Positions 1-64,000 of a stretch of 64,000 bases of DNA are shown here, piece by piece (positions within the stretch are counted from its first letter, which is position 1; each line of letters begins with the position of its first letter). Origin of the DNA: Marixanthomonas ophiurae (GTDB lineage Bacteria > Bacteroidota > Bacteroidia > Flavobacteriales > Flavobacteriaceae); NCBI RefSeq assembly GCF_003413745.1, contig NZ_QVID01000001.1, positions 1,302,001-1,366,000 on the forward strand, in the 5' to 3' direction. The position numbers and the translations under genes were made by a program. Below the pieces are notes generated by a model that was not told the origin of the DNA, did no database searches, and saw only the letters and a list, made by a program, of their open reading frames with translations.

Positions 1-2
1 CA

Positions 3-1220
3 CACAGTACAAATGAAAACCACAATGCAGAAGGAAACCTTGGCGACGAGCACGCTCAAGTTGCTAATGAACACGGCGAAAACGCACATGATAGTGAAGA
101 AGCACATTTAGAGCATACTTTACATCAAATGCAAAATAGACCTTGGTCAGCATTATATATTGCTTGTTTATTCTTTTTATTTATTGCATTAGGAACCTTG
201 GCTTTTTATGGTATACAATATGCCGCACAAGCCGGTTGGTCCCCTGTCTTATTCAGAGTAATGGAAGGAATTACAGCTTATTTACCAGTAGCTTCGGTAA
301 TACTATTTGTATTATTATTGCTTTCTGCTTTCCATGTAAATCATATTTTCCATTGGATGGATCCAGAATTAGTTGATCCTAATAGTCCACATTACGATAA
401 GTTAATTGCTGGAAAAAGCGGATGGTTAAATGTTCCTTTCTTTTTAATTAGAGCAGCTATATTCTTAGCTGGATGGAACCTATATAGATATTTTTCAAGA
501 AGAAATTCTATTAAACAAGATGCTGCTGATGATAACAGTTGGTTCAAAAAGAACTTTAAAATGTCAGCTGGATTTCTAGTGTTTTTTATAGTAACTGAGT
601 CTATGATGTCTTGGGATTGGATTATGAGTTTTGATCCGCACTGGTTTAGTACTTTATTTGGATGGTATGTTTTTGCAGGGATGATGGTTTCAGCTATTAC
701 AGTAATAGCAATGGTGTCTATCATTTTAAAGAAACAAGGATATTTAGAATTTGTAAATGATAGCCATATCCACGATTTGGCAAAATATATGTTTGGCTTT
801 AGTATTTTCTGGACCTACCTTTGGTTCTCACAGTTTATGCTAATATGGTACGCAAACATTCCGGAAGAAGTAACCTATTTTGTAACACGTATAGAAGATT
901 ATAAATTACCATTCTTCGGAATGCTAGTAACAAACTTCGTATTCCCTGTACTGTTATTAATGAATAGTGATTACAAGCGTGTAAACTGGTTTGTAATCTT
1001 AACAGGGGTGGTGATTTTAGCAGGACAATACATAAACCTATTTGTTATGGTTATGCCTGGTACCGTAGGAACCTCTTGGTTTATTGGCTTGCCAGAAATA
1101 GGTTCCATATTATTTTTCTTTGGCTTATTTGTGTTTGTTGTGTTCACAGCATTAACCAAAGCGCCTCTACTTGCTAAACGAAATCCGTTTATGAAGGAAA
1201 GTAAACATTATCATTATTAA
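3..1220 (+). CDS. actF: Alternative complex III subunit ActF (quinol:cytochrome c oxidoreductase quinone-binding subunit 2), 5-prime truncated
   Basis: The reading frame is open to the left window edge, so the gene starts outside; the ATG at 129 is internal. About 405 residues are visible: a hydrophilic His/Glu-rich stretch (nt 3-130), then roughly nine hydrophobic helices. ActF belongs to the NrfD-like membrane subunits of alternative complex III, which oxidises menaquinol and passes electrons to cytochrome c or directly to the oxidase. Helices around the motifs MSWDWIMSFDPHW and WYANIPEEV are typical of this family. It lies 24 nt upstream of coxB, matching the act-cox order of Bacteroidota. 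Family assignment rests on recognised motifs and context. ActC is a related subunit but is larger and would sit earlier in the cluster. Confidence 0.9.
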   Translation, partial: HSTNENHNAEGNLGDEHAQVANEHGENAHDSEEAHLEHTLHQMQNRPWSALYIACLFFLFIALGTLAFYGIQYAAQAGWSPVLFRVMEGITAYLPVASVILFVLLLLSAFHVNHIFHWMDPELVDPNSPHYDKLIAGKSGWLNVPFFLIRAAIFLAGWNLYRYFSRRNSIKQDAADDNSWFKKNFKMSAGFLVFFIVTESMMSWDWIMSFDPHWFSTLFGWYVFAGMMVSAITVIAMVSIILKKQGYLEFVNDSHIHDLAKYMFGFSIFWTYLWFSQFMLIWYANIPEEVTYFVTRIEDYKLPFFGMLVTNFVFPVLLLMNSDYKRVNWFVILTGVVILAGQYINLFVMVMPGTVGTSWFIGLPEIGSILFFFGLFVFVVFTALTKAPLLAKRNPFMKESKHYHY

Positions 1221-1244
1221 TTAATTGAATAGAGACAGATAACG

Positions 1245-2321
1245 ATGACCGCATTTTTAGTTGTATTAGTAATTATTCTTTTTGGAGTTGCCGTTTGGCA
1301 AATGACCAAGGTTTTTGAAATGTCTAAAACCAAACAGACAGATACCGGCGATATAGCATCAGACAAGGACAATAAAGTAAACGGATACCTAATGGTGATG
1401 TTCTTGGTCTTTTTGTATGTGCTAGCTATTGTTTGCTTTTGGAAATGGGGAGATGTACTCCTTCCTGAAGCTGGTTCAGAACATGGATCACAGATAGATA
1501 ATTTAATGTTAATATCCATGATTCTTATTTTCTTTGTGGGTATAGTAACACACTGGCTTTTACTTTCTTTTGCGTTTAAGTATAGAGGCGAAAAAGGTAA
1601 AAAAGCAGTTTTCTATGCAGATAATGATAAATTAGAGTTCATATGGACCATAATCCCAGTAATTGTATTAGCAGGTCTTATTATCTATGGTCTTTTTACA
1701 TGGACTGATATCATGAATGTAAGTGAAGAGGATGATCCATTAGTTGTTGAATTATATGCTTATCAGTTTGATTGGCGTGCTAGATACTCAGGTGAAGATA
1801 ATACCTTGGGAGAAGCCAATGTACGGTTAATCGAAGGGGTTAATCAACTGGGTGTTGATGCTTCAGATCCCAATGCTCAAGATGATATTGTAGTGAATGA
1901 ATTACACTTACCAGTAGGTAGAAAGGTGTTGTTCAAAATGCGTTCTCAAGATGTATTACACTCTGCTTATATGCCACATTTTAGAGCACAAATGAACGTA
2001 GTTCCAGGTATGGTTACTCAGTTTGCATTTACCCCAACCATCACTACTGAAGAAATGAGGCAAAATGATGACGTAGTAGAAAAAGTAAGGCATATTAATG
2101 AGATACGAAGGGAAAATAGTAAAGAATTAGCAGCAAAAGGGGAACAACCTTTAGAGTCTTACGAGTTTGATTATTTATTGCTTTGTAATAAAATATGTGG
2201 AATTAGCCACTATAACATGCAAATGAAAATTGTAGTTGAATCACAGGAAGATTATGAGGCTTGGTTGAAAGAACAACCAGCACTCGAAGAAACATTTGCA
2301 CAACTGAAAGAGAACAGATAA
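1245..2321 (+). CDS. coxB: Cytochrome c oxidase subunit II
   Basis: This is the CuA-bearing electron entry subunit of the terminal oxidase (358 aa). The CuA loop is intact: C-N-K-I-C-G-I-S-H-Y-N-M at about residues 314-325 gives the Cys, Cys, His and Met ligands, and the other His lies in VLHSAYMPHF. Four hydrophobic segments are visible (about 1-20, 45-66, 85-110, 133-155), two more than the textbook two-helix subunit. A charged insertion of about 45 residues (TTEEMRQNDDVVEKV onward) precedes the CuA loop. There is no C-terminal haem c domain. It sits between actF and coxA, with 18 nt to coxA, and is surely cotranscribed with both. Confidence 0.96.
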   Translation: MTAFLVVLVIILFGVAVWQMTKVFEMSKTKQTDTGDIASDKDNKVNGYLMVMFLVFLYVLAIVCFWKWGDVLLPEAGSEHGSQIDNLMLISMILIFFVGIVTHWLLLSFAFKYRGEKGKKAVFYADNDKLEFIWTIIPVIVLAGLIIYGLFTWTDIMNVSEEDDPLVVELYAYQFDWRARYSGEDNTLGEANVRLIEGVNQLGVDASDPNAQDDIVVNELHLPVGRKVLFKMRSQDVLHSAYMPHFRAQMNVVPGMVTQFAFTPTITTEEMRQNDDVVEKVRHINEIRRENSKELAAKGEQPLESYEFDYLLLCNKICGISHYNMQMKIVVESQEDYEAWLKEQPALEETFAQLKENR

Positions 2322-2339
2322 GAAATTAGTTTACAAGAT

Positions 2340-4166
2340 ATGTCAGCACACACAGAAGATTTAGCAGTAGATCACCACGATGATCACGGGCATCATCACG
2401 AACAGACCTTTATATCTAAATATATATTTAGTACAGATCATAAAATGATATCCCGGCAATACCTTATCACCGGTATTTTCATGGGGATAATTGGGATATT
2501 AATGTCCGTTCTTTTCAGAATGCAGATAGCATGGCCTGAAGAACCATTTACAATTTTTGAAATTTTCTTAGGGAAATGGGCAGAAGGTGGCGTAATGGAC
2601 CCAAGTGTTTATTTGGCATTGGTAACTATACATGGTACCATAATGGTATTCTTTGTATTGACAGCAGGGCTAAGTGGTACCTTTAGTAACTTATTGATTC
2701 CGTTGCAAATCGGGGCTCGTGATATGGCCTCAGGCTTTTTAAACATGGTATCATACTGGCTTTTCTTTATATCTAGTGTGATTATGGTACTCTCGTTGTT
2801 TGTTGAGGCAGGACCCGCATCAGCTGGTTGGACAGTTTATCCTCCGCTGAGTGCTTTGCCACAAGCTATACCAGGATCTGGTACTGGAATGACGTTATGG
2901 TTGGTGTCATTAGCTATATTTATTGCATCCTCTTTATTGGGATCGCTTAACTATATTGTAACAACATTAAACTTACGTACCAAAGGAATGTCCATGACAA
3001 GACTTCCGCTTACTATATGGGCGTTTTTTGTAACAGCCATTATTGGTGTGGTATCGTTTCCTGTATTATTATCAGCAGCGCTGATGTTAATTATGGATAG
3101 AAGTTTTGGTACATCATTCTTCCTTTCAGACATTTACATTGCTGGGGAAGTGCTACACAATCAAGGAGGGTCACCTGTATTATTTGAGCATTTATTTTGG
3201 TTCTTAGGACACCCAGAAGTATATATTGTTATTTTACCGGCAATGGGTATTGTTTCAGAAGTTATGGCTACCAACTCACGGAAACCAATTTTTGGATATA
3301 GAGCAATGATTGCGTCAATACTTGCAATTGCCTTTCTATCTACTATTGTTTGGGGGCACCATATGTTCGTTTCAGGGATGAATCCTTTCTTGGGGTCTGT
3401 GTTTACCTTTACAACATTGTTAATCGCAATTCCTTCAGCAGTAAAAGCATTTAACTGGATTACAACAATATGGAAAGGTAATCTGCAAATGAATCCCGCC
3501 ATGTTATTTTCTATTGCATTTGTTTCTACCTTTATTACAGGTGGGTTAACAGGGATTATCCTCGGGGATAGTGCTTTAGATATTAACGTGCACGATACGT
3601 ATTTTGTAATTGCTCACTTCCACTTGGTAATGGGTATTTCAGCTGTATATGGTTTATTGGCTGGAGTATATCATTGGTTCCCAAAAATGTTTGAAGGGCG
3701 ATTGATGAATAAAAATTTAGGATATGTCCACTTTTGGGTAACTGCAATAGGAGCATATGGAATTTTCTTCCCAATGCATTTTGTGGGTATGGCAGGTTTA
3801 CCGAGAAGATATTATACAAATACTAACTTCCCATATTTTGATGATCTGGCTGATATAAATGTGGTGATAACCATCTTTGCTATCATTACGGCAGCGATTC
3901 AAGTGGTATTTTTGTATAACTTCTTCCATTCTATTTTCTACGGAAAGATAGGACCAAAAAATCCTTGGAAATCTACTACCTTAGAATGGACGGCCGAAAT
4001 GAAACATATTCACGGAAACTGGGATGGTCCAATACCACATGTATACCGTTGGCCTTATGACTACAGTAAGTTGAATAAAGATGAAACCGGCTATGTAATA
4101 CCAGGACAGGATTTTATCCCTCAGACCGTTCCTTTAAAAGAAAACGAGGATGAATTAAATCACTAA
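2340..4166 (+). CDS. coxA: Cytochrome c oxidase subunit I
   Basis: This is the catalytic haem-copper subunit (608 aa, about 12 or more helices). Visible hallmarks are the CuB histidine and cross-linked tyrosine with the channel glutamate in WFLGHPEVY (about residue 287-295), the CuB His pair in WGHHMF (about 337-342), and haem ligands in HDTYFVIAHFHLVMG (about 417-431). GARDMA supplies the D-channel aspartate, so it is an A-type proton-pumping oxidase. The His-rich N-terminus (DHHDDHGHHHE) could bind metal, but this is inference. It is the last gene of the act-cox operon here. Subunits III and IV are about 20 kb away at 23979-25993. Confidence 0.97.
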   Translation: MSAHTEDLAVDHHDDHGHHHEQTFISKYIFSTDHKMISRQYLITGIFMGIIGILMSVLFRMQIAWPEEPFTIFEIFLGKWAEGGVMDPSVYLALVTIHGTIMVFFVLTAGLSGTFSNLLIPLQIGARDMASGFLNMVSYWLFFISSVIMVLSLFVEAGPASAGWTVYPPLSALPQAIPGSGTGMTLWLVSLAIFIASSLLGSLNYIVTTLNLRTKGMSMTRLPLTIWAFFVTAIIGVVSFPVLLSAALMLIMDRSFGTSFFLSDIYIAGEVLHNQGGSPVLFEHLFWFLGHPEVYIVILPAMGIVSEVMATNSRKPIFGYRAMIASILAIAFLSTIVWGHHMFVSGMNPFLGSVFTFTTLLIAIPSAVKAFNWITTIWKGNLQMNPAMLFSIAFVSTFITGGLTGIILGDSALDINVHDTYFVIAHFHLVMGISAVYGLLAGVYHWFPKMFEGRLMNKNLGYVHFWVTAIGAYGIFFPMHFVGMAGLPRRYYTNTNFPYFDDLADINVVITIFAIITAAIQVVFLYNFFHSIFYGKIGPKNPWKSTTLEWTAEMKHIHGNWDGPIPHVYRWPYDYSKLNKDETGYVIPGQDFIPQTVPLKENEDELNH

Positions 4167-4211
4167 ATAAATTAATTTATAATATAAATGAAATTTACGT
4201 ATTATTACGTA

Positions 4212-4242
4212 TTGACTTCACTGCTCCCTGTTCGTATATTTG
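4212..4242 (+). promoter_or_regulatory. Promoter of first candidate small RNA
   Basis: TTG at 4212-4214 and TATATTTG at 4235-4242 are separated by exactly 20 nt. This fits the Bacteroidota primary sigma consensus TTG-N19..21-TAnnTTTG. The nearest protein start on this strand is more than 800 nt away, so the promoter most simply serves the short transcript that ends at the terminator at 4284-4315. Confidence 0.7.
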
Positions 4243-4246
4243 GTTA

Positions 4247-4322
4247 ACGATTAAGGAACAAAGAGTGGGGACTTTGTGACTGTAAAAGCCGTACTATAAA
4301 AAAAGTACGGCTTTTATATTTT
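4247..4322 (+). ncRNA. Candidate small RNA 1, about 75 nt, G4-loop hairpin plus terminator
   Basis: The predicted start lies about 5 nt after the TATATTTG box. A 6-bp hairpin follows: ACAAAG (4258-4263), loop AGTGGGGA (4264-4271), CTTTGT (4272-4277). Then comes an intrinsic terminator with a perfect 12-bp stem. No open frame of meaningful length lies inside. A second unit of the same design lies at 4392-4465, and its hairpin differs in sequence but keeps pairing. Promoter, structured body and terminator are seen directly; transcription as an independent RNA is inferred. It may match a known Flavobacteria RNA family (Rfam lists one called Flavo-1), which I cannot test here. The alternative, that this is only a coxA 3-prime UTR, is weakened by the internal promoter. 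Confidence 0.55.
4284..4315. terminator. Intrinsic terminator of coxA and small RNA 1
   Basis: A perfect 12-bp inverted repeat, AAAAGCCGTACT (4284-4295) and AGTACGGCTTTT (4304-4315), has an 8-nt loop and is followed by a T-rich tract. It can terminate read-through from coxA as well as small RNA 1. The flanking A and T tracts would allow action on both strands. Confidence 0.85.
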
Positions 4323-4355
4323 TAAATTGTATGTAAAAATACCCACAATTGGGTA

Positions 4356-4387
4356 TTGTTTATAGACTAATTATTCTTCTATATTTG
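4356..4387 (+). promoter_or_regulatory. Promoter of second candidate small RNA
   Basis: TTG at 4356-4358 and TATATTTG at 4380-4387 are separated by 21 nt. The -7 box and its following G are identical to those of the first promoter at 4235-4243. No gene lies on this strand before ruvB at 5088, so the promoter most simply drives the short unit ending at 4460. Confidence 0.68.
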
Positions 4388-4391
4388 GAGA

Positions 4392-4465
4392 AGATTTAAT
4401 TAGTAAAATGGGGAGTTTACTGATTTAATAAACCGCACTTTTTGAGGAGGAGTGCGGTTTTTTTA
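4392..4465 (+). ncRNA. Candidate small RNA 2, paralogue of small RNA 1
   Basis: The architecture is the same as the unit at 4247-4322. The hairpin is AGTAAA (4402-4407), loop ATGGGGAG (4408-4415), TTTACT (4416-4421), followed by a linker and a terminator. TGGGGA and GATT before the hairpin, and TGA after it, are shared with the first unit. Three of six stem pairs differ as compensatory changes, which is evidence for selection on structure. No significant open frame is present. Function is unknown. A G4 loop could pair with C-rich target sites, which is inference. Confidence 0.55.
4430..4460. terminator. Intrinsic terminator of small RNA 2, probably bidirectional
   Basis: A perfect 10-bp stem, AAACCGCACT (4430-4439) with AGTGCGGTTT (4451-4460), has an 11-nt loop and a following T tract. 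It lies 7 nt from the end of the convergent peroxiredoxin-like gene and could stop both transcripts. Confidence 0.85.
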
Positions 4466-4466
4466 T

Positions 4467-5027
4467 TTATTTTCCGCCCCTAGCAGGATAATCTTCTTTT
4501 AATACAAAATCAAGAGACTTTAGCAAATCATCAAATCCAGGTCTAGCAAATGGCATCGTCTGTATAGAAGCACTATAAATAGTTGCGTCTTTATTAATTA
4601 AAAATAAAGCAGGTTCAGAAAATACGTCTGGTTCAGCATCTTTAATCGCATGGCTAATGAACAGTCCATATTCTCTAGCTTTTTCTTCAGTCATCCCATA
4701 CGCAAGTGGAATGGAATCAATATCCCATTTTTCAGTAGAGATAGTAGCTCTTTTCTTAGTATCCATACTTGCAGCTACTACATTTACACCTTTTTCTTTA
4801 AAGTCATTTATTTTAGTCTGTAATTCTTCTAAGTACTTTTTACATACAGGACAGTGTAGACCTCTGTAAAAAATAATCATTGTAAAATTTTCAGGTTGTT
4901 GTTTCTCAATATCCCAAGTTGTACCATTAGTTAAATCTAACTGTAGTTTGGGTGCTTTTTCTTTCGGCTTAATCATAACTTTTTTTTGTAAGGTAGCTAA
5001 TGGAATACTGTTTCTGTCCCAAGGCAT
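4467..5027 (-). CDS. Peroxiredoxin-like (AhpC/TSA, thioredoxin-fold) protein
   Basis: The 186-residue protein has a thioredoxin fold of the AhpC/TSA superfamily. The active-site region is YRGLHCPVCKKYLEEL, with cysteines at about residues 59 and 62. This CxxC pattern is that of the peroxiredoxin-like 2 group rather than classical two-Cys enzymes. It has no signal peptide, so it is probably cytoplasmic and reduces peroxide or disulfides; the substrate is unknown. An internal Met at residue 18 (MIKPKEKAPKL) is a possible alternative start. The gene is divergent from ruvB, with 60 nt between starts, and its 3-prime end meets the small RNA terminator. Confidence 0.85.
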   Translation of the reverse strand: MPWDRNSIPLATLQKKVMIKPKEKAPKLQLDLTNGTTWDIEKQQPENFTMIIFYRGLHCPVCKKYLEELQTKINDFKEKGVNVVAASMDTKKRATISTEKWDIDSIPLAYGMTEEKAREYGLFISHAIKDAEPDVFSEPALFLINKDATIYSASIQTMPFARPGFDDLLKSLDFVLKEDYPARGGK

Positions 5028-5074
5028 TATTAAATCTTGTTAAATATTTCCAAAGCTTACTTAAATACACTTCG

Positions 5075-5082
5075 TATATTTG
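5075..5082 (+). promoter_or_regulatory. -7 box of ruvB, placed for a nearly leaderless transcript
   Basis: TATATTTG ends only 5 nt before the ruvB ATG at 5088, so initiation would fall at or within a base or two of the start codon. No TTG element lies at the usual 20-nt spacing. The octamer is a perfect match to TAnnTTTG. Confidence 0.55.
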
Positions 5083-5087
5083 TTTTT

Positions 5088-6110
5088 ATGAATGAAAATC
5101 TTGATCCTACTGGCGATAATCTTTCCCCTCAAGAAATTGATCTGGAAAAAAAACTAAGACCACTTAGCTTTGACGATTTTACAGGCCAAGATCAAGCCTT
5201 GGAAAACCTTCAGATTTTTGTGCAAGCCGCCAATCTACGTGAAGAAGCGTTAGACCATACGCTATTTCATGGCCCTCCTGGCTTAGGCAAAACCACATTA
5301 GCTCATATTTTAGCTCATGAACTGGAAGTTGGGATTAAAGTTACCTCAGGTCCGGTATTGGATAAACCTGGAGATCTTGCCGGTTTATTGACCAATCTTG
5401 AAGACCGGGATGTGTTGTTTATTGATGAGATTCACCGGTTAAGTCCTATTGTTGAAGAGTATCTCTATTCAGCAATGGAGGATTATAAAATTGATATTAT
5501 GATTGAAACGGGTCCTAACGCTCGGACGGTTCAAATTAACCTAAATCCATTTACGCTAATAGGGGCCACAACGCGTTCAGGATTATTAACGGCCCCTATG
5601 CGAGCTCGTTTTGGTATTTCATCCAGGCTTCAATATTACACTACTGAATTGCTTACTTCTATCGTTCAGCGAAGCTCTGGAATATTGAACATTCCTATTT
5701 CCATGGAAGCAGCGATTGAAATTGCTGGAAGAAGTAGAGGAACACCACGTATTGCTAACGCCTTGTTACGAAGGGTGCGAGATTTTGCACAAATAAAGGG
5801 AAATGGGAAAATCGATATTGAAATATCAAAGTTTGCATTAAAAGCATTGAATGTTGATGCTTTTGGTTTGGATGAAATGGACAATAAAATTCTCACGACT
5901 TTAATAGATAAGTTTAAAGGCGGTCCAGTAGGGATATCGACTATTGCTACGGCTGTTTCAGAAAGTCCTGAAACTATTGAAGAGGTTTACGAACCTTTTT
6001 TAATACAGCAGGGGTTTATCGTAAGAACACCGCGTGGTCGAGAAGTAACAGAAGCAGCTTACAGACATCTGGGAAAAACCAAACAGGGAACGCAGGGAGG
6101 TTTATTTTGA
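5088..6110 (+). CDS. ruvB: Holliday junction branch migration ATPase RuvB
   Basis: RuvB is the hexameric AAA+ motor that, with RuvA, moves Holliday junctions. The 340-residue protein shows Walker [10 protein letters not shown] (about 62-70), Walker B with DEIH (about 113-116), and the sensor and arginine-finger region [20 protein letters not shown]-terminal winged helix ends near [10 protein letters not shown]. The ATG at 5088 (MNENLDP) is chosen rather than the in-frame codon at 5037, because the intervening sequence contains the promoter box and lacks family similarity. queG overlaps its end by 4 nt. ruvA is elsewhere, at 9524. Confidence 0.97.
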
Positions 6111-7030
6111 GTATAAAAGAACAAAACACAAAACTTATTAAAACCGAAGCCAAACGCCTCGGTTTTCTTTCCTGTGGCATTAGCAAAGCTGAATTTTTAG
6201 AAGAAGAAGCACCTCGGCTCGAAACATGGCTTAAACAGAATATGCACGGTGAAATGAGCTATATGGAAAACTATTTCGATAAGCGGTTAGATCCAACAAA
6301 ATTAGTGCCTGATTCTAAAAGTGTTATTTCATTATTGTTAAATTATTACCCTTCAGAAACACAAAATGAAGACAGTTATAAAATTTCAAAATACGCCTAC
6401 GGAAGGGATTACCACTTTGTTATAAAAGACAAGTTAAAACAATTGTTGAATCATATTCAAGAAGAAATAGGCGATGTTCATGGCCGTGCCTTTGTAGACT
6501 CTGCTCCAGTACTAGACAAAGCGTGGGCTGCTAAAAGTGGTTTGGGCTGGATTGGTAAACACAGCAATTTATTGACAAAACAAACCGGTTCCTTTTATTT
6601 TATAGCTGAATTGATTGTTAATCTCGATCTTGAATACGATACTCCAGTTACAGATCATTGCGGAAGTTGCACCGCTTGCATTGACGCCTGTCCTACTCAA
6701 GCCATAGTAGATCCGTATGTGGTAGATGGAAGTAAATGCATTTCTTATTTAACGATAGAATTGAAAAACGAAATACCTACTGAGTTTTCAAAAAAGATGG
6801 ACGATTGGATGTTCGGCTGTGATATCTGCCAAGATGTATGTCCTTGGAACCGGTTCAGCAAACCCCATAACGAACCACTTTTTAATCCACATCCTGAGCT
6901 ATTAGAAAACACTAAAAAGGATTGGGAGGAAATCACTAAAGAGCTTTTTAATGAAATTTTCAGAAAAAGTGCTGTAAAACGTACTAAATACGAAGGCTTA
7001 AAAAGAAATATTCAGTATTTGAAGAACTAA
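6107..7030 (+). CDS. queG: Epoxyqueuosine reductase
   Basis: QueG performs the last step of queuosine synthesis, reducing epoxyqueuosine in tRNA with a cobalamin cofactor and two [4Fe-4S] clusters. Both cluster motifs are present: [12 protein letters not shown] at about residue 185 and C-D-I-C-Q-D-V-C-P at about 238. The N-terminal cobalamin-binding region and [12 protein letters not shown] fit the family, and 307 residues is normal length. The start is TTG at 6107, overlapping the ruvB stop by 4 nt, which suggests translational coupling. Confidence 0.95.
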
Positions 7031-7081
7031 TATTTCTTATAAAAAACAACCTTTAAAATTTCATCATTCCACTTACTCGGC

Positions 7082-7089
7082 TAACTTTG
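7082..7089 (+). promoter_or_regulatory. -7 box of maeB
   Basis: TAACTTTG matches TAnnTTTG and lies 41 nt before the maeB ATG. No clear TTG lies at the expected -33 position, so the assignment is moderate. Confidence 0.5.
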
Positions 7090-7130
7090 TATGTCATCAA
7101 TTTATTTTTTGACGATTAAAACTTCAGACT

Positions 7131-9437
7131 ATGAGTAAAGAGAGCAGACGCCGAGAGGCTTTAGTATACCACGCAAAACCGAAACCAGGTAAAATTCAAG
7201 TAGTGCCTTCAAAAAAATACGCGACCCAAAGAGATCTTTCTTTGGCGTATTCTCCAGGTGTTGCTGAACCTTGTTTAGAAATAGAAAAAGAAACGAATAA
7301 CGTTTATAAATATACCAACAAAGGAAACTTAGTTGCTGTAATATCAAACGGAACAGCGGTTTTAGGGTTAGGTAACATAGGGCCTGAAGCTTCAAAACCT
7401 GTGATGGAGGGGAAAGGATTGCTCTTTAAAATATTTGCGGATATTGATGTGTTTGATATTGAGGTAAATACTGAGAATATAGATGAGTTTATCGATACTG
7501 TTAAAAACATCGCCCCCACATTCGGCGGTATTAATTTGGAGGATATTAAGGCTCCTGAAGCTTTTGAAATTGAGCGCAGATTAAAAGAAGAGTTGGATAT
7601 TCCGGTGATGCATGACGATCAACATGGAACAGCTATTATTTCAGCCGCAGCTTTGTTGAATGCATTAGAGTTGGCAGACAAAAAAATTGAAGAAGTTTCC
7701 ATCGTTATTAGTGGTGCTGGTGCTGCGGCAGTTTCTTGTACAAAGCTTTATAAGTCTTTCGGAGCAAAAGCTGAAAATATTGTAATGCTCGACAGCAAAG
7801 GAGTAATTAGAAAAGACCGTGACACACTTTCCGAAGAAAAAGGAGAATTTGCGACTGCTCGTAAAATAGACACGTTAGCTGAGGCCATGAAAAATGCAGA
7901 TGTCTTTGTAGGCTTGTCAATTGCTGATATTGTATCGCCAGATATGCTAAAAAGTATGGCAGACAATCCAATTGTCTTTGCCATGGCCAACCCGAATCCA
8001 GAAATAGATTACGATTTAGCGATTAAAACACGTAAAGATATCATTATGGCGACTGGTCGCAGTGATCATCCTAATCAAGTTAACAATGTACTTGGGTTTC
8101 CTTTCATTTTTAGAGGTGCACTAGATGTTCGTGCCACCAAGATTAATGAAGAAATGAAGATGGCTGCTGTGAAAGCCTTAGCTGAATTAGCGAAAGAGCC
8201 GGTTCCAGAACAGGTAAATATTGCTTACGGTGAAACAAGATTAACTTTTGGAAGAGACTATATTATTCCAAAACCCTTCGACCCTCGCTTAATTGCTGCG
8301 GTTCCTCCAGCGGTTGCCAAAGCGGCTATGGAAAGCGGAGTAGCCACTGAAGATATTGTCAATTGGCAAAAATATGAAGATGAGCTACATGAACGTTTAG
8401 GTAGTGATAATAAAATTATACGATTGTTATTAAACAGAGCTCGTACAAACCCCAAACGAATTGTATTTGCTGAAGCCGATCATTTAGATGTTTTAAAAGC
8501 AGCTCAAATTGTACATGAAGAAGGAATTGGGACTCCAGTCCTGTTAGGGAGAAAAGAAATTATTCTCGAATTGATGGAGCAAATTGAATTCGATGTAGAG
8601 AATTTAGAGATTATCGATCCAAAGTCTGACGAGCAGGAAGAAAAGCGAAATTATTATGCTGAAAAGCACTGGAAAAACCGAAGAAGAAGCGGTATTACAC
8701 TATATGATGCTCAAAAAATAATGCGGGAGCGTAATTATTTTGCTGCCATGATGGTAAATGAAGGCGATGCAGATACCATGATTTCAGGATACTCAAGAGC
8801 GTACCCTTCAGTTGTTCGGCCAGTTTTAGAAACCATTGGTAGGTTTGATGGGGTAAGTAAAGTTGCCACTACCAATTTAATGTTAACAAAGCGAGGACCT
8901 TTATTTATTTCAGATACTTCGATAAACATAGACCCTACAGCTAAGGAATTGGCTAAAATTGCACAGATGACCAATTACACTATGAAAATGTTTGGGTTAA
9001 CACCAGTAATTGCGATGGTTTCATATGCAAATTTTGGTTCGTCAAAAGACCCACACGCCACTAAAGTAAAAGAAGCTGTGGAGTATCTTCATAAAGTGAC
9101 GCCAGATATGCACGTAGATGGAGAGTTGCAAACAGATTTTGCGTTAAATCCAACGTTACTTCAGAAAAAATTCCCTTTTTCAAAATTGGCTGGTAAAAAA
9201 GTAAATGCTTTAGTATTTCCAAACTTAGACTCTGCAAATAGTAACTACAAGCTTTTAAAAGAACTGAACGGAGTAGAATCTATTGGTCCTATTATGCTTG
9301 GTATGCGAAAACCTGTACACATCCTTCAATTAGGGGCTAGTGTTGAAGAAATGGTTAATATGGCTGCTGTTTCAGTTGTAGATGCACAACAGAAAGAAAA
9401 GCGTAAAAAAGAAGCTTTAAAGCAGCAAAAAGACTAA
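7131..9437 (+). CDS. maeB: NADP-dependent malic enzyme with C-terminal phosphotransacetylase-like domain
   Basis: The 768-residue protein is a MaeB-type fusion. The malic enzyme N-terminal and NAD(P)-binding domains (about 1-410) contain YSPGVAEPC, the metal and substrate motif MHDDQHGTA, and the nucleotide fold VISGAGAAAVSC. A phosphotransacetylase-like domain (about 430-755) follows, including MVNEGDADTMISGYS and GPLFISDTSINIDPTA. It oxidatively decarboxylates malate to pyruvate, giving NADPH. The PTA-like part is generally regulatory (acetyl-CoA binding) rather than catalytic in this family. It has its own promoter and stands alone between queG and ruvA. Confidence 0.96.
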   Translation: MSKESRRREALVYHAKPKPGKIQVVPSKKYATQRDLSLAYSPGVAEPCLEIEKETNNVYKYTNKGNLVAVISNGTAVLGLGNIGPEASKPVMEGKGLLFKIFADIDVFDIEVNTENIDEFIDTVKNIAPTFGGINLEDIKAPEAFEIERRLKEELDIPVMHDDQHGTAIISAAALLNALELADKKIEEVSIVISGAGAAAVSCTKLYKSFGAKAENIVMLDSKGVIRKDRDTLSEEKGEFATARKIDTLAEAMKNADVFVGLSIADIVSPDMLKSMADNPIVFAMANPNPEIDYDLAIKTRKDIIMATGRSDHPNQVNNVLGFPFIFRGALDVRATKINEEMKMAAVKALAELAKEPVPEQVNIAYGETRLTFGRDYIIPKPFDPRLIAAVPPAVAKAAMESGVATEDIVNWQKYEDELHERLGSDNKIIRLLLNRARTNPKRIVFAEADHLDVLKAAQIVHEEGIGTPVLLGRKEIILELMEQIEFDVENLEIIDPKSDEQEEKRNYYAEKHWKNRRRSGITLYDAQKIMRERNYFAAMMVNEGDADTMISGYSRAYPSVVRPVLETIGRFDGVSKVATTNLMLTKRGPLFISDTSINIDPTAKELAKIAQMTNYTMKMFGLTPVIAMVSYANFGSSKDPHATKVKEAVEYLHKVTPDMHVDGELQTDFALNPTLLQKKFPFSKLAGKKVNALVFPNLDSANSNYKLLKELNGVESIGPIMLGMRKPVHILQLGASVEEMVNMAAVSVVDAQQKEKRKKEALKQQKD

Positions 9438-9493
9438 ACTTTTTCCTTCTATATTTTCACATTTTTCAGACGGGCAGATGCAAATAATTATGC

Positions 9494-9501
9494 TATATTT
9501 G
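9494..9501 (+). promoter_or_regulatory. -7 box of ruvA-sprA
   Basis: TATATTTG lies 22 nt before the ruvA ATG and matches the Bacteroidota -7 consensus exactly. No TTG is seen at 20-nt spacing. It would also drive sprA, which begins 3 nt after ruvA. Confidence 0.5.
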
Positions 9502-9523
9502 GCCTTTAACATTTTTATAACGT

Positions 9524-10105
9524 ATGATAACCCACATTGAGGGAAAATTAGTAGAAAAAAACCCGACTGATATAGTGATAGACTGTAATGGTGTTGGTTA
9601 TTTTATCAATGTTTCGCTACATACGTTTTCTCAACTTCCTAATTCTGAAAATATAAAAGTATATACTCATCTACAGGTGCGTGAAGATGCACATACATTA
9701 TTTGGGTTTTATGAAAAAGCAGAACGAGAGATTTTTAGGTTGTTGGTGTCGGTTTCTGGAGTAGGTGCTAGTACAGCTCGCACCATGTTATCATCTTTAA
9801 CACCCGATCAAGTAAAAGATGCGATAGCTACAGAAGATGCAGCGGTTATTCAATCTGTTAAGGGAATAGGTACAAAAACCGCACAAAGGGTGATATTAGA
9901 TTTAAAAGACAAAGTACTAAAAGTAGAAGGCTTGTCTGGTATTTCTTCTAGTTCAAGCAATACGAACAAAAATGAAGCGTTATCTGCTTTGGAGACGCTG
10001 GGATTTGCACGTAAACAATCTGAAAAAGTTTGCGAAAAAATAATAAAGCAAAACCCACAGGCAACTGCTGAAGAAATTATAAAACAAGCTTTAAAAAATT
10101 TATAA
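9524..10105 (+). CDS. ruvA: Holliday junction DNA-binding protein RuvA
   Basis: RuvA tetramers bind the four-way junction and load RuvB. The 193-residue protein has the N-terminal OB-fold, a helix-hairpin-helix pair (VSGVGASTARTML and VKGIGTKTAQRVILDLKDK) and a C-terminal RuvB-contacting domain after a Ser/Asn linker. The length is typical. sprA starts 3 nt downstream, so the DNA repair gene and the secretion gene probably share a message. Confidence 0.96.
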   Translation: MITHIEGKLVEKNPTDIVIDCNGVGYFINVSLHTFSQLPNSENIKVYTHLQVREDAHTLFGFYEKAEREIFRLLVSVSGVGASTARTMLSSLTPDQVKDAIATEDAAVIQSVKGIGTKTAQRVILDLKDKVLKVEGLSGISSSSSNTNKNEALSALETLGFARKQSEKVCEKIIKQNPQATAEEIIKQALKNL

Positions 10106-10108
10106 CAA

Positions 10109-13100
10109 TTGGGCGCAAAAAATTACAATTACATTCATAAGTTTTGTAGGTTATTATTAATTATAGGGGCTGTCTTTGCAACTACAGCAACTGCCTTTTC
10201 ACAAGATTCTACCAAAACTGGATATGTTGAGGGACGAATAGACCTACCACAACCAACAAGCATTGAAGATTTATACACCTACGACCCGGTTACCGATCGG
10301 TATATTTACACCAGAACATTAGGGAGTTTTAAAATTTCGTATCCTATTATTCTTACTCCGGAAGAATATCAACAACTTATTTTGGAACAGGATATGAAGT
10401 CCTATTTTAAAGAAAAAATCGATGCGGCCGATGGAAGGAAAGAAGGATCTGAGGAGGCACAAAAAAACTTGTTACCAACATTTTATGTAAACTCTAATTT
10501 TTTCGAATCTATTTTTGGCGGAAATACAATTGAAGTAATTCCACAAGGTTCGGTAGAAATTGATCTTGGTCTTTTATATACCAAGCAGGACAATCCATCT
10601 TTTTCTCCTAGAAACCGAAGCAACTTGTCTTTTGATTTTGACCAACGTATCAGTTTAAGTTTATTAGGTAAAGTAGGAGAGCGGCTTCAGATTACCGCAA
10701 ATTACGACACTCAATCAACGTTTGATTTTCAGAATCAAATAAAATTAGAATATACGCCTACCGAAGACGATATCATTCAAAAAATAGAAGTAGGTAACGT
10801 AAGTATGCCACTCAACAGCTCCTTAATTCAAGGTGCTCAAAGTCTGTTTGGGGTAAAAACCCAATTACAATTTGGAAAAACGACAATTACAGGAGTGTTT
10901 TCTGAACAAAAATCTGAAACTCGTACCGTAACAGCAGAAGGCGGTGCTACCGTTACTGATTATGAGCTTTTTGCTTCCGAATACGATGAAAATCGTCACT
11001 TTTTCTTAGCACATTACTTTAGGGATAATTATGATAGGACATTAGAACAGTATCCTTTTATCAACTCAAACGTACAAGTTACAAGGGTAGAGGTGTGGAT
11101 TACTAACCGTAATAATAATACTGAAAACGTTCGTAATATTGTTGCTTTACAGGATATTGGGGAGTCAAACTCAGAAAATATTGGTCTTACTGTGCCACCA
11201 GGAGGGTTTATCAATAAACCTCGAAATTCATTTCCTGATAATAGTAATAACGATTTTAATCCCTTTGGTATAAATGATCCTTCAGTACCTTCTGTTTTGA
11301 ACAGTGCGATACGTGATGTTGCCACAGTACAATCTGGTTTTGGAGGTGTTCCTGTACAACAAGGAGTTGATTATGTAGTTCAGGAAAACGTAAGAAAGTT
11401 GCAGCCAAGTGAATATACGTTACATCCTCAATTGGGGTATGTTTCCTTAAACCAACGGTTGAGTAATGATGAAGTCCTTGGTGTGTCTTACCAATTTACC
11501 GTAAATGGGAAAGTATATCAAGTTGGTGAATTCTCTAATGATGGAGTAGAAGCTACGGGTACTGGAAATACTGGTGACGGTGGCGGTGATCCAAATATTC
11601 CACCACAAGGAGGTATAGAAGGAGTGGCTCAAAACTTAGTGGTTAAAATGTTGAAAAGTAATATTACCAATGTTGAAGAACCGGTTTGGGACTTGATGAT
11701 GAAAAACATCTACTCTATAGGTGCTTTTCAATTAGAGCAAGAAGATTTTAAAATGAATATTCTTTATACAGACCCTTCTCCGCTTAACTATATTACTGGT
11801 GTAGATGGAGTACCGTTACCCGAAGACGTTGAAAGCACGACGTTGCTTCGTGTCTTTAATTTAGATAGATTGAATTTTAACGGAGATCCACAACAAGGAG
11901 GAGATGGTTTCTTTGACTTTTTGCCCAATATTACAGTTGATACACAAAACGGTCAAATAATATTCACCTCGGTGGAACCTTTTGGTAAGTACTTATTCGA
12001 CAAGTTAGACAATACACCAGGTGGTGTGGAAAATTATAATGTACCATCTACCTATAACGCCAATCAAAATAAATATGTGTTTAGAACTTTATATACTTCT
12101 ACCAAAACACAAGCAGAACAAGAAGACAGTGATAAAAACAAGTTTCAGTTAAAAGGTAGTTATAAATCTACCGGAGCAGATGGTATCCCAATTGGAGCTT
12201 TTAATATCCCACAAGGTTCGGTTACAGTTACAGCTGGAGGGCGTGAATTAGTTGAAGGGGTAGATTACACCGTAAATTATCAACTTGGGAGGGTGCAAAT
12301 TTTAGACCCATCATTATTGAACTCCAATACACCTATACAGATTTCTACAGAAAATAACACGCTTTTCGGGCAGCAGACTAAACGTTTTACAGGGTTAAAT
12401 GTAGAGCATAAATTCAGTGATAAGTTTCAAGTTGGAGCTACGTATTTAAATTTGAACGAACGTCCTTTAACGCAAAAGTCTTCTTACAATGCAGAGCCTA
12501 TTAATAATACTATTTTTGGGTTCAATGCAAATTATTCTACCGAAGTGCCATTCTTAACAAGGTTGGTAAACAAATTACCTAATATAGATACCGATGTAGA
12601 ATCGAACGTTTCATTAAGAGGTGAATTTGCTTACTTGATGCCTGGAGCACCAAAAGTTTCAGACTTTGAAGGAAAAGCGACAGTTTATGTTGATGATTTT
12701 GAAGCTTCACAGACCGAGTTGGATATCAGTACACCAAATACTTGGTTCTTAGGAAGCACCCCAGTAAATTTTGGAGGTGAAATTTCAAACGAGTTATCTT
12801 ATAATTACAATCGCGCAAAACTAGCTTGGTACACAATAGATCCTATATTTTATAGTAGCCAACGTCCAGATGGCATTACAGATGAAGACCTTTCATCACC
12901 TTTTACAAGAAGAGTTTTTAGGGATGAAATTTTCCCACAACAAGATATTATACAAGGGCAAACACAGGCTTTATTTTCTTTAGATTTAGCTTATTTTCCT
13001 TCAGAAAGAGGCCCCTATAACTTTAACCCACAAGCGGCAGGGGGGAATACATTACCAAACCCTCAAGATAGGTTTGCAGGTATTTCTAGGCAATTAACCA

Positions 13101-16100
13101 CCACAGATTTTGAACGGTCCAATGTAGAGTATATCCAGTTTTGGGTTATGGATCCCTACATTTATGATGAAACTAGTGGGCAGACTGGTGGATCTATTAA
13201 TTTTAACTTAGGTAATATTTCCGAGGATCTTTTAAAAGACGGAAGAAAACAATATGAAAACGGATTGCCTGAAAATGGTGGGGATGAGAATACGATACCT
13301 ACCATTTTTGGAAAAGTACCAACTAACCAATCACTTGTTTATACATTTGATACTGAGGGACAACAGCGTACCAACCAAGATATAGGTTATGATGGACTTA
13401 ATGATGCTGGTGAAGCTGCTAAGTTCACAGACTTCGGTAACTTGGCCGATCCGGCAAATGACAACTATCAATACTTTTTACAAGCAGATGGCGATGTAAT
13501 CAACAGATACCGTCAATATAATGGTACAGAAGGGAACTCTCCTGTAGAAGTTACTGACGTTAACCGTGGTTCAACTACACAACCAGATGTTGAAGACATT
13601 AACCGTGACAACACCATGAATACGGTAGATGCTTATTTTGAATATAACGTTCCAGTATTTCCAGGGATGGACGCAAGTAACAACGATTATATTACCGATG
13701 TAAAGGAAATACAAGTAACCACACCTAACAACGAAACCATTGATGCTCGTTGGGTACAATTTAAAATACCAATTAGTGATCCAGACCAGGTCATTAATGG
13801 AATATCTGACTTTAGATCTATCCGTTTTATGCGAATGTATCTTTCACAATTCTCTGAAGCGACCGTACTTCGTTTTGGTACCCTAGAATTGGTACGTGGT
13901 GATTATAGAAGATATACTCAAACACTTGATTTAACTGGAGAAGACCCTGAAATGGATGATACTGTCTTTGAAAGTGAAGCAGTAAATATTGAAGAAAATG
14001 AAAATAGGCAGCCAATTCCTTATGTATTACCTCCTGGGGTGTTGCGTGAGCAATTAAATAATAACAACAACTTGATCCGTCAAAATGAGCAATCCCTTGC
14101 TTTACGGGTTAATGGATTGGAGCCTGGCGATGGTCGTGGAGTTTATAAAAATTTCAATGTAGATATGCGTCAGTATAAAAACTTAGAAATGTTTATCCAC
14201 GCAGAGTCGTTACAGAATGAAGCAGCTTTAGCTGATGGCGAAATGGTTGCGTTTATGCGTTTGGGGAATGACCTTTCACAAAACTATTACGAAATTGAAA
14301 TCCCGTTAAACCCAACCTCCTTTGGATCAACGTCTCGAGAAGAAATTTGGCCTGCCGCAAACCGAATAAACCTTCCATTGGCATTACTTCAAGAAGTAAA
14401 AACACGTGTATTGGGAGCAACAGAACCGCCTGAGGATCTAACGCAGCCTGTTTATTTTAATCAATCGGAACTCGATCCCAATTTCTCAGGTCCTGAAAAT
14501 GAAATGCGTATTGGTATTAAAGGAAACCCGAGTTTTGGTAATGTACGTACCATCATGTTGGGTATGAAAAATAGAGAATCTAATACCAGTGATATTGCTG
14601 GAGAAGTTTGGTTTAACGAACTGCGTCTTTCTGATTTGAAAAATGAAGGCGGTTGGGCAGCAGTTGCTACGCTCGATGCGAATATGGCCGACTTTATGAA
14701 TGTAAGTGCAACTGGGAGAAGAAGCACCGTTGGTTTTGGATCTGTAGAACAAGGACCAAACCAAAGAAGCCGTGAAGATATAAAGCAGTACGATGTTGTT
14801 ACTAACTTTAACTTAGGACAATTACTTCCTGAGAAATGGGGTATTCAGTTGCCATTTAATTATGGTCGTTCTGAAGAATTGATTACGCCACAATACGACC
14901 CCGAATTTCAGGATATTGAATTAGACACTCGTCTTGATAATACCGACGATGAAGATGAGAAAGAAGATATTAGACAACGATCTGTAGACTATACTAAAAG
15001 ACAAAGTATAAACTTTATAGGTGTTCGGAAAGATAGGACTGGTGATAAAAAACCTATGCCGTATGATATTGAAAACTTTACCTTCTCATATTCTTATAAT
15101 CAAGTAGATCACCATGATTTTGAAATCGAAGATGCCTTGGATCAAAACGTAAGGTTAGGTGGAACTTATAATTATAATTTTGATCAAAAACCCTACGAAC
15201 CTTTTAAAAAGAATGATTCTCTTTTTACCGGGAAGTATTGGCAGTTTTTGAAAGATTTTAATGTCAATTACAAACCAACAAATATTTCGGTAAGTTCAAA
15301 TATAGTTCGTCAATACAATGAACAAAAATTTAGAGAATTGAATACGTTACCTGGAAACATTGGTATTCCTACATTATATCAACGTAATTTCTTGTTTAAT
15401 TGGGAGTACACTATCAATTATAATTTAACTAAATCACTACGTTTCAACTTTACTTCATCAAACAACAGGCTTGTAACCAATTATTTGGACGATCAAGGTT
15501 TTTCAGATGATAGTATTGGTATATGGGATGGATTTTTCGATATTGGAGAGCCTAATCAACATTTTCAGTCTTTACAATTGAATTACGATTTACCTTTCGA
15601 CAAATTTCCGTTCTTGAAATTTATTAGGGCAACCTATTCTTACACGGGTGATTTCCAATGGCAGGATGGTAGTGATCTCTTTAACAACATTTCAATACCA
15701 AATAATGATGGTTCGGGTAGTCAAGTGTATGATTTAGGAAATTCGGTGCAAAACGCAATGACGCATGCCATTAATTCTAATATTGATATGAGTGGCTTCT
15801 ATCGTTATGTTGGTCTTACCAAGAAAACTAAAAGCAGCAATGAGGCCAACGCACGTAGTGCAAGACAGAACAGTGCCGCTGGCGGTAACAAGGCAGGATT
15901 GGGTAATGACAGAGAAGGCAAAGACAGGGAAGAACAAGAAGATAGAAATGCCCAGTTCACCAAAAGTGGCGATTCCAATGTTTTAGGTAACAACGGGAGC
16001 ACTCAAACAGGTGGCGGTTCATTAAGTACTGGCGATAAAGCTGTTAATACTGTTATTGGCTTGGTTACTTCCATTAAGAAAATTAAGTTCAATTATCAAG

Positions 16101-17386
16101 AAAACCAAGGTATTTTCCTTCCAGGATATACTCAATCCATAGGTTTTATTGGTACGTTAAGGCCTACAACCGCTTTTACTTTCGGTAGCCAAGCTGAAAT
16201 AAGAGAAGAAGCGGCACGCAAAGGGTGGCTTACGCTGTATCCGGAATTCAATGAGCAATATACTGAAGTGGAAAATAGGCAAATGGATATTCAGGTGAAC
16301 CTAGAACCATTAAATGACCTTACCATAGATATTAACGGAAACCGTTTATATTCTGAAAATTATGCTGAAAATTATATAGTTGAAGATAATAGATACCGTT
16401 CATTAACGCCAAATACCTTCGGAAACTTTAATATATCTACCTTATTAATAAAAACAGCATTCAGTGCTAGTGACGAAAATAGTTCTGAAGCTTTTAATGA
16501 CTTCAGAAGCAACAGACTTGTTATTGCAAACAGACTCGCTGAAGATTATTATGGCGGAGGAAATATTCCACGTGATCCTGATACAGGATATCCAATAGGT
16601 TTTGGCAGAACTAGTCAAGATGTATTGTTGCCAGCGTTTCTAGCAGCTTATAAAGGGAGCGATGCTTCTAGCGAAAAGAAAGGGTTTTTAAGAGACATAC
16701 CGCTACCTAACTGGGATATTAAATATACAGGGTTAATGAACTTAGATTGGTTCAAAAAACGATTTAAACGTTTTTCATTACAACATGGTTATAGAGCTGG
16801 TTACACGGTAAATCAATTTCAAACCAATTTAGATTATGATCGCTTTAATCCAGATGCGGTAGACCAAGCAGGGAACTTTAAAAGTGAGACTTTGTTGAGT
16901 AATGTAAATCTTACCGAACAATTTTCACCATTATTACGTGTAGATTTTGAGATGAAAAACTCTATAAAGATTCTTGCCGAATACAGAAAAGACAGGGCAC
17001 TATCTTTGAGTTTTGCAAACAACTTACTTACCGAAATACAAGGAGATGAAATTATTCTTGGTTTAGGCTATAGATTGAAAGACCTTACTATTGGGACTAA
17101 TTTTGGTGGAAAAAAGAAAATACTTAAAAGTGATTTAAACTTTAAAGTAGATCTTTCTAGAAGGGATAACAAGACTATTATTCGCTACTTAGATATTGAA
17201 AATAACCAAACAACCGCAGGGCAGACCATATATGGACTTCAGTTTTCTGCAGATTATGCGTTGAGTAAAAATTTGACAGCATTATTTTATTACGATCATA
17301 CGTTCTCAGAATATGCCATCTCAACAGCATTCCCACAAACGACAATTAGAAGCGGTATAACCCTTCGGTATAACTTCGGAAACTAA
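10109..17386 (+). CDS. sprA: SprA, type IX secretion outer-membrane translocon
   Basis: SprA (Sov) is the very large beta-barrel that forms the protein-conducting pore of the type IX secretion system and is needed for gliding in flavobacteria. The 2425-residue protein begins with a signal peptide ending near TATAFSQD and has the long beta-rich repeats and length typical of SprA. It ends in an aromatic-terminated strand (TLRYNFGN), as expected for BAM-dependent insertion. A low-complexity polar region lies at about residues 1905-1975. The start is TTG at 10109, 3 nt after ruvA. The following gcvH-vanZ-TonB genes commonly accompany sprA in flavobacteria. Confidence 0.95.
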   Translation: MGAKNYNYIHKFCRLLLIIGAVFATTATAFSQDSTKTGYVEGRIDLPQPTSIEDLYTYDPVTDRYIYTRTLGSFKISYPIILTPEEYQQLILEQDMKSYFKEKIDAADGRKEGSEEAQKNLLPTFYVNSNFFESIFGGNTIEVIPQGSVEIDLGLLYTKQDNPSFSPRNRSNLSFDFDQRISLSLLGKVGERLQITANYDTQSTFDFQNQIKLEYTPTEDDIIQKIEVGNVSMPLNSSLIQGAQSLFGVKTQLQFGKTTITGVFSEQKSETRTVTAEGGATVTDYELFASEYDENRHFFLAHYFRDNYDRTLEQYPFINSNVQVTRVEVWITNRNNNTENVRNIVALQDIGESNSENIGLTVPPGGFINKPRNSFPDNSNNDFNPFGINDPSVPSVLNSAIRDVATVQSGFGGVPVQQGVDYVVQENVRKLQPSEYTLHPQLGYVSLNQRLSNDEVLGVSYQFTVNGKVYQVGEFSNDGVEATGTGNTGDGGGDPNIPPQGGIEGVAQNLVVKMLKSNITNVEEPVWDLMMKNIYSIGAFQLEQEDFKMNILYTDPSPLNYITGVDGVPLPEDVESTTLLRVFNLDRLNFNGDPQQGGDGFFDFLPNITVDTQNGQIIFTSVEPFGKYLFDKLDNTPGGVENYNVPSTYNANQNKYVFRTLYTSTKTQAEQEDSDKNKFQLKGSYKSTGADGIPIGAFNIPQGSVTVTAGGRELVEGVDYTVNYQLGRVQILDPSLLNSNTPIQISTENNTLFGQQTKRFTGLNVEHKFSDKFQVGATYLNLNERPLTQKSSYNAEPINNTIFGFNANYSTEVPFLTRLVNKLPNIDTDVESNVSLRGEFAYLMPGAPKVSDFEGKATVYVDDFEASQTELDISTPNTWFLGSTPVNFGGEISNELSYNYNRAKLAWYTIDPIFYSSQRPDGITDEDLSSPFTRRVFRDEIFPQQDIIQGQTQALFSLDLAYFPSERGPYNFNPQAAGGNTLPNPQDRFAGISRQLTTTDFERSNVEYIQFWVMDPYIYDETSGQTGGSINFNLGNISEDLLKDGRKQYENGLPENGGDENTIPTIFGKVPTNQSLVYTFDTEGQQRTNQDIGYDGLNDAGEAAKFTDFGNLADPANDNYQYFLQADGDVINRYRQYNGTEGNSPVEVTDVNRGSTTQPDVEDINRDNTMNTVDAYFEYNVPVFPGMDASNNDYITDVKEIQVTTPNNETIDARWVQFKIPISDPDQVINGISDFRSIRFMRMYLSQFSEATVLRFGTLELVRGDYRRYTQTLDLTGEDPEMDDTVFESEAVNIEENENRQPIPYVLPPGVLREQLNNNNNLIRQNEQSLALRVNGLEPGDGRGVYKNFNVDMRQYKNLEMFIHAESLQNEAALADGEMVAFMRLGNDLSQNYYEIEIPLNPTSFGSTSREEIWPAANRINLPLALLQEVKTRVLGATEPPEDLTQPVYFNQSELDPNFSGPENEMRIGIKGNPSFGNVRTIMLGMKNRESNTSDIAGEVWFNELRLSDLKNEGGWAAVATLDANMADFMNVSATGRRSTVGFGSVEQGPNQRSREDIKQYDVVTNFNLGQLLPEKWGIQLPFNYGRSEELITPQYDPEFQDIELDTRLDNTDDEDEKEDIRQRSVDYTKRQSINFIGVRKDRTGDKKPMPYDIENFTFSYSYNQVDHHDFEIEDALDQNVRLGGTYNYNFDQKPYEPFKKNDSLFTGKYWQFLKDFNVNYKPTNISVSSNIVRQYNEQKFRELNTLPGNIGIPTLYQRNFLFNWEYTINYNLTKSLRFNFTSSNNRLVTNYLDDQGFSDDSIGIWDGFFDIGEPNQHFQSLQLNYDLPFDKFPFLKFIRATYSYTGDFQWQDGSDLFNNISIPNNDGSGSQVYDLGNSVQNAMTHAINSNIDMSGFYRYVGLTKKTKSSNEANARSARQNSAAGGNKAGLGNDREGKDREEQEDRNAQFTKSGDSNVLGNNGSTQTGGGSLSTGDKAVNTVIGLVTSIKKIKFNYQENQGIFLPGYTQSIGFIGTLRPTTAFTFGSQAEIREEAARKGWLTLYPEFNEQYTEVENRQMDIQVNLEPLNDLTIDINGNRLYSENYAENYIVEDNRYRSLTPNTFGNFNISTLLIKTAFSASDENSSEAFNDFRSNRLVIANRLAEDYYGGGNIPRDPDTGYPIGFGRTSQDVLLPAFLAAYKGSDASSEKKGFLRDIPLPNWDIKYTGLMNLDWFKKRFKRFSLQHGYRAGYTVNQFQTNLDYDRFNPDAVDQAGNFKSETLLSNVNLTEQFSPLLRVDFEMKNSIKILAEYRKDRALSLSFANNLLTEIQGDEIILGLGYRLKDLTIGTNFGGKKKILKSDLNFKVDLSRRDNKTIIRYLDIENNQTTAGQTIYGLQFSADYALSKNLTALFYYDHTFSEYAISTAFPQTTIRSGITLRYNFGN

Positions 17387-17419
17387 ACTACAAAATAAAC
17401 TTTTTAAGAATTATATATT

Positions 17420-17800
17420 ATGAATATACCAGCAGACCTAAAATACACCAAAGACCACGAATGGATAAAAATTGAAGGCGATGTAGCAACGGTTGGAGTA
17501 ACCGATTTTGCCCAAGGCGAATTGGGTGACATTGTCTATGTGGAAGTAGAAACTGTAGATGAAACTATGGAAAGGGAAGAGGTTTTCGGAACTGTAGAGG
17601 CTGTCAAAACTGTTTCTGACCTTTTTTTACCGCTTTCAGGAGAAATTATTGAGTTTAATAAAAACCTAGAAGAAGAGCCCGAAAAAGTGAATTCTGATCC
17701 ATACGGCGAAGGATGGATGATAAAAATTAAACTATCAAACCCTGATGAGGTTGAAGATTTATTAGATGCAGCAGCTTATCAAGAGATTATCGGAGCCTAA
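17420..17800 (+). CDS. gcvH: Glycine cleavage system H protein
   Basis: GcvH shuttles the aminomethyl group on lipoyl-lysine between the P, T and L proteins of the glycine cleavage complex. The 126-residue protein carries the lipoylation site [12 protein letters not shown] with Lys at about 63, and KYTKDHEWI near the N-terminus. The other gcv genes are not in this window. Its last 35 nt overlap the start of the VanZ-like gene in another frame. Confidence 0.97.
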
Positions 17801-18167
17801 AGTCCTTGGCATACTGGCCATAACATATACAACTTTCATAACCATTATGTTGTTGGTGCCTTCACAAGGTTTATTGCCTCAACAAGATGGAATACCGTAT
17901 GACAAAGCCGCCCATGTAATTATTAATTGCATTTTAATAGTGTTTTGGCTTTTGTTTTTTTATATAAAGGAAAACAAAATGATGGCTGTAATAACTATAT
18001 ATGCAGTTTTTGGCTTTTGTTTGCTCTATGGCATAATAATTGAAGCTTTACAATATATGTTTACAACCTATAGACAAGCAGATATGCTTGACGTAGTGGC
18101 AAATGCAATAGGACTACTTATAGGTGTTGGCCTTTTTAGAAAGGTAAAAGACAAAATTTACAACTAA
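17766..18167 (+). CDS. VanZ-like family membrane protein
   Basis: The 133-residue protein has four predicted transmembrane helices and the VanZ-type pattern [16 protein letters not shown], followed by [32 protein letters not shown]. Its molecular function is not established; the first described member affects teicoplanin sensitivity. The ATG at 17766 lies inside gcvH (35-nt overlap). Starting at the next ATG (17846) would remove the first helix, so the overlapping start is preferred. Confidence 0.85.
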
Positions 18168-18232
18168 ATAGTATTTTAGTTTTCAATTGAACTAGAATTT
18201 CTATATTTTAGCAATATAATAAATACTCTATT

Positions 18233-18958
18233 ATGGAACCGAAGAAAAACCCTAAAGCGAACATGAATCGCAAAAGCACATTGTTCTTTCAAATAGGAAT
18301 GATTTTGATGCTTTTGTTGGCATGGCAAGCTATTGAATGGAAAACGTACGATAAATCAGATTTAGATGCCGGAATGGTTGATGTAGGTGATGATCTTGAA
18401 GAAGAAGTGCCAATTACCCAACAATTAACACCTCCACCACCGCCACCGCCACCACCACCAGCACCTGAGGTAATAGAAGTGGTAGAAGATGAAGAAGAAG
18501 TGGAAGAAACCATAATAGAATCTACCGAAGCAAGTCAAGAAGAAGATATTGTTGAGGTAGAAGAAATTGTAGAAGAAGAAGTAGAAGAAGAAATTGCTGA
18601 TGTACCCTTTGCCGTTATTGAAAACGTGCCAATCTACCCAGGTTGTGAAAACGAGAGTGGTAATAATGCCAAGAAAAGATGTATGTCGGAAAAAGTACAA
18701 AAATTTGTACAGAAAAAATTCGACACAGAACTTGCTAACGATTTAGGATTGGACGGAAAACAACGTATTTTTGTTCAGTTTAAAATTAACAAGAGTGGAG
18801 ATATAGTAGATGTACGTGCACGTGCTCCGCATCCAAGATTAGAAAGGGAAGCAGTTGATGTTGTAAAGTCATTACCTCAAATGACACCTGGAAAACAAAG
18901 AGGAAAAGCAGTTGGGGTATTGTACTCACTGCCAATCTTATTCCAAGTACAGAACTAG
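18233..18958 (+). CDS. TonB family energy-transducer protein
   Basis: The 241-residue protein resembles TonB. It has a short cytoplasmic tail, one membrane helix (about 16-36), a run of ten prolines (about 67-76), a long Glu/Val-rich spacer (about 80-125), and a C-terminal TonB domain (about 128-241) with VPIYPGCE and VDVVKSLPQMTPGKQ. It should transmit proton-motive force from ExbB/ExbD to outer-membrane receptors. No exbBD genes are nearby. The spacer is strongly acidic instead of the usual Pro-Glu/Pro-Lys repeats. It ends at a strong terminator at 18981-19004. Confidence 0.9.
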   Translation: MEPKKNPKANMNRKSTLFFQIGMILMLLLAWQAIEWKTYDKSDLDAGMVDVGDDLEEEVPITQQLTPPPPPPPPPPAPEVIEVVEDEEEVEETIIESTEASQEEDIVEVEEIVEEEVEEEIADVPFAVIENVPIYPGCENESGNNAKKRCMSEKVQKFVQKKFDTELANDLGLDGKQRIFVQFKINKSGDIVDVRARAPHPRLEREAVDVVKSLPQMTPGKQRGKAVGVLYSLPILFQVQN

Positions 18959-18980
18959 ACGCTTAAAATATAGAGTTACA

Positions 18981-19004
18981 AACGCCTTCAGCAATGAAGG
19001 CGTT
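18981..19004 (+). terminator. Intrinsic terminator after the TonB-like gene
   Basis: The 9-bp stem AACGCCTTC (18981-18989) with GAAGGCGTT (18996-19004) has a 6-nt loop followed by a run of Ts. It ends the gcvH-vanZ-tonB transcription unit. Confidence 0.88.
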
Positions 19005-19064
19005 TTTTTATTTGGCATAACCCTTGTATTAGGTTTTATATATTAACCAGTAAATACAATAGGT

Positions 19065-19142
19065 ATGAAATCTTCAACACGGAAACATTCAGGAAATTAT
19101 ATACGGTATGAATCAGGAAACTCCAAAAAAAATCTTCACTAA
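19065..19142 (+). other. Possible 25-codon small ORF
   Basis: An ATG-to-TAA frame of 25 codons encodes a basic, polar peptide (starts MKSSTRKHSGNY). It contains a short direct repeat, TCAGGAAA, at two places. There is no clear ribosome binding site or promoter, so it could be chance or the remnant of a longer gene between the terminator at 19004 and the orphan gene at 19178. Confidence 0.15.
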
Positions 19143-19177
19143 AATCAAAACCGATTAAATTTTAAATTGTATTTCTT

Positions 19178-19699
19178 ATGAAGATTCATAAAACTATAAT
19201 AATAAGTTTGTTAATATTAAGCCCATTAATTGGGTTTGGACAACATAAAGAAATAAGTGTTGAGTTGAATAAGTTGGAGCTGAGAAATGATAATTTCAAC
19301 ACAGTTTTAGATTCTTTAGTGAAACATGAGAAGGTATGTAACTATTATAGCACGGAATTACTCTTTACAATAGACATACATAAAACTTTTGACAATGCTT
19401 CAATATTAATTGAATCCATAGACGATAAAAATATTGCATTTGATTTAGATCCAAATGGTTTTTTTTATTATGATAAACATTTGTTTCTTGTTATTGGAGA
19501 TAAGTTAAACTCTATTTTTATTGAATCACAAATTAAAAAAACGTTTGAATATTTAGAATATGACATTTTTTACAAAGAATATGATTCTAAAGAGCGACGA
19601 ATTTTAAGAATTATACATGACGATTCATTCTCACAATGGGAGTTTTTATATGATACGGAGAATTTAATTTTAATAAATAAGTCTACTACCTGTGAATAA
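19178..19699 (+). CDS. Orphan secreted protein, function unknown
   Basis: The 173-residue protein begins with a clear signal peptide (MKIHKTIIISLLILSPLIGFG followed by Q), so it is exported. The mature part is rich in Asp, Glu, Lys and aromatic residues, with no repeats, membrane segments or motif I recognise. It stands alone between the TonB terminator and the RemB-like gene, in a stretch that looks more AT-rich than its neighbours, which hints at recent gain. It may have its own promoter, but none matching TAnnTTTG is evident. Confidence 0.65.
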   Translation: MKIHKTIIISLLILSPLIGFGQHKEISVELNKLELRNDNFNTVLDSLVKHEKVCNYYSTELLFTIDIHKTFDNASILIESIDDKNIAFDLDPNGFFYYDKHLFLVIGDKLNSIFIESQIKKTFEYLEYDIFYKEYDSKERRILRIIHDDSFSQWEFLYDTENLILINKSTTCE

Positions 19700-19770
19700 T
19701 AAATATGGAATCGACGCAAGTAATTTTTGTATCTTCCGAGCGTTGAATATATGTTGACCCGCCACAGTTG

Positions 19771-19820
19771 TTAAAATGGGGTATTAAAATTTTAAAAGCT
19801 CTTCTTCGTGAAGGGCTTTT
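19771..19820 (+). ncRNA. Weak third candidate: G4-loop hairpin followed by terminator
   Basis: A 7-bp AT-only stem, TTAAAAT (19771-19777) with ATTTTAA (19789-19795), encloses a loop starting GGGG. It is followed by an 11-bp terminator stem (19794-19804 with 19810-19820). TAAAATGGGG is identical to the hairpin region of small RNA 2 (4404-4413). No convincing promoter is seen, so this may be only the 3-prime UTR and terminator of the orphan gene. Confidence 0.25.
19794..19820 (+). terminator. Intrinsic terminator before the RemB-like gene
   Basis: The stem is AAAAGCTCTTC (19794-19804) with GAAGGGCTTTT (19810-19820), with one G-T wobble, a 5-nt loop and a T-rich tail. It separates the orphan gene from the gene at 19881. 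Confidence 0.8.
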
Positions 19821-19880
19821 TCTTTTTATCTTTTCAGAAAACGAAAAAACCGTATCTTTCAACAAAATTTGTATCCTACA

Positions 19881-21971
19881 ATGAAGCGTTTTTTTTCAGT
19901 TTTGCTCATATTGGCTTGTCTTCCCGCAGTGGCTCAAAAGGTAAGCGGTTCCTTCGAAAAATATCCTGTTTTCCCTGAATGCGATAATCAAAACATCGAC
20001 AATCTTCAAAATTGTTTTGATGTAACGGTACGCTCTAAAGTGTTTTCAAATTTTAAAGTACCTGAAGTGGTGACTGAAGAAAACTATACTGGTAATGTGT
20101 CTGTCTTTTTCGAGATCACAAAAAAAGGGGATTTTAAAGTGCTGTACGTAGATGCTATGTATGATGAACTTAAGAAAGAAACCAGACGTGTTTTTGAATC
20201 ACTTCCACGGATAAAACCTGCTACTTACAACAGTAACCCTGCTTATGTACAGTTTACCATGTCTATCCCTATTCCTATAAAAGCTGTACCCGCTCAAATG
20301 GATAATGAAGCAGCTGTTTCAGAAACTAAAAAAGTGGAAACATTAAAAAATGAATATGATGAAATTAAAAACCTACCCTATGAAAATGAAGAATATACCA
20401 GCCAGATAAACATCCCGTTTTCACATCATAATTATAGCTTATTCGATCCTGCTTTAAACCGTGTAGGGCAAAACAACCATACAGCACAAAAGCCATATGT
20501 TTATTCTGAAATTAACAAATACTACGATTTTGAGGCTGAAAACCAAAAAATATTAAAAGATAAATCGTCTTGGTTTGGCAAAAAACTATGGAATGAGCAT
20601 TTAGTTACCCTAAAGGGTAAAGACTATTGGATTACTTTAGACGCTGGAGTTGACCTACAAGTAGGAAAAGATTTTGATGCCGATATTGATACTTATAATA
20701 ATACCCGTTTGGTATATACACAAGGTGGTTTGGGTAAAAACTTTAATTTTTTTGCTGTAATTTATGAAAGCCAAGGGAGATTTGCTGATTACTTCAACCG
20801 ATTTGCGGAAGCTAGAAGACCTGCCGGTGGTAATCCTGCTTTAATACCTGGTCGTGGTATAGCCAAAAAATTCAGAAGTGACTCCTATGATTACCCAATA
20901 GCAACGGGGCATATTTCGTATTCACCTTCAAAACATTTTAATTTTCAATTAGGTCACGGAAAAAACTTTTATGGTGATGGATATCGCTCCCTGTTGCTGA
21001 GTGATAATGCAAGCCCATATCCGTACTTTAAGATAAACACAACCTTCTGGAAACTTAAATATACCAATACTTGGATGTCGTTGCGCGATGTAAGACCGGA
21101 AGTTCAGGATGGCGGATCGTTTCGTACCAAGTTTTTTGCCAATCATTATCTAAGCTATAACGTTACAAAACGTTTGAATATAGGTCTATTTGAGTCCGTT
21201 GTTTGGGAAAACGATAACGATCGTGGGTTTGATTTTAACTACATAAATCCAGTCATTTTTTACAGGGCAATAGAGTTCTCTACAGGCCCAAGGGGAGGGA
21301 ATGCTTTGATTGGGCTTACCTCAAAATATAAATTTACCGATCGCATTAATGTTTATGGGCAATTGATTATAGATGAATTTTCTTCTAGCGATATCTTTGG
21401 AGGCGAGGGAAGTTATAAAAATAAGGTTGGTTACCAGCTGGGAGCCAAGTATTATGATGCCTTTGGCATAGATGGTTTGTATCTGCAAGCAGAATACAAC
21501 CGGGTTCGGCCTTATACTTATTCGCACAACTCCATTATTTTAAATTATGGGCACAACAATCAATCAATGGCACATACTTTAGGAGCGAATTTTTCTGAAT
21601 TTATAACTATTGCTCGCTACCAAAAAGGACGGATTTTTGGTGATTTAAAGTTGATAGTTGCTAAACGTGGTTTTGAGTTCAATACAGATGAAGATAGTCT
21701 TTTTTACGGCGGGAATATATATGGAACAGAAGATAACCGCGTTTCAGACCTTAATAATGAAGTAGCGCAAGGTAATACCGCCGATTTTTTTCACGGCGAA
21801 CTGCAGGCTGGATATTTGATAAATCCAGCCACTAATTTAAAAATATATGCAAGCTTAATCGTTCGCGATTTTAAACCAGAAATTAATACTGAATCCGTTT
21901 TTGAAAACCAGACTACGTGGCTGAACTTTGGTTTACGTACCGATCTGTTTAATTGGTATTATGATTTTTAA
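19881..21971 (+). CDS. remB: RemB-like gliding-associated outer-membrane protein (TonB-C-like domain plus Wzi-type barrel)
   Basis: The 696-residue protein has a signal peptide (ends near LPAVAQ). A TonB C-terminal-like domain follows at about 20-130 (EKYPVFPECDNQNIDN, then FEITKKGDFKVLYVDAM and VFESLPRIKPATY). A long beta-rich region of the capsule assembly protein Wzi type then runs to a terminal aromatic strand (LFNWYYDF). This layout matches RemB of Flavobacterium johnsoniae, a protein linked to surface motility. The ATG at 19881 is used because codons from 19869 lack signal-peptide character. A -7-like TATCTTTC lies at 19853-19860. The symbol is moderate-confidence; Wzi-family protein is the safe name. 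Confidence 0.75.
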   Translation: MKRFFSVLLILACLPAVAQKVSGSFEKYPVFPECDNQNIDNLQNCFDVTVRSKVFSNFKVPEVVTEENYTGNVSVFFEITKKGDFKVLYVDAMYDELKKETRRVFESLPRIKPATYNSNPAYVQFTMSIPIPIKAVPAQMDNEAAVSETKKVETLKNEYDEIKNLPYENEEYTSQINIPFSHHNYSLFDPALNRVGQNNHTAQKPYVYSEINKYYDFEAENQKILKDKSSWFGKKLWNEHLVTLKGKDYWITLDAGVDLQVGKDFDADIDTYNNTRLVYTQGGLGKNFNFFAVIYESQGRFADYFNRFAEARRPAGGNPALIPGRGIAKKFRSDSYDYPIATGHISYSPSKHFNFQLGHGKNFYGDGYRSLLLSDNASPYPYFKINTTFWKLKYTNTWMSLRDVRPEVQDGGSFRTKFFANHYLSYNVTKRLNIGLFESVVWENDNDRGFDFNYINPVIFYRAIEFSTGPRGGNALIGLTSKYKFTDRINVYGQLIIDEFSSSDIFGGEGSYKNKVGYQLGAKYYDAFGIDGLYLQAEYNRVRPYTYSHNSIILNYGHNNQSMAHTLGANFSEFITIARYQKGRIFGDLKLIVAKRGFEFNTDEDSLFYGGNIYGTEDNRVSDLNNEVAQGNTADFFHGELQAGYLINPATNLKIYASLIVRDFKPEINTESVFENQTTWLNFGLRTDLFNWYYDF

Positions 21972-21990
21972 AAAAAACTAGGACAAACAA

Positions 21991-22962
21991 TTAATTGTCT
22001 TTTTTCTCTTTTTGCTGTTGTTTGTACTTGTCCTGTAGTCGCTCTTCCATACTTCGGTTGTCAACTGGGCCTTTTGTCTTTTTTATTTCATTGTAAATAG
22101 TAGTGAGTATTTTATCTGTGGAAATAAAACCTTTTCCATAGTCTTGTTCATCATATTTTGAAGTAATATCTTTCATAGCAATAATGTCTTGAAGCGACTT
22201 TTCTTTTGCGTAATGAAAGCGGACTTCTTTATATATGTCTGTAAGCATATTAATGGTGAAAGTAAGGTCGTCAATAGTACCCAAATCTCCATGACCCGGA
22301 ATAACCTTGGTGTCTTCATTTATCATCATTTTAATTCTCTTTAACCCTCTAATATATCCATCTATTGAACCGCCATTTTCGGTATCTATATAGGGGTATT
22401 TTCCGTTAAAAAAAACATCACCCGTATGGATTACGTTGCTTTTTGGAAAATAAATAGCCACATCACCATCGGTATGGGCGTTTTCAATATGGAAAGCTTG
22501 TATGGTTTCACCGTTATGATGAAACTGTAAGTTGTTTGTAAAAGTAACCATGGGTAAAGCAGATTGGTCAATTCTCTTTTGATCAGAATTTACAATACCA
22601 GCAAGTCGTTCTCGTGCCTTTTCGTGTGAAAAAATAACAGCTCCTTCTTTGTTAAACGCCATGTTTCCACCGGTATGATCGCCATGAAAATGGGTGTTAA
22701 TAAGCATTTTAATTGGTTTGTTGCTAATTTTCCTAACAGCTTTAAGTATATCTTCTGAAAGCTCTGCGTATTGGTCATCAATCATTAAAATAGATTCCTT
22801 TCCGAAACTTAACCCAATATTACCTCCTTTGCCTTGTAGCATATATACATCGCCACTGGCTTTAATAACTTTAAGGTTTATTTTTTCACCTGAGTCAGTT
22901 TGTGAAAAAGCAATAGTTGTAAATAATAGAAGCAATGAAAGGATCGTTTTTTTAATGTTCAT
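21991..22962 (-). CDS. Secreted metallo-beta-lactamase-fold hydrolase
   Basis: The 323-residue protein has a signal peptide (ends near TIAFSQ) and the metallo-beta-lactamase motif TH-F-H-G-D-H (about 90-96). Further zinc ligands appear in ENAHTDGD (about 161-167), IHTGDVF (about 178-184) and PGHGD. It resembles subclass B1-like periplasmic MBL-fold hydrolases, but neither the substrate nor lactamase activity can be deduced. The charged C-terminus (QQQKEKKDN) extends beyond the fold. It converges with remB, with 19 nt between the stops. A small GACAA/TTGTC hairpin across 21982-21999 may help terminate remB. Confidence 0.88.
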   Translation of the reverse strand: MNIKKTILSLLLLFTTIAFSQTDSGEKINLKVIKASGDVYMLQGKGGNIGLSFGKESILMIDDQYAELSEDILKAVRKISNKPIKMLINTHFHGDHTGGNMAFNKEGAVIFSHEKARERLAGIVNSDQKRIDQSALPMVTFTNNLQFHHNGETIQAFHIENAHTDGDVAIYFPKSNVIHTGDVFFNGKYPYIDTENGGSIDGYIRGLKRIKMMINEDTKVIPGHGDLGTIDDLTFTINMLTDIYKEVRFHYAKEKSLQDIIAMKDITSKYDEQDYGKGFISTDKILTTIYNEIKKTKGPVDNRSMEERLQDKYKQQQKEKKDN

Positions 22963-23035
22963 CTTTTATGGATTTTATTAGGGTATTAAAATAATAAAAA
23001 AGTATAAATAAAGCACTAAGAAATGATAGAATAAA

Positions 23036-23066
23036 TTGTGGAAATTGGGTAGTTGCTGTATCTTTG
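23036..23066 (+). promoter_or_regulatory. Promoter of the cyoE oxidase-maturation operon
   Basis: TTG at 23036-23038 and TATCTTTG at 23059-23066 are separated by 20 nt, a full match to the Bacteroidota consensus. The cyoE ATG at 23080 follows 14 nt later, giving a very short leader. This also shows that the in-frame codons upstream of 23080 are not coding. Confidence 0.75.
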
Positions 23067-23079
23067 CAGCGCAAAAAAA

Positions 23080-23979
23080 ATGAGCTTGTCCGTAACACAA
23101 ACACAAACTGTTCCTCAAACCCTTGTCAGGAATTTTACCGAGATAACCAAGTTTCGGTTATCAGTCAGTGTGGTTTTTTCGTCCGTAGCCGGATATTTGT
23201 TAGGTGCCGAAACTGTTGACTACTATATTTTACTACTGCTATGCGTAGGTGGCTATTGTATGGTAGGAGCTTCCAATATTTTCAACCAAATTATTGAACG
23301 CGATCTGGATGCCTTAATGGATAGGACAAAGGACCGTCCCATTCCAGCTGGCCGGATGCAGGTAAATTCAGCTCTTGCGCTGGGAATTGCTTTAACTATT
23401 ATAGGTTTAGTGGTTTTATATAGCATTAACCCTATTACAGCGATGTTTGGTGCCATTTCGATATTTATGTACGTAAGCTTGTACACACCACTTAAAACTA
23501 AAACTCCCTTATCGGTTTTTATAGGAGCTTTTCCAGGAGCGATACCTTATATGTTGGGGTGGGTTGCAGCTACTAACAACTTCGGTATTGAGCCAGGTAC
23601 TTTGTTTATGGTGCAGTTTTTCTGGCAATTTCCACACTTTTGGGCTATAGGGTGGTTTTTATATGAAGATTATCAAAAAGGAGGCTTCTTTATGTTGCCT
23701 ACAGGAAAAAGAGATAAAGGAACAGCCATACAAGTGGTTTTATATACCATATGGACCGTATTGGCGTCATTGATTCCTGCTTTTGGCGTAACGGGTAAAC
23801 TCTATGTGACTCCAGTAAGTGCTGTAATTATTGGATTGTTGGGAGTAGGATTATTATATTATGCTATTCGCCTATTCAAAGAAAAAACAAATAAAGCTGC
23901 CAAACAACTAATGTTAGCAAGTGTTAGTTATATTACACTACTGCAAGTGGTGTATGTGCTAGATAAATTTATACGATAA
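23080..23979 (+). CDS. cyoE: Protoheme IX farnesyltransferase (heme O synthase)
   Basis: This UbiA-superfamily membrane enzyme attaches a farnesyl group to protoheme to make heme O, needed for haem-copper oxidases. The 299-residue protein has about nine helices and the prenyl-diphosphate binding motif N-Q-I-I-E-R-D-L-D-A-L-M-D-R-T with following RP. The second conserved region is near YEDYQKGGFFMLPTGKRDKGT. The start at 23080 (MSLSVTQ) lies just after the promoter. Its stop overlaps the next ATG by one base. The symbols cyoE, ctaB and cox10 are equivalent. Confidence 0.95.
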   Translation: MSLSVTQTQTVPQTLVRNFTEITKFRLSVSVVFSSVAGYLLGAETVDYYILLLLCVGGYCMVGASNIFNQIIERDLDALMDRTKDRPIPAGRMQVNSALALGIALTIIGLVVLYSINPITAMFGAISIFMYVSLYTPLKTKTPLSVFIGAFPGAIPYMLGWVAATNNFGIEPGTLFMVQFFWQFPHFWAIGWFLYEDYQKGGFFMLPTGKRDKGTAIQVVLYTIWTVLASLIPAFGVTGKLYVTPVSAVIIGLLGVGLLYYAIRLFKEKTNKAAKQLMLASVSYITLLQVVYVLDKFIR

Positions 23980-24560
23980 TGGATTATACGGAAGGGACCG
24001 AACAACATAAAATAAAGCGTGCTAAAAAAATGATGCTTTGGTTTGGCATTATAAGTCTGTCAATGAGTTTTGCAGGACTTACTAGTGCTTATGTAGTAAG
24101 TAAAGAGCGACCAGATTGGTTAACCGATTTTCAAATTCCACAGGCATTTTACATTAGCCTTGCAGTAATTTTAGCGAGTAGTATCACGGTTCATTTAGCA
24201 AAAATGGCCATAACTAAAGAACAAAATAAAAAGGGAATGCTCTTTTTAATAGCTACCCTTTTATTAGGAGCAGCTTTTGTTTTTTTTCAGTTTAGAGGTT
24301 TTTCACAGATAATAGCAAATGGGTATTATTTTACTGGCAGCGAAAGCACTATTACTACTTCGTTTATTTATTTAGTGGTGTTATTGCACCTAGCCCACGT
24401 TAGTGCGGCGCTAATTTCAATACTTGTTGTAATTTATAATCATTATAAACTAAAATATACAAACGGCAAAACCCTTGGAATTGAACTAGCTGCTACTTTT
24501 TGGCATTTTGTCGATATACTATGGATTTACCTGTTTTTGTTTTTCTATTTCGTTAGATAA
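23979..24560 (+). CDS. Haem-copper oxidase subunit III-like protein (short form)
   Basis: The 193-residue protein has five hydrophobic segments and belongs to the CoxC/CyoC superfamily: MLWFGIISLSMSFAGLTSAYVVSK at the start, LHLAHVSAALISIL, and FWHFVDILWIYLFLFFYFVR at the end. Subunit III stabilises the oxidase and its proton uptake path. It overlaps cyoE by one base (TAATG), so translation is likely coupled. It is followed by a second, longer subunit III at 24607, a common arrangement in flavobacteria. Confidence 0.92.
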   Translation: MDYTEGTEQHKIKRAKKMMLWFGIISLSMSFAGLTSAYVVSKERPDWLTDFQIPQAFYISLAVILASSITVHLAKMAITKEQNKKGMLFLIATLLLGAAFVFFQFRGFSQIIANGYYFTGSESTITTSFIYLVVLLHLAHVSAALISILVVIYNHYKLKYTNGKTLGIELAATFWHFVDILWIYLFLFFYFVR

Positions 24561-24570
24561 AAATTAATCG

Positions 24571-24578
24571 TATTTTTG
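24571..24578 (+). promoter_or_regulatory. Internal -7 box before the long subunit III gene
   Basis: TATTTTTG matches TAnnTTTG and sits 28 nt before the ATG at 24607, inside the oxidase operon. There is no good TTG at 20-nt spacing. It may provide extra transcription of the structural subunits. Confidence 0.4.
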
Positions 24579-24606
24579 AACCCTATTTTTAAACCAAATT
24601 CTTTGT

Positions 24607-25587
24607 ATGGAAGCTACCGTTGTTGAAACAGGTACCGAAGGAAAAACTTGGGGAGGAGGTAACCGACCATTAAAAGCCAGTTATGGCAAAATGATGATGT
24701 GGTTCTTTATTGTCTCTGATGCCCTCACTTTTTCAGGATTTCTTGCCGCTTATGGATTCTCAAGATTCAAATTTATAGACTCTTGGCCAATAGCCGATGA
24801 AGTGTTTACACACTTTCCTTTTTTACATGGTGTAGAAGCACCTATGTATTATGTGGCTTTTATGACTTTTATATTGATATTCTCATCGGTTACGATGGTT
24901 TTAGCAGTAGATGCAGGTCATAAAATGCAAAAAAGTAAGGTGACATTTTATATGTTCTTAACAATCATTGGAGGTCTTATTTTCGTAGGTTCTCAAGCAT
25001 GGGAATGGAATACTTTCATTAAAGGAGAATATGGTGCGGTAGAAACTAACGGAGGTAAAATTCTTCAATTTCTAAATACAGAAGGAGAGCGTGTAGCTCT
25101 TGCAGATTTTGCAACACACATTCCAACAGCTCGACAAGTTCATAATGAAAGTGAAGGGGTTTGGTATAATGCCGAACCAACGCAAACATCTTTTACTTTT
25201 GAGGAAGTGAAAGCTGGATTCTTGGCTAATGATAATTTACTAGTTAGAACACAATATCTTAATGAACACGGAGAGCCTACTGTACTTTCAAGAGGAGAGT
25301 CTGTAGATAAAATAATGAATGACGGAAAACTAGTGGTAGAAGGTGCAAATCTTAGACACAATGAATATGGCCCACCGTTATTCGCAGATTTCTTTTTCTT
25401 TATAACAGGTTTCCACGGTTTTCACGTTTTCTCAGGAATTGTGATTAATATTATTATTTTCTTTAATGTGGTTATTGGTACTTACGAAAGAAGAGGAAGT
25501 TACGAAATGGTTGAAAAAGTAGGTCTATATTGGCACTTTGTAGATCTTGTATGGGTGTTTGTATTTACATTCTTTTACCTTGTTTAA
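24607..25587 (+). CDS. Cytochrome c oxidase subunit III (long form with insertion)
   Basis: The 326-residue protein is in the subunit III family: GKMMMWFFIVSDALTFSGFLAAYGFSR at the start, FFFITGFHGFHVFSGIV, and YWHFVDLVWVFVFTFFYLV at the end. A hydrophilic insertion of roughly 110-120 residues (about 140-260, from GEYGAVETNGGKI to LRHNEYGPPL) interrupts the helices, explaining the extra length over the usual 190-270. It is downstream of the short subunit III and 19 nt before subunit IV. It presumably joins CoxA and CoxB encoded at 1245-4166. Confidence 0.94.
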   Translation: MEATVVETGTEGKTWGGGNRPLKASYGKMMMWFFIVSDALTFSGFLAAYGFSRFKFIDSWPIADEVFTHFPFLHGVEAPMYYVAFMTFILIFSSVTMVLAVDAGHKMQKSKVTFYMFLTIIGGLIFVGSQAWEWNTFIKGEYGAVETNGGKILQFLNTEGERVALADFATHIPTARQVHNESEGVWYNAEPTQTSFTFEEVKAGFLANDNLLVRTQYLNEHGEPTVLSRGESVDKIMNDGKLVVEGANLRHNEYGPPLFADFFFFITGFHGFHVFSGIVINIIIFFNVVIGTYERRGSYEMVEKVGLYWHFVDLVWVFVFTFFYLV

Positions 25588-25606
25588 GCAGCTTAAAAAT
25601 TAAAAA

Positions 25607-25993
25607 ATGGCACACGACAATCATAATTTAGCAATCTTTAGAGGAGCAGTTAAGTTTAAAAGTAACCAACAGAAAATATGGGGCGTCTTCGTTTTCCTTT
25701 CTATTGTTACTATAATAGAAGTTGTATTAGGTATTATTAAACCAGCATCTTTAACCGAGAATACATTCTTGGCAATGAAATTGCTTAACTGGGTATTTAT
25801 AATACTTACAATTGTTAAGGCATATTATATCACTTGGGATTTTATGCATATGCGCGATGAAAAATCTGGTTTACGTCGTTCAGTGGTATGGACAGCTATT
25901 TTCTTAATAGCTTACCTTATATTGATACTATTAATAGAAGGAGATTATATTTATGAAGTGTATAAAAACGGAGCGGTCAAATTTGACTTCTAG
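25607..25993 (+). CDS. Cytochrome c oxidase subunit IV family protein
   Basis: The 128-residue membrane protein has three helices. It matches the prokaryotic subunit IV/CyoD type, with VFVFLSIVTIIEVVLGI, WVFIILTIVKAYYITWDFMHMRDE and a third helix near IFLIAYLILILLIEGDY. It is a small accessory subunit of the oxidase. It is the last gene before the terminator at 26015-26043. Confidence 0.92.
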   Translation: MAHDNHNLAIFRGAVKFKSNQQKIWGVFVFLSIVTIIEVVLGIIKPASLTENTFLAMKLLNWVFIILTIVKAYYITWDFMHMRDEKSGLRRSVVWTAIFLIAYLILILLIEGDYIYEVYKNGAVKFDF

Positions 25994-26014
25994 CCTTTTC
26001 TATAAATATATATA

Positions 26015-26043
26015 AAAAAGTCCGGTGATAAACCGGACTTTTT
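26015..26043 (+). terminator. Intrinsic terminator after oxidase subunit IV
   Basis: A perfect 11-bp stem, AAAAAGTCCGG (26015-26025) with CCGGACTTTTT (26033-26043), has a 7-nt loop. It separates the structural oxidase genes from the SCO/DUF420 genes, which have their own promoter. Confidence 0.9.
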
Positions 26044-26077
26044 GCTTTTAGAGTGTTTAAAAATTAACTTTAAAAGA

Positions 26078-26108
26078 TTGCCCATACACCTTTTACCCTG
26101 TATTTTTG
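26078..26108 (+). promoter_or_regulatory. Promoter of the SCO-DUF420 operon
   Basis: TTG (26078-26080) and TATTTTTG (26101-26108) are separated by exactly 20 nt. The ATG at 26128 follows 19 nt later. The full consensus match supports an independent unit of four genes. Confidence 0.75.
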
Positions 26109-26127
26109 CATTCCAAAATATGATGTT

Positions 26128-26787
26128 ATGAAGCAACATTCGTTCAAGAAATATTTGGTTATTTTTATTTTGTTTGCCTTACCTATTACGGCCTATATGT
26201 TCTTTGCTTCTGGCGTTAATAATTTTGCGAAACTACCTACTTTAACAAAGTCCGTACGGAACCTTAATGAATTTAAATTGAAAGACGGTACTCCAGTACA
26301 CTTGGAAAATAACATTACAGTTTTAGGTTTTTTTGGTAAAGATCCAATGGCAGCTAAAGTGGGGGCTTATAACTTAGCTCATAAAATCTATAAAAAAAAT
26401 CATGAGTTTAAAGATTTCCAAATTATATTTATAGTTCCCGAAGAAGCAAAGCAACAATCTCAAGAGCTAGAAGCTAAGTTAGCTGAAATTGTGGATACAG
26501 ACCAATGGAAATTTGCTTATGGTTCTCCACAAGCAATAGAAGCTGTCTTCACCTCCTTACAAAGTAATTTTAATTTAAATAGCTCTTTGGCCACTCCTTA
26601 TGTTTTTATAATAGATAAGGAGCAAAACTTACGCGGAAGAAACGAAGATGAAGATGTAGGCAAGTTGTATGGTTATGACTCACGAGAAATAGCTGAGATT
26701 AACAATAAAATGAGCGACGATATAAAAATTGTTTTGGCAGAATATCGTTTAGCTTTAAAGAAAAATAATGCCAAACGGGAAATTTAA
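26128..26787 (+). CDS. Membrane-anchored SCO-like protein without the copper cysteines
   Basis: The 219-residue protein has an N-terminal membrane anchor (about 8-28). Its body looks like a thioredoxin/SCO fold by context and pattern: NITVLGFFGKDPM where SCO proteins have the copper motif, and LATPYVFIIDKEQNLRGR near the end. There is not a single cysteine in it, so it cannot bind copper in the SCO manner or do disulfide chemistry. It sits 29 nt before a canonical SCO gene and may be its partner or chaperone. The assignment is inference from position and fold-like pattern; a separate unknown family is possible. Confidence 0.6.
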   Translation: MKQHSFKKYLVIFILFALPITAYMFFASGVNNFAKLPTLTKSVRNLNEFKLKDGTPVHLENNITVLGFFGKDPMAAKVGAYNLAHKIYKKNHEFKDFQIIFIVPEEAKQQSQELEAKLAEIVDTDQWKFAYGSPQAIEAVFTSLQSNFNLNSSLATPYVFIIDKEQNLRGRNEDEDVGKLYGYDSREIAEINNKMSDDIKIVLAEYRLALKKNNAKREI

Positions 26788-26816
26788 ATTTGTACTAAAC
26801 TTAAAGAGTATATATT

Positions 26817-27509
26817 TTGAAAAAGTATTCATACATAGGGATTACCGCCATTATATTAATTTTTGGAATATGGGCTATTCCAAAAATAATTGATCGCTTA
26901 AGCCATGGAGATGTTGTGGAAAATGACCGCATGAGTAATAAAGCGAATACGCCAAGTATCGCTAACAACTTTGACGATAAAGGGATGACTACTATCAATA
27001 AAATCCCTGATTTTAAATTTATAAATCAAGATAACGACACTATATCAAATAGAGATTACAAAGGGAAAGTGTATGTAGTTGAATTCTTCTTTTCTACCTG
27101 CCCAAGTATCTGTCCCGTTATGAATACGAATATGCTAAAGGTAGAAGAGGCTTTTAAAAATGAAGATGATTTTGGTATTGCTTCTTTTACCATTGATCCC
27201 GAACAAGATACACCAAAGGTTTTAAAGGAATATGCTGATAGTTATGGTGTTGAGCATCCACATTGGAATTTTCTTACTGGAAACAAAAAAGACATTTTAA
27301 AGCTTTCTAATGATGGTTTTAAGCTATACGCTGCTGAAAGCCCTGAAGCAGAAGGTGGTTTTGAGCATTCAGGAATGTTCGCTCTTATAGATAAAGAAGG
27401 TAATGTTCGTTCTAGAATTGATGAAAATGGAAACCCAATTATCTATTACAATGGCTTAGAAGAGGAAGGCATACAGATGCTAATAGAAGATATTAAAAAA
27501 CTATTGTAG
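26817..27509 (+). CDS. SCO1/SenC copper chaperone for cytochrome c oxidase
   Basis: The 230-residue protein has one N-terminal membrane helix. The SCO signature is FFSTC-PSI-CPVM, with cysteines at about residues 95 and 99 and the third copper ligand His in GFEHSGMF (about 183). It delivers copper to the CuA site of CoxB. The start is TTG at 26817, directly encoding KKYSYIGI; no better ATG lies before the membrane helix. It is one nucleotide from the DUF420 gene. Confidence 0.93.
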   Translation: MKKYSYIGITAIILIFGIWAIPKIIDRLSHGDVVENDRMSNKANTPSIANNFDDKGMTTINKIPDFKFINQDNDTISNRDYKGKVYVVEFFFSTCPSICPVMNTNMLKVEEAFKNEDDFGIASFTIDPEQDTPKVLKEYADSYGVEHPHWNFLTGNKKDILKLSNDGFKLYAAESPEAEGGFEHSGMFALIDKEGNVRSRIDENGNPIIYYNGLEEEGIQMLIEDIKKLL

Positions 27510-27510
27510 C

Positions 27511-28041
27511 ATGTTAGAGGATACTTCAAAAAGCACAAAAAGATACAATATCTGGATATGGATACTCTCTATAATCATTCCTATTGTGGTTGCGGTACTC
27601 TTTACTGTGCGGATACCAGGAGTTGAGAGACTTGATTTTTTACCGCCAATCTACGCAACAACTAATGCTATCACTGCTATTTTGTTAGTGTTAGCCGTTA
27701 TTCAAATTAAAAAGGGGAACCGCAACGCGCATGAATTGTTAATGAAATCGTGCATCGTTTTATCTGCATTGTTTTTAGTAATGTATGTGGTGTATCATAT
27801 GACTTCAGACTCAACACCGTATGGAGGTGAAGGGGTAATAAGGTATGTATATTTCTTTATTTTAATAACTCACATTGTGTTATCAATTACTGTTATACCT
27901 TTTGTATTGTTAACCTATGTTCGGGCTATTTCAGGACAATTTCGCAAGCATAAAAAAATAGCAAGAATAACTTTTCCACTTTGGTTATATGTTGCAGTAA
28001 CTGGAGTAATCGTGTATCTAATGATTTCTCCTTATTATTAA
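27511..28041 (+). CDS. DUF420 family membrane protein (CtaM-like)
   Basis: The 176-residue protein has about five helices, with conserved His-containing segments NAHELLMKSCIVLSALFLVMYVVYH and THIVLSITVIPFVLLTYVRA. DUF420 proteins include CtaM, which is needed for haem-copper oxidase assembly in Firmicutes. The position after SCO supports an oxidase assembly role here. The biochemical step is not known. Confidence 0.88.
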   Translation: MLEDTSKSTKRYNIWIWILSIIIPIVVAVLFTVRIPGVERLDFLPPIYATTNAITAILLVLAVIQIKKGNRNAHELLMKSCIVLSALFLVMYVVYHMTSDSTPYGGEGVIRYVYFFILITHIVLSITVIPFVLLTYVRAISGQFRKHKKIARITFPLWLYVAVTGVIVYLMISPYY

Positions 28042-28045
28042 GATT

Positions 28046-28276
28046 ATGAAAACTAAATTTTTTGTACTCATATTATTTTTATTGATAGTAGTTTTTCCTG
28101 TTGATGCCCAATGCGCCATGTGTCGCGCAGTTTTAGAAAATGAAGACGGAGGCAGCGCGGCCAAAGGGATTAACAATGGCATTGTGTATCTTATGATTTT
28201 TCCTTATTTATTAATTGGAGGTATTGGCTATGCTATCTACAAAATGCGAAAAAACGCAAAAAAAGCTCAAAATTAA
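28046..28276 (+). CDS. Small CxxC membrane protein in the oxidase assembly operon
   Basis: The 76-residue protein has a signal peptide or first helix (1-21), then A-Q-C-A-M-C-R at about 21-27, a short polar segment, and a second helix (about 45-65) with a basic tail. The CxxC pair just after the likely cleavage site would face the periplasm and could bind copper or haem, or do thiol exchange. This is inference. It is 4 nt after DUF420 and probably translated with it. I recognise it only as a small protein seen at this locus in flavobacteria. Confidence 0.7.
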   Translation: MKTKFFVLILFLLIVVFPVDAQCAMCRAVLENEDGGSAAKGINNGIVYLMIFPYLLIGGIGYAIYKMRKNAKKAQN

Positions 28277-28279
28277 CAT

Positions 28280-28353
28280 CAAGCCTGTAACAAAAAGGTT
28301 TTAAAACAGTCTTATAAATAAAGACTCTTGCCAACCAAGCCTGTAAGTCTTAT
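28280..28353 (+). repeat. Direct repeats with competing hairpins in the efflux operon leader
   Basis: CAAGCCTGTAA occurs at 28280-28290 and 28336-28346. AGTCTTAT occurs at 28308-28315 and 28346-28353. AAGACT at 28321-28326 can pair with either AGTCTT copy, giving two mutually exclusive hairpins. The block lies 58-131 nt before the ATPase start. It may be an operator repeat, an RNA switch or an imperfect duplication. Confidence 0.5.
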
Positions 28354-28410
28354 CAAAAATTTCACAAATTAATCCTTTAATAGTATTTTTTTGTGCTTTA
28401 TTTATTCACT

Positions 28411-29133
28411 ATGATAGAAATCAAAGACTTACACAAGTCATATCACATGGGAAGCAATTCGCTTCACGTTTTAAAAGGAATAAATTTTAATGTCTCTGAA
28501 GGAGAAATGGTTTCTATTATGGGGTCATCAGGTTCAGGGAAATCTACTTTGCTTAATATTTTGGGTATTTTGGATGAAGCCGATGAAGGTACTTACCACT
28601 TAGATGGTACCAAAATTAAAAATCTTAATGAGCGAGTAGCAGCAAAATATAGAAACAAATTTCTCGGTTTTATATTTCAATCATTTAATCTTATTAACTA
28701 TAAGTCTGCACTGGATAATGTTGCTATGCCATTATACTATCAAGGTGAAAAAAGGAATACTCGTACCGAAAAAGCAATGCATTATCTGGAAAAAGTAGGA
28801 TTGGCAAATTGGGCCGGTCATTTACCTAATGAGCTTTCCGGTGGTCAAAAACAACGTGTAGCCATTGCTCGCGCACTTGCCAGCGACCCCAAGGTATTAT
28901 TAGCAGATGAACCCACCGGAGCATTAGATACGAAGACTTCTTATGAAGTAATGGAATTGATACAAGGCATTAACGATGAAGGCAAAACCATTTTGGTTGT
29001 AACTCATGAAGACGATATTGCTCACATGACTAAGCGTATCGTAAATCTACAAGATGGTATCATCTTAGATGACTCGGTAGTGAAACAAGTGCGGGCTAAA
29101 GAAGCAAAAGAAAAAGCATTGGCTCATGTTTAA
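28411..29133 (+). CDS. ABC transporter ATP-binding protein (MacB/LolD type)
   Basis: The 240-residue ATPase has Walker A GSSGSGKST, Q-loop FIFQSFNLI, signature LSGGQKQRVAIARAL, Walker B KVLLADEPTGALD and switch His in VTHEDD. The sequence is of the MacB/LolD/FtsE subgroup that works with FtsX-type permeases. The ATG at 28411 (MIEIKDLHKSY) is used; the GTG at 28393 is in frame but not family-like. The next permease overlaps by 8 nt. It is the first gene of a seven-gene unit ending in tsaB. Confidence 0.95.
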   Translation: MIEIKDLHKSYHMGSNSLHVLKGINFNVSEGEMVSIMGSSGSGKSTLLNILGILDEADEGTYHLDGTKIKNLNERVAAKYRNKFLGFIFQSFNLINYKSALDNVAMPLYYQGEKRNTRTEKAMHYLEKVGLANWAGHLPNELSGGQKQRVAIARALASDPKVLLADEPTGALDTKTSYEVMELIQGINDEGKTILVVTHEDDIAHMTKRIVNLQDGIILDDSVVKQVRAKEAKEKALAHV

Positions 29134-30370
29134 TTTAGAACGTTGGCAAGAAATATTCGAAACAATCCGCAAAAATAAATTGCGGACCTTTTTAACGGGC
29201 CTATCCGTCGCTTCAGGTATTTTTATATTAGTCATACTCTTGGCAATTGGGCAAGGAATGCAAAATGGTATCTCTTCTGAATTTCAAAATGATGCTGCAA
29301 ATAGAATTCAGGTATGGGCAAATGTTACTTCAGAAGAATATAAAGGGATGAACCCTGGTCGCCGTATACAGTTGGATAACCAAGATTACGAGTTGGCCGA
29401 AGCCAAAAATATTGATAAGCTGGAGTATAAATCAGGAGTTTTTAGTAATTGGGGTGTCTTAACATCCTATAATGGTGAAACGGGATCATACCGGGTTGAA
29501 GGCGTTCGTGGTGATTATCAATTTTTGGAAAATGAAAGCATTGTCGCTGGGCGTTATATCAACCAAAGTGATTTAGATGGGTATGAAAAAGTAACCATCT
29601 TAGGGAATCGGGTTTATCAAGATCTTTTCAAAGGAAAAAATGCCATTGGCGAGTATATTTCAATTACAGGAATAAAATTTAAAGTAGTCGGCATTTACAC
29701 AGATCCCGGTGGAGAACGCGAAGAAACGCGTATGTTTATTCCGCTAACAACAGCACAACGGGTTTTTAACGCAGGAAATAACTTGCGTTCCTTGGTTTTT
29801 ACACTAAAGCCTGAAGATAAATTTGAAGATGCCGTAGCTGCTTCCGAAGCATTCTCCAATCAATTAGAAAGTGATCTTAAAATGCGTCATACTGTTTCTC
29901 CCACTGATGAACGTGCTATAAACGTGAATAACTCTTTAGAAAACGCAAAAAGGTTTTACGACTTGATGGATATGATCCGTTGGTTTTTCTGGGGCGTGGG
30001 TATTTGTACCATAATCGCAGGAGTGGTGGGTGTTAGTAACATCATGCTCATTATTGTAAAAGAGCGTACTAAAGAAATTGGTATACGGAAAGCCATTGGT
30101 GCCCAACCCTTGTCTATAATAGGAATGATTTTACACGAATCGGTTTTTGTAACCGCCATTGCCGGATTTATAGGTTTAATTTCTGGATTGCTCCTAATCG
30201 AGTTTGTGGGGCCATTGATAGAAACCAATTTTATAAGTAATCCATCAGTAGATTTTGGAGTCGCCCTTACAACCGTAATTATTCTGGTAGTCGCAGGAGC
30301 CATTGCTGGATTTTTCCCTGCTTACAGAGCCTCAATTATTAAACCCATAGTAGCATTACGTGATGAGTAA
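29126..30370 (+). CDS. MacB-type ABC transporter permease 1
   Basis: The 414-residue protein has the MacB architecture: a first helix (about 20-45), a large periplasmic MacB_PCD domain (about 50-270), and a C-terminal FtsX domain with three helices and VKERTKEIGIRKAIGAQPLSI. Such permeases work mechanically across the periplasm with adaptor and TolC proteins. It overlaps the ATPase by 8 nt and the second permease by 8 nt. With its neighbour it probably forms a heterodimer (inference). Confidence 0.93.
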   Translation: MFNLERWQEIFETIRKNKLRTFLTGLSVASGIFILVILLAIGQGMQNGISSEFQNDAANRIQVWANVTSEEYKGMNPGRRIQLDNQDYELAEAKNIDKLEYKSGVFSNWGVLTSYNGETGSYRVEGVRGDYQFLENESIVAGRYINQSDLDGYEKVTILGNRVYQDLFKGKNAIGEYISITGIKFKVVGIYTDPGGEREETRMFIPLTTAQRVFNAGNNLRSLVFTLKPEDKFEDAVAASEAFSNQLESDLKMRHTVSPTDERAINVNNSLENAKRFYDLMDMIRWFFWGVGICTIIAGVVGVSNIMLIIVKERTKEIGIRKAIGAQPLSIIGMILHESVFVTAIAGFIGLISGLLLIEFVGPLIETNFISNPSVDFGVALTTVIILVVAGAIAGFFPAYRASIIKPIVALRDE

Positions 30371-31637
30371 GATATTTAGCAGGGATAGTTGGAGCGAAAT
30401 AATACAAGCGCTAAGTTCAAATTGGTTTAGGACGATTTTGACCGCTTTTGGCGTGTTATGGGGCATCTTTATACTTGTTATATTATTAGCTGCTGGTAAT
30501 GGTCTTGAAAACGGTGTTAAACAGGGTTTTAGTGGCATGGCAACTAATTCTATGTTTATGTGGGCGCAAACAGCATCAAAACCTTACAAGGGATTGCCAA
30601 AAGGCCGTCGGTACAATTTTAAAACCGGAGATGTGGCGGCCATAAAACAAAACGTACCCAATCTACGCTACGTTTCTCCTCGAAATCAACTGGGGGGCTT
30701 TAGAGGTGCTAATAATGTTACCCGTGGTTTAAAAACCGGAGCGTACAATGTATATGGTGATTATCCTGAAATCATTAAACAACAGCCCATGGATATTACT
30801 TCTGGGCGGTTTATAAATTATTCTGATATTAATGAAAAACGTAAAGTAGCCATTATAGGGGAATCTGTGAAAACAGGATTGTATGATCCGGGTGAAGAGC
30901 CTATAGGTACCTATATAAAAATTAATGGTGTAAACTTTATGGTAATTGGCACCTATAAAAAGAAATCAAATGGCGGAGGAGATGCAGAAGAAGCGCAAAA
31001 AGAAATTTACGTTCCGTTCACTTCTTTTTCACAAGCTTTTAATATGGGCGAAACCGTAGGCTGGATGGCTATTACTGCCCAAGATGGATCTTCTATCACC
31101 AAACTGAAAGAACAAGTATTCGATGTTATAAAATTGCGGCATTCCATTCATCCTGAAGATGATCGAGCAGTGGGTAATTTCGATTTATATGAAGAATATA
31201 GTAAAATTAATGGCCTCTTTGTAGCTCTGAACTTCGTAGCCTATTTTGTAGGGATCTTAGTGTTACTTTCTGGAATTATTGGTATTAGTAATATTATGTT
31301 GATCGTAGTAAAAGAGCGGACTAAAGAAATTGGCATTCGTCGTGCATTGGGAGCAACTCCTTGGAGTATACGTTCGCAAGTGTTATTGGAATCAATTTTC
31401 TTAACCATTATTTCAGGAATGGCCGGTATTGTGTTGGCTTCCGGAGTTTTGGCACTCGTTAATTATGTGATGGACGGAATGGACACCAGTGAAATGATGT
31501 TCTTAAACCCTTCTGTAAATATAGGTGTAGTAATGATTGCGCTAATAATATTGATAGTTTCAGGATTATTGGCAGGGTTAATACCTGCACAAAATGCAAT
31601 AAAAGTAAAACCCGTAGATGCGCTACGGACTGAATAA
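30363..31637 (+). CDS. MacB-type ABC transporter permease 2
   Basis: The 424-residue paralogue of the preceding permease has the same order of helix, MacB_PCD domain and FtsX domain, with VKERTKEIGIRRALGATPWSI. The ATG at 30363 is chosen over GTG at 30360. Only one ATPase gene serves both permeases. It is followed by an adaptor at 31685 after a 47-nt gap that holds a small CCGG-based inverted repeat. Confidence 0.93.
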   Translation: MSKIFSRDSWSEIIQALSSNWFRTILTAFGVLWGIFILVILLAAGNGLENGVKQGFSGMATNSMFMWAQTASKPYKGLPKGRRYNFKTGDVAAIKQNVPNLRYVSPRNQLGGFRGANNVTRGLKTGAYNVYGDYPEIIKQQPMDITSGRFINYSDINEKRKVAIIGESVKTGLYDPGEEPIGTYIKINGVNFMVIGTYKKKSNGGGDAEEAQKEIYVPFTSFSQAFNMGETVGWMAITAQDGSSITKLKEQVFDVIKLRHSIHPEDDRAVGNFDLYEEYSKINGLFVALNFVAYFVGILVLLSGIIGISNIMLIVVKERTKEIGIRRALGATPWSIRSQVLLESIFLTIISGMAGIVLASGVLALVNYVMDGMDTSEMMFLNPSVNIGVVMIALIILIVSGLLAGLIPAQNAIKVKPVDALRTE

Positions 31638-31684
31638 ATAAAACGTTTAACCTTTAAAAATACCGGTTTGCACCGGCATTCAAG

Positions 31685-32839
31685 ATGAAAAAAACAGGAA
31701 CTATTGTAATTCTCGTTGGTATTGTACTGCTATTTTCCGTAGCTATGTTTTGGTTATGGCAAAAAAATGCAGAAGACCCTATTGTATATGAAACGCAATC
31801 ACCTACAACTGATAGTATTATAAAAAAGACCGTAGCAACGGGAAGTATTGTGCCTAAAGAAGAAGTATTGATCAAACCAAATATTTCAGGTATTATAGAT
31901 CAAATTTTTGTTGAAGCGGGAAATACTGTGGAGCGTGGTGATTTAATAGCAAAGGTTAAGGTGGTTCCTAATGTTTCATCTTTAACTAGCGCAAAAAACA
32001 ATATTAATGCTGCCCGTACACAAGTAGAAACGGCGCGATTGGCTTTTGAAAACCAAAAAAGTATTTACAATCGTCAAAAAGAATTATTTGAAAAAGGTGT
32101 GGTTTCAGCTAATGAGTTTGACAATGCACAATTAGCCTATAATCAAGCACAACAACGTTTTAAGCAAGAAGAAGTAAATTTGACGGGAGCTCGCCAAAAC
32201 TACGATATTGTAAAAACGGGTACCACGAGCGGTTTAGGGGCTTCAGCAAATACCGAAATTAAAGCAACTGTTTCAGGAATGATACTTGATGTTCCTGTAA
32301 AAACAGGAAATCAGGTAATCGAAGCCAACAATTTTAATGACGGCACTACTATTGCTACTTTGGCCGACGTTGATAAAATGATTTTTGAAGGAAAAGTAGA
32401 TGAAAGCGAAGTAGGAAAAATTAAAGAAGGTCTTCCTTTGGAAATTACAGTCGGAGCCATTGAAAATCAGAAATTCGACGCTGTGTTGGATTATATTGCT
32501 CCAAAAGGCATAGACGAAAACGGTGCTATTCAGTTTGAAATTAAAGGAACCTTAAAGAAAATCGACACAACAACTTTTATCCGTGCTGGTTTAAGCGCCA
32601 ATGCATCAATTATTTTAGCACGTGCAGATGATGTTATGGCTATCAATGAAGCTCTAGTGCAATACGATTCTAAAACACAACAACCTTATGTTGAAGTTGA
32701 AACGGGTGAACAAGAATTTAAACGTAAAGATGTCGAATTGGGCGTGAGCGACGGGATAAAAGTGGAAGTGCTAAGCGGGATTTCAAAAGAAGATAAAATC
32801 AAGATTTGGAACCAAATAAAACCAGCACAATCTATGTAA
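31685..32839 (+). CDS. Periplasmic adaptor (HlyD/MacA family) 1
   Basis: The 384-residue protein has an N-terminal membrane anchor, a split biotinyl-lipoyl domain (PNISGIIDQIFVEAGNTVERGDLIAKV and ATVSGMILDVPVKTGNQV), a coiled-coil hairpin between them (about 100-165) and C-terminal beta-barrel domains. It bridges the MacB-like permeases and TolC. A second adaptor gene follows TolC at 34261, so the operon encodes two. Confidence 0.92.
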   Translation: MKKTGTIVILVGIVLLFSVAMFWLWQKNAEDPIVYETQSPTTDSIIKKTVATGSIVPKEEVLIKPNISGIIDQIFVEAGNTVERGDLIAKVKVVPNVSSLTSAKNNINAARTQVETARLAFENQKSIYNRQKELFEKGVVSANEFDNAQLAYNQAQQRFKQEEVNLTGARQNYDIVKTGTTSGLGASANTEIKATVSGMILDVPVKTGNQVIEANNFNDGTTIATLADVDKMIFEGKVDESEVGKIKEGLPLEITVGAIENQKFDAVLDYIAPKGIDENGAIQFEIKGTLKKIDTTTFIRAGLSANASIILARADDVMAINEALVQYDSKTQQPYVEVETGEQEFKRKDVELGVSDGIKVEVLSGISKEDKIKIWNQIKPAQSM

Positions 32840-32923
32840 AGAGAATAGATTTTTACATATTTTTTTAAAATACCTGTAACACTTTCAAGAAACAAAAGAC
32901 TTATGCATCAACTACAATCAAAT

Positions 32924-34258
32924 ATGAAAAAAATAGCGGTTATAGTATTACTTCTTGCTTTTGGTTTTACCGGGCAAGCTCAAGATAATAAAGAATGGAC
33001 TTTAACAGAATGTGTTGAATATGCGTTGGAGAACAATATTTCAATTAAGCAAAGTCAATTAGACGTTAAAGTTACTGATACCGAAAAACTAGAAGCTTTA
33101 GGTAATTTTGTTCCTACTTTAAATGGAGATGCTTCATACCGAACCAATACAGGAGCAAGTATTAATCCAGTAACCAATGCTTTTGAAAATGAAACATTTT
33201 CATCATTCACTACGGGTATTACTTCAAGCTTAACTTTGTTTGATGGATTACGAAATGTTCGCGAGTTGCAACGTTCCAAGCTTTCTAAATTAGCAAGCCA
33301 GTATCGTCTAGACAAAATGAAAGACGATATTTCATTAGCGGTGGCAAATGCCTATTTACAGGTATTACTTAACAAGGCCAATCTAGAAGTTGCAAAAGCT
33401 CAAAATGAAGTTACCTTACAGCAGATAGAGCGGACTAATAATTTGGTAGATGCCGGAACGTTGCCAAGAGGTGATCTTTTAGAAATACAGGCCACAGATG
33501 CAGGTGAAAAACAACGAATAGCCGAAACCGAAAATATTGTGACTATTTCATTAATTAATTTGGCACAATTACTTTTAATTAAAGATTACGCAACTTTTGA
33601 TATTGCTGATGAAGGGTATAATATTGTAGGAGACGAGATTATTGAAAAACCAATACAAGAAGTAATTAATGCTGCTGAAGAAAACCGAAATGAAGTTAAA
33701 ATAGCTCAGAAAAACGTTGAATTAGCAGAGAAAGATTTACAACTAGCACGTGGGGCTTATTATCCTACGCTTTCAGCTTTTTTCGGATATAATACAAGGT
33801 ATGCAGATAATGATTTCTTAAATCGTGATTTTACCGACCAATTGTACCAAAACGATGGTTTAGGATATGGCTTACAGCTAAACGTACCTATTTTAAACGG
33901 ATTTTCAACAAGAGGCAGTGTAAACAGAGGTAAAATTAACCTAGAGCGTAATAGATATCAACTGGAGCAAGCTAAATTAGATTTAGAATCAAATGTCTAT
34001 CAAGCGTATGTAGATGCTAAAGGAGCTCTTAAAGCTTATGAAGCTTCATTGGTGGCACTAGAATCTCAAGAATTGGCATACGATTATGCAAAAGATAGAT
34101 ATGATGTTGGCTTAACGAATGCTTTCGATTTTAGTCAATCTAAACTTCGGTATGATAATGCTAGTATTGAAGTGAACCGTACCAAATACGATTATATTTT
34201 TAAACTAAAAGTATTGGAATTGTATTTTGGAGTTTCAGCTACTGAATTAAAATTCTAA
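32924..34258 (+). CDS. TolC family outer-membrane efflux protein
   Basis: The 444-residue protein has a signal peptide (MKKIAVIVLLLAFGFTGQAQ) and two outer-membrane efflux repeats with long helices (about 150-240 and 330-440). WTLTECVEYALENNISIKQ is the typical start of the first repeat. It is the exit duct of the tripartite pump. The ATG at 32924 is preferred to 32903 because the signal peptide begins there. It ends 2 nt before the second adaptor. Confidence 0.93.
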   Translation: MKKIAVIVLLLAFGFTGQAQDNKEWTLTECVEYALENNISIKQSQLDVKVTDTEKLEALGNFVPTLNGDASYRTNTGASINPVTNAFENETFSSFTTGITSSLTLFDGLRNVRELQRSKLSKLASQYRLDKMKDDISLAVANAYLQVLLNKANLEVAKAQNEVTLQQIERTNNLVDAGTLPRGDLLEIQATDAGEKQRIAETENIVTISLINLAQLLLIKDYATFDIADEGYNIVGDEIIEKPIQEVINAAEENRNEVKIAQKNVELAEKDLQLARGAYYPTLSAFFGYNTRYADNDFLNRDFTDQLYQNDGLGYGLQLNVPILNGFSTRGSVNRGKINLERNRYQLEQAKLDLESNVYQAYVDAKGALKAYEASLVALESQELAYDYAKDRYDVGLTNAFDFSQSKLRYDNASIEVNRTKYDYIFKLKVLELYFGVSATELKF

Positions 34259-34260
34259 CT

Positions 34261-35535
34261 ATGAAGAAAAAAACCATCATCTGGATTGTTGCTATTGCCG
34301 TGCTGCTTATTATTTTACTTTTAGTAGGAAAAAAAGCAGGCTGGTTTGGTAAATCAGGTAATTTTAAACAAGTTGAAATTACAAAAGTTGAACCCATCGA
34401 TATCGTTGAAACCGTTGCTGCTACTGGTAAAATACAGCCAGAAGTAGAAGTGAGTTTATCTTCTGAAGTTTCTGGAGAAATAATTGAACTTCCAGTAAAA
34501 GAAGGTCAGCAAGTAGAAAAAGGGGAATTATTGGTGAAAATTAATCCTGATTTAATTCAGTCTGCCCTAAGTCAATCTCAAGCAGGGTTACAAAACGTTC
34601 GAGCGCAGCTGTCACAATCTGAAGCAAATTTAAAAAATGCCGAAGCCACTTATAACCGAAACAAAACCCTTTTCGAAAAAGGAGTGATTTCAAAATCTGA
34701 ATGGGATCGTTCGGTTGCAGATTACGAAGTTGCCCAAGCTAATAAACAAGCGGCCTATTACAGCGTTCAAAGTGCTGCGGCAAGTGTAAAACAATCTAGA
34801 GATAATTTATCTCGTACCTCGATATATGCCCCAATGAGCGGTACTATTTCAAAACTAAGTGCCGAATTGGGAGAACGTGTTGTGGGTACGGCACAAATGG
34901 CTGGTACCGAGATTATGCGTGTAGCCAACCTTAGTAATATGGAGGTTGAAGTAGATGTTAATGAAAATGATATTGTAAAAGTCTCTGTAAACGATTCAAC
35001 CATTGTAGAGGTAGATGCTTATTTAAAACGTGAGTTTAAAGGTGTGGTTACTGAAATAGCCAATTCACCCGAAACAGCTTTAACTGCAGATCAGGTTACC
35101 AATTTTAAGGTAAAAGTTAGAATTCTGCCAAGTTCATATGCAGATTTAACCGAAGGAAAGCCTGAAAGTTATTCGCCTTTCCGACCTGGAATGACTGCAA
35201 CTGTTGATATTTTGACAAATAAGAAAAGCAATGTAATAGGTGTGCCCATTAGCGCCATTGTTATAAAAAGCGACACCTCTTCAACTAAAAAGTTTAAGGC
35301 AAAAGAAGCAACATCCGATACCGATCAGCGGTTTGAATGTGTATTTGTTAAAGATGGAGACGAGGCAAGGCTTAGAGTGATTTCAACAGGAATACAAGAT
35401 GATAGTAATATTGAGATAACCAAAGGCCTTGAAGAAGGTGAAACAGTAATAACCGGTCCTTACACCACTGTTACTCGATCGTTGGGTAATGGTGATAAAA
35501 TTGAAGTATCCAAAGAAGAAAATACTGAAAAATAG
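34261..35535 (+). CDS. Periplasmic adaptor (HlyD/RND-type) 2
   Basis: The 424-residue protein has a membrane anchor (about 5-25), lipoyl half-motifs (SSEVSGEIIELPVKEGQQVEKGELLVKI and APMSGTISKLSAELGERV) around a coiled coil (about 100-185), then beta-barrel and membrane-proximal domains. It resembles efflux RND adaptors as much as MacA. Two adaptors may cap different permeases or form a mixed ring; this cannot be decided from sequence. tsaB starts 3 nt downstream. Confidence 0.92.
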   Translation: MKKKTIIWIVAIAVLLIILLLVGKKAGWFGKSGNFKQVEITKVEPIDIVETVAATGKIQPEVEVSLSSEVSGEIIELPVKEGQQVEKGELLVKINPDLIQSALSQSQAGLQNVRAQLSQSEANLKNAEATYNRNKTLFEKGVISKSEWDRSVADYEVAQANKQAAYYSVQSAAASVKQSRDNLSRTSIYAPMSGTISKLSAELGERVVGTAQMAGTEIMRVANLSNMEVEVDVNENDIVKVSVNDSTIVEVDAYLKREFKGVVTEIANSPETALTADQVTNFKVKVRILPSSYADLTEGKPESYSPFRPGMTATVDILTNKKSNVIGVPISAIVIKSDTSSTKKFKAKEATSDTDQRFECVFVKDGDEARLRVISTGIQDDSNIEITKGLEEGETVITGPYTTVTRSLGNGDKIEVSKEENTEK

Positions 35536-35538
35536 CGT

Positions 35539-36207
35539 ATGGCTACTATTCTGTGTATAGAAACAGCAACAACTAATTGTTCGGTAGCGCTTTCGGTAAA
35601 CGGAAGCGTTGCTGCTTTTAAGGAAGATAACCCTAATGGGGAGCAAAAAGGATATTCTCATGCAGAAAAACTGCATGGATATATAGAAGAAGTGCTAGCG
35701 TCCGGAAATGTCTCCAAGAGTAATTTAGATGCCATAGCGGTAAGTAAAGGACCAGGATCCTATACGGGGCTACGAATAGGTGTTTCTGCGGCTAAAGGGC
35801 TTTGTTATGCCTTAGAAATACCTTTAATTTCAATTTCTACTTTACAATCGCTCTCGCTTCAGGTTAAAGAAGAAGATACATTTGTTATTCCGCTACTTGA
35901 TGCACGACGAATGGAAGTATACTCAGCAGTATTTTTTTCAGAAAAAAGAATCAGAGAAACTAAAGCTGAAATTGTAACAGAAGATTCTTTTTTGGAGTAT
36001 ACAGATAAGAAAAAAACAATTTTTATAGGTGATGGGGTTTCAAAATTTGAACCTCTTTGTCAACATCCAAACACGACGTTTATTACAAATAAACTTCCTT
36101 CAGCAAAACAAATGGCTGCACTTTCAGAAAAAAAGTTTAAAACCAACGACTTTGAAGATGTCGCTTATTTTGAGCCTTATTATTTAAAGGATTTTATTGC
36201 TGGGTAA
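35539..36207 (+). CDS. tsaB: tRNA threonylcarbamoyladenosine biosynthesis protein TsaB
   Basis: TsaB is the scaffold partner of TsaD in making t6A at position 37 of ANN-decoding tRNAs. The 222-residue protein has the ASKHA-fold features ILCIETATTNCSVALS and SKGPGSYTGLRIGVSAAKGL (about 70-90), which are diagnostic. It is 3 nt after the efflux adaptor and likely depends on that transcript. A bidirectional terminator at 36241-36272 follows. Confidence 0.94.
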   Translation: MATILCIETATTNCSVALSVNGSVAAFKEDNPNGEQKGYSHAEKLHGYIEEVLASGNVSKSNLDAIAVSKGPGSYTGLRIGVSAAKGLCYALEIPLISISTLQSLSLQVKEEDTFVIPLLDARRMEVYSAVFFSEKRIRETKAEIVTEDSFLEYTDKKKTIFIGDGVSKFEPLCQHPNTTFITNKLPSAKQMAALSEKKFKTNDFEDVAYFEPYYLKDFIAG

Positions 36208-36240
36208 TCAACCTAAAACGTTTAAAATAAATTTATAAAA

Positions 36241-36272
36241 AAAAGCGGTATCCAATTTATGGTACCGCTTTT
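36241..36272. terminator. Bidirectional terminator between tsaB and the secreted paralogue
   Basis: The stem AAAAGCGGTA (36241-36250) with TACCGCTTTT (36263-36272) has a 12-nt loop, and A and T tracts flank it. It can end tsaB on the plus strand and the gene at 36299 on the minus strand. Confidence 0.85.
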
Positions 36273-36298
36273 TGTATAGAATAAATAGGAGTTAAAAC

Positions 36299-37018
36299 TT
36301 ATAAAATTGAGTTGAAGTAAGTAACTAGCTCTGCTAAGTCTTGTTCTTCATCAAGATTTATATTTTGCTCTTTAATGTATTTTTTAACCTCTTTTTTCTT
36401 TTTCTTCATGACGTCAAGTACTTTTGATCTTCTAGTAGGAAGCTCGTAAAAAGAACCATCTTTACCTACTAAATAATAGGTTATAGTTTCTACCCATTCT
36501 GCAGGTCTATCGCTTTGGTAAGAGGTTTCGGCGAAATAAGGCTCTTTATAAGTGACTATTGCTTTTTTGTAAAGATCAAATTGATTTCCTTCTGTTACGA
36601 TGTTAAAATAGCCACCTTTTTCTTTTGAACCCTTATAAGGTACAAAAACATATATGTCTTGAAATATTTTAACGTAAACATCCGGATCTTTAATGAGTGC
36701 GCTGTATTCTTCAGAGTCTTTACTCTTTGATATTTCAATCTCGTCAGCAAAAGCATTATAACGTAATAGAACGTTTTTGTTAGCTAACTCTTTTCCTTGA
36801 TATATGTTTCCTTTTATAAAACTTTCATTTGCATAAGGAGAGCCTTTCATACTTTCAAACTCTTCTTTAGATATATCAAAAGAGGCATATCGTTGTTCAA
36901 TATCTATTTTTTTTGATTGGAGTTTCTGCAAACTAGTTTCTAGACCACCTACAGGATCCTGTGCAAAAAGCATTGTAGAACTAATCAAAAAAGCTAGTAG
37001 TAATGAGTGTTTTTTCAT
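36299..37018 (-). CDS. Secreted protein of unknown function, paralogue A
   Basis: The 239-residue protein has a signal peptide (ends SSTMLFAQ). No known domain is recognised. Conserved blocks shared with the gene at 37355 include QRYASFDISKEEFESM, NVLLRYNAFADEIEI, LIKDPDVYVKIFQDIY, GKDGSFYELPTRRSKVLDVM and a Lys-rich helix near the C-terminus. The mature part is mostly beta-like, followed by a charged helix. More than three quarters of aligned residues match paralogue B. A decayed mscS fragment lies just upstream (37051-37272), showing that the gene arose by tandem duplication with part of mscS. Confidence 0.75.
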   Translation of the reverse strand: MKKHSLLLAFLISSTMLFAQDPVGGLETSLQKLQSKKIDIEQRYASFDISKEEFESMKGSPYANESFIKGNIYQGKELANKNVLLRYNAFADEIEISKSKDSEEYSALIKDPDVYVKIFQDIYVFVPYKGSKEKGGYFNIVTEGNQFDLYKKAIVTYKEPYFAETSYQSDRPAEWVETITYYLVGKDGSFYELPTRRSKVLDVMKKKKKEVKKYIKEQNINLDEEQDLAELVTYFNSIL

Positions 37019-37050
37019 AATTTATATTTTAAAGTGTTATAAATATACTA

Positions 37051-37272
37051 ATTATTGTCTTTTTTTACTAATTTAAAGGAATTTAGATTGTATTTGTGTA
37101 TATTGTGTTATGGGGTAAGATGTTTAATCTGGCAGTTTCTAAGCGTACTTTTCCTTCTTTAGTGGTGTATCATTTTATATTCCCAAAACTATTGTTCTTA
37201 CGATACGATTATATTCATGAGTTTACCAAACTATTGTCTAATCCGCATAATTATTTAATGGGTTTTATTGCT
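37051..37272 (-). pseudogene. Remnant of mscS 3-prime end, left by a tandem duplication
   Basis: This stretch aligns collinearly with the 3-prime end of the intact mscS gene (38079-38301) with only short indels; both strands' copies share TCTAAGCGT and CTTTTCCTTCTT at matching offsets. Read on the minus strand, the remnant encodes KEGKVRLETA where intact MscS has EEGKARLEAA. Its conserved Trp codon has become TGA (NIK-stop-YTT against GIK-W-HTL). There is no start and no full domain. It sits upstream of paralogue A exactly as mscS sits upstream of paralogue B. Confidence 0.8.
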
Positions 37273-37304
37273 AGATAATCTATACTCTTTATAATAAACA
37301 CATA

Positions 37305-37337
37305 AAAAAAGCGGCACCTATAAAGTGCCGCTTTTTT
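37305..37337. terminator. Terminator downstream of paralogue B
   Basis: A perfect 13-bp stem, AAAAAAGCGGCAC (37305-37317) with GTGCCGCTTTTTT (37325-37337), has a 7-nt loop. It ends the minus-strand unit containing mscS and paralogue B, and separates it from the mscS remnant and paralogue A. Confidence 0.88.
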
Positions 37338-37354
37338 CTATATAGAAATTAAAC

Positions 37355-38056
37355 TTATAATAATGAGTTGAAGTAAGTAACAAGTTTTGATAAATCTTGC
37401 TCTTCATCAAGATCTATATTTTGCTCTTTAATATATCTTTTAACTTCTTTCTTCTTTTTGCTCATGACGTCTAGTACTTTTGACCTTCTAGTGGGAAGTT
37501 CGTAAAAAGAACCGTCTTTCCCTACTAAAAAATAGGTTACAGTATCAACCCATTTAGCTGGCTTATCTGTTTGATAGGATGTTTTGGCATATGTGGGTTC
37601 TTTATAGGTAACTTTCACTTTTTTGTAAAGATCAAATTGATCTCCTTCGGTCACAACATTAAAATAGCCCCCTTTTTCATTAGAGCCATTATAAGGAACA
37701 AATTCATAAATATCTTGGAATATTTTTACATACACGTCAGGATCTTTAATGAGTGCATTATATGTGTCAGTCTGTTTATTTTTTTTTATTTCTATCTCGT
37801 CGGCAAAAGCATTATAACGTAATAGAACGTTTTTATTTGCTAACTTTTTTCCTTGATATATGTTTCCTTCTATAAAAGTTTCATTTGCATAAGGAGAGCC
37901 TTCCATACTTTCAAACTCTTCTTTAGATATATTAAAGGAGGCATAACGTTGTTCTGAGTCAATTTTTTTATTTTGAAGTTGGTACAAACCTGCCTCTTGA
38001 GCTGAGACCCCAATCGTACCAATTAAAAATACTAATGGTAATATATATATTTTCAT
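37355..38056 (-). CDS. Secreted protein of unknown function, paralogue B
   Basis: The 233-residue protein has a signal peptide (ends IGVSAQ) and the same architecture as the gene at 36299, with no recognised domain. It lies 19 nt downstream of mscS and is probably its cotranscribed neighbour, so it is likely the parental copy. Differences from paralogue A are mostly conservative, which argues that both are under selection. The signal peptide region is the most diverged part. Confidence 0.78.
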   Translation of the reverse strand: MKIYILPLVFLIGTIGVSAQEAGLYQLQNKKIDSEQRYASFNISKEEFESMEGSPYANETFIEGNIYQGKKLANKNVLLRYNAFADEIEIKKNKQTDTYNALIKDPDVYVKIFQDIYEFVPYNGSNEKGGYFNVVTEGDQFDLYKKVKVTYKEPTYAKTSYQTDKPAKWVDTVTYFLVGKDGSFYELPTRRSKVLDVMSKKKKEVKRYIKEQNIDLDEEQDLSKLVTYFNSLL

Positions 38057-38075
38057 AATATGTATTTAGTTATTA

Positions 38076-38939
38076 TTAATTATTATCCTTTTTTGCTATT
38101 TGTACAGGATTTAGGTTATAATGATGTACATCGCGTTGTGGAAACGGAATGCTTATTCCAGCTGCTTCTAAGCGTGCTTTTCCTTCTTCAAGGGTGTGCC
38201 ATTTTATACCCCAAAAATCTTCGTTCTTAGCCCAATAACGCAGGGAAAGGTTAACTGAACTGTCACCTAAATCACCCACGACAATCATTGGTTTTTTATC
38301 TTCATCCTGCATAACAGTTTCTTGTTCATTAACAAGATTAAGTAATATCTCCTTGGCTTCCTTTATGTTATCATCATAACCTATGCCAAAAGTTAAAGCT
38401 GCTTTCCTAATTCCTTGGGAAGAGTAGTTTATAATGTTATCATTAGATAGTTTTCCATTGGGTACTATAGCTTCTTGATTACCAAAAGTTAAAATACGGG
38501 TATTGAAAATAGAAATTTCTTTCACGCTTCCTTCTATGCCTTGAGCCGAAATCCAATCGCCTACTCTAAATGGTTTTATCAATAAAATTAAAACCCCTCC
38601 AGCGAAATTGGCAAGTGAACCTTGTAAGGCAAGACCAATAGCCAAACCTGCGGCACCAATAACGGCAACCAAGGAGGCAGATTCAACACCTAATTGAGTG
38701 ATGACCAATACAAATAGTAGGATTTTTAAACCCCAACCTATCAGGCTCGCTATAAAATTTTCAAGTGTTACATCGTACTCTTTTTTATCAAAGAACTTAC
38801 GTACAAACTTATTAATGATTTTTATCACCCATAAACCAACGACCAACATCACGATGGCCCCGATTAGTGTAGGTAGAAAATCAATCAGTTTTTGTCCATA
38901 TTCTTCGGCATAAGTTTGCCAATTGTTTAATTTGTCCAT
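38076..38939 (-). CDS. Small-conductance mechanosensitive channel (MscS family)
   Basis: The 287-residue protein has three helices (about 20-45, 63-85, 90-120). The pore helix is AVIGAAGLAIGLALQGSLANFAGGVLILLIKPFRVGDWI, with the Gly/Ala packing pattern of MscS TM3. The cytosolic beta domain follows. It opens under membrane tension to release osmolytes. It lies 5 nt downstream of the DUF255 gene and 19 nt upstream of paralogue B. Its 3-prime end is duplicated as a remnant at 37051-37272. Confidence 0.94.
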   Translation of the reverse strand: MDKLNNWQTYAEEYGQKLIDFLPTLIGAIVMLVVGLWVIKIINKFVRKFFDKKEYDVTLENFIASLIGWGLKILLFVLVITQLGVESASLVAVIGAAGLAIGLALQGSLANFAGGVLILLIKPFRVGDWISAQGIEGSVKEISIFNTRILTFGNQEAIVPNGKLSNDNIINYSSQGIRKAALTFGIGYDDNIKEAKEILLNLVNEQETVMQDEDKKPMIVVGDLGDSSVNLSLRYWAKNEDFWGIKWHTLEEGKARLEAAGISIPFPQRDVHHYNLNPVQIAKKDNN

Positions 38940-38944
38940 TTAAT

Positions 38945-41041
38945 TTAATTTTTTTTAATTGTTTTAATAGCTTTTTTTATTTCTGAAACAGGCAGTTTGC
39001 ATGTATTGTCAATGCAAACGTAAATCAATGTTTCATCTTTAACAAACCTGTTTTGTAATAAAAACAGGTCTGATGCTTTAGTACTTCCGGCAAGTAACGT
39101 ATTAGGCAAGTACTTTTTATTTATTTCTTTTGTTTTTTCTGGTGCGTTGTCGCCCATAATGACTGTTTCGTAAAACTTTGATTTATAATTGGTGAGTAAA
39201 TTCAACCAATTGGAAAAACCTATTGGATATGAGGATAACTCTTTCAGCACATTGGTGAGCATTTGTTTTGCGGTTGCTTTATATTGCTCGTCATTGTAAT
39301 ATCGCGATAATTTAAACAGGTTTTTAGCCATAATGGAATTTGAAGCAGGAATTACATTGTCCCGATATTCAAACATGCGTGTCATTAATTTATCATCTTT
39401 CGATGAAGTGAAGTAAAACATGTGCTTCTCGTCATCGTAGAAATATTGAAAAGCATAATCTGCCATTTTTTTTGAGCTATGCAGCCAGCTTTCATCCAAA
39501 GTGGCTTGATACAAAGCAATAAATGCTTCAATTACTGCGGCATAATCTTCTAAATAACCATTAATCGTGCTTTTTCCGTTTTTATAATTGTGAAATAAGG
39601 CACCATCATCCTGTAATTGCTTTTCTTTGATAAAATGGGCATTTTGTAAAGCGGCCTCCAAATATTCTTTGTTCTGAAAAGCTTTATACGCATCCACGTA
39701 GCCTTTTAACATCAGTCCGTTCCAAGAAGTCAGTGTTTTATCATCTAGACGTGGTTTTGGCCGTTTGTTTCGATAGGTGAGCAATATTTGTTTCCAGTCT
39801 TTCTTTTTTTTCTGTAATGTTTCTACTGAAATTGAAAATGTTTCAGCGATTCTGGCATCGCTTTTATCACGAATCAACACATAATTTCCCTCCTCCCATA
39901 TTCCAAAGTCGTTTACATTATAATATTCTTTGAAAATCTCAAAATCTTCTTTTATAAGTTGCTGTAACTCTTTTTTAGAATAGATATAATAAGCTCCTTC
40001 TTTTAATTGTCCAGAGGCAGTTTCACTATCAGCATCTAAGGATGAATAAAAAGCACCTTCGTTATTTGTTAAGGTTTCTGAAACAAATTGCAATGTTTCT
40101 TCAACAACTTCTTTATATAATGGATTTTTAGATTGTGCATATGCTTTGCTATATAAACTAACCAATTGGGCGTTATCATAGAGCATTTTCTCAAAATGTG
40201 GTACATGCCATTTTTGGTCTACACTATACCGCGAAAATCCACCTCCAATAGCATCGTAAATTCCGCCATACGCCATTTGAGTTAATGTTTTTTCTACATA
40301 TTCTAGCAACGTTTTATTATTGTTTTGAGCCCCATAGCGCAATAAAAACTGATAGTTGTTGGGCATCATAAATTTAGGTGCCTGTTTGTACCCTCCAAAA
40401 CGGTGATCGAAATTTCGGCTCCATTTTTCAATTAAGCTTGTAGTGTCAAAACTTGAAAAATCAGTTTCTTCGGTGTTCAACTCAATGAGGTCCATGCTTT
40501 TTATACCATCTTCCAACTTTTTAGCATACTCCTCCAATTTTTCAGGAGTATCCTTATATACTTGTTGTATTTGCTGCAATGCCTCAATCCATTGTTCTTT
40601 TTTAAAATAAGTGCCGCCCCAGACTGGTCGTCCGTCGGGTAGGGTAACCACATTTAAAGGCCATCCGGCACCACCTGTCATTAATTGTACGGCGTTTATA
40701 TAAATCTGGTCAATATCGGGGCGTTCTTCCCTGTCTACTTTAACCGAAATGTAATCTTGGTTCATTACATTGGCCACTTCTTGGTTTTCGAAACTTTCGT
40801 GCTCCATTACATGGCACCAATGGCAAGCTGCATACCCAATACTAACAATCATCAATTTGTTTTCGGTCTTTGCAGTTGTAAGCGTTTCTTTATTCCAAGC
40901 CATCCAATTCACCGGGTTACCTGCGTGTTGCAGCAGGTAAGGACTGGTTTCTGTTTGTAATTGGTTTTTTTGTTTTTCCAAGTTTATATGGGTTGGGATT
41001 AGTTGTTTCAGAAAAATAAAATACGCCTTTGATTGTGTCAA
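38945..41041 (-). CDS. DUF255 thioredoxin-domain protein (YyaL/SSP411 family)
   Basis: The 698-residue protein starts with a thioredoxin-like DUF255 domain (about 25-185) containing ETSPYLLQHAGNPVNWMAW and ACHWCHVMEHESF, a CxxC motif. A long alpha/alpha-toroid like that of N-acylglucosamine 2-epimerases follows (APKFMMPNNYQFLLRYG, HFEKMLYDNAQLVSLYSKAY, TLTSWNGLMLKGYVDAY). The biochemical role is unestablished; redox or sugar-related functions have been proposed. Its first 24 residues precede the domain and may be untranslated. It is downstream of dodecin by 31 nt. Confidence 0.92.
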   Translation of the reverse strand: MTQSKAYFIFLKQLIPTHINLEKQKNQLQTETSPYLLQHAGNPVNWMAWNKETLTTAKTENKLMIVSIGYAACHWCHVMEHESFENQEVANVMNQDYISVKVDREERPDIDQIYINAVQLMTGGAGWPLNVVTLPDGRPVWGGTYFKKEQWIEALQQIQQVYKDTPEKLEEYAKKLEDGIKSMDLIELNTEETDFSSFDTTSLIEKWSRNFDHRFGGYKQAPKFMMPNNYQFLLRYGAQNNNKTLLEYVEKTLTQMAYGGIYDAIGGGFSRYSVDQKWHVPHFEKMLYDNAQLVSLYSKAYAQSKNPLYKEVVEETLQFVSETLTNNEGAFYSSLDADSETASGQLKEGAYYIYSKKELQQLIKEDFEIFKEYYNVNDFGIWEEGNYVLIRDKSDARIAETFSISVETLQKKKKDWKQILLTYRNKRPKPRLDDKTLTSWNGLMLKGYVDAYKAFQNKEYLEAALQNAHFIKEKQLQDDGALFHNYKNGKSTINGYLEDYAAVIEAFIALYQATLDESWLHSSKKMADYAFQYFYDDEKHMFYFTSSKDDKLMTRMFEYRDNVIPASNSIMAKNLFKLSRYYNDEQYKATAKQMLTNVLKELSSYPIGFSNWLNLLTNYKSKFYETVIMGDNAPEKTKEINKKYLPNTLLAGSTKASDLFLLQNRFVKDETLIYVCIDNTCKLPVSEIKKAIKTIKKN

Positions 41042-41072
41042 AAGCGTATTCAGTTTTTTAATAAGAAGTGTG

Positions 41073-41273
41073 TTAACTTACTTCAAAAGTAATTTTTACA
41101 TTCACACGAAATTGAGCTACATCATCTCCATTTACTGTACAACTTTGTTCGTTAACGTAAACTGATTTGATGTTTTTTACTGTTTTACTGGCGTGTTTTA
41201 CCGCTTTTCTGGTTGCATCTTCCCAACTTTTATCGGAGTTTGCCAACACTTCTATAACTTTTAATACTGCCAT
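41073..41273 (-). CDS. Dodecin family flavin-binding protein
   Basis: Dodecins are 65-70-residue proteins that assemble into hollow dodecamers storing flavin or CoA. The 66-residue protein matches the family throughout: VLKVIEVLANSDKSWEDATRKAV, then VKNIKSVYVNEQSCTV and FRVNVKITFEV. It leads the minus-strand unit dodecin-DUF255-mscS-paralogue B. Confidence 0.93.
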   Translation of the reverse strand: MAVLKVIEVLANSDKSWEDATRKAVKHASKTVKNIKSVYVNEQSCTVNGDDVAQFRVNVKITFEVS

Positions 41274-41391
41274 AACTTTTGGTTTTTAAATTAGATTACT
41301 CAAGATACGTATTTACAGTTGCTTACACTCTCAAATAATCGTTAAAACCTTGTTATAATAGTGGCAATGGTAGTTTATGTTTAGGAAAAAC

Positions 41392-42303
41392 TTATCCGTT
41401 TATAGCTTCAACAGTTTGTACCCGACCGTTCATCATATCTTTTAGCATCGTTTCAATACCATTTTTTAAGGTAACGGTAGAGGAAGGGCATCCACTGCAA
41501 GCTCCTTGTAAGATTACGCGAAGGGTTTTGGTATGCTCATTAAAAGAATCGAATGCAATATTACCACCATCACTAGCTACAGCAGGTTTTACATACTCAT
41601 CTAGAATAGAAATGATTTCTTTGTCAATATCTTTTAGATCCTTATTTGAAATAGATTGTTGTGAAGTTGTTTCTTCTTTTTCTTTTTTCTGAAGTATTTC
41701 ATCCGTAAGCACAGGTTTGCCTTCTTCAATATATTTTCTAATGAATTCACGGATTTCCATAGAAATTTCTTGCCATTCAGCCATATCATATTTTAATACA
41801 GACAGATAATTAGCGCTAATAAAAACTTCTTTTACAAATGGAAATGCAAACAAGGCTTTTGCCAACGGAGCATGCAATGCCTCATCAATGTTTTTAAACT
41901 CAAAAGTGCCATCCACCAATGGTTTATTGGCGACAAACTTCATAGCTGAAGGGTTTGGCGTACTTTCGGCATATACGGTAACTGGTACTTTCTTTTGTGT
42001 CTCAGCGGCTTCGGTGATAACTTCTTTTCCGCTGTTTAAATATTCTACAATGGATTCAGAAACTTCATCTTGGACATCTTCCCAAGTTACTATGTCATAC
42101 TTCTCAATCGCAATAAAATTTTGTGAAATATAAACGGTCTTCACAAAAGGAAGATAGAATAATTGCTGTGCAATAGGACTGGGTTTCGCTTCATCAATAT
42201 TTTTAAACTCGTAACTATTGGAGCGTGTTAAAAATGAATTGGCTACAAACTTTACTATGCTTTCGTTATTTGTAGTTTCTATGGAAATAGTGTAATTAGA
42301 CAT
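41392..42303 (-). CDS. NifU-like iron-sulfur scaffold with two tandem Nfu N-terminal domains
   Basis: The 303-residue protein has two successive Nfu_N-type domains (about 1-95 and 108-205). The second carries YAESTPNPSAMKFVANK, and each has FKNIDEA and a FVK-VFIS-like strand. A C-terminal NifU domain (about 222-303) has GACSGCPSS with the CxxC that holds a bridging [4Fe-4S] cluster. It is expected to deliver clusters to target enzymes. The first Nfu_N copy has lost the TPNPSAMKF block (TTNNESIVKF instead), so it is probably structural. It is divergent from the gene at 42415; a minus-strand TAATTTTG box lies at 42318-42325. Confidence 0.92.
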   Translation of the reverse strand: MSNYTISIETTNNESIVKFVANSFLTRSNSYEFKNIDEAKPSPIAQQLFYLPFVKTVYISQNFIAIEKYDIVTWEDVQDEVSESIVEYLNSGKEVITEAAETQKKVPVTVYAESTPNPSAMKFVANKPLVDGTFEFKNIDEALHAPLAKALFAFPFVKEVFISANYLSVLKYDMAEWQEISMEIREFIRKYIEEGKPVLTDEILQKKEKEETTSQQSISNKDLKDIDKEIISILDEYVKPAVASDGGNIAFDSFNEHTKTLRVILQGACSGCPSSTVTLKNGIETMLKDMMNGRVQTVEAING

Positions 42304-42317
42304 ACAATCTTTTTTTG

Positions 42318-42325
42318 CAAAATTA
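42318..42325 (-). promoter_or_regulatory. -7 box of the Nfu-type gene
   Basis: On the minus strand this reads TAATTTTG, a TAnnTTTG match 15 nt before the ATG at 42303. No TTG lies at 20-nt spacing. Confidence 0.45.
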
Positions 42326-42349
42326 AGGAAAGTAAATCAATACATTTAA

Positions 42350-42357
42350 TATATTTG
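42350..42357 (+). promoter_or_regulatory. -7 box of the T9SS cargo gene
   Basis: TATATTTG matches the -7 consensus and lies 58 nt before the ATG at 42415, divergent from the Nfu promoter 25 nt away. No TTG is at the expected spacing. Confidence 0.45.
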
Positions 42358-42414
42358 GCGATTTACCTAATAAATACAATTTCTATTGTATTTAAATTAT
42401 TTGAGTTAGTGTTT

Positions 42415-44685
42415 ATGAAGAAATATTACTTTATTCTATTATTAATAGTTCCTTTTACTCTTTTTTCTCAACAACAAATTAAATTATACCAACAATTTAA
42501 TGGATCCTTCGATTTCTCTGCCTTTGGGAACACTTTAAATAAGACCGAAAATGGAGTAGGGGCACCTTGTGATATTTTAACTTCGTCCACTGCTAACTTT
42601 AGTTTACAGCAAGGGCAAAACTTGAGAGCGGCATATTTATATTGGGCTGGTTCTGGGCCTAGCGATCTTGAGGTGAAATTTAATGATATTGATGTAAGTG
42701 CACAAAGAACTTTTAATGTAAATAACAGTGGGCTGCCTTTCTTTTCAGCTTTTGCTGAAGTAACTTCTATTATCGAAAATAACACTTCGGGCTCTTACAC
42801 TTTGTCGAATATAGACTTAGATGTTAGTAGCTATTGTGCCGGCGGACTTAATTTTGGCGGGTGGTCAGTAATTGTCGTATATGAAGATTCAGGCTTAGCT
42901 ACAAAAAGACAAGTATCTATATTCGATGGATTTCAATTTGTAGATGATAATTCCTCGTTAGATATTACATTAAACTTTCTATCTATTACAGACTCTCAAG
43001 ATGCTAACATTGGCTTTTTAACTTGGGAAGGAGACAAGTCGATTAATATTACTGAGAGCTTAAGGGTAAACGATAATATTGTTAGCGCTCCCCCTTTAAA
43101 TCCAGCCGATAATGTTTTTAATGGAACAAACACCTATACAGGAAACGATCAATTATTCAATATGGATATTGATCTTTTTGAAATGAATGCATTTATCTCT
43201 GCAGGAGACGAATCTGCAGAAATATCACTTACTTCTGGTCAGGATTTTGTTATTGTAAATAATATCGTGGCAGCGTATAATAGTGAAGTGGATCTCGATG
43301 CAACTATTGAAATTGATGATGTTTTTGCATGTGGTACAAGTAGTATTAATGTAGATTATACTGTTTTTAACAAAGGAACCATCGGGCTGCTTTCTGCAAA
43401 CACACCCATTGCTTTTTATGCTAATAATACATTGATAGGACAGGAAAAAACCAGAACATTCTTATCTAGTAATGAATTTGAAACTGGTACTGTAAATTTG
43501 GTTATACCAGCAAACATACCTAGAGACTTTACCTTGAAAGCAGTTGTAGATGATATTGGAGATGGAACGGGTATTATAGAAGAAAATAATGAAACCAATA
43601 ATGAGTCACTTGTTCAGTTTCAGTTTCCAGACCCTCCAAGCCTTGTGACTTTCGAAGTGTGTGATACTTTTGAAAATAATGATGGTATTTTCAACTTTAA
43701 TTTAAGATCTGAAACATTAATAAGCTTACTGTTAGAAAATGAAGACCCGGCAGATTATACGGTAGATTATTTTATTTCTGAAGAAAACGCAATAAACAAT
43801 CAAAACCCATTAGCCGATATCTTCATAAATGCTCAAAACCCAGAACGTATTTATGCAAGAATAACCAGGAATGGAACTTCTTGTTTTATTATTAATGAAG
43901 TACTGTTAAAAGCTAAGTTATTACCAATAATAACTATTAATAGTACTTACAGGTTGTGCGTTGATGAAAGTGAAAGCCCTATTCCTGAAGAAAGCGGACA
44001 GTTGTCACCTCCGCTAATAGATACAGGTATTAATCCCTTGCTGTATAATTTTGAATGGTTTTTAAATGGGGAAGAACTTATTGGCGAAACTGAAGCGAGT
44101 CTCATAGCAATTGAAGAAGGTGAATACACGGTAACGGTGAGTAATATAGAGAGTGGGTGCAGTAATTCAGAAAAAACAACAGTTTTTAAATCTTCACCTC
44201 CTATAAATCCTCAAAGTATTGTTACTACCGATGCTTTTTCTGAAACACATAATATTGAAGTGACCCTAGATGGGTACGGAGATTATATCTATGCTTTAGA
44301 TAATAAGCCTCCTCAAGATAATGGACTTTTTCTGAATGTTAAACCAGGATTACATCTTGTTGTAGTACGAGATAAAAATGGTTGTGGTACAATTATACTT
44401 GATAATATTGCAGTTGTGGATTATCCCAAATATTTTACACCTAATGCAGATGGGTACCACGATAGATGGAAAATTAAAAATCTAGATGTTATTTCACCTC
44501 AAGCTAATGTTTATATTTTTGATAGATTTGGAAAATTACTCAAACAATTAAAAACTAATGGCGAAGGTTGGGATGGAACATTTAATAATAAGCCACTGCC
44601 CTCATCAGATTATTGGTTTCTTGTGGAATATACAGAAAAAGGTGCCTCTAAGCAGTTTAGAGGTCATTTTACTTTAAAAAGATAA
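42415..44685 (+). CDS. T9SS cargo with gliding motility-associated (type B) C-terminal domain
   Basis: The 756-residue protein has a signal peptide (MKKYYFILLLIVPFTLFSQ). Its N-terminal half resembles a surface beta-sandwich region (about 20-300), followed by a CARDB-like segment (about 310-415: VDYTVFNKGT, IIEENNETNNESL). Ig-like parts follow, then a C-terminal CHU_C-type domain (about 670-756: YFTPNADGYHDRWKI, VYIFDRFGKLLKQL, WDGTFNNKPLPSSDYWF). That domain is the type B signal for secretion by the type IX system. The ATG at 42415 is used, since upstream in-frame codons precede the signal peptide. The SprF-like gene 9 nt downstream is its probable dedicated partner. Confidence 0.9.
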   Translation: MKKYYFILLLIVPFTLFSQQQIKLYQQFNGSFDFSAFGNTLNKTENGVGAPCDILTSSTANFSLQQGQNLRAAYLYWAGSGPSDLEVKFNDIDVSAQRTFNVNNSGLPFFSAFAEVTSIIENNTSGSYTLSNIDLDVSSYCAGGLNFGGWSVIVVYEDSGLATKRQVSIFDGFQFVDDNSSLDITLNFLSITDSQDANIGFLTWEGDKSINITESLRVNDNIVSAPPLNPADNVFNGTNTYTGNDQLFNMDIDLFEMNAFISAGDESAEISLTSGQDFVIVNNIVAAYNSEVDLDATIEIDDVFACGTSSINVDYTVFNKGTIGLLSANTPIAFYANNTLIGQEKTRTFLSSNEFETGTVNLVIPANIPRDFTLKAVVDDIGDGTGIIEENNETNNESLVQFQFPDPPSLVTFEVCDTFENNDGIFNFNLRSETLISLLLENEDPADYTVDYFISEENAINNQNPLADIFINAQNPERIYARITRNGTSCFIINEVLLKAKLLPIITINSTYRLCVDESESPIPEESGQLSPPLIDTGINPLLYNFEWFLNGEELIGETEASLIAIEEGEYTVTVSNIESGCSNSEKTTVFKSSPPINPQSIVTTDAFSETHNIEVTLDGYGDYIYALDNKPPQDNGLFLNVKPGLHLVVVRDKNGCGTIILDNIAVVDYPKYFTPNADGYHDRWKIKNLDVISPQANVYIFDRFGKLLKQLKTNGEGWDGTFNNKPLPSSDYWFLVEYTEKGASKQFRGHFTLKR

Positions 44686-44694
44686 TAGCTTTCT

Positions 44695-45696
44695 ATGAAT
44701 TATAAACTTACTTGCTTTTTGGCATTTTTTGTGGCTTTAAATTATACCTATGCACAAGAAGGAATCCCTATTTACTCAGATTATTTTTCAGATAACTATT
44801 ATTTAGTATATCCTTCTATGGCGGGAGCCGCTTCATCCAATAAACTAAGGTTGACGGCCAGGCAGCAGTGGTTTGGGGAAGAAGAGGTGCCTAATTTACA
44901 AACGTTAAGTTTTAATGCCAGAATAGGAGAACAGTCGGGACTTGGTGCGATTGTTTTTAATGACAAAAATGGATATCATTCACAAAAAGGTGCATATCTA
45001 ACCTATGCGCATCACCTGCTATTTTCAAGATCCGAAATAGACTTAAATCAGTTATCCTTTGGTTTAAGTGCTGGTTTTGTTCAATCAAGTTTAGATGAAA
45101 CCGAATTTGATATTTCAGATTTTGATCCGGTTATATCAGGGATTGTTCAAAGTAGTTCTTATTTTAATATAGACTTTGGGGTCTCTTATAACTTTTTAAA
45201 TTTTTCAGGGCATTTTGCGGTTAAGAATCTTCTTTTCCAAAACAGAGATTTATATACCGAAGCATTTGAACCTTCCAATCAGCGAAATTACCTATTAGGA
45301 GGCTCCTATGTTTTTGGAAACAATGCCGATGTTTGGAATTATGAACCTTCTATTTTATTTCAGTTAAAAGAACGAACAGGAGAGAAAGCAATAGATGCAA
45401 ACTTTAAAGCTTATCGAGAAATGAATTTTGGAAAACTTTGGGGAGGGATTTCATACCGACGAAGTTTTGATGGTGCAGAATACCTAGATGGGCAGTCTGT
45501 AGAAAGTCAAGTGCTACAAAATATTACCCCTATTTTAGGTGCTAATTATAAACGCTTTTTAATTGCTTATACCTATTCACATCAATTTGGGAATATTAAC
45601 TTTGATTCAGGAGGGTTTCACCAAATAACACTTGGGTATGATTTTCAAGGAAAAAAAACCAAAGTGTATGATTGTAATTGTCCTGCAGTTAATTAA
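44695..45696 (+). CDS. PorP/SprF family type IX secretion membrane protein
   Basis: The 333-residue outer-membrane barrel has a signal peptide (ends LNYTYAQ). The family opening is visible: EGIPIYSDYFSDNYYLVYPSMAGAAS, then KLRLTARQQWFG. PorP/SprF proteins sit next to and help secrete or anchor type B-CTD cargo; SprF does this for the adhesin SprB. It is 9 nt downstream of such a cargo. The last 4 nt overlap the end of the convergent murI. Confidence 0.92.
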   Translation: MNYKLTCFLAFFVALNYTYAQEGIPIYSDYFSDNYYLVYPSMAGAASSNKLRLTARQQWFGEEEVPNLQTLSFNARIGEQSGLGAIVFNDKNGYHSQKGAYLTYAHHLLFSRSEIDLNQLSFGLSAGFVQSSLDETEFDISDFDPVISGIVQSSSYFNIDFGVSYNFLNFSGHFAVKNLLFQNRDLYTEAFEPSNQRNYLLGGSYVFGNNADVWNYEPSILFQLKERTGEKAIDANFKAYREMNFGKLWGGISYRRSFDGAEYLDGQSVESQVLQNITPILGANYKRFLIAYTYSHQFGNINFDSGGFHQITLGYDFQGKKTKVYDCNCPAVN

Positions 45697-46484
45697 AAAT
45701 CCATTTCTTCAACCATTATTTTTTCAGAATAACTTTCAAGAAGACTGTTAAGCGTGGTAACTTTAGTATTGGTGAAAAACTGGAGTGAAGGTCTTTTATT
45801 TGTATCGGTAAGTAAATCTTTTTGCTGTAATATATTACGCGTTTGTTTAGCGACAGCTTGTCCAGAATCTATTATGGTTACGTGAGAGGGCAATATTTTA
45901 TTTAGCTGAGGAATAAGGTAAGGGTAATGAGAGCAACCTAAAACCAAGTAATCAATGTTGGCAGTAATCATAGGAGCTGTGTATTTATTTAATAGCGTTT
46001 TCATTTCATTGGTTTTCAGTTCTGCATTTTCAATTAATGGAACCAACCCTTCGCCAATAATTTCCACCACTGAAATTTCCTTGGTGAACTCTTTTGCCGT
46101 TTTATGAAATAAGGCACTACTCAACGTTCCTTTAGTCGCTAAAATACCGATGCTTTTATGTTTTGTTTGTAGCGCAGCGGGTTTGATGGCCGGCTCAATG
46201 CCAATAATAGGAATATCATATGTAGATCGTAATATGTCAATAGCATTTGTGGTTGCTGTATTGCAGGCTACCACAATTATTTTACAGCCCATATTTATTA
46301 GGGCTTCTGTATTTTTTATACTTAATGAAACTATTTCGTCCTGTGTTTTGTTTCCGTAGGGGGCATTTTTACTGTCCGCTAAATAAATAGTGTTTTCATT
46401 AGGCATTAAGTGATGAATTTCTTGCCATATAGAAGAACCGCCAACGCCAGAATCGAAAATACCAATGGGACTGTTTTTGTTCAT
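45693..46484 (-). CDS. murI: Glutamate racemase
   Basis: MurI makes D-glutamate for peptidoglycan. The 263-residue protein has both catalytic cysteine regions, VVACNTATTNA (about 70-80) and LGCSHYPYL (about 180-190), and the N-terminal FDSGVGG. It follows the bamA-ompH unit on the minus strand, separated by a terminator only 14 nt before its start, so it probably has its own promoter or depends on read-through. Confidence 0.96.
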   Translation of the reverse strand: MNKNSPIGIFDSGVGGSSIWQEIHHLMPNENTIYLADSKNAPYGNKTQDEIVSLSIKNTEALINMGCKIIVVACNTATTNAIDILRSTYDIPIIGIEPAIKPAALQTKHKSIGILATKGTLSSALFHKTAKEFTKEISVVEIIGEGLVPLIENAELKTNEMKTLLNKYTAPMITANIDYLVLGCSHYPYLIPQLNKILPSHVTIIDSGQAVAKQTRNILQQKDLLTDTNKRPSLQFFTNTKVTTLNSLLESYSEKIMVEEMDF

Positions 46485-46497
46485 ATATGTAAAAATA

Positions 46498-46527
46498 AAA
46501 ACTGCCTACATATATGTAGGCAGTTTT
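46498..46527 (-). terminator. Terminator after the ompH genes
   Basis: The 13-bp stem AAAACTGCCTACA (46498-46510) with TGTAGGCAGTTTT (46515-46527) has a TATA loop. On the minus strand it is followed by a T-rich tract. It closes the CBS-nadK-DUF6089-uppS-bamA-ompH-ompH unit, just before the murI ATG at 46484. Confidence 0.85.
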
Positions 46528-46557
46528 ATAATTTTTTTTAGGAGTAATTAGTATTAC

Positions 46558-47067
46558 TTAAATTCCTAATTCTTTTTTAACATCTATCATAAGGTCTTTA
46601 CCGTCGGCTAATAGTATACCACTACCCGTTGTAGAATCCATTACGTATTGAAATCCTTGAGCACGGCCTACTTTTTGAATTGCAGCACGTGCTTTCTCTA
46701 ATACTGGCTTTAAGATATCCTCTTGTTTTTTCTGAAGATCTTGCATGGCTTGTTGTCTGTATGACTGTATGTTTGATTGCATACCTTGAACTTCTTGAAA
46801 ACGTTTTTCGTTCTCCTCATCTGTTTTAGTAGCAGCTTCTTGGTCGTACTGAGTCATTTTTGTCTGAAGTTCTTTCGCCATTGCCTTAATCTCGGTATCG
46901 TACGTTTTCTGTATTTTATCAAGCTCGCTTTGTGCCGCTTTCATTTCGGGCATTGCTTCAACTAAAGCTTGCGTGTCTATGTGTGCAACTTTAGTTTGTG
47001 CATTAACAAAACTTGTAGCTCCTACAAAAATAGCTAAAGCTACCATTACTGATTTTAAATGTTTCAT
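46558..47067 (-). CDS. OmpH/Skp family periplasmic chaperone (short)
   Basis: The 169-residue protein has a signal peptide (ends TSFVNAQ) and the OmpH pattern KVAHIDTQALVEAMPEMKAAQSEL. A central coiled coil (about 40-110) and a C-terminal strand region (AIQKVGRAQGFQYVMDSTTG) follow. Skp-like chaperones hold unfolded outer-membrane proteins on their way to BamA. It lies downstream of a larger paralogue. Confidence 0.93.
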   Translation of the reverse strand: MKHLKSVMVALAIFVGATSFVNAQTKVAHIDTQALVEAMPEMKAAQSELDKIQKTYDTEIKAMAKELQTKMTQYDQEAATKTDEENEKRFQEVQGMQSNIQSYRQQAMQDLQKKQEDILKPVLEKARAAIQKVGRAQGFQYVMDSTTGSGILLADGKDLMIDVKKELGI

Positions 47068-47109
47068 TGTATTAAATTTAAGTGTTATGATTTATTGATT
47101 TGTAATTTT

Positions 47110-47952
47110 TTAATTTTCTTCGTCACCAGTATTATTATCCTGATTGCGTTCTTTTATTCTCTCTTCTCTTACTTTTTGAATAGAATCTATTCTTTGTTGC
47201 CGTTCTTCTAAAATGCGTTGTCTTCTGGCTTCAATTTCAGCTTTTCTAGCATCGCGGATAGAGTCACGTTGTTTTCTACGCTCTTCCATCATCTTTTCGC
47301 GTTCGTTTTTCTTATCTTCAATTTCTTGCTCTCGTTCAGTAACGGCACCTTCTTCTTCTGCACTTAGCTCTTCTTTACGTTCTATTTCTTTCTCCTCACG
47401 TTTAGTCTGAGCTTCTTCTCTTTTAGCTGCACGGTTTATACTTCTTAAAACAACATCGCTTATGTCGTTTCGCTCTGCTGCGAAAAGCATGACTACATCT
47501 GCAGATTTGTCAAAGATAAAATCGTACTTTTTATTTTCGGCGATTTCTTGTACGATATTAAAAACCTGATCTTGGATGGGTTGTACTAATTGGCGTCTTT
47601 GTATCATTAAATCACCATTAGGCCCAAAGCGATCTTGCTGATAATCCAGCATTTCGTCTTCCAATATTTTTATTTCTTCTTCTCGCTCTTCAATAAGTTC
47701 GTTTGTTAGCAGAACACGTTCATTGCTTAAATTAAGTTTCATTTGTTCTACCTCTTTACTTTTTTTCTCGATGTCTTTTTTCCATCGTTGTACTTTTCCT
47801 TCTAATTGTGTTGAGGCTTCTTTATATTCAGGAACATTCTCAAGAATATATTCCATGTCTATGTACCCAATCCGGGCTCCACGTTGAGCTTGGGCAGCAA
47901 ACCCAAAACTTAATAAAATAAATGATAAAAAAAGTAGCTTGTTCGTTTTCAT
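47110..47952 (-). CDS. OmpH/Skp family protein with long charged C-terminal extension
   Basis: The 280-residue protein has a signal peptide (MKTNKLLFLSFILLSFGFAAQAQ), the OmpH opening RIGYIDMEYILENVPEYKEAS, a coiled coil (about 45-120) and NKKYDFIFDKSADVVML. An extension of about 100 residues follows, almost wholly Arg, Glu, Lys and Gln (about 180-280), probably a long single helix. The ATG at 47952 is chosen; upstream in-frame codons overlap the bamA end and lack family similarity. It lies between bamA and the shorter OmpH. Confidence 0.92.
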   Translation of the reverse strand: MKTNKLLFLSFILLSFGFAAQAQRGARIGYIDMEYILENVPEYKEASTQLEGKVQRWKKDIEKKSKEVEQMKLNLSNERVLLTNELIEEREEEIKILEDEMLDYQQDRFGPNGDLMIQRRQLVQPIQDQVFNIVQEIAENKKYDFIFDKSADVVMLFAAERNDISDVVLRSINRAAKREEAQTKREEKEIERKEELSAEEEGAVTEREQEIEDKKNEREKMMEERRKQRDSIRDARKAEIEARRQRILEERQQRIDSIQKVREERIKERNQDNNTGDEEN

Positions 47953-47990
47953 AATCTTTGGTTGTTGTTTAAGAAAATATCGTGCCAAAA

Positions 47991-50597
47991 TTAAAATTGT
48001 TGTCCAAGAATAAAGTGCGTTTCCCATCCGTTGGGCTGATTACCACCAAGTATAGGGTCAAACCCATACCCAAAATCAATCCCTAATAATCCAAATGCCG
48101 GCATAAATATACGTAATCCTACTCCAGCAGATCGCTTAAGCTCAAATGGGTTATAGTCTCTAAAGCCATTAAAAGCATTTCCGCCTTCAGCAAAACCTAA
48201 TACAAAGATAGAAGCAACTTGCTTTAATGTTACCGGATACCGTAACTCTAACGAAAATTTATTAAATATGGTATTTCCGTCTTGATCAGATAACGATTGG
48301 TTGGGGTACCCACGTAATTGTATTACTTCACGGCCATCTAAACTAAATGATCCTAAACCATCACCTCCCACGAAATATCGCTCAAAAGGAGGAATTCCTC
48401 TTTCTTGGTTATAAGCTCCTAAGAAACCAAATTCAGTACTGCTTTTCAACACTAATTTATCGATGAGGTTTGTATACCAATCTCCTTTAAACTTTAACTT
48501 ATAATATTCAAGAAATTTAAAACGCTCTTGGTCAATATCGGCAATTCTGTTTTGAGATGCTCTAAAGCTTGAGCTTGTTGAAGGCACTTCAGATAAATCG
48601 GATCTTTCATTGGCTAATGCGCCATAATCAACTCCATTAAAAAGAGAATAAGGAGGTGTTAATTTTGCCGTTATGCTAAATTCTGAACCTTTAATGGGGT
48701 AAATAGGGTTTGTGGCGGTATTGTTTCGGCTAAGCCCGATAGTATAAGCCAAGTTGTTAGAATACCCGTCACCAAATGTAAATAATGATGTGTTATAGTT
48801 TTGTAAGTTGTAATGCTGAAAGCTGATAGCTTGAGATAACTGGAAAAAGTCATCTGGCCATTTTAATCGCTGTGCAATTCCTATGGACCCACCGGTTATT
48901 AAAAAACGGCGATCCTTGTTTACATCCCTACTCCTAAAATCGTACAAAAATTGTAATGTATGGGAAAAAGAAGTGGTTAACTGCACCGGCTTTTTACCTC
49001 CTAGCCAAGGCTCAGTTAGAGAAAGGCTGTAGGTTTGGTAAAAGCTACTCGCTTGTGCTCGTAACGAAAGTTTTTGACCATCACCCATAGGTAATGGCTT
49101 ATATGCTTCTTTATTGAATATGTTACGAAGTGAAAAATTGTTAAACGATAGTCCTAATGTACCCACAAAGCCACCACCTCCGTAACCTCCTTGCAATTCT
49201 ATTTGGCTGGCTCCTTTTTCAACTACTGAATATTCTAAGTCAACCGTACCGCTGTTAGGATCTACATTTTTGAAGTTTGGCGATAATTGTTCGGCATCAA
49301 AATAACCTATTTGCCCTAATTCACGAATGGTACGTACCACGTTTCGTTTACTGTACTTTTGCCCGGGGCGGGTTCTAAGTTCACGGTAAATTACATGGTC
49401 ATTAGTTTTATCGTTCCCTACTACAGTCACATGATCAAAATAAGCGAGTTTCCCTTCACGAATCCTAATTTCAAAATCGATAGTGTCGTTGCGTACGGCT
49501 ACTTCAACCGGATTTATTTTTGAGAATAAGTATCCATTATTTTGATATAGGTTGGTGAGGTCTTGTGCCTCAGGATCCTCAACATCAGCGATGCGTTCTT
49601 GGAGCAAAACTCCATTGTAGGTTTCGCCTTTTCCGATACCTAATACCTGTCGCAATTGACCATCTGTGTAAACACTATTACCGATAAAACGAATATTTCC
49701 GAAGTAATATTTATCACCTTCTTCTACATTTAGCTTTAGCGCTACATTTTTTTCATCCTTAGTGATTAAAGTGTCGCTAATAATTCGGGCATCCCGGTAT
49801 CCATTTGCTTTGTATTTATCTATAATAGAAACTTTATCTTTTTCAAACCCTTCTTTTGTATATTTTGAACGTTTGAACACTCTTAGAAAGAATTTTTGTT
49901 TAGTTTCTTTCATGGCCCTGCGCAGTTTCGCATCTGAGAATTGCTCATTGCCTTCAAAGTCGATATCGGAAACTTTTACACGTTCGCCTTTATCGATTTT
50001 AATGGTCATGTTTTTGGCAATTTCCTGCCCAGTAGAGTCAATTTGAGGGGTTTGGGTGATGATTACTTGGGCATTAAGGTACCCATCTTCTTTATATTTG
50101 TTCCTTATTTTATTTTTGGTGGTTGTAAGGAGGTTTTTGGTGATTTTAGTGCCAGCATCCAACTTGTTTTCCTTAAGGATATCTTTTTTCTTCCCTTTGC
50201 GAATACCTTCTATGGTAACTTCATTTAGCTTGGGGAGTTCAACTATGTAAAGCTCCAAATCTGCTTTGTCTCCGTCAATATTAGTAACGTAGAAAGCAAT
50301 ATCACTAAATAGGTTCTGCTCCCAAAGTTTTTTGGTTACAGCACTTAGCTTTTCGCCAGGAATGTAAATACGATCTCCTACTTTAAGACCTGTAAAGGCT
50401 ATTACGGTTTGCTCGTTAAAGCTTTGTGCTCCTGTAACTTTAATATCGTTTATGGTGTATTTTTTACCACTGTCCAAGTCTCTTTGCTGCGCAGAGAGGG
50501 AAAAAACCGTCACTACTGTAAAAAGAAAAATACAATATAGTTTTTTGTAGGATTTCAATAATAAGCTTTTATTTAAGTTGTTCACTTGTCTTTCCAA
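47991..50597 (-). CDS. bamA: Outer membrane protein assembly factor BamA
   Basis: BamA inserts beta-barrel proteins into the outer membrane. The 868-residue protein has a signal peptide (ends TVFSLSAQ), five POTRA-like repeats (about 45-450, each with a strand-helix-helix-strand pattern such as KYTINDIKVTGAQSFNEQTV), and a C-terminal barrel ending in aromatic THFILGQQF. The barrel includes the conserved VGGDGLGSFSLDGREVIQLRGY region. Its first 29 nt overlap the end of uppS. Downstream ompH genes encode the chaperones that feed it. Confidence 0.95.
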   Translation of the reverse strand: MERQVNNLNKSLLLKSYKKLYCIFLFTVVTVFSLSAQQRDLDSGKKYTINDIKVTGAQSFNEQTVIAFTGLKVGDRIYIPGEKLSAVTKKLWEQNLFSDIAFYVTNIDGDKADLELYIVELPKLNEVTIEGIRKGKKKDILKENKLDAGTKITKNLLTTTKNKIRNKYKEDGYLNAQVIITQTPQIDSTGQEIAKNMTIKIDKGERVKVSDIDFEGNEQFSDAKLRRAMKETKQKFFLRVFKRSKYTKEGFEKDKVSIIDKYKANGYRDARIISDTLITKDEKNVALKLNVEEGDKYYFGNIRFIGNSVYTDGQLRQVLGIGKGETYNGVLLQERIADVEDPEAQDLTNLYQNNGYLFSKINPVEVAVRNDTIDFEIRIREGKLAYFDHVTVVGNDKTNDHVIYRELRTRPGQKYSKRNVVRTIRELGQIGYFDAEQLSPNFKNVDPNSGTVDLEYSVVEKGASQIELQGGYGGGGFVGTLGLSFNNFSLRNIFNKEAYKPLPMGDGQKLSLRAQASSFYQTYSLSLTEPWLGGKKPVQLTTSFSHTLQFLYDFRSRDVNKDRRFLITGGSIGIAQRLKWPDDFFQLSQAISFQHYNLQNYNTSLFTFGDGYSNNLAYTIGLSRNNTATNPIYPIKGSEFSITAKLTPPYSLFNGVDYGALANERSDLSEVPSTSSSFRASQNRIADIDQERFKFLEYYKLKFKGDWYTNLIDKLVLKSSTEFGFLGAYNQERGIPPFERYFVGGDGLGSFSLDGREVIQLRGYPNQSLSDQDGNTIFNKFSLELRYPVTLKQVASIFVLGFAEGGNAFNGFRDYNPFELKRSAGVGLRIFMPAFGLLGIDFGYGFDPILGGNQPNGWETHFILGQQF

Positions 50598-51309
50598 ATC
50601 TTCTTTCTCTGTTTTGATAATTTAATATTGCTTCAAAAAGATGGTTTTTTCTATAATCTGGCCAAAGTGTATCTGTAAAATACAATTCGGCATAGGCTAT
50701 TTGCCATAATAAAAAGTTACTAATACGTTGTTCACCGCTGGTACGTATTAATAAATCAACATCTGGCAAATTTTGCGTGTAAAGATGATTATTTATAACC
50801 GTTTCGTCAATATTTTCCGGCGAAATTAGGTTATTTTTAACTTTATGACTAATCTCTTTGATGGTTTTTATAATTTCTTCCCTAGAACCATAGCTAAGAG
50901 CTAGTGTCAAGGTCATTCTGGAGTTTTTCTTGGTTATATCAATCACGTCGTTTAATTCACGTTGTGCCTTTTTAGGAAGAGCTTCCAGATTACCAATGGC
51001 ATTGAGCTTAATGTTGTTGTCTTGGAGGGTTTTGATTTCTTTTTTTAAAGAAGAAACTAATAGTTTCATCAATAATTCTACTTCCAGTTTGGGTCGGTTC
51101 CAGTTTTCAGTAGAGAAAGCATATAAAGTTAAATAGGGTATATTTAATTCTGCACAGGCTTCAACAATTTCGCGAACAGCTTTGGTTCCATTTTCGTGAC
51201 CTATGGAGCGAAACAAACCTTTTTGTTTGGCCCACCTGCCATTACCGTCCATGATAACAGCCAAGTGTTTGGGTAATTTATCTTTATCTATTTGTTGTTT
51301 TGTGCTCAT
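50569..51309 (-). CDS. uppS: Isoprenyl transferase (undecaprenyl diphosphate synthase family)
   Basis: UppS condenses isopentenyl units to make the C55 carrier for peptidoglycan and surface glycans. The 246-residue protein has the P-loop AVIMDGNGRWAKQKG (about 20-34) and the conserved RTSGEQRISNFLLWQIAYAELYF. The ATG at 51309 (MSTKQQIDK) is preferred over 51345, which lies inside the upstream gene. It starts 4 nt after the DUF6089 gene stop and overlaps bamA by 29 nt. Confidence 0.95.
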   Translation of the reverse strand: MSTKQQIDKDKLPKHLAVIMDGNGRWAKQKGLFRSIGHENGTKAVREIVEACAELNIPYLTLYAFSTENWNRPKLEVELLMKLLVSSLKKEIKTLQDNNIKLNAIGNLEALPKKAQRELNDVIDITKKNSRMTLTLALSYGSREEIIKTIKEISHKVKNNLISPENIDETVINNHLYTQNLPDVDLLIRTSGEQRISNFLLWQIAYAELYFTDTLWPDYRKNHLFEAILNYQNRERRFGKTSEQLK

Positions 51310-51313
51310 TGGG

Positions 51314-52006
51314 TTAAAAGTTACAATAACATGGTTTGCGGCCAAAAGTTACAGTAAGTGTAATGCCTGTAAAAACATACCAATCATCACTATTTATATT
51401 ACCGAATTTCACACTCTGATTATCTTCAAGGTTTTTGACAGGGTTGCTGCCATCTAAATCATCGGTGAAAGTATAACGGGCGCCAATTTCAAAACCCAAT
51501 ACAAATTTATTAGCTAAACTGGTTTTATAACCTACCACCATCGGTATCGCTACAGTTGATGCGCCATCATAACTGGTAATTACATCATCGCTTCTTTTAT
51601 AAAGAGCATCATACCAAAAATAGGTGAGCCCAGTATATAAATAGGGAGTGCTTGCCGGTTTGCCACTGTACATGCTAAATTCCCAAAAAGTATATTCCAT
51701 TCCTACTGAAACTTCACTTACAGTATTTGAAAATGACAAGCCTCGTTCTTGTCTCCGGTCTTGGTTGGAGTCTGCATCATCGCCCTTAATGTTGGCGACT
51801 AATACAGAGGCTCTAAAAGAGTGCCTAGCGCTTCGATTCCACTTAAAAATACCGCCGAAAGCAAAGCTGTTGGGAGCTATGTAGTTAGTGCGTCCTACAT
51901 CACCTATATAATTGGCGCCGCCAATCATACCGCCTATTTCATAGGTTTGTGAATGTAGTGAAAATGTGGCTGTTACCACTAAAATTATGGTCGCGATATA
52001 CCTCAT
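51314..52006 (-). CDS. DUF6089 family outer-membrane beta-barrel protein
   Basis: The 230-residue protein has a signal peptide (ends FSLHSQ) and beta-strand-rich sequence starting YEIGGMIGGANYIGDVGR. Aromatic alternation is typical of a small outer-membrane barrel, and it ends with KPCYCNF. This family is regularly found before uppS-bamA in Bacteroidota; its function is unknown. It may be linked to barrel assembly by position (inference). Confidence 0.87.
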   Translation of the reverse strand: MRYIATIILVVTATFSLHSQTYEIGGMIGGANYIGDVGRTNYIAPNSFAFGGIFKWNRSARHSFRASVLVANIKGDDADSNQDRRQERGLSFSNTVSEVSVGMEYTFWEFSMYSGKPASTPYLYTGLTYFWYDALYKRSDDVITSYDGASTVAIPMVVGYKTSLANKFVLGFEIGARYTFTDDLDGSNPVKNLEDNQSVKFGNINSDDWYVFTGITLTVTFGRKPCYCNF

Positions 52007-52106
52007 ATACCTTAAAAGTTTGCAAATATAATAATAAACTTCGCTTTATTGGATAATTAGCGAATTACTCTTGGACAGTTAACAAAGTTTACGGCTTTTT
52101 ATTGTT

Positions 52107-52994
52107 TTAGTTACGTTTGTCTTCACCCCATAACAGTTTTTTTCGAAGGGTTTTAATAAAACTGTCTTCAGCTAATTGTACTAGTTTAATGGTAAAGGAA
52201 GCTTTACTAATGTGAATAGTAGTGTTATTTTCTAGCGTAGCGATTCGTGAGTCCAAAGACACTAAATACGATTTTTCTCTTCCTGAAACCTTTAGAGTAA
52301 GCTTACTGTCATCTGGCAAAACCAACGGACGTGCATTGAGGTTGTGTGGAGCAATTGGGGTGATGATAATGTTTTTTGCACTTGGTTCAATCACTGGGCC
52401 GCCACAACTTAGAGAGTATCCTGTAGAGCCTGTTGGTGTAGCCACTATTAATCCATCAGACCAATACGATGTAAGGTGTTTGCCGTTTACATCGGTTTCC
52501 ACTTTAATCATGGAAGTTGTGTTTTTACGGTTTACAGCAATTTCGTTTAGGGCAAAATTTAAAGTGGGTTTTATTTCTGTATTTTTTGGAGAGGTAGCAA
52601 TGGTGAGTAGGCTTCGTTCAGAAATTAAATAATCTCCATCGAGTATTTGAGATAAACTTTGAGTTATTTCTTCTTTTTGAATTGTTGCTAGAAAACCTAA
52701 TCGCCCTGTATTTATACCTACAATGGGAATATCTAGATCTTTCACAAACGTGACCGATTTTAAAATGGTTCCATCACCCCCAATACTAAAAAAAAGGTCG
52801 TATGATTCATCTAACTCTGTAAAGGTTTCAAAGTTGGAGAAGTTCCTCGTAATTTCATTATTCAGGTTAATGATGTCTAAGAAGTTTTCTTCAATAAAAA
52901 CAGATACATTTTTATTTTTCAGCACATCGAGAATTAACTGAATATAGGTTTCAGAATTTTTATGATAGAATTGACCGTAGATGCCTATTTTCAT
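52107..52994 (-). CDS. nadK: NAD kinase
   Basis: NadK phosphorylates NAD to NADP. The 295-residue protein has the diphosphate-binding GGDGT motif (about 72-76), GINTGRLGFLA (about 98-108) and the conserved TPTGSTGYSLSCGGPVI (about 183-199). The ATG at 52994 is used; the in-frame TTG one codon earlier is unlikely. It is 4 nt after the CBS-domain gene. Confidence 0.96.
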   Translation of the reverse strand: MKIGIYGQFYHKNSETYIQLILDVLKNKNVSVFIEENFLDIINLNNEITRNFSNFETFTELDESYDLFFSIGGDGTILKSVTFVKDLDIPIVGINTGRLGFLATIQKEEITQSLSQILDGDYLISERSLLTIATSPKNTEIKPTLNFALNEIAVNRKNTTSMIKVETDVNGKHLTSYWSDGLIVATPTGSTGYSLSCGGPVIEPSAKNIIITPIAPHNLNARPLVLPDDSKLTLKVSGREKSYLVSLDSRIATLENNTTIHISKASFTIKLVQLAEDSFIKTLRKKLLWGEDKRN

Positions 52995-52998
52995 CAAT

Positions 52999-53655
52999 TT
53001 ACATATTTAAATATTTGTCTAAATAGTCAGACCGTTCTTGTAGGTCTTTTAAAAATTTGTCTTCTTCATGATTGCTTATCACGGTGTAATTGTACCTTCT
53101 AAATGTTTGCACAATCTCGTTCATGCCTGTGTGGCCTATTTTAATGGTAGCTTGCATTTTGTCATTCTCAATTTTTGAAACAAAGGCTCCAAAAATTCGG
53201 GTTCCATTGCTTTCTACAATCTGGCAAATTTCACTAAAGGAATAATCATTAATTCCTTTTTCTACTACAATAATAGCTCCAGCTTCGTTTAAAAAAGGTG
53301 TATTGTTGAATAGGCTCATAATGTCGCCTAATTCATAATACCCTATATAATTGTTTTCTTCGTTTAAAATAGGCATAATATTACTGTTATGAAGCGCAAA
53401 AGCCTCTAATATATCTAGCCAATTAGCGTTTTTTCTAACAAAAAAGCCTTCTAAAGCATATTGATAATCACTTAACTTTTTGTCGTTTTCAAAGCAATGG
53501 GCATCGGTTTCGGAAACACAGCCTATGTAGGTGTCTCCTTTTTTTACTGGAATATGGGTATAGGTAAGATTATTAAAGGCCTTTTGTATATCTTTTATGT
53601 TTGAAGAAATATCAAAAGGTGAAACATCGTCCAATATGTAATTCAATGTATCCAA
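52999..53655 (-). CDS. CBS-domain protein
   Basis: The 218-residue protein has a CBS pair (about 5-130): ISSNIKDIQKAFNNLTYTHIPVKKGDTYIG and DILEAFALHNSNIMPILNEENNYIGYY. An ACT-like C-terminal part (about 135-205) has GAIIVVEKGINDYSFSEICQIVESNG. CBS pairs bind adenine nucleotides and ACT-like parts bind small ligands, so a sensor or regulator role is plausible. The position upstream of nadK suggests a link to nucleotide status, which is inference. It starts the minus-strand envelope cluster and is divergent from pdxJ. Confidence 0.88.
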   Translation of the reverse strand: MDTLNYILDDVSPFDISSNIKDIQKAFNNLTYTHIPVKKGDTYIGCVSETDAHCFENDKKLSDYQYALEGFFVRKNANWLDILEAFALHNSNIMPILNEENNYIGYYELGDIMSLFNNTPFLNEAGAIIVVEKGINDYSFSEICQIVESNGTRIFGAFVSKIENDKMQATIKIGHTGMNEIVQTFRRYNYTVISNHEEDKFLKDLQERSDYLDKYLNM

Positions 53656-53715
53656 AATAGCTATTTTAAGTGCAAATTACTTAAAATATAAATGGAAAAG
53701 CCACCCGAACCTTTG

Positions 53716-53723
53716 TATTTTTG
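53716..53723 (+). promoter_or_regulatory. -7 box of pdxJ
   Basis: TATTTTTG matches TAnnTTTG and lies 19 nt before the pdxJ ATG. The expected TTG 20 nt upstream is not clear. Confidence 0.5.
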
Positions 53724-53742
53724 TTAATTATAAACTAAGAAA

Positions 53743-54456
53743 ATGACAAAATTAAGTGTAAATATTAACAAAATTGCGACCCTTAGAAATGCTCGTGGTG
53801 GCAATATGCCCAATGTATTGCAAGTAGCAAAAGATGTTCAGGCTTTTGGAGCACAAGGAGTAACTATTCATCCAAGGCCCGATGAGCGTCACATTCGGTA
53901 TCAAGATGCGTACGATCTTAAACCTATAGTAATCACGGAGTATAATATTGAAGGAAACCCTATCGAAAAGTTTATGGATATGGTGTTGCAAATTAAACCT
54001 ACTCAAGTAACCTTGGTACCAGATTCGGTAGATGCTATCACCTCAAATGCAGGGTGGGATACGGTAAAACATAAAGATTATTTAGCTGAAATTATTTCAG
54101 AATTTAAAAACAACGGCATTCGAACTTCCATTTTTGTAGATCCTACATTAGATATGATTAAAGGAGCTGCAAAGACCGGTACCGATAGAATTGAACTATA
54201 TACCGAAGCGTTCGCTGAAGCATTTGAAAATGGAAATAAAACAGCGGTAAAACCATATGCTGATTGTGCTGCTCTAGCGCATAAATTAGGACTTGGCGTT
54301 AACGCCGGTCACGACCTTTCCTTAGGAAATATTAAATTTTTCAAAGAACAAGTTCCACATTTACAAGAAGTGTCTATTGGGCATGCTTTAATATGTGAAG
54401 CTCTTTATCAAGGATTAGAGTCGGTAATTCAAGAATATTTAGAAAAACTGAAATAA
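53743..54456 (+). CDS. pdxJ: Pyridoxine 5-prime-phosphate synthase
   Basis: PdxJ joins 1-deoxy-xylulose 5-phosphate and aminoacetone phosphate to form pyridoxine phosphate. The 237-residue TIM barrel shows [46 protein letters not shown] and [15 protein letters not shown], all family hallmarks with the catalytic His and Glu residues. It has its own promoter and overlaps the next gene by one base (TAATG). Confidence 0.96.
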
Positions 54457-55220
54457 TGGAAGTATTACATTCGCAAATATTAGGAGAAGGAAGCCCTTTT
54501 TTAATTCTTCACGGTTTTTTAGGAATGAGTGATAACTGGAAAACGCTTGGCAACCGTTTTGCTGAAGCTGGTTATCAGGTTCATCTTATCGACCAACGCA
54601 ATCATGGCAGGAGTTTTCACGATGACGAACATAATTATAAGGTTATGGCTGAAGATGTGAAAAACTACTGTGATCATCATGATCTTAAAGATATCATCTT
54701 GTTGGGGCATTCTATGGGTGGTAAAACCGCTATGCAATGTGCAACTGAATACCCTGGACTGGTTTCAAAATTAATTGTGGCAGATATTGCACCTAAGGAA
54801 TATCCGCAGCATCATCAAGATATTCTAAAAGGATTAGCTTCGTTAGATTTTTCTGAAATAGAGAGCCGTTCACAAGCCAGTGAAAAATTGTCAGAATACG
54901 TGAAAGAAAAGGGGGTGCGTCAATTTTTGTTAAAAAATTTATATTGGAAAAATAAGGGAGAGCTAGCATTACGAATGAACCTTACTGTGTTGACTAAAAA
55001 CATAGATGAAGTAGGCGAACCATTAAGCAAAGAAGCTGTTTTTAAAGGGGATGCTTTGTTTTTAGGAGGTGAAAACTCTGGATACATTCAGCAAATAGAT
55101 GAAATAATAATAAAAAAACATTTCCCAAAAGCTAAAATTGGAACCATAAAAAATGCTGGGCATTGGCTACACGCAGAAAATCCTGAAGAATTTTATGAAA
55201 ATGTTATGAATTTTTTATAG
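54456..55220 (+). CDS. Alpha/beta hydrolase (YbfF-like esterase)
   Basis: The 254-residue protein has the alpha/beta hydrolase fold: oxyanion loop LHGFLGMSDNWKTL, nucleophile elbow GHSMGGKTA (Ser at about 86) and catalytic His in AGHWLHAENPEEF near the C-terminus. No signal peptide is present, so it is cytoplasmic. It resembles YbfF-type thioesterases acting on acyl-CoA, but the substrate is not determined. Translation is coupled to pdxJ. Confidence 0.9.
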   Translation: MEVLHSQILGEGSPFLILHGFLGMSDNWKTLGNRFAEAGYQVHLIDQRNHGRSFHDDEHNYKVMAEDVKNYCDHHDLKDIILLGHSMGGKTAMQCATEYPGLVSKLIVADIAPKEYPQHHQDILKGLASLDFSEIESRSQASEKLSEYVKEKGVRQFLLKNLYWKNKGELALRMNLTVLTKNIDEVGEPLSKEAVFKGDALFLGGENSGYIQQIDEIIIKKHFPKAKIGTIKNAGHWLHAENPEEFYENVMNFL

Positions 55221-55265
55221 TATTGTAAAGGCAATTTGCTATGTATGCATAATAAATTGAAAAAT

Positions 55266-55296
55266 TTGATAAAAATCCATATCAATAATAAATTTA
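55266..55296 (+). promoter_or_regulatory. Promoter of the FadL-type porin gene
   Basis: TTG (55266-55268) and TAAATTTA (55289-55296) are separated by 20 nt; the last base differs from the TAnnTTTG consensus. The ATG at 55315 follows after 18 nt. Confidence 0.55.
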
Positions 55297-55314
55297 ATTT
55301 AACTCAAATCAATT

Positions 55315-56565
55315 ATGAAGAAAGTAGTTCTACTTGCCGTATTTGCACTTGCAACGGCAGTAACCTATGCCGGCGGTTATCGTGTTAGCTTGCAAGGACA
55401 AAAAGCACTTGCTATGGGGCACACTGGTGTGGCTGTGGTAAACAGTGCGGAGAGTGTGTTTTTTAATCCCGCGGGATTAGTGTATTTAGAAAATAAATTA
55501 AGCATATCAGCAGGTGTTAGCGGTGTGTTCTCTACTGTAGCCTACCAAAATGAAGCTCTTGGAACCTATGCTGAAACTGATAATCCAGTAAGTACTCCCT
55601 TGTATTTTTATGCATCGTATCAAGCAACAGATTGGCTTGCTTTAGGGTTAGGAGTTTATACTCCTTACGGAAGTACTGTTGAATATGAAGATGATTGGGC
55701 AGGTTCTCACCTAGTAAATAATATTGATTTACAAGCAATATTCATTCAGCCAAGTGTTTCGTTAAAAGTAAATGATAAATTTAGTGTAGGTGGTGGTCCA
55801 ATTTATGTAACGGGGTCGGTTAATTTTAATCGAAATCTTACAAGATCACTTACAGATTTAGAAGGAAACCGTTCTGAAGTTACTATCGATGCTTCAGGAG
55901 TTACCAATTGGGGATGGACTGCAGGTTTTATGTTTAATCCAACCGATAACTTACGTATTGGTGCTAATTACCGTTCCGAAATTATTTTAGAAGCTGAAGA
56001 AGGGGATGCAGATTTTCAAAACGTACCCAATTCGCCATTAACTCCATTTGTAGATACTCAATTCGATGCGTCTTTACCTATGCCTGCTGAATTAACAGTT
56101 GGTTTAAGTTATGAATTTTGTGAAAAATGGACTTTTGCTTTTGACTATAACCGTGCTTTCTGGGATGTATATGAATCTTTGAGTATAGATTTTGCAAACC
56201 CACAGGTGCCAGATTCTGAAAATTTAAGAAATTATAAGAATTCATCATCATATCGTTTCGGATTACAGTATGATGTAACTGAAATGTTTACGCTTCGTGC
56301 AGGATATTATTTTGATGAAACTCCGGTTCGTGATGGTTATTTTGCGCCAGAAACTCCAAGAAATGATAGTAGTGGTTATACTGCTGGTCTTACTGTAAAC
56401 GTAGGTAAACATTTTCAAATAGATGCTTCATTCTTATACTTACACTTTAAAGAAGTTGATGCTTCTTATGATTATCACTTTGATCAAGGTGTTCGAGCAC
56501 CTTTTAGCGGAACCTATAAATCTAGTGCCTTTGTACCTGGATTAGGAGTGTCTTACAAACTGTAA
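55315..56565 (+). CDS. OmpP1/FadL family outer-membrane transporter
   Basis: The 416-residue protein has a signal peptide (ends AVTYAGG) and the FadL plug region GYRVSLQGQKALAMGHTGVAVVNSAESVFFNPAGL, followed by a long barrel ending in GLGVSYKL. FadL-family porins import hydrophobic molecules such as fatty acids or hydrocarbons across the outer membrane. It is 20 nt upstream of a GDSL lipolytic lipoprotein, which suggests coupled lipid release and uptake (inference). Confidence 0.93.
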   Translation: MKKVVLLAVFALATAVTYAGGYRVSLQGQKALAMGHTGVAVVNSAESVFFNPAGLVYLENKLSISAGVSGVFSTVAYQNEALGTYAETDNPVSTPLYFYASYQATDWLALGLGVYTPYGSTVEYEDDWAGSHLVNNIDLQAIFIQPSVSLKVNDKFSVGGGPIYVTGSVNFNRNLTRSLTDLEGNRSEVTIDASGVTNWGWTAGFMFNPTDNLRIGANYRSEIILEAEEGDADFQNVPNSPLTPFVDTQFDASLPMPAELTVGLSYEFCEKWTFAFDYNRAFWDVYESLSIDFANPQVPDSENLRNYKNSSSYRFGLQYDVTEMFTLRAGYYFDETPVRDGYFAPETPRNDSSGYTAGLTVNVGKHFQIDASFLYLHFKEVDASYDYHFDQGVRAPFSGTYKSSAFVPGLGVSYKL

Positions 56566-56585
56566 TTGATAAAAAATTGAAAACA

Positions 56586-58112
56586 ATGAAAAATACTATA
56601 AATATATGTTTAGGCTTACTTGCCATTGGGTTTGTAAGTTGTGAACCAGAATTTGAAAACCCTGTAAATGAAGAAGGGTTTTATGACAGCGGAAGTGCCA
56701 ATTTTTCTAATTTTGTAGCAGTTGGTAACTCGTTAACAGCCGGCTTTGCAGATAATGCGCTGTATATTACAGGTCAACAAAACTCATATCCAAATATATT
56801 AGCTGGTCAATTTGAGTTTGCAGGTGGTGGTGATTTCACGCAACCGTTAATGAATGATAATTTAGGAGGATTGCTATTAAACGGAACTCAAATAGCAGAT
56901 AATCGGTTAGTTCTTTCTGTAGGTGCAGATGGCGAAAGAGCTCCTGTTCTATTAGAAGGAAACCCAACAACTGAAATTACAAATGGCCCAACCGGACCAT
57001 TTAATAATATGGGAATTCCAGGTGCTAAAAGTTTTCACTTAGTTGCTCCAGGTTATGGTAATGCTGGTGGAATTTTATCAGGTACTGCGAACCCATATTA
57101 TGCTCGTATTGCAACTAGTAGTAATGCTACTGTAATCGCTGATGCTGCTTCTCAAAGCCCAAGTTTTTTCGCACTTTGGATTGGGAACAATGATATTTTA
57201 AGTTATGCTACTTCTGGTGGGGTTGGTGTTGACCAAACAGGAAATGTAGATCCAACTACTTATGGTCCTAATGATATAACAGACCCTAATGTTTTTGCTT
57301 CAGTTTATAGTCAAGAGGTTGACGCCTTAGCAGCAGGTGCTTCTGGAGGTGTATTGATTAATATTCCTGATGTAACATCAATTCCTTATTTCACCACTGT
57401 ACCTGCACAAGCTATTCCTTTAGATGCTGCTACCGCTGGTGCTGTAAACACACAGTTTGCACAATATAATAATCAGGTGCTACCTACTTTAGTAGGAGCA
57501 GGAATTATTACACAAGAAGAAGCAGATGCTAGAATGGTAAACTTTTCTGCAGGACAGAACTTCCCTATTCTAACTGATGATGATTTAACAGATGTTACAC
57601 AGATTTTAATTGCACAAGGTCTACCTCCTGAAACAGCAGCATTATTAGGCCAATTACGTCAAGCAAATAATAACGATTTAATTGTACTTACTGCATCCTC
57701 TGTTTTAGGAACACAAGCAGATCCAAATAACCCATTAAGTATTATTGGAGTTGCAGTTCCGTTACAGGATCAGTTTGTTTTAACTGGTGTAGAGCAATCT
57801 CGTGTTTCTACAGCTTCAGCTGCCTATAATGCTACTATACAGGGGATTGCTAGTGCTAATGATTTGGCTTTTGTAGATGCTAGAGCAGCCTTAAGGCAAG
57901 TAGCTCAAGGAGGTGTTGCATATAACGGAGGGGTTTTAACTTCTGCTTTTGCAACTGGTGGTGCTTTTTCATTAGATGGAGTTCACCCGACACCTAGAGG
58001 CTATGCATATACAGCAAATGTTATGATAGATGCTATTAATGCACAGTATAATGCAACAATTCCTAAAGTTGAAATAGGAAATTACGCCACTATAACGCTA
58101 GCTAACAACTAG
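56586..58112 (+). CDS. GDSL/SGNH-family lipolytic lipoprotein
   Basis: The 508-residue protein begins with a lipoprotein signal whose lipobox is LAIGFVSC, so it is membrane-anchored and probably on the outer membrane. SGNH blocks are visible: GNSLTAGF (block I, Ser nucleophile), GIPGAKS (block II), WIGNNDIL (block III) and DGVHPTPRGYAY (block V with Asp and His). It should hydrolyse esters or lipids. The ATG at 56586 is used; the in-frame TTG three codons before is unlikely. It is an operon mate of the FadL-type porin. Block spacing is wide, indicating insertions. Confidence 0.9.
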   Translation: MKNTINICLGLLAIGFVSCEPEFENPVNEEGFYDSGSANFSNFVAVGNSLTAGFADNALYITGQQNSYPNILAGQFEFAGGGDFTQPLMNDNLGGLLLNGTQIADNRLVLSVGADGERAPVLLEGNPTTEITNGPTGPFNNMGIPGAKSFHLVAPGYGNAGGILSGTANPYYARIATSSNATVIADAASQSPSFFALWIGNNDILSYATSGGVGVDQTGNVDPTTYGPNDITDPNVFASVYSQEVDALAAGASGGVLINIPDVTSIPYFTTVPAQAIPLDAATAGAVNTQFAQYNNQVLPTLVGAGIITQEEADARMVNFSAGQNFPILTDDDLTDVTQILIAQGLPPETAALLGQLRQANNNDLIVLTASSVLGTQADPNNPLSIIGVAVPLQDQFVLTGVEQSRVSTASAAYNATIQGIASANDLAFVDARAALRQVAQGGVAYNGGVLTSAFATGGAFSLDGVHPTPRGYAYTANVMIDAINAQYNATIPKVEIGNYATITLANN

Positions 58113-58144
58113 TAGATGTAGATATTTAAAAATTAGTTATTAAA

Positions 58145-58180
58145 AAAAAACCGTTTCAGATTTTTCTGAAACGGTTTTTT
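58145..58180 (+). terminator. Intrinsic terminator after the GDSL gene
   Basis: A perfect 16-bp stem, AAAAAACCGTTTCAGA (58145-58160) with TCTGAAACGGTTTTTT (58165-58180), has a TTTT loop. It is the strongest terminator of the window. Confidence 0.92.
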
Positions 58181-58203
58181 TATCTTTATAGAAAACAAAA
58201 AAG

Positions 58204-58548
58204 ATGAATACACTTTTAAAACTCCTATTAACGGCAGTAGCAGTTGTGGTACTTGCAAAAATTCTTCCCGGTGTGGCTGTAGAGGGTTATATCTCTGCTA
58301 TTATTGTAGCGATAGTTATTGCCTTACTTAGGTTTATCGTTAAACCTATTCTTGTGATTTTAACGCTTCCCGTTACTATTATTACTTTAGGTCTTTTCCT
58401 ATTAATAATCAACGCGATTATAATTTTAATGGCCGATTGGTTTGTGGGTGGTTTTGCTGTAGCAAACATTTGGTGGGCCTTGTTATTTAGCTTATTGCTT
58501 TCCTTTTTACAGTCGGTTTTATTTTCGTTTATAGATACTGAAAAATAA
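58204..58548 (+). CDS. Phage-holin-family (DUF/YvlD-type) small membrane protein
   Basis: The 114-residue protein has four hydrophobic helices and matches the chromosomal phage holin family 4 superfamily (YvlD-like): LLLTAVAVVVLAKILPGVAVEGY, FIVKPILVILTLPVTIITLGLFLLIINAIII, and a C-terminal helix pair. These proteins are widespread in bacteria outside prophages and their function is unknown. No phage genes are nearby. It stands between terminator and promoter as a single gene. Confidence 0.86.
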   Translation: MNTLLKLLLTAVAVVVLAKILPGVAVEGYISAIIVAIVIALLRFIVKPILVILTLPVTIITLGLFLLIINAIIILMADWFVGGFAVANIWWALLFSLLLSFLQSVLFSFIDTEK

Positions 58549-58573
58549 CCAATTGAAATACAGGTCATACTAT

Positions 58574-58604
58574 TTGTTAGCTTACTGAAATTGTCTTATT
58601 TTTG
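58574..58604 (+). promoter_or_regulatory. Promoter of tig (and probably clpPX)
   Basis: TTG (58574-58576) and TATTTTTG (58597-58604) are separated by exactly 20 nt. The leader to the ATG at 58669 is about 60 nt, purine-rich, longer than at most genes here. Confidence 0.75.
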
Positions 58605-58668
58605 CAACCCGAAATTTTAAGGAAAAAGGAAAAGACAAAACGACCCTTCGAGGTAAATTTTTCAGAAA

Positions 58669-59994
58669 ATGAACATTACAAAAAAAGACATTGATAATTT
58701 AAATGCTGTGCTAACAGTAGAAATTTCAAAAGACGATTATTCAGATAAGGTAGAATCCATTCTGAAAAACTATCGTAAAAATGCTAACATTCCTGGTTTT
58801 AGAAAAGGTCACGTACCAATGGGGATGGTTAAAAAACAATACGGTACCGCTATTTTAGTAGAAGAAGTAAATAAATTACTTCAAGACAATCTACACAAAT
58901 ATTTAACTGAAGAAAAGCTGGACGTATTAGGAAACCCAATCCCTAAAAACGAAAAAGATGTAGACTGGAATGAAGAGGATTTTACCTTTGAGTTTGATCT
59001 AGGTTTAGCGCCACAATTTGATGTGGATGTAAAAGGTAAAAAGGCCATTACACATTATAAAGTGGTTGCTGATGATAAAATGATCAACAACCAAGTTGAG
59101 ACTATCCGTAAACAATACGGAAAGTTGATAGCCAAAGATACGGTTGAAGACGGAGATGAAATTACAGGAACTTTTACTTTAGATGAAAAAGATATTGATA
59201 ATCCAGCTACTTTTAGTACAGAAGATATAAAAGGTAAAAAACAATTAAAAGCGTTGAAAGAAGCCAAAATTGGAGATGTTGTTACCTTAAAAACAAAAGG
59301 GCTGTTTAACGACGATCACGATAACCAAAAGCAGTTGGGTGTTTCTCACGATGATGCGCATGGTTTAGACATTGACGTAGATTTTAAAGTAGAAGAAATC
59401 AATACGCGTGAAATGGCAGAGCTAAACCAAGAGTTTTTTGATAAGCTTTTTGGTGAAGGTGTTGTTACTTCAGAAGAAGAATTGAAAGAAAAAATTAAAG
59501 AAGACGCTGAAAAGCAATTTGCACAGCAAAGCGATCAGAAATTATTGAACGATGTTGTTGAAAATTTAATTGAAAACACAAAATTCGATCTTCCTGATGA
59601 GTTTTTGCAACGTTGGATTCAAGTTTCTGGTGAAAAACCAATGACTGAAGAAGAAGCAAAAGCGGAATACGAGCGAAGCGAAAAAGGATTACGCTATCAG
59701 TTAATTGAAGGAAAAATACGTAATGAGAATGAAGCGTTACAAGTTTCTTTCGATGAGTTGAAAGACCACAGTAAGCAAATGATAAAAGCACAGATGGCTC
59801 AGTTTGGTAACACTAATCCAAGTGATGAAGAGTTGGATGGTATTGCAGCGCGCATCCTTAGCAATGAAGAAGAAGTAAAGCGTATGACTGAACAGTTAAA
59901 TACGACTAAGATGCTTCAGTACTTTAAGGAAAACGCAAAACTGAAAGAAAAAGAGATTTCTTACGACGACTTCATAAAAGAAGCGTCTAAGTAA
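58669..59994 (+). CDS. tig: Trigger factor
   Basis: Trigger factor is the ribosome-bound chaperone. The 441-residue protein has the ribosome-binding domain with PGFRKGHVPMGMVKKQYG (about 40-57), a middle region in the FKBP position (about 150-245) and a helical C-terminal chaperone domain. As in many Bacteroidota, the middle domain looks diverged from active peptidyl-prolyl isomerases. It precedes clpP and clpX, the conserved protein quality-control order. Confidence 0.94.
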   Translation: MNITKKDIDNLNAVLTVEISKDDYSDKVESILKNYRKNANIPGFRKGHVPMGMVKKQYGTAILVEEVNKLLQDNLHKYLTEEKLDVLGNPIPKNEKDVDWNEEDFTFEFDLGLAPQFDVDVKGKKAITHYKVVADDKMINNQVETIRKQYGKLIAKDTVEDGDEITGTFTLDEKDIDNPATFSTEDIKGKKQLKALKEAKIGDVVTLKTKGLFNDDHDNQKQLGVSHDDAHGLDIDVDFKVEEINTREMAELNQEFFDKLFGEGVVTSEEELKEKIKEDAEKQFAQQSDQKLLNDVVENLIENTKFDLPDEFLQRWIQVSGEKPMTEEEAKAEYERSEKGLRYQLIEGKIRNENEALQVSFDELKDHSKQMIKAQMAQFGNTNPSDEELDGIAARILSNEEEVKRMTEQLNTTKMLQYFKENAKLKEKEISYDDFIKEASK

Positions 59995-60017
59995 TTCAGT
60001 AAAAAAAAGGTATCTTT

Positions 60018-60045
60018 AGGCGTTGAATATATGGGTTCAACGCCT
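60018..60045 (+). promoter_or_regulatory. Hairpin between tig and clpP
   Basis: A perfect 10-bp stem, AGGCGTTGAA (60018-60027) with TTCAACGCCT (60036-60045), has an 8-nt loop. It is followed by only a short T run (AATTTTG), so termination may be partial or the hairpin may protect or process the message before clpP, 33 nt downstream. Confidence 0.55.
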
Positions 60046-60077
60046 AATTTTGTTTAAAGAAAATAGATAAAAAATTT

Positions 60078-60752
60078 ATGGACTACGGAAAAGAATTTAA
60101 AGACTTTGCTATAAAAGATCAAGGAGTAAGCAGTTTGTATTACGATAAAATTGTAAGTAGTATGAATCCTGTAGGCCTTACCCCAAATATTATTGAAGAA
60201 CGCCAAATGAACGCAGTAGCAATGGACGTTTTTTCACGTTTAATGATGGATCGTATTATTTTTCTAGGCACAGGCATTAGCGATCAAGTTGCTAATATAG
60301 TACAGGCACAATTGCTATTCTTAGAAAGTACAGATGCTTCAAAAGACATTCAGATTTATATTAACTCACCAGGCGGTAGTGTATATGCGGGCTTAGGTAT
60401 TTACGATACCATGCAGTTTATAAAGCCAAACGTGGCAACAATCTGTACAGGAATGGCTGCTTCTATGGCTGCTGTACTATTATGTGCAGGTGAAAAAGGA
60501 AAACGAAGTGGATTAACGCATTCTCGTGTAATGATTCACCAACCATTAGGTGGGGCGCAAGGTCAAGCTAGTGATATTGAAATTACAGCTCGTGAAATTA
60601 TTACTTTAAAAGAAGAACTTTATAAAATCATCGCCAAACATAGTGGTCAAGATTACGAAAAGGTATATGAAGACAGTGATCGTGATTATTGGATGAAGGC
60701 AGACAAAGCGTTGAAATACGGAATGATTGATGAGATATTAACACGCGGATAA
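60078..60752 (+). CDS. clpP: ATP-dependent Clp protease proteolytic subunit
   Basis: The 224-residue serine protease subunit has IYINSPGGSVYAGLGIYDTMQF, the active Ser in GMAASMAAVLL (about 126), and His in RVMIHQPLGGAQGQA (about 153). It forms the 14-mer chamber served by ClpX. An N-terminal extension (about 1-35) is somewhat longer than in E. coli and may be a propeptide. It lies between tig and clpX. Confidence 0.96.
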   Translation: MDYGKEFKDFAIKDQGVSSLYYDKIVSSMNPVGLTPNIIEERQMNAVAMDVFSRLMMDRIIFLGTGISDQVANIVQAQLLFLESTDASKDIQIYINSPGGSVYAGLGIYDTMQFIKPNVATICTGMAASMAAVLLCAGEKGKRSGLTHSRVMIHQPLGGAQGQASDIEITAREIITLKEELYKIIAKHSGQDYEKVYEDSDRDYWMKADKALKYGMIDEILTRG

Positions 60753-60788
60753 CGCAAAGATTGATTATTAAATTTGAAAAATGACAAT

Positions 60789-62024
60789 ATGTCGAAAGAA
60801 GAAGGATTAGAATGTTCCTTTTGTGGACGAAAAAAAGCTGAAACCAGCCTGCTTATTGCCGGTTTGGATGCCCATATTTGTGATCGCTGTATAGAACAAG
60901 CGCACGGTATTGTAGTTGAAGAAGCTTTACACGCTACAAACAATGAAATTTCTAAAGATGTAATGCTTAAAAAGCCAACTACTATTAAGGCTTTTTTAGA
61001 TGATTATGTAATTGGGCAAGAGAATACTAAGAAAGTGATGTCTGTTGCAGTATATAATCACTATAAGCGTTTATTACAGCCAAAAACCGATGATGATATA
61101 GAAATACAAAAAAGTAACATCATTATTGTTGGTGAAACTGGAACTGGTAAAACTTTGGTTGCTAAAACGGTAGCAAGAATGCTAAACGTTCCCTTAGCTA
61201 TTGTAGATGCAACGGTTTTAACTGAAGCTGGATACGTTGGGGAAGATGTAGAAAGTATTCTTACCCGTTTATTACAAGCTGCGGATTACAATCTAGAAAA
61301 AGCCCAAACGGGAATCGTTTTTATTGATGAGATAGATAAAATTGCTCGTAAAAGTGATAATCCATCTATTACACGCGATGTAAGTGGAGAAGGCGTTCAG
61401 CAAGCTTTACTGAAACTTTTGGAAGGGACTACAGTAAACGTACCGCCAAAAGGAGGACGTAAACATCCCGACCAAAAATTTATTGAAGTAGATACCGAAA
61501 ACATCTTGTTTATTGCAGGAGGAGCATTTGATGGTATTGAAAAGAAGATTTCGAAACGATTAAACCTTCAAGCGGTTGGTTTCAGTGCTTCAAAAAAAGA
61601 AGATTCATTAGAACGAAACAATTTGTTGCGTTATATTATTCCGAAGGATTTAAAAGACTTTGGACTTATCCCAGAGATAATTGGTCGTCTTCCAGTATTA
61701 ACGTATATGAATCCGTTGGATAAAGGAGCATTACGAGCTATTTTAACCGAACCTAAAAACGCCATTGTTAAACAGTATGAGAAACTGTTTGAAATGGACG
61801 ATATTGAATTAGTGATCACCGAAGAAGCACTTGATTTTATAGTGGGGAAAGCTGTAGAATATAAATTAGGGGCAAGAGGGTTGCGTTCGTTATGTGAAGC
61901 GGTATTAACCGATGCAATGTTTGAATTTCCTGGGACGGATAATAAAAAACTACACGTTACCAGAGAATATGCCGAAGAAAAACTGAACAAATCAACTATT
62001 AAAAAGTTGAAAGCAGTTTCTTAA
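60789..62024 (+). CDS. clpX: ATP-dependent Clp protease ATP-binding subunit ClpX
   Basis: The 411-residue AAA+ unfoldase has an N-terminal zinc-binding domain C-S-F-C-G with C-D-R-C (about 8-35), Walker A GETGTGKT, Walker [13 protein letters not shown], pore loop GYVGEDVES and the IGF-equivalent ClpP-contact region. The ATG at 60789 ([12 protein letters not shown]) is used over TTG at 60774. It ends the tig-clpP-clpX unit at the terminator at 62049-62080. Confidence 0.96.
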
Positions 62025-62048
62025 ACCTTTAGCACTTATTAAGATAGC

Positions 62049-62080
62049 AAAGCCCCGAAGAAACTACGCTTCGGGGCTTT
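62049..62080 (+). terminator. Intrinsic terminator after clpX
   Basis: The stem AAAGCCCCGAAG with CTTCGGGGCTTT, 12 bp and an 8-nt loop, is followed by Ts. It is GC-rich and strong. Confidence 0.9.
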
Positions 62081-62113
62081 TTACTAACTTAAACTAATCT
62101 ATGTAAAATAAAA

Positions 62114-62299
62114 TTATGGTGTAGCAATAACAGTTTTATTCTTCTTATGAAGAATTTTTTGCTGCATCAATTCTTTTTTGTTTTTCAAAGTATAACCGGC
62201 AACTTCATTTCCATTTTCTTTAGCTGAAACTGCTGTCGCACAAGATGCGGTTGAAAGGATAAGAAATGTTCCTAATAATATAAATGCTATTTTTTTCAT
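62114..62299 (-). CDS. Small predicted lipoprotein
   Basis: The 61-residue protein has a lipoprotein signal with lipobox LSTASC (Cys at about 20) and a short basic, Lys-rich mature part of about 41 residues. No domain is recognised. Such small lipoproteins are often surface or periplasmic peptides; the function is unknown. It is a single gene on the minus strand between clpX and the GH3-family gene. Confidence 0.55.
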   Translation of the reverse strand: MKKIAFILLGTFLILSTASCATAVSAKENGNEVAGYTLKNKKELMQQKILHKKNKTVIATP

Positions 62300-62391
62300 T
62301 GTTGCTTACTGAGCTATTAATTTGAGACAAACGTACTCTGTAAGAAAAATATTACCAAAACTTTTAGTTGAACGGAGCAAGAAACTCGTTT

Positions 62392-62408
62392 AAAAACACG
62401 TTGTTTTT
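62392..62408. terminator. Possible weak terminator downstream of the GH3-family gene
   Basis: AAAAACA (62392-62398) pairs with TGTTTTT (62402-62408) over a 3-nt loop. The stem is AT-rich and short, so function is uncertain. It lies 65 nt past the stop of the minus-strand gene at 62473. I see nothing else in 62300-62472. Confidence 0.3.
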
Positions 62409-62472
62409 TAAGTTTCGATTAAGTGTAAAAAGCATCGTTTTATAACACAAGAAATAGAAAGTAAAAATGAAA

Positions 62473-63987
62473 TTAATGGTTTAAAGAAAGGAGTTCTTCT
62501 AAATAACCTCTGGAGTTTGAAAGTCGTGGTACTTTATGCTGCCCTCCTAATTTGTTTTTATTTTTTAACCAGTCATAGAATAATCGTTCACGTGCGCAAT
62601 GAATGGTAGGAGCTTTGAGGGTTGTGTTGTTGTTTCGCTTTGCTTCGTAGTCGCTATTTACTTCTTGAAGTGCCTTATCTAATAGTTGTGAGAAAAAATC
62701 AAAGTCTTCTGGTGGGGTTTTAAATTCAATGATCCATTCGTGAGCTCCTTTTTCTTTTCCTTCCATAAAAATAGGAGCTGCTGTATAATCTACAATTTCA
62801 GTTTGCGTTAAATGAGTGGCTTTTCGTAAAGCGGCTTCTGCATTTTCAATGATTAATTCTTCTCCAAAAGCATTGATATGGTGTTTGGTGCGCCCCGTTA
62901 CTTTAATGCGATAAGGGTTGATAGAAGTAAACCGAATGGTGTCACCAATCTTATAACGCCATAATCCAGCATTGGTGGTAATGATAATAGCGTAGTTTTG
63001 GTCTTTCTCCACTTCACTTAGGGGAATCACTTTTTCTTCAGGAGTTCCGTAGCTATCCATTGGGATGAATTCATAAAAGATTCCGTAGTCAAGCATTAGC
63101 AACAATTCATTACTGCTATTTTGATCTTGAATGGCAAAAAATCCTTCCGAAGCATTATAAATTTCATAATACCGAAATGAATCTCTTGGTAATAGTTTTT
63201 TATACTGATCTATATAAGGATCAAAGCTAACCCCTCCGTGAAAATATACTTCGAGGTTTGGCCATATTTCAAATAGGTTTTCAGTTCCAGTTTTTTCTGA
63301 AACAGCATTAAGCAAAACGAGCATCCAAGAGGGTACACCGGCAAGGCTGGTCACTTTTTCATTAATAGTTTGGCTTACAATCGCATCGAGCTTGGTTTCC
63401 CAATCACCCATTAACGAAACTTCATTGCTTGGGGTGCTACTAAACTCAGCCCAAAAGGGCATATTGTCTATCAAAATAGCTGAAAGATCGCCATACACCG
63501 TTCCATTGTCTTTATAGAGCTCTTTACTGCCGCCAAGCCGTAACCCTTTTCCTAAAAATAATTGAGAATCGGGATTATTATTTAAGTACATGCATAACAA
63601 ATCCTTACTGGCTGCGTAATGACAGTTTTCTAACGATTCATCACTTACCGGGATAAACTTACTTTTAGCATTGGTGGTTCCGCTACTTTTAGCAAACCAT
63701 TTAATGGGTTTAGGCCAAAAAATATTCGTTTCCCCTCGACGAGCTCTTTCAATGCGGGCTTCATTATCTTCATAGGTTGTAACAGGAATACGATCTGCAA
63801 ATTCTCTGTAGTTTTTTATAGAGGCAAAGTCATATTCTTTACCAACCTCAGTGTTTTTTGCTTTATCTAATAAACTGTGCAAGAGTTCTTCTTGTACCTC
63901 TACAGGGTATTTTAGAAACAAGTCAATTTGATGAAACCGTTTCTTTAAAAACCAGGAAGCGATTGAGTTTACTATGGGGATTGGCAT
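62473..63987 (-). CDS. GH3 auxin-responsive promoter family protein (acyl-adenylating enzyme)
   Basis: The 504-residue protein is of the bacterial GH3 family, in the ANL acyl/aminoacyl adenylation superfamily. Visible motifs are KWFAKSSGTTNAKSKFIPVS (P-loop-like, about 84-103), YNASEGFFAIQD (about 277-288), LWRYKIGDTIRFTS (about 348-361) and the hinge region TGRTKHHINAFGEELI. In plants GH3 enzymes conjugate amino acids to hormones; the bacterial substrate is unknown, and the plant-derived name should not be taken literally. It is complete, with the start 13 nt from the right window edge. Confidence 0.93.
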   Translation of the reverse strand: MPIPIVNSIASWFLKKRFHQIDLFLKYPVEVQEELLHSLLDKAKNTEVGKEYDFASIKNYREFADRIPVTTYEDNEARIERARRGETNIFWPKPIKWFAKSSGTTNAKSKFIPVSDESLENCHYAASKDLLCMYLNNNPDSQLFLGKGLRLGGSKELYKDNGTVYGDLSAILIDNMPFWAEFSSTPSNEVSLMGDWETKLDAIVSQTINEKVTSLAGVPSWMLVLLNAVSEKTGTENLFEIWPNLEVYFHGGVSFDPYIDQYKKLLPRDSFRYYEIYNASEGFFAIQDQNSSNELLLMLDYGIFYEFIPMDSYGTPEEKVIPLSEVEKDQNYAIIITTNAGLWRYKIGDTIRFTSINPYRIKVTGRTKHHINAFGEELIIENAEAALRKATHLTQTEIVDYTAAPIFMEGKEKGAHEWIIEFKTPPEDFDFFSQLLDKALQEVNSDYEAKRNNNTTLKAPTIHCARERLFYDWLKNKNKLGGQHKVPRLSNSRGYLEELLSLNH

Positions 63988-64000
63988 ATTTTGTCCTATC

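Follow-up and report, generated by a model that had tools for sequence, protein, structure and literature searches.

Two tandem candidate small RNA genes beside coxA in Marixanthomonas ophiurae as probable members of a scattered flavobacterial family with a nearly invariant G-rich loop

What are the two short units packed between coxA and an AhpC/TSA-like (peroxiredoxin-like) gene of Marixanthomonas ophiurae, and do they have counterparts elsewhere? In the window (the whole stretch of 64,000 nucleotides that was analysed), positions 4196-4466 hold two complete small RNA units flanked by these two genes (Table 1). A first-pass annotation, made from the letters alone, had proposed them as duplicated small RNA genes, and the letters and coordinates it gave for the units proved correct on direct reading. 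Both units are built in the same order. A palindrome comes first, then TTG and, after 20 or 21 nt, TATATTTG; next is a hairpin whose G-rich loop spans 8 nt, joined by a short linker to a strong terminator. The two operator-like palindromes, which are conserved, were absent from that annotation. Promoter and terminator are present separately for each unit, and neither unit has a conserved open frame, as would be asked at the sequence level of a trans-acting small RNA. A short peptide in unit 2 was ruled out, its possible ATG being ATA in three congeners (G001-G003).

Table 1. Features of the two-unit locus and its flanks, in positions of the window
Feature	Position	Strand	Remarks
coxA	2340-4166		PF00115
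Operator-like palindrome 1, TACG-N8-CGTA	4196-4211	none	abuts TTG of promoter 1
Promoter 1: TTG 4212-4214, 20 nt, TATATTTG 4235-4242	4212-4242	+	Bacteroidetes sigma-A type
Candidate small RNA unit 1	4247-4322 (ends approximate, start assumed)	+	model R1
Hairpin 1, stem ACAAAG/CTTTGT 4258-4263/4272-4277, loop AGTGGGGA (as RNA AGUGGGGA)	4258-4277	+	
Intrinsic terminator 1	4281-4318	+	terminator scan
Operator-like palindrome 2, ATACCC-N6-GGGTAT	4339-4356	none	overlaps TTG of promoter 2
Promoter 2: TTG 4356-4358, 21 nt, TATATTTG 4380-4387	4356-4387	+	
Candidate small RNA unit 2	4392-4466 (ends approximate, start assumed)	+	models R2 and R3, copies in other genera
Hairpin 2, stem AATTAGTAAA/TTTACTGATT 4398-4407/4416-4425, loop ATGGGGAG (as RNA AUGGGGAG)	4398-4425	+	
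Intrinsic terminator 2, loop region repeats UGAGGAGG	4430-4460	+	terminator scan
AhpC/TSA-like (peroxiredoxin-like) gene	4467-5027	opposite to RNA units	PF00578

The stems of the two hairpins differ at three pairs, all of which still pair, exactly as the annotation had it; its further statement about TGGGGA holds in that the motif is common to both loops, but in loop 1 it is shifted by one base towards 3' relative to its place in loop 2. The AGTAAA/TTTACT core of hairpin 2 extends to the longer stem of Table 1, including one T-G pair. Folded as whole units, both sequences are exceptionally stable (z = -6.7 for unit 1 and -5.4 for unit 2, 0/200 shuffles each). Taken alone, hairpin 1 has an unexceptional energy (27/200 shuffles fold as well) and hairpin 2 is matched by only 1/200. 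A terminator scan of 1.1 kb found exactly two terminators, those of the two units, with 0.6 expected.

Analysis of the genus pointed to strong conservation of the whole arrangement. A DNA search of 40 genomes (our own and 39 relatives) matched the stretch in 6/6 congeners at 76-81% identity, as non-coding sequence; outside the genus the same search of the 39 relatives returned short chance-like pieces only. Conservation of the hairpins in relatives had been put forward with the original proposal as a check on it, and both units are kept in all six congeners. Alignment A2 shows almost no variation across the genus in promoter 1, in hairpin 1 with its linker or in terminator 1, and the TATATTTG of promoter 1 is unchanged in 7/7 genus members; that of promoter 2 reads TATTTTTG in five congeners and is altered further in G006. 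Operator 2 is kept in 7/7 members and operator 1 in 6/7, being altered in G005. Loop 2 has two variable positions within the genus, occupied by purines only (AUGGGGAG, AUAGGGAG and AUGAGGAG), and UGAGGAGG recurs in the loop region of terminator 2 in 7/7 members. The model of unit 1 built from the genus copies (R1) scored 93-116 bits in the three genus members searched. At two of the congener loci (L006 and L007) the RNAs remain, although the flank that was fetched showed no peroxiredoxin-like gene. By eye, a hairpin terminator follows coxA in the six congeners (L002-L007) and is absent from 4167-4195 of the window.

None of the pairs changes on both sides within the genus (0/22 and 0/21 for the two units), and the genus alone therefore shows selection, not structure. 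The annotation had read covariation from the two copies of the window; two copies prove little by themselves, and the claim finds its footing instead in an alignment of 11 sequences (A9) that reaches three other genera. Here 98.2% of the cells pair, against at most 56% when the partners are slid by 1-3 columns, and 14/21 pairs change on both sides, where shuffles yield 3.6 (0/500 as high), these pairing statistics being inflated by the fitting of A9 to model R2 and by the discovery of several copies through hairpin or model searches. A9 drew on 13 sources, of which L179 and L185 fell below its cut-off; MAFFT alignments of the distant copies (A7 and A8) misaligned the loop and were dropped. Because A9 leans towards the model, a control independent of any model was made from the background occurrences of TGRGGAG, of which 74 copies were found in 79 coxA-region loci. 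Their stems round an 8-nt loop have 0-4 pairs, and 0/74 stand on a stem of at least 5 pairs. Among the family hairpins with an 8-nt loop, 20/23 have 5 to 14 pairs and the other three, from G426, G418 and the second copy of G005, have 4, in a count that excludes G060, G093 and the G094 coxA copy, whose loops are longer, and sites with fewer than 3 pairs. Through all changes of locus, genus and operator it is the loop, U-R-R-G-G-A(-G), that remains nearly invariant, on stems that vary yet pair. The motif is repeated in the terminator loop of unit 2 of the genus, of the g88 copies (5/5) and of two g89 loci (L231 and L232); it is absent from the terminator loop of unit 1, of the kdsA-locus copies of the genus (g1), of G306 and of G060.

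Outside the genus, model R1 gave nothing above 38 bits in 299 family genomes, and the 27 non-genus R1 loci that were fetched resembled, by eye, terminators without the hairpin. In the coxA neighbourhoods of named genomes one further pair was found (1/80 loci), in the Flavobacteriaceae MAG EAC59 (L048, which shares its sequence with G222:C100 and is treated as one with it). The stem of its unit 1, GGCAACGC/GCGTTGCC, is unrelated and carries the loop GUGAGGA; its unit 2 retains the AGTAAA stem, TTAGTAAA[TTGGGGAG]TTTACTAA; and both palindromes are retained at the same positions. The operator 1 element precedes the RNA there and also at L246/L247. Model R2, for which the seven copies of unit 2 in the genus served as input, scored 42.6 bits in G222, 33.3 in G093, 32.2 in G303 and 32.1 in G306 in a search of 43 kb. 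Model R3, built from A9, gave 29 matches at E 0.002 over 388 family genomes, of which 15 carry the loop motif, 13 do not, and one (L244) was uninspected. The motif-bearing matches fall in 6/237 sampled genera (the own genus g1, and g55, g88, g89, g91 and g217), so that with a single one of the 80 named coxA loci the family is a scattered one. All five genomes of g88 have copies, each of which follows operator 2 and shows GGGGA a second time in its terminator loop, and motif-bearing copies occur in 4/11 genomes of g91 (G306 twice, G419, G422 and G426). The proposal of paralogous small RNA genes, in which pairing is kept while the stems change, is supported, and we infer that the copies descend from a common ancestor.

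A second tandem pair lies in the own genome itself (G000:C1, about 66.4-66.7 kb), where both hairpins read ATTAA[TTGGGGAG]TTAAT with a ACAGGAAAAACCC-type element upstream; R3 listed one of these two copies and the second was read from the sequence. The pair recurs in G001, G002, G006 and G005, where one loop is CTGGGGAG, and in the search at E 0.3 it was not listed for G003 (55% complete) or G004. These hairpins are weak by energy (44/200 and 21/200 shuffles fold as well). By our reading the neighbour is a DAHP-synthase-family gene resembling kdsA. Synteny examined by tblastn places coxA next to the RNA in g1, g217, g55, g91 and g89 (four genera besides the own one, a fifth having its copies at a different site), and a kdsA-like gene next to it in G000, G002, G005 and G006 and in three g91 genomes (G306, G419 and G422); in g89 only the 471-aa neighbour matches (L232), and L231, L249 and L257 matched none of the synteny queries. 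Given this synteny across genera, the coxA and kdsA-like loci both look old, and the stems differ between most genera. Upstream of kdsA-type copies (L265, L248, L249, L231, L232 and L220) there are (A)GGAAAAACCC or GGGGTAAAACCCC-like elements that may represent a third type of operator. At the coxA locus of G096 (L179) the hairpin loop looks decayed (AUAUAGGAAUAU) and the terminator loop carries UUGAGGAG, so the motif may have shifted. Terminator-like RNAs form a third tandem pair in the own genome (G000:C1, about 1262.0-1262.3 kb, L258; also L254, L255, L260 and L275); in the genus, pairs of this type lie upstream of a gene that reads as polA and carry UUUUGAGGARGA in their terminator loops only.

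The palindromes raise the question of what would switch these genes on. NarL sites consist of heptamers in a 7-2-7 arrangement, and ATACCC-N6-GGGTAT resembles a NarL/FixJ-type site. This palindrome followed at N16-32 by TAnnTTTG occurs in 47/397 family genomes (the reversed pattern in 1), mostly before protein genes, many of which have lipoprotein-like starts by eye. A motif hairpin follows operator 2 at 7/70 distinct sites (loci L120-L199), two in the genus and five outside it (L161, L163, L167, L169 and L179, the last having the motif in the terminator); shuffled sequence sets gave 0.045 such hairpins on average and at most 2 in 400 sets. A further pattern, AAACTCCYCANTTT with a promoter, matched 11 of the 397 genomes (reversed control 1), with the full unit in G000 and G222 only. 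The genome G393 encodes a response regulator with a LuxR-type domain (PF00072 and PF00196), which ends about 100 nt upstream of the operator; at this locus (L185) a kinase-like frame and the LuxR-type regulator gene stand directly upstream of the operator and of a short hairpin/terminator unit with the loop UUUGGGA. Family-wide, operator 2 with a promoter was also seen before genes with lipoprotein-like or secreted-looking products (for example L126-L155 and L164), three of them within 4 kb in G163. ATACCC-N6-GGGTAT, of which no description was found in the literature searched, opens a candidate regulon without a named regulator.

Placing these results into one model, we favour with a probability of roughly 0.55 a family of paralogous trans-acting small RNAs, each under its own regulator, whose common loop pairs with C/U-rich RNA without Hfq, CsrA or an RRM protein. 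The two units would be members of a family of independently transcribed regulatory RNAs of about 75-80 nt in Flavobacteriaceae, each with a DNA-binding regulator of its own as its switch. For unit 2 this is most likely a response regulator of the NarL/FixJ type acting at ATACCC-N6-GGGTAT, the centre of which lies about 44 bp upstream of the assumed start; for unit 1 it would be another, perhaps related, regulator acting at TACG-N8-CGTA. All copies would expose the same loop, URRGGA(G), as the seed for pairing in trans with C/U-rich single-stranded RNA (CUCCNN), probably in mRNA leaders. Different operators before a common loop imply that several signals may feed one post-transcriptional output. 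Protein searches in the own genome detected neither Hfq, for which the control was positive in 5/14, nor RRM_1 (PF00076; 0 at E<=0.001, control positive in 2/14), and pairing is predicted to proceed without such partners. A conserved paralogous family in a genome where these proteins and CsrA were not detected would offer a way into how small RNAs work there, the operators would link it to two-component signalling, and a nearly fixed loop on free stems yields clear testable predictions.

The annotation had suggested that the G-rich loop seeds pairing with C-rich sites, and where it might find such targets was examined with its complement. CTCCCCA-N0-25-ATG gave 353 matches against 221 for the reversed pattern in seven genomes, an excess which codon use may explain and in which some matches come from the RNA genes read in antisense. 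We scored 55 CTCCCCA sites in stretches of the own genome (L307, L309, L310 and L312 come from other genomes and are left out, and the own-genome match at the RNA locus itself, 66459, lay outside the fetched set). Three of them fall in a leader before a long frame, namely those of a PAS histidine kinase and of a dehydratase of polysaccharide synthesis, both flagged by script, and that of a nucleotidyltransferase, judged by eye. Their duplex energies rank 2, 21 and 55 of 55, the PAS kinase being second, and the site of rank 1 lies inside a coding frame, not at a start codon. The PAS-kinase leader would pair with one kdsA-locus copy (B2) over 14 contiguous and 7 more pairs ending at the ATG, at -30.3 kcal/mol, an energy reached by 4/3000 flank shuffles; with 55 sites and four RNAs tried, this leader is a suggestive candidate only. 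A further 38 sites in 30 loci of the seven-genome scan gave 0 candidates. Not included among the targets is a 12-nt complement of unit 1 shared by G000 and G001 (L306 and L307), which runs antisense within an open frame.

Other explanations share part of this evidence. The units might not be regulatory RNAs at all and represent conserved terminator or promoter debris, or leaders or attenuators of their neighbours. Strong terminators do dominate the model scores, and the distant R1 matches that we inspected were terminators; however, the units are each bounded by a promoter and a terminator of their own, the next gene is read from the other strand, conservation of the hairpin and its loop is separate from that of the terminator, and a second tandem pair has the same loop at another locus, and we consider this reading very improbable. 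The G-rich loops might instead be protein decoys that titrate an RNA-binding protein preferring GGA in hairpin loops, in the way that CsrB and RsmZ titrate CsrA through GGA in theirs. Such a role would suit stems that are free under a nearly fixed loop, as well as the GGA exposed in the loops of the listed copies and repeated in some terminator loops (genus unit 2, g88, L231/L232). The resemblance to CsrB/RsmZ stops at the loop: CsrA (PF02599) was not detected in the own genome (control positive in 3/14), there is no candidate protein, and each RNA offers one or two motifs rather than many. We judge a decoy unlikely, with pairing of the loop to RNA as our preferred reading.

Pairing could also be aimed at the ribosome. 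The URRGGAG loop would then mimic a Shine-Dalgarno sequence and bind the free 16S rRNA tail of ribosomes lacking bS21, tuning that sub-population. CUCCUU, taken here as the general anti-Shine-Dalgarno core, from which the 16S tail of this genome may differ, forms all six pairs with 14/14 unit-2-type loops (CUCCUC with 13 and CUCCCC with 7), and both variable loop positions hold purines, which would be compatible with U U as partner; for the two unit-1 loops the count falls to 5 and 4 of the 6, and a hairpin loop may reach the tail poorly. Part of the report on Flavobacterium johnsoniae describes just such a sub-population of bS21-less ribosomes with a free anti-Shine-Dalgarno (PMC9976891), but in the same source rpsU, the one obvious Shine-Dalgarno client, needs pairing below -13 kcal/mol, a threshold next to which six pairs, one or two of them G-U, are weak. 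On balance we find this mimicry improbable. More improbable still is its extension, in which several two-component signals converge on interchangeable RNAs with Shine-Dalgarno-like loops that read out the bS21-less ribosomes; since the anti-Shine-Dalgarno is hidden in these bacteria, such a loop would be free to serve as a signal, and specialised ribosomes would, if this were true, be tuned by small RNA.

Is the family, then, one already described? The annotation had guessed at a catalogued flavobacterial RNA, Flavo-1 in particular, a guess that did not hold: Rfam 15 at gathering score gave no family, Flavo-1 (RF01705) included, in the window or in 21 fetched loci (7 and 14), and loose thresholds over 4000-4700 gave 26 weak matches, all under gathering scores. 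Flavo-1 is like our units a non-coding RNA of Bacteroidetes, in the available part of PMC2864571, and differs in giving no match at gathering score here. Within the phylum the nearest family is FopS, which with GibS in Bacteroides forms a set of paralogous RNAs with a common seed, canonical promoters, an intrinsic terminator and about 65-70 nt, as far as the accessible text of PMC11697453 describes them; their seed is a single-stranded 5' end, whereas here it would be a hairpin loop. FopS goes with the protein RbpB (PMC11697453, in part). The GibS match reached 18 bits against a gathering score of 115. RbpB is a protein of the RRM kind, a further difference from the own genome, where RRM_1 was not detected. 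In the excerpt of PMC9723704 that we used, Rfp18 and other small RNAs of Flavobacterium psychrophilum are likewise independent structured RNAs in Flavobacteriaceae, but Rfp18 has at least 3 stem-loops, the third of which is predicted to pair; the comparison is by description, and overlap with an Rfp RNA is possible. A close parallel in design comes from Listeria, where LhrC1-5 are linked to a two-component system and, according to the portion of PMC4132741 consulted, are multicopy RNAs with one short motif (UCCC) in hairpin and terminator loops and do not require Hfq for their target. The LhrC motif is C-rich and blocks the Shine-Dalgarno region (same portion of PMC4132741), whereas the motif here is its G-rich mirror image in a host group with mRNAs mostly without Shine-Dalgarno sequences; as a sequence, the window reaches 17.8 bits against a gathering score of 110, on the other strand. 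Our literature search, which covered the Rfp RNAs of F. psychrophilum by description only, found no description of this family, and set apart from those RNAs by description it appears to be a new family of a known kind.
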